A DNA stretch of 10,791 nt from Rhodospirillales bacterium. GTDB taxonomy: Bacteria > Pseudomonadota > Alphaproteobacteria > Rhodospirillales > Casp-alpha2. Position numbers and translations under genes: made by a program. Under the pieces are notes generated by a model. It ran no database searches and was not told the DNA's origin. It worked only from the letters and a program-made list of their open reading frames with translations. The stretch spans positions 1-10,791 of the forward strand of contig JAJFIE010000296.1 in assembly GCA_021775275.1 (NCBI GenBank), in the 5' to 3' direction. Positions 1-10,791 of the stretch are shown here, piece by piece; within the stretch, counting starts at the first letter, position 1, and the number at the start of each line of letters is the position of its first letter.

Positions 1-326
1 ATCGATTGCGGGCCGTCACCGACAAGGGAACGGATTGCGCTATCGCTCTGGCCCGTGAGCAGAAACTGGAAGATGGTTCGGTTCTCTTGCTGGATGAACA
101 GAGCGCTATTGTTGTTCGCATGAAAGAAGAACGTTGGCTGCGCACAAAGCCGTGCGATGTACCCAGTGCTTTGGAAATGGGCTACTTTGTCGGAAACCTT
201 CATTGGCGCGTACGGTTCGATCAAGAGGTGCTGGAGATTGCCATCGAAGGCCCGGTGGACTTTTATCTGAGTCGATTAAAGCCGTATCTGGACTCTGGCA
301 AAATCAAGGCTCTGTCAGATGGGTAA
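1..326 (+). CDS. ureE: Urease accessory protein UreE, 5'-truncated by window edge
   Basis: UreE is the nickel metallochaperone that delivers Ni2+ to the UreDFG-urease apoprotein complex in the cytoplasm. The frame is open from position 3 and about 108 codons are visible, against a usual length of about 150-160, so the start lies upstream. The visible part carries the end of the N-terminal domain (acidic 'LEDGSVLLLDEQ', then 'VVRM') and the C-terminal metal-binding domain with the G-N-x-H-W motif about 65 residues in, followed by a 'DFYLSRL' helix. It ends in KIKALSDG, so it lacks the His-rich tail that many UreE proteins use for nickel storage. The stop codon overlaps the start of ureF by 8 bp, which suggests translational coupling. 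A TTG at position 6 could be called as a start but would cut into the conserved domain. The assignment rests on motif and operon position. Confidence 0.85.
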   Translation, partial: RLRAVTDKGTDCAIALAREQKLEDGSVLLLDEQSAIVVRMKEERWLRTKPCDVPSALEMGYFVGNLHWRVRFDQEVLEIAIEGPVDFYLSRLKPYLDSGKIKALSDG

Positions 327-999
327 AGCCATAACCATGCTGGCGGCTCTGCAACACGGTGACAGTTTCTTTCCCTCCGGTGCAGCATCGTTCTCTTGGG
401 GATTGGAAACTCTTGTATCAGAGGGGACGGTATCAGATGCCTCGGACGTAGAGGTGTTCATCCGAGCACAGCTTGAGGGGCGCTGGGCATCGTTCGACCG
501 GGGTGTTGTTTCTGCCGCCTATAAAAACTCAGACAATATGGAAAAACTCTGCCGGATCGATTCACTCGTCGAAGCGCAGACGCTGGCGAGCGAGATGCGG
601 GATGGTTCACATCGATCCGGCCTGGCGCTGCTGCAGGTGCATGAGAAGTTGGGCAGTCCGCTCGCGGCATCATACCGGAACCTTGTCCGTGCTTCAGCAG
701 CTTACGGAAATCTAAATGTCATGCAAGGATTCCTATGGGCCAATACGGAAATGTCTGTCGACGACACAGAGGCGATTTCTGCTCACACCTTGTGTGTTAG
801 CCTTCTTGGCGCGGCTGTTCGCCTTGGGGCCATTGGTCACATTGAAGCCCAGCGGATTCTTGGGATGTTGCATCCGACGATTGACGAATTGGTTGATGAT
901 CCGCCGCCGCCACTGGCCAAACTACATGCTTTCACGCCCATCTCAGAAATCGCCGTGATGCGGCACGAGACGATAGACTCGAGATTGTTCGCAAACTAG
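319..999 (+). CDS. ureF: Urease accessory protein UreF
   Basis: UreF acts with UreD and UreG in the apo-urease activation complex, where it modulates the UreG GTPase and helps gate nickel and CO2 delivery. The 226-residue product has the usual UreF length. It has the characteristic N-terminal block 'FFPSGAASFSWGLE' (residues 17-30) and the conserved C-terminal end around 'ISEIAVMRHET..SRLF', which contacts the partner subunits. The fold is expected to be all alpha-helical and soluble, with no signal peptide. The ATG at 319 overlaps the ureE stop by 8 bp and has an AAGG about 9 nt upstream. A second ATG at 337 is a possible alternative start that would still keep the conserved block. The gap to ureAB is 28 bp, so the genes are probably cotranscribed. 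Confidence 0.92.
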   Translation: MGKAITMLAALQHGDSFFPSGAASFSWGLETLVSEGTVSDASDVEVFIRAQLEGRWASFDRGVVSAAYKNSDNMEKLCRIDSLVEAQTLASEMRDGSHRSGLALLQVHEKLGSPLAASYRNLVRASAAYGNLNVMQGFLWANTEMSVDDTEAISAHTLCVSLLGAAVRLGAIGHIEAQRILGMLHPTIDELVDDPPPPLAKLHAFTPISEIAVMRHETIDSRLFAN

Positions 1000-1027
1000 G
1001 TGACAATCTCAGACAGGGAGGTTCACT

Positions 1028-1726
1028 ATGTTACTGACGCCAACTGAATTGGAACGGCTTGTTATCTATACGGCGGCCGAGCTTGCCAGAAAGCGGAAAG
1101 CCAAGGGGTTGACGCTGAATCATCCTGAAGCGGTGGCATACATCTCAGATGAAATTCTTGAAGGAGCGCGGGAAGGTCGGAGCGTTGCCGAAATGATTGC
1201 TTTCGGCTCAACGTTGCTGACGACCGACGATGTCATGCCCGGTGTTGCCGATCTGATGCCGATGATCCAGGTGGAGGGCATGTTCCCGGACGGAACCAAA
1301 CTCGTCACTGTTCACGACCCCATCCGGCCGGGTAAGACGAAGAAGCCAAAAGATGCGGTTACACCGGGAGAGCTATTGGTTGATGATGGTGAAATCGAGA
1401 TCAATGCAGGCCGGAAAACAGTAACCTTGAAGGCGGTCAATACGGGCGATCGACCCATCCAGATCGGTAGTCACTACCATTTCTTCGAAGCGAATAAAGC
1501 CCTTGATTTCAATCGCTCCGATGCATTCGGAATGCACCTCGATATCCCATCAGGAACGGCTGTCCGTTTTGAACCTGGCGAGTCAAAAGAAGTTACGCTG
1601 ACCGAATTTGGTGGGTCGGGAGAACTTTTCGGTTTGAACAATCTGACTAATGGGTCGGTCCATAGCGAGAGCCGTAAAGCGGACGCATTGCGCCGGGCAA
1701 AAGAACAAGGTTTCAAGGGAGCTTAG
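1028..1726 (+). CDS. ureAB: Fused urease gamma/beta subunit (UreA-UreB)
   Basis: This is a structural subunit of urease. Residues 1-100 match the gamma subunit (start '[22 protein letters not shown]', and '[14 protein letters not shown]' at 60-73). Residues 101-112 form a Lys/Pro-rich linker. Residues 113-232 match the beta subunit (the '[14 protein letters not shown]' block, '[11 protein letters not shown]' at 146-156, 'GLNNLTNGS' near the end). Many bacteria encode gamma and beta as separate proteins of about 100 and 100-130 residues. The single 232-residue chain resembles the arrangement of Helicobacter UreA. A strong Shine-Dalgarno (GGGAGG, about 1016-1021) precedes the ATG, which fits the high expression of structural subunits. 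Only 3 bp separate it from ureC. The fusion looks genuine: the linker is in frame with no stop, and beta has no internal ATG with a ribosome site. Confidence 0.95.
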
Positions 1727-1729
1727 ATC

Positions 1730-3442
1730 ATGGCGAAAATGGCGCGAGAAGACTATGCGAACATGTATGGGCCGACGACGGGCGATGCTGTTCGACTTGG
1801 CGACACCAATCTTTTTGCTGAGGTTGAGCACGACTATGGCATTCCCGGAGAAGAGTGCCTGCACGGTGGTGGTAAGACGCTCCGTGACGGTCTGGGGTTG
1901 ACGCCCGGATACAATAGCGCGCAAGGCTCGCTCGATATGTTGCTGTGCAATGCGACAGTGATCGACCCTGTTCTGGGCATTGTTAAAGGTGATATCGGGA
2001 TCAAGGATGGAAAGATTGTCGGTGTCGGTAAGGCTGGCAATCCGTCCACTATGGACGGCGTCGATTCAAACCTGATCTGTGGCGTGGCAACAACGGTACG
2101 TGACGCCGAAGGACTGATTGCGACACCGGGCGGTATTGATGTGCACGTACATTTTGATTCTGCCCAACTCTGCGAGCATGCCATCAGTGCAGGACTGACC
2201 ACCATGATCGGTGGATCGCTCGGTCCCATCACCGTTGGGATTGACTGCGGCGGCGCGTTCAATGTTGGCAAGATGTTGCAGGCGGCCGAACAATGGCCGA
2301 TCAACTTCGGCTTTCTAGGGCGGGGCAACACATCCAAGCCAGGGTCTATTGAAGACCAGATCGCTGGGGGATGTTTTGGACTGAAGATCCATGAAGATTG
2401 GGGTGCGATGCCTGCTGTCATCGACACCTGCCTTGGCGTTGCAGATGAAATGGATTTTCAGGTTCAGCTTCACACGGACACTTTGAACGAGAGCGGTTTC
2501 GTCGAAGATACGCTTGCCGCCATCAACGGCCGGACGATTCACATGTACCACACGGAAGGCGCGGGTGGCGGACATGCGCCGGATATCATTCGGGTCGCGG
2601 GCGAAGCAAACTGCCTGCCATCGTCTACCAACCCGACGAACCCGTTCACAGTGAATACCTTTGATGAACATCTGGATATGACGATGGTGTGCCACCACCT
2701 GAGCCCCTCAATCCCTGAGGACGTGGCGTTCGCCGAAAGCCGCATTCGCGCCCAGTCGATTGCCGCAGAAGATGTGCTTCATGATCTGGGGGCTATTTCC
2801 ATGCTGGGGTCAGACAGTCAGGGCATGGGACGCATCAACGAGGTCATTACGCGGACCTGGCAGCTGGCATCGAAAATGAAAGACCAGCGTGGTCGCCTGG
2901 CTGAGGAAACCGTGACCAAGGGCGATAATGAGCGGATTAAGCGCTACATTGCGAAGTACACGATTAACGCCGCACGCACTTTCGGGATTGAAGACCATGT
3001 TGGATCCCTGGAAGCTGGAAAGCTCGCGGATGTGGTTTTGTGGCGACCGGGGTTCTTCGGCAGCAAGCCGGAGCTCGTCATCAAGGGCGGCTTCATCGCA
3101 TGGGGCGCTATGGGGGATAGCGCGGCATCTCTTATGACGTGCGAGCCGCTTCAGATGCGGCCCCAGTGGGGAGCGTTTGGCAAGGCAAAGGAAGCCCTCA
3201 GCGCATGTTTCGTCAATCCGCTGGCTATCCAGAACGATCTGGCAAACAAACTTGGCCTGAACAAATCACTTCTGCCAACACATGGAACACGGCAAATCAG
3301 CAAACAGCACATGCTGCACAATGATGCCTGCCCGAACATTCGTGTTGATGCACAGACCTTCGATGTTTTTGTCGATGGTGAGCTGGCGACGTGTGAGCCG
3401 GCAGAAAAACTACCGTTGGCGCAACGGTATATGCTGCGATGA
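1730..3442 (+). CDS. ureC: Urease catalytic (alpha) subunit UreC
   Basis: UreC hydrolyses urea to ammonia and carbamate, which decays to CO2 and a second NH3, at a dinuclear nickel centre. The 570-residue length is normal. Expected nickel ligands are present: H139 and H141 (GGIDVHVHF), the lysine to be carbamylated K219 (GLKIHEDWG), H248 (LHTDTLNE), H274 (HTEGAGGGH) and D362 (GSDSQGMGR). The flap Cys-His C321-H322 (MVCHHL) and R338 are also kept. The second urease signature ([17 protein letters not shown]) fits the family pattern. The segment after the first histidines is unusual. Where most ureases read roughly GGGTGPA.GT.ATT.TPG, this protein reads [20 protein letters not shown] (161-180), and P133 breaks the first signature. 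Activity is likely but the pocket may differ. The stop overlaps the ureG ATG (ATGA). Confidence 0.96.
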
Positions 3443-4074
3443 GTAATAACACCTCTGGCAATCTCCCTTCTCCAGCCAGAGTGGGAATCGGTGGACCGGT
3501 TGGTTCGGGTAAAACCGCGCTTATTGAAAAGCTGATCCCCGCGTTGGAGGCGCGCGGCATAGAAGTCGCGGTCGTCACCAATGATTTGGTGACAAAGGAG
3601 GATGCAGAACGCCTGAAGAAAAGTGGCCTCATTGATCCTGAAAAAGTGAGAGCTGTCGAAACCGGAGCATGTCCCCATACCGCCATCAGGGAAGACCCTA
3701 CCCTGAATATTCAGGCCGCAGATGATCTCGCCAATTTGTTCCCCCGAATTGGCGTCGTGATCATTGAAAGCGGCGGCGACAATCTAGCCTCCACGTTTTC
3801 GCTTGATCTGGTCGATTACTGGATGTTCGTCATCGACACCGCCGGCGGCGATGACATTCCCCGCAAAAAGGGGCCGGGGATTGTTCGCTCTGATCTGCTC
3901 GTAATTAACAAAACCGATTTGGCCCCCCTCGTAGGCTCCGATCTTGACCTCATGGAGTCAGATGCCATTGGCGTTCGTGGCGGCAAGCCCATTGCCATGA
4001 CCAACTGCGCAACGGGTGAAGGGATCGATGCGGTCATTGACCATTTATCCCGGGATGTCTTGTTTGATGCCTGA
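3439..4074 (+). CDS. ureG: Urease accessory GTPase UreG
   Basis: UreG is the SIMIBI-class GTPase that carries nickel, as a GTP-driven dimer, into the UreDF-urease complex. The 211-residue product shows, in order, the P-loop GPVGSGKT (19-26), '[11 protein letters not shown]' (48-57), the nickel-binding Cys-Pro-His C78-P79-H80 in '[14 protein letters not shown]', the '[13 protein letters not shown]' switch region (109-121), and the guanine-specificity motif NKTD (157-160). There is no His-rich N-terminal extension of the kind some UreG proteins carry, so with this UreE the urease chaperones have little nickel-storage capacity. The start is fixed by the 4-bp ATGA overlap with ureC. The 3' end overlaps ureD by 8 bp. 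Confidence 0.96.
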
Positions 4075-4939
4075 TTCCGTCGAAGGACCTGACAGCGAAA
4101 CCATGCCGCCAACTGGAACTGGGCGAATCGAGTTGGTGTTCCAAAACGACCCCGAAGGGCGGAGCTATCTCGCGGAGCAGTACAGCTCGTATCCGTTTCA
4201 TATCTGCCGCGCCCACTATGTGGATAAGAATATCCCGGGGATGGCGACCCTATATACACAGTCTTGTGCAGGCGGGATTTTTAAGGAAGATCGTTTATTC
4301 ATGAAAATTCACGGGCGGGAACACGTCTGGACCCATGTTACGACGCAGGCATCGACCATTGTTCATCGCATGGAAGAGGGATTCGCACGACAGCAGGTTG
4401 ATATCATTGCTGATCAGGGAGCATTGATAGAGTACCTGCCTGATACCACAATTCTTTTTCCAAAAGCGAAACTCCAGTCATCCATAAATATCAGGCGACA
4501 CCCGGACAGTGATGTCATTGTTGCAGACTCGTTTCTTACCCATGATCCGGGCAATGCGGATGAGACATTTAGCTGGTATGAAAGCGAGCTTGTTATTCAG
4601 CAACCTGACGGTCGTGTTGATGCGATTGACCGCTTTTCGGTAACTGGGGAGACGTTCATTTCTGGGGAAACATCCGCTCCCGGACAAAATGCTGTCTATG
4701 GAACGTTTGCTGTGATCAGTGGTAGAGCCGATAATTGTGCGTTTTCGGTGGCCCTCCGGTCTTGTATGGAAGCGCGTGCCGACGTCTATGCCGGTGTGTC
4801 ACGATTGCCAAATGATACAGGCTGTTGGGTTCGATATTTTGCGATGGATAGTGTAGCGGCAAAAGCTTTTGCAACGGCGCTATGGGGTGTCTCGCGGGAG
4901 TTACTGACAGGGTATACTCCTGATTCACGAAGAAAGTAG
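4067..4939 (+). CDS. ureD: Urease accessory protein UreD (UreH)
   Basis: UreD is the scaffold that binds apo-urease and, through UreF, recruits UreG. Its internal tunnel is thought to pass nickel to the active site. The product is 290 residues from the chosen ATG. Family blocks are visible: '[16 protein letters not shown]' (a form of the G-G-hydrophobic-x-x-x-D segment), '[11 protein letters not shown]', '[19 protein letters not shown]' and 'DSFLTHDP'. An in-frame ATG at 4016 lies well inside ureG and adds residues that look like an out-of-frame reading of ureG. The ATG at 4067 overlaps the ureG stop by only 8 bp, matching the coupling elsewhere in the operon. UreD is usually the least conserved urease accessory protein, and this copy is recognisable but divergent. 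It is the last urease gene. Confidence 0.9.
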
Positions 4940-5089
4940 ATGGCACGGTATACAAAGTTGGCTGATGCAGTGTGCAGAATAGTCATCACCACTAACGCCA
5001 GCATTATCACGACACTCATAACCATGCCGGTCACGGCAATTGAAATTTCGATATCGTACAGGGCACCGTTGAACAGGGTTTGGTTTTGA
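4940..5089 (+). CDS. Possible 49-residue hydrophobic small protein directly after ureD
   Basis: An ATG begins at the base immediately after the ureD TAG stop and opens a 49-codon frame ending in TGA at 5087-5089. The product begins MARYTKLADAVCRIVITT and continues with a hydrophobic Ile/Thr-rich stretch of about 25 residues, compatible with one membrane segment, before a basic tail. Direct abutment to ureD and the purine-rich GAAGAAAG upstream would allow translational coupling. I recognise no family. It may be a real small membrane protein, or chance open frame downstream of the operon. There is no database or codon-bias evidence available here, so confidence is low. Confidence 0.28.
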   Translation: MARYTKLADAVCRIVITTNASIITTLITMPVTAIEISISYRAPLNRVWF

Positions 5090-5162
5090 TGCTTGAATCT
5101 GACCTGCCTCTATGAACTGGTCATTCACGTTGAGAGTTCTTCCGCGCGATAGTCATGTTGTT

Positions 5163-5240
5163 TGGCATTATGTCAGCACGCGCTCTAACATCCATTAAAT
5201 TGATGAATATCATCAAAAATTGTAACCTATTATATCTATT
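5163..5240 (+). promoter_or_regulatory. Candidate LysR-type operator and promoter upstream of gdmH
   Basis: Two dyads lie in the AT-rich part of the gap. TGGCATTATGTCA (5163-5175) is a nearly perfect palindrome with T-N11-A geometry, the classic LysR box. TTGATGAATATCATCAA (5200-5216) has perfect 6-bp arms and also contains T-N11-A. A -10-like TATTAT lies at 5228-5233 with no good -35. A start site near 5240 would put the first dyad near -71 and the second over the -35 region. That is the usual recognition-site plus activation-site layout of a LysR-activated promoter. The obvious candidate protein is the LysR regulator encoded at 7579. All of this is inferred from sequence pattern. Confidence 0.38.
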
Positions 5241-5456
5241 TCGTATTTTTATACTGACAACTCAGTGGAGCCAAGGCACAGGAACATTTCGAGAGCCTTC
5301 TTTGCAATGAGAGCAATTCATCCAGCGCTTGGAATGGCCCGTTAGAAGGGAACACTAGAGGCCAGTTTGTGAGAGTAGTCGCGATCCACTTGATTGCCCC
5401 ATGATCGCCATCTTCCGTGTCATAGCAACTAACAAAAGTGTCGAAAGGTTATACAC
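5241..5456 (+). promoter_or_regulatory. Long 5' leader of gdmH with tandem potential hairpins
   Basis: If transcription starts near 5240, the gdmH message has a leader of about 215 nt with no convincing reading frame. It can form several small stems: AAGGC/GCCTT (5273-5299), TGGCC/GGCCA with an inner TAG/CTA pair (5335-5364), and GCGATC/GATCGC (5381-5386 with 5403-5408). None is followed by a U-tract. I do not recognise the conserved cores of the known guanidine riboswitch classes. The gdmH ribosome site AAAGG (5444-5448) is not occluded by any of these stems. The structures may be regulatory or accidental. Confidence 0.2.
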
Positions 5457-6644
5457 ATGCCAGACCCCAAAACAGGTGAGCTACGTGGAAATCGGAATCT
5501 GAATAGACTTGAGCGCATTTCTCAAACCAAGCAGGACGAGGAAGTCCAGCGGGGTTTGGAACTGGGGCTTGAAGCGGCAGACTCGATCAATGACCGATCG
5601 ATCTCATTATTCAGCCGTGGGCATCTCCCCGCCTTCGCTGGCATCAACACCTTCATGAAGACTCCATACTGTGAAGACATTCGTGAGGTCGGTAAATATG
5701 AAGCAGCTTTTGTTGGAGCGCCTTTTGATGGCGGTACGACATACCGACCGGGAACGCGCTTCGGCCCTCAGGGTGTCCGGCGTATTTCAGCGGTCTATGA
5801 TGGTTATTGTGTTGATGGTGCAGTTGATCTGTTTGAGGAACTCGACCTTTGCGATGCTGGCGACATTTTTGTCATCCCTGGCAGTATCGAGAAAACTTTC
5901 GACCAGGTTTCAAAAGCTGTTTCCCATATTTATACGTCCGGAGCCTTCCCGATCATCGTCGGTGGTGACCACAGTCTTGGGTACCCAAATGTCAGAGGCG
6001 TAGCACCTCATATCGATGGCAATGTGGGTATCATCCATTTTGATCGTCACCTGGATACCCAGGACATCGACATGGACGAGCGCATGCACACAACTCCGTG
6101 GTATTGGACAACCAATGACCATGAAAGCGTTGAGCACAACAAAGCTCACCAGGCCCACAGTCATATGCATGACGTTGGCCTGTCAAACTGCCCGCCAAAG
6201 AATCTTGTTCAGATTGGCATTGGCGGCTGGTACGGGAACCGGCCAGGTTCAGAAGTCGCCCGTGATCGCGGCACAAGTGTCATTACCATGAAGGATTTCG
6301 AAGAGCTCGGAACCGAGGGTACAGCAAACATGGCACTTGAGCTCGCGTGGAAGGGCTGCGACGCTGTTTATCTGTCTTTCGATATCGACAGCATTGATCC
6401 CGGTTATGCCCCGGGCACCGGCACGCCGGAACCCGGTGGATTTACGCCACGGGAAGCTCTGGAAATGGTTCGCACGATTGCGAAAGAAGGCTTATGCGCC
6501 ATGGAAGTTGTCGAGGTATCACCGCCATATGATGTGAATGACAGCACGTCCCAGCTCGCATGCCGGGTTATCCTGGATACGCTCGGCACCATGGTCACCG
6601 AAGGTAAGTTGGGTCATCGTGATCAGGTAATGAAGCCCGCATAA
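5457..6644 (+). CDS. gdmH: Nickel-dependent guanidine hydrolase (GdmH-type ureohydrolase)
   Basis: This ureohydrolase-fold enzyme (arginase/agmatinase superfamily) probably converts guanidine and water to urea and ammonia. It has 395 residues, longer than agmatinases (about 300-320), with an N-terminal extension of about 80 residues as in the cyanobacterial guanidine hydrolase group. Visible metal sites are H172 (GGDHS), D196, H198 and D200 (HFDRHLD), and D309 and D311 (SFDIDSIDPG). E353 (EVVEVSPPYD region) is also present, as is the substrate loop 'GGTTYRPGTRFGP' (92-104). Most agmatinases read HFDAHxD; the Arg at 197 is what I remember from the guanidine-hydrolase branch. A His-rich stretch (six His between 222 and 238) appears inserted after 'ERMHTTPWYW'. 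Flanking urease and nickel genes support the call. Alternatives are another guanidino-acid hydrolase such as agmatinase or guanidinobutyrase. AAAGG lies 8 nt before the ATG. Confidence 0.82.
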   Translation: MPDPKTGELRGNRNLNRLERISQTKQDEEVQRGLELGLEAADSINDRSISLFSRGHLPAFAGINTFMKTPYCEDIREVGKYEAAFVGAPFDGGTTYRPGTRFGPQGVRRISAVYDGYCVDGAVDLFEELDLCDAGDIFVIPGSIEKTFDQVSKAVSHIYTSGAFPIIVGGDHSLGYPNVRGVAPHIDGNVGIIHFDRHLDTQDIDMDERMHTTPWYWTTNDHESVEHNKAHQAHSHMHDVGLSNCPPKNLVQIGIGGWYGNRPGSEVARDRGTSVITMKDFEELGTEGTANMALELAWKGCDAVYLSFDIDSIDPGYAPGTGTPEPGGFTPREALEMVRTIAKEGLCAMEVVEVSPPYDVNDSTSQLACRVILDTLGTMVTEGKLGHRDQVMKPA

Positions 6645-6732
6645 TCTCTCCTAGCGAGAGGAGCCCGGCGGCGGTTGTTCCCATTCCACCTGCTTCGTCG
6701 CCGGACAGAATTTTGCGACCTGGAGAAACGTG

Positions 6733-7446
6733 ATGTTTTCAATCCTCGGCTTGGGCTTTCTTCTCGGTATGCAACATGCCTTAGAAGCCGATCATATCGC
6801 AGCCGTTGCAAGCTTGACGAGTGGTGATGCTTCACGCCGACGGATTGTCGTTCACGGCGCGACCTGGGGGACCGGCCACGCTCTCACATTGATGGTTTTT
6901 GGCGGCGCCGTTTTGCTCTTCGGTTTCCAGGTTGATGATGGCATTGCTCACTGGCTCGAGTTCGCTGTCGGCGCCATGTTGGCCATACTTGGTGGAAGGG
7001 TGATCGTCAGTGTGCTGCGTGAGAGGATCCACATCCATTTCCATCTCCATTCCGACGGTCGTTCACACATCCATGCCCATAGCCACAAATACGCATCTGC
7101 ATCACACAGAACACACGCCGCCCATGATCACGCGCATACCCGTCTCTCATTCGCCCATCTGGTTCAAACGTTCGCCGTTGGGATTATGCACGGCATGGCC
7201 GGAACAGCGGCCTTGGTGATCCTGGTCACCGCCTCCAGTGTGGGATCCGTCGGTCAGGGCGCGTCATACCTATGCCTGTTTGCACTTGGCTCGGTTCTAG
7301 GTATGGTCATGTTGACTGGCATTGTGCTGTTCCCAGCCTCATATGCTATCCGCGACACCCCAACACTTGGTCTTATTGTCCGAACAACAATTGGTGTTGC
7401 AACGGTCATTGTCGGTGGACATGTCATGTTCGAAAACTGGGTTTAA
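6733..7446 (+). CDS. NiCoT/UreH-type nickel permease with His-rich loop
   Basis: This inner-membrane transporter of 237 residues probably imports Ni2+ for the two nickel enzymes encoded here. The first helix carries the family metal signature H-x4-D-H (H15, D20, H21, in 'GMQHALEADHIAAV'). A second conserved block, 'GTGHALT' (46-52), and the motif 'VGIMHGMAGTAAL' (149-161) follow. About six hydrophobic segments can be drawn (roughly 2-13, 50-66, 74-95, 143-167, 178-200, 213-232). Between the third and fourth lies a hydrophilic loop (99-142) with many histidines, a likely metal-binding or sensing patch. Family members move Ni2+ or Co2+, and context favours nickel. A GTG at 6730 is one codon upstream, but the ATG at 6733 is better spaced from TGGAG (6721-6725). 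It lies 88 bp after gdmH on the same strand, so the two are probably cotranscribed. Confidence 0.85.
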   Translation: MFSILGLGFLLGMQHALEADHIAAVASLTSGDASRRRIVVHGATWGTGHALTLMVFGGAVLLFGFQVDDGIAHWLEFAVGAMLAILGGRVIVSVLRERIHIHFHLHSDGRSHIHAHSHKYASASHRTHAAHDHAHTRLSFAHLVQTFAVGIMHGMAGTAALVILVTASSVGSVGQGASYLCLFALGSVLGMVMLTGIVLFPASYAIRDTPTLGLIVRTTIGVATVIVGGHVMFENWV

Positions 7447-7447
7447 T

Positions 7448-7540
7448 CTGCGTGCCCCGCTTGATCACGAGGTGATAAGTATCCTTCAGTGGTTCGGGAT
7501 ACTATTGGTATTCGCTGGGGTAATGGTATTGTCGGCATAG
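7448..7540 (+). pseudogene. Possible C-terminal remnant of a drug/metabolite-type (SMR/EamA-like) exporter
   Basis: Between the nickel permease and lysR, a short open frame reads LRAPLDHEVISILQWFGILLVFAGVMVLSA and ends in TAG at 7538-7540. Its last part resembles the terminal helix of SMR and EamA transporters, which commonly end with an acidic residue, a short 'S-L-x-x-x-G' turn and 'I-x-L-I-x-A-G-V'. There is no room for the rest of such a gene, because the permease frame occupies the upstream sequence. If real, it is a decayed remnant, or alternatively a 22-residue peptide starting at GTG 7472. The similarity is from memory and short, so chance is quite possible. Confidence 0.2.
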
Positions 7541-7578
7541 TTATTGGTTTCCACAAACTCAATTGGGTGGCGTAGCTT

Positions 7579-8538
7579 GTGACCAAATCGGATCTTCCCA
7601 ATCTTGTGCAGACAAACCCGCAAAACAGTCGGCGGTTTGCGAGGAATCTTGACTGGAATCTGCTGCGGACTTTCTACGAGATTGTTAACGCAGGTGGTTT
7701 GAGTGAAGCGGCGCGCAAACTAAGTAGAGGCCAGCCTTCCATCAGCATGGCATTGCACCGACTTGAAGATCACATGGACACAATCTTGTGTCGGCGAGGG
7801 CCAAGCGGTTTTGCACTTACAGTCGATGGGGAGCTATTGTTTGGAAAATGCGAAAGAATGTTCGGCATTGCAAGTGAAATCCCAAGTGCACTAGCAGACG
7901 CTTCCAATGAGATTCGTGGTCGTATTCGGCTGCAACTCATCAGCAATCTCGTAGATGAGAGCATTGATCTCGCCATCAGTCGATTCCATCAGGAACACCC
8001 AAACGTAGAGATTTTTGTTACTGTATCGACGTGGGATGTCGTTCAACGAAGCGTTATGAGAAACGAGGTAGAGATCGGCGTGTCGCCGGTCACATTGCGG
8101 ACTCCAGGATTGAGCTACGAGGTCCTGTTCCGAGAAACCTACAAACCCTATTGTGGACGACCTCACCCGTTGTACGGTGTGGTTTTGAAGCGGCCGGAGG
8201 AATTGTCCGAATATTCGTTTGTCTTGACGGGTGCCGACGAACCAGAAAGCCAGATCCGGTTCCGTCAGCGATATGGATTAGGCAAGCATCTTGCCGGACT
8301 TTCGGAACATTTGGAGGAAGCCCGACGCTTGGCGGTCTTGGGTGTTGGGTTGTGTTTCTTGCCGGAAACGTTCGTCTCTCGTGAAGTGCAAGAAGGCAAC
8401 CTGCATTCCGTTCTCGTTCCAGGTGACGAGCCAATGTCCGATATATTCGTGATCTCCAACCCGGAAGCACCGCCCCATCTCGCGCGGGATCGCATGCTAA
8501 GCCTCCTTCGCGAAACGTATCAACCAACTTCAAACTGA
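7579..8538 (+). CDS. LysR-type transcriptional regulator
   Basis: This 319-residue regulator has a winged helix-turn-helix at about residues 24-83 ('LDWNLLRTFYEIVNAGGLSEAARKLS', then 'QPSISMALHRLED'). A periplasmic-binding-protein-like effector domain follows (about 110-310), with typical segments 'RIRLQLISNLV' and 'LAVLGVGLCFLPETFV'. A short hydrophilic extension of about 22 residues precedes the DNA-binding domain. The start is GTG at 7579; an in-frame TAG at 7573-7575 rules out anything upstream, and GGGTGG (7565-7570) is a reasonable ribosome site. It lies on the same strand downstream of gdmH and the permease. It is therefore a candidate activator of the gdmH promoter, where LysR-box dyads are found, possibly responding to guanidine, urea or nitrogen status. 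The effector is unknown. Confidence 0.93.
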   Translation: MTKSDLPNLVQTNPQNSRRFARNLDWNLLRTFYEIVNAGGLSEAARKLSRGQPSISMALHRLEDHMDTILCRRGPSGFALTVDGELLFGKCERMFGIASEIPSALADASNEIRGRIRLQLISNLVDESIDLAISRFHQEHPNVEIFVTVSTWDVVQRSVMRNEVEIGVSPVTLRTPGLSYEVLFRETYKPYCGRPHPLYGVVLKRPEELSEYSFVLTGADEPESQIRFRQRYGLGKHLAGLSEHLEEARRLAVLGVGLCFLPETFVSREVQEGNLHSVLVPGDEPMSDIFVISNPEAPPHLARDRMLSLLRETYQPTSN

Positions 8539-8665
8539 GACCACCGATACTGCCAACTCTTTATCAAGACGTAGTATGACAAGAGGGGCGTTTGGTATTG
8601 GGATTGACCAGGCGGATTCACTACCTAAAACCCAACCTATTTGGCCATGAGGCTTTGTCATACCA

Positions 8666-8686
8666 GATTACCTCAAGCAAGTAACC
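8666..8686. terminator. Weak hairpin in the convergent lysR/hypB gap
   Basis: The 164-bp gap between the convergent lysR and hypB genes holds a stem GATTACCT/AAGTAACC (8 pairs, two of them G-T wobbles) with a 5-nt loop. It could help end transcripts from either side, but neither strand shows a following T-run, so a true intrinsic terminator is doubtful. The same gap contains a widely spaced 9-bp inverted repeat (GTATGACAA at 8574-8582 and its complement at 8655-8663). I see no gene in the gap. Confidence 0.2.
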
Positions 8687-8702
8687 TCATATCCAACAGA
8701 TT

Positions 8703-9566
8703 TCAAGCAGCTCCCTGACCTAATGATACATTCTGCATCTCAATCGAGGCATACTTTGCTTTTGCAATAATCCAGTTCTGCCAATCCTCCAGTCCTTCGC
8801 CGGATTTAGCGGAAAGTTTCATGACTTTCAGATCAGGATTGACCCTGTGAGCGTACTCAATTGCCAAATCCACATCAAAATCCAGATGAGGCAAGAGGTC
8901 GATCTTGGAAAGGATCATCAAATCCGAAGCGGCGAACATATCCGGATACTTGATCGGTTTATCTTCACCCTCGGTAGCGGACAGAATGACAACCTTGGAC
9001 GCTTCACCGAGGTCAAAAGCCGCCGGGCAGACCAAATTTCCGACATTTTCGATCAGGATTGCCCCACCCGGATCAAGAGGCAGGTCTTCAAGGGCATGAC
9101 CGATCATATGGGCATCTAAGTGACAGCCTTTGCCTGTGTTGATTTGAACAGCGGGAATGCCCGTTTCACGTATTCTGTCTGCATCGTTGGCGGTTTCCTG
9201 ATCACCTTCGATGACGCCGAGGGGTATTTTATCTTTCAGTCGTTTCAGGGTTTCCACAAGTAAGGTGGTTTTCCCTGCGCCGGGACTGGAGACCAGGTTT
9301 AGAGCCAGCAAGCCTCTTTTCGCCAACCGTTGCCGGTTGGTTTCAGCATACCCATCGTTCTTGGACAGTATATTCTGTTCTATCTGTATTAGGCGATCCT
9401 GGGTGTATCCGGCAACGGATACACCTGCCATTCCCTGGCCATAATGATGATCATGCCCTTGGGGATGGCCATGATCATGTTTGTGTTCGTGGGAGTGTTG
9501 ATCAGAGGGGTGCGTATGTGAATGATTATGATCGACTACTTCGTTGCAACCGCACACTGTACACAT
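8703..9566 (-). CDS. hypB: HypB/GhaB-type nickel-inserting GTPase
   Basis: This is a SIMIBI-class GTPase that delivers nickel to a target enzyme: NiFe hydrogenase for classical HypB, guanidine hydrolase for the GhaB relatives known beside gdmH. I chose the ATG at 9566 because it gives the canonical HypB start MCTVCGC (C2, C5, C7, high-affinity nickel site). The frame itself could start 27 bp upstream. The 287-residue chain then has a His-rich run (residues 13-41, about a dozen His), the P-loop SPGAGKTT (94-101), '[13 protein letters not shown]' (120-132), the dimer-interface metal site C148-H149 (GKGCHLD) and C180 (NLVCP), and SKID (220-223) in the guanine-specificity position. No hydrogenase gene is in view, so GdmH maturation is the likely job. 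It is transcribed towards lysR. The usual HypA partner is not found. Confidence 0.93.
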
Positions 9567-9668
9567 CACTATCTTCCAATCCCTGTTGAGCAAAAATCAA
9601 TTTCTTGGCCGGCGTGTTATACGGCGCTCAAAAAAACCGATTAATCAGTCAATTTTAATGTGAAGTAA

Positions 9669-9688
9669 ATTTGACTCCGGAGTCAAAT
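9669..9688. promoter_or_regulatory. Perfect 20-bp palindrome upstream of hypB
   Basis: ATTTGACTCCGGAGTCAAAT is identical to its reverse complement over all 20 bases. It lies about 100 bp upstream of the hypB start in an AT-rich gap. Its length and continuous dyad are typical of an operator for a TetR-family or similar dimeric repressor. The TTGAC half-site recalls the RutR site (TTGACCA-NN-TGGTCAA) but is not the same. No regulator gene of that kind is in the window, and the DNA beyond is IS6 material, so the operator may have lost its neighbour. On the minus strand TTGACT could also serve as a -35. Confidence 0.45.
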
Positions 9689-9746
9689 CATATCTGTGGA
9701 GAGTTTTTTAGGAATTGATCCAGTCCCAACAAGATGACGCAATAGG

Positions 9747-9769
9747 CACGTTGACATTGTCACATTAAC
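9747..9769 (+). repeat. Left inverted repeat of the IS6-family element
   Basis: The left end contains CACGTTGACATTGTCAC followed by ATTAAC. It matches the reverse complement of 10531-10553 at 21 of 23 positions. The inner GACATTGTCAC is also found again just outside the right end (10551-10561, inverted). Confidence 0.75.
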
Positions 9770-9797
9770 CCAGAGAGCCTTTTGACCTCATATGTCT

Positions 9798-10493
9798 TCA
9801 TGCAGCGGCGACCATCGCATTCCAACAGCTCAATGCTTCATCTCTGAACAGGCGCATTGTCTTCCGGGATATGAGGTGTCGTTGAATGTTGAAGTGGTTG
9901 TAGAAGGCTGTGAATGTAGAAAGGAATCGCTGTACTGATTTGGATGATTTGAAGCGTTGCTGTTTTCGCTCTCGTCTTCGCGTTGGTTGATGCGAATTTT
10001 CTGCTCTGTTGTTCAACCGCTTGCCAAGCATATGGATTGCAGATGGGATAGTTTCCCGAATTGCGGCAAGTGTTGGCCGTCACTTATCGCTAACAATGGT
10101 GCTGGGGCCTGCCTCAAGTTTTTTCATTGTTTTTCGAAGAAACTTGGTGGCAGCAACCTTGTTTCTCCTAGACTGGAGCAAGATTTCCAACACCTCACCT
10201 TCTGCATCTACAACTCGCCACAGATACATCTGCTTGCCATTGATCTTCAGAAAAACCTCGTCAATGTGCCACGTTGAGAACGCATTGGAGCGACCGGCTC
10301 GCATGCGCTGGGCGTATGCTGGGCCAAACTTGAGACACCATCTTCAAACAGTTTCATACGAAACCTTAATCCCGCGCTCGGCTAGGAGGTCTTCAATATC
10401 TCGATAACTCAACGTGAACTGATAATAGAGCCAGACGGCGTATTGGATAATCGAGGGTGGAAAGCGATGGCGGCGATAGGAAATAGGTTTCAT
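9798..10493 (-). pseudogene. IS6-family transposase with two in-frame TGA stops
   Basis: One continuous frame of 231 codons runs from ATG at 10493 (MKPISYRRHRFPPSIIQ start) to the end AMVAAA at 9798. TGA codons interrupt it at codon 50 (10344-10346, where 'ETV-R-RW' would be expected, CGA to TGA) and at codon 138 (10080-10082, after 'IVSDK', where a Trp codon TGG is likely). No frameshift is needed. The DDE catalytic acids remain: D78 (WHIDEV), D136 (SDK) and E165 (NNRAENSHQPTRRRER). The N-terminal region (roughly 5-50) is the helix-turn-helix of the family. Both lesions are C-to-T/G-to-A transitions, and other genes here end with TGA, so these are true stops. The gene is inactive but recently so. 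Confidence 0.88.
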
Positions 10494-10502
10494 ACAATCA
10501 CC

Positions 10503-10652
10503 CTATCGGTAATCCTCACAAATGCCACCTGTTAACGTGACAATGCCAACGTGACAATGTCGTCGTAGAGATAACGGAAATCGGACATATATCATCACGG
10601 CCAAGCGGATGACATCGGGAGAGGTTTTGAAATAACGGAATGGATTCTTCAT
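10503..10652 (-). pseudogene. 5' fragment of a second, different IS6-family transposase
   Basis: On the minus strand, an ATG at 10652 preceded by AGGA opens a frame whose first 30 residues (10563-10652) match the N-terminus of another IS6-family transposase group: MKNPFRYFKTSPDVIRLAVM and then IYVRFPLSLR. Family members continue with 'NVEDLL.ERGI', but here the frame runs into the end repeat of the neighbouring element and stops at TAG (10503-10505). The protein differs clearly from the adjacent transposase, which starts MKPISYRRHRFP. The rest of this gene is not found left of the adjacent element, so the break involved a deletion and not a simple insertion. Confidence 0.7.
10531..10553 (-). 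repeat. Right inverted repeat of the IS6-family element
   Basis: The right end reads GTTAACGTGACAATGCC followed by AACGTG and is complementary to the left repeat with two mismatches. It runs straight into a second copy of AACGTGACAATG (10548-10559), which gives a 14-bp-period duplication of the repeat core at this junction. Confidence 0.75.
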
Positions 10653-10699
10653 TCCTAGATGTTACGAAAGCCAACCTGCTGATTCAAGCTAGGTCCCTC

Positions 10700-10709
10700 T
10701 GACAATGCC
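10700..10709 (-). repeat. Terminal repeat of the second IS6-family element
   Basis: TGACAATGCC (complement GGCATTGTCA) lies 57 bp upstream of the truncated transposase start. The first element has the identical 10-base tip, 54 bp upstream of its own transposase start. The same sequence and the same spacing indicate that this is the surviving end of the second element. The partner end is missing. Confidence 0.55.
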
Positions 10710-10791
10710 GTCAACTACGCTGCCCTTCCTTTTTCAAAAGCGAATCCTTTACAGTTGCACACTTGTTTTTCAGGTGTTGTTTCAGGATGGA

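Follow-up and report, generated by a model that had tools for sequence, protein, structure and literature searches.

An altered active-site residue and gene neighbourhood suggest a methylated guanidine, not guanidine itself, as the substrate of a urease-adjoining ureohydrolase

Gene content of the urease and ureohydrolase locus

The window, by which we mean the whole stretch of DNA analysed here (10,791 nucleotides; contig JAJFIE010000296.1 of the Rhodospirillales MAG GCA_021775275.1, completeness 74%), carries urease genes followed by genes for a ureohydrolase, a permease, a LysR-type regulator and HypB. The features were:

3..326, + strand: ureE, 3' part (NCBIfam UreE, 128.5 bits, profile positions 43–144 of 169; Pfam UreE_N)
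319..999, + strand: ureF (Pfam UreF, 92 bits)
1028..1726, + strand: ureAB, gamma and beta subunits fused (NCBIfam bifunctional urease gamma/beta, 358 bits, cut-off 243)
1730..3442, + strand: ureC, urease alpha subunit (NCBIfam, 866 bits)
3439..4074, + strand: ureG, urease nickel-loading GTPase (TIGR00101, 251.5 bits, cut-off 204.2)
4016..4939, + strand: ureD (Pfam UreD, 108 bits)
5457..6644, + strand: ureohydrolase, clade A of the GdmH branch (461/454 bits and 57/56% identity to 9fek/7esr)
6117..6179, + strand: His-rich insert, ureohydrolase residues 221–241 (gap relative to 9fek)
6423..6425, + strand: Thr323 codon, at the guanidinase Trp site (alignment column)
6730..7446, + strand: NiCoT-like permease, probably for nickel uptake (HX4DH motif by eye; relative in locus L009)
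7579..8538, + strand: LysR-type regulator (Pfam HTH_1 and LysR_substrate)
8703..9593, − strand: hypB, His-rich nickel GTPase (TIGR00073, 292 bits, cut-off 121)

The original prediction had described a complete urease operon. This held for the gamma, beta and alpha subunits and the accessory genes D, E, F and G, all of which were present, but ureE is cut by the contig end: its start lies off the contig and the last 107 residues remain. The longest ORF of ureD overlaps ureG, so the real ureD start may be more internal. The window's own UreC was the single UreC match in the MAG. The predicted arginase-family protein, LysR regulator and HypB were confirmed at about the places expected. The nickel permease fared less well: we take the protein at 6730–7446 to be NiCoT-like from its HX4DH motif and a His-rich stretch, both judged by eye, but it matched no Pfam family, and its sole NCBIfam match was weak (19 bits compared to a cut-off of 200). 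HypA (PF01155) was not found in the 74% complete MAG.

No guanidine riboswitch was found in the window, nor was RF00442 in the MAG at its 74% completeness. Promoter and terminator scans yielded no more than shuffled sequences did. The only RNA match in the window, 5_ureB_sRNA at 1938–2178 (− strand), was given no weight, because it was below the cut-off (27.8 bits against 40) and overlapped the ureC coding sequence.

Relationship and active site of the ureohydrolase

The best matches of the ureohydrolase were two characterised guanidinases, 9fek (461 bits) and 7esr (454 bits), with 57% and 56% identity over the aligned part; the next match scored 173 bits. In the trees, the protein grouped with the guanidinases, while guanidinobutyrase, guanidinopropionase and the agmatinase-like paralogues of the MAG stood apart (characterised agmatinases were outside the trees). 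Clade placement relied on a careful tree, from which the insert and Trp columns and 14 of 76 rows (four MAG paralogues and 10 near copies) had been removed, and not on a quick tree, in which the non-A rows did not form a single group. In the careful tree, the window ureohydrolase lay outside the clade of characterised guanidinases, in a separate clade A (support 97/93) that joined a Streptomycetaceae pair (97/95). The support for the Trp-type clade was just 74/71. Clade-A proteins are also encoded by Hyphomicrobium facile DSM 1565 and Primorskyibacter flagellatus. PMC11410670 divides guanidinases into four clades (its Extended Data Fig. 4).

According to the available text of PMC11410670, guanidinases are to be recognised by Thr105, His222 and Trp313 (N. 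inopinata numbering), and Thr97 and Trp305 of the Synechocystis enzyme are the basis of guanidine specificity. We compared these sites across 80 loci, comprising 41 clade-A loci and 39 others; where these were GC-rich, longest-ORF gene calls proved unreliable, and conservation-weighted calls took their place. The window enzyme has Thr, His and Thr. Thr105 was conserved in the window, in 41 of 41 clade-A loci and in 39 of 39 others, and His222 in the window and all 80 loci. The Trp313 site was occupied by Thr or Ser in all 40 readable clade-A loci (L049 ends before it) and by Trp in 37 of the 39 others. The metal ligands H172, D196, H198, D200, D309 and D311 were invariant in 39 aligned rows, and the window protein also kept Glu344. 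Thus, the enzyme resembles GdmH of Synechocystis PCC 6803 and Nitrospira inopinata in belonging to the arginase family, in its metal ligands, in Thr105, His222 and Glu344 and in being encoded by a single-subunit gene, but differs in having Thr for Trp, an added His-rich insert and an adjoining LysR gene. The insert pattern was found in 41 of 41 clade-A loci compared to none of the 39 others; the AlphaFold model was poor (mean pLDDT 68.5), and we therefore make no structural claim on it. The GdmH type originally assigned to this protein was upheld as far as grouping with the guanidinases goes, but guanidine as its substrate was not, given the missing Trp313.

Guanidinobutyrase, 3-guanidinopropionase and proclavaminate amidinohydrolase, members of the same superfamily whose substrates are larger, also carry Thr at this position. 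The window enzyme might likewise act on a larger guanidino compound (such as agmatine, guanidinoacetate, taurocyamine or creatine), releasing urea together with an amine or an amino acid, and the numerous other ureohydrolase paralogues in the MAG imply that its guanidino catabolism may be broad. However, those three enzymes scored at most 173 bits against the window protein (156 bits for guanidinobutyrase and 3-guanidinopropionase), compared to 461 for guanidinase. Guanidinobutyrase and 3-guanidinopropionase also fell outside the branch of GdmH and clade A (proclavaminate amidinohydrolase was absent from the trees). The protein missed the curated agmatinase cut-off (TIGR01230, 151.4 against 174.3 bits), which all three agmatinase-like MAG paralogues examined passed. 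The phylogenetic check proposed with the original prediction thus placed the protein near the guanidinases and outside guanidinobutyrase, and scores and trees together ruled out a guanidinobutyrase or agmatinase identity. Given also the DmgH-like and GlnT-III-like genes that accompany some relatives (see below), we consider a larger substrate improbable.

Riboswitches and neighbouring genes in relatives

The guanidine-I riboswitch (RF00442) was found upstream of the Trp-type gene in 16 of 16 genomes, in one of them below the cut-off. In a second sample, drawn from the class (384 genomes), a family member was present in 13 genomes other than that of the window, and 12 of these were analysed (G479 was left out as the same place as G136); two of its loci repeated counted ones (L139 = L049, L144 = L080), and L139 and L140 end before the Trp site. 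Here the riboswitch was present at 6 of 9 Trp-type loci; L143 and L149 had none, and L145 is truncated 2.8 kb upstream. Near the clade-A gene, RF00442 was found in none of the 30 genomes searched, a search that left out L032. It occurred over the cut-off elsewhere in six of these 30, at the nearest 40 kb from the gene, preceding carboxylase or UAAP genes in five and a Trp-type GdmH gene in one. In the other 24, no guanidine-I riboswitch exceeded the cut-off, and hence a competing guanidine route of this type was not seen. Compared with TIGR03427, the substrate-binding proteins of two Trp-type operons scored 505 and 563 bits, and one from clade A scored 34.

These results bear on whether the window enzyme is a true guanidine hydrolase (GdmH), supplying urea from guanidine to the adjoining urease under the control of LysR instead of a riboswitch. 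The nearest characterised proteins are guanidinases, the remaining active-site residues and metal ligands are conserved, and the replacement of Trp by Thr may merely relax specificity, in which case guanidine could remain a substrate. The 24 clade-A genomes lacking a riboswitch-led guanidine operon are consistent with this, as is the missing riboswitch at some Trp-type loci. Against it, the Trp of the published rule is replaced, the clade is distinct from the characterised guanidinases, no guanidine-I riboswitch was found alongside the window gene, and the transporter protein of clade-A relatives differs. Moreover, G128 has a Trp-type, riboswitch-led copy in addition to its clade-A gene. We regard this reading as possible but rather doubtful; with Thr, His and Thr at the rule sites, and riboswitch and transporter unlike those of guanidine operons, the results did not bear out the guanidine substrate of the original prediction.

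Linkage to urease had been put forward as seemingly undescribed, with a survey proposed to test its conservation. We found UreC near none of the 41 clade-A genes (28 of these loci have at least 5.5 kb upstream), and the ure link is thus not conserved. When whole clade-A genomes were searched, the nearest ureohydrolase–UreC pair besides the window was ~16.5 kb apart, in G117. No UreC was detected at E 1e-80 in the close relatives G001 (95% complete) and G010 (91%), so urease is not obligatory (by match places, these are the same genomes as G100 and G101, respectively). Nor is the linkage without precedent: urease genes lie close to Trp-type GdmH genes in L069 and L149, and a urease downstream of a dimethylguanidine hydrolase cluster has been published (PMC11399263, in the text available).

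The window's urease and ureohydrolase may be adjacent by accident, through rearrangement joining two operons, which would be compatible with any substrate. The absence of UreC from the clade-A flanks, the 517-base gap between ureD and the ureohydrolase gene and the remains of an IS240-type transposase at 9798–10502 all fit this. However, urease would benefit any urea-forming hydrolase, and G117, G105, G112 and G118 each have window-type urease in the vicinity of a clade-A or DmgH-like gene. We consider accident unlikely. Window-type urease was also located immediately behind DmgH-like pairs in L124, L126 and L127; in G119, it had no DmgH in front.

A gene for a DmgH-like alpha protein was present in 12 of 32 clade-A genomes, compared to 0 of 18 Trp-type genomes (Fisher p 0.002, an optimistic value as the rows are related) and 0 of 2 Streptomycetaceae genomes; at E 1e-90, it was not found in the other 20 clade-A genomes, the window's incomplete MAG included. 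In L009, L031 and L034, DmgH-like genes lay near the clade-A gene, and the window HypB matched the HypB genes near these pairs at 60–80%. GlnT-III-like genes were found in 9 of 41 clade-A loci and none of the 39 others, and the closest PDB match of the one protein compared was glutamate–methylamine ligase (344 bits). In the published DmgH/MefH operons of Aminobacter, Hyphomicrobium and Pseudomonas, a nickel ureohydrolase is similarly accompanied by HypA/HypB and by a HupE-like permease, and urease lies nearby (PMC11399263, as far as its available text goes). Whereas DmgH is an alpha/beta pair encoded by tandem genes, the window gene is single, and its product is ~33% identical to an alpha-like protein.

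LysR relatives were present in 19 of 41 clade-A loci and none of the 39 others. Relatives of the window permease occurred in 9 of the 41 (49% identity in L009). Any nickel permease within 4 kb was found in 17 of 41 clade-A and 12 of 39 other loci, and is thus no hallmark of clade A.

A predicted role in the use of methylated guanidines

Together, the changed active-site residue and the different gene company suggest, at the level of sequence, that a methylated guanidine is split and not plain guanidine. With evenly divided confidence, we propose that the ureohydrolase is a clade-A hydrolase of a small N-substituted guanidine that feeds the urease. Methylguanidine is the first candidate, on the basis of fit and gene company; in the available text of PMC11410670, no urea was found when methylguanidine was given to the Trp enzyme. 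The predicted reaction would yield urea and an amine, and the urease encoded upstream would convert the urea to ammonia and CO2. Nickel would be provided by the permease together with HypB, and the substrate would be sensed by LysR. Nickel use and the transfer of urea to urease are plausible. The urease block probably derives from the operon type that is headed by a DmgH-like pair in relatives, and such a pair may here lie off the contig, before ureE, or have been lost. A comparable route in comammox bacteria also runs from guanidinase through urea to urease with no ATP step, but there, as described in the text available from PMC11410670, urease is situated away from the riboswitch-led guanidinase genes.

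We found no report of clade-A enzyme activity in the literature. More tentatively, clade A may be the missing methylguanidine hydrolase of a methylated-guanidine pathway, a single-subunit nickel enzyme forming urea and methylamine; this wider proposal is less likely true than false. If it is true, clade A would, together with DmgH, urease, a methylamine-ligase-like enzyme and nickel supply, make up such a pathway in marine bacteria and methylotrophs, beside the riboswitch-led routes for guanidine itself. The natural source of methylated guanidines has been called elusive or not yet found (PMC12508155, PMC11399263, in their available text); adjacent methylguanidine and dimethylguanidine hydrolases would indicate that these compounds are real nutrients. 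Our results also advise caution when guanidinases are assigned by overall similarity, and if the substrate is not guanidine, many environmental proteins labelled agmatinase would have an unrecognised function.

Gene content of the window and placement of its ureohydrolase

The window carries the following features.

Start of the contig: ureE (partial), ureF, fused ureAB, ureC, ureG and ureD, in that order
5457-6644: arginase-family gene, 517 bases after ureD
After the arginase-family gene: a NiCoT-like permease gene, then a LysR gene, then hypB on the opposite strand
9798-10502, minus strand: transposase remnant, broken in at least two frames, with a DDE_Tnp_IS240 match in two of the three pieces searched

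The genes named in the original prediction, which placed a guanidine hydrolase (GdmH) between a urease operon and nickel supply genes, are present. The inventory needs amending in three respects: ureE is incomplete, as the window contig (C219) starts inside it; no HypA was detected in the 74% complete MAG that holds this contig; and the permease is presumably NiCoT-like, an assignment made from a sequence motif. Among named genomes, the closest relative was a Rhodospirillales MAG. Arginase-family matches were also found on seven further contigs of this MAG (C91, C454, C447, C390, C261, C197, and C58), of which four were confirmed by Pfam; the agmatinase cut-off was passed by all three tested.

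Among solved structures, the best relatives of the 5457-6644 protein were two characterized guanidinases, 9fek (461 bits, 57% identity) and 7esr (454 bits, 56% identity), both far ahead of the third-ranked relative (173 bits), and the protein did not reach the agmatinase cut-off. Its predicted placement near GdmH therefore holds.

The Trp site and the His-rich insert

The specificity of the Synechocystis enzyme for guanidine depends on Thr97 and Trp305, and in the methods of the same paper a protein counts as a guanidinase only if it has Thr105, His222, and Trp313 in N. inopinata numbering (PMC11410670). The window protein keeps the Thr and His of this rule, and Thr323 replaces the Trp, which makes guanidine, the substrate originally predicted, doubtful.

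We compared the best 80 of 220 stretches encoding a relative, from named genomes: 41 close loci (clade A, 71–97% identity) and 39 more distant loci (54–60%). The Trp site was occupied by Thr in 21 and Ser in 19 clade-A loci (one unreadable), compared with Trp in 37 of the others (Trp type) and Thr in two, both Streptomycetaceae. A His-rich insert pattern behind His222 was found in all 41 clade-A loci and in none of the 39 others. Among the best 120 database proteins listed, all had Thr at the Trp site and 118 matched the insert pattern.

In a careful tree computed without the insert and Trp columns, clade A (support 97/93) and the Streptomycetaceae pair were sisters (97/95), the Trp-type clade had a support of 74/71, and one change sufficed to explain the Trp site. 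The pair, L050 (Streptomyces) and L053 (Embleya), carried Thr in place of the Trp, lacked the insert, and gave no match to the guanidine-I riboswitch; it forms a third type besides clade A and the Trp type. The existence of relatives without the guanidinase residues is not new, since PMC11410670 marks them as inferred not to be guanidinases.

Guanidine riboswitches

All 16 Trp-type genomes had a match to the guanidine-I riboswitch (RF00442), one of them below cut-off, with coordinates that place the riboswitch no more than about 5 kb upstream of the gene; this position was confirmed inside the locus for L059, L068, L071, L073, L075, L080, and L084. It was found in neither of the two Streptomycetaceae genomes, nor in the window's MAG. 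Among 30 clade-A genomes, six had a match over cut-off and a seventh a weak one. None of the matches in these seven genomes was near the clade-A gene, the nearest being 40 kb away and the rest further or on other contigs. In five of the six (G121, G124, G125, G126, and G129), the riboswitch precedes carboxylase (guanidine or urea type) or UAAP genes. In the sixth, G128 (Primorskyibacter), it leads an operon with a Trp-type guanidinase (L106, 7177-11337), and a clade-A copy occurs in the same genome.

A run of all Rfam families over 13 clade-A loci, mostly belonging to genomes in the above counts, detected no guanidine riboswitch, while the same run found it in two of three Trp-type loci. A class sample of 385 class members yielded 12 loci (two of them repeats), in which the riboswitch occurred in six of nine Trp-type and none of three clade-A loci. 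Given 16/16 genomes but 6/9 sampled loci, the riboswitch link of the Trp type is strong, yet not absolute.

Urease linkage, neighboring genes and candidate substrates

Linked urease was sporadic: UreC was found in the flanks of none of the 41 clade-A loci (28 with at least 5.5 kb upstream) and one of the 39 others, L069, and at E 1e-80 it was absent from the close relatives G001 and G010. Across the genomes searched at this threshold, 36 of 47 (two counted twice) had UreC. In the actinobacterial L069, urease genes stand in a row with a Trp-type GdmH and an amino-acid-type permease, and a guanidine-I riboswitch lies immediately upstream. In the Trp-type L149 of the class sample, UreC lies about 5 kb upstream.

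UreC relatives of 80–86% occurred in eight genomes. Three of these (G105, G112, and G118) had an alpha/beta pair resembling dimethylguanidine hydrolase (DmgH) directly before ureE. In G117 the pair was about 10 kb upstream of urease, on a contig also holding the clade-A gene; G119 had other genes before urease, and the stretches of G113, G123 (UreC in fragments), and G129 were cut by contig ends. No such pair was found around less similar ureases in six further stretches. On one G112 contig (C84, L126), a pair of urease alpha genes lies in opposite orientations with about 10 kb between them; identity to the window's gene is 84% for one and 69% for the other.

Of the 32 clade-A genomes, 12 had a DmgH-like alpha gene, compared with none of the 20 other genomes. 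The clade-A protein of L009 shares 97% identity with the window's. Upstream of its gene are HypB, HypA, and a pair of ureohydrolases, and another such pair follows downstream; the first alpha protein of this locus shares 65% identity with metformin hydrolase subunit A. A Hyphomicrobium relative (70%) reportedly hydrolyzes dimethylguanidine and not metformin, and its cluster has urease downstream (PMC11399263).

LysR relatives (19/41 vs 0/39) and type III glutamine-synthetase-like genes (9/41 vs 0/39) were likewise confined to clade-A loci; for one such synthetase-like protein tested, the nearest PDB entry was a glutamate-methylamine ligase. A HupE or NiCoT-like gene within 4 kb (17/41 vs 12/39) is no mark of clade A. 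Substrate-binding proteins scored 34 bits against TIGR03427 for one clade-A protein, compared with 505 and 563 bits for two Trp-type proteins. Recurring clade-A neighbors in L010, L034, L045, and L048 were GlnT-III-like, AllG-like, APC permease, weak metallophosphatase-like, and FMN-reductase-like genes.

Within the open-licence literature searched, no paper was found that named a methylguanidine-hydrolyzing ureohydrolase or a gdmH–urease operon, and the word methylguanidinase occurred in one toxicology paper. Guanidine is a possible clade-A substrate. Methylguanidine reportedly yielded no urea with the Trp-type guanidinase (PMC11410670) and was not a substrate of the metformin hydrolases (PMC11399263). 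We suggest that a clade-A ureohydrolase with a presumably opened pocket, encoded in genomes some of which also carry DmgH-like and methylamine-ligase-like genes, would fit the methylguanidine gap that these enzymes leave.
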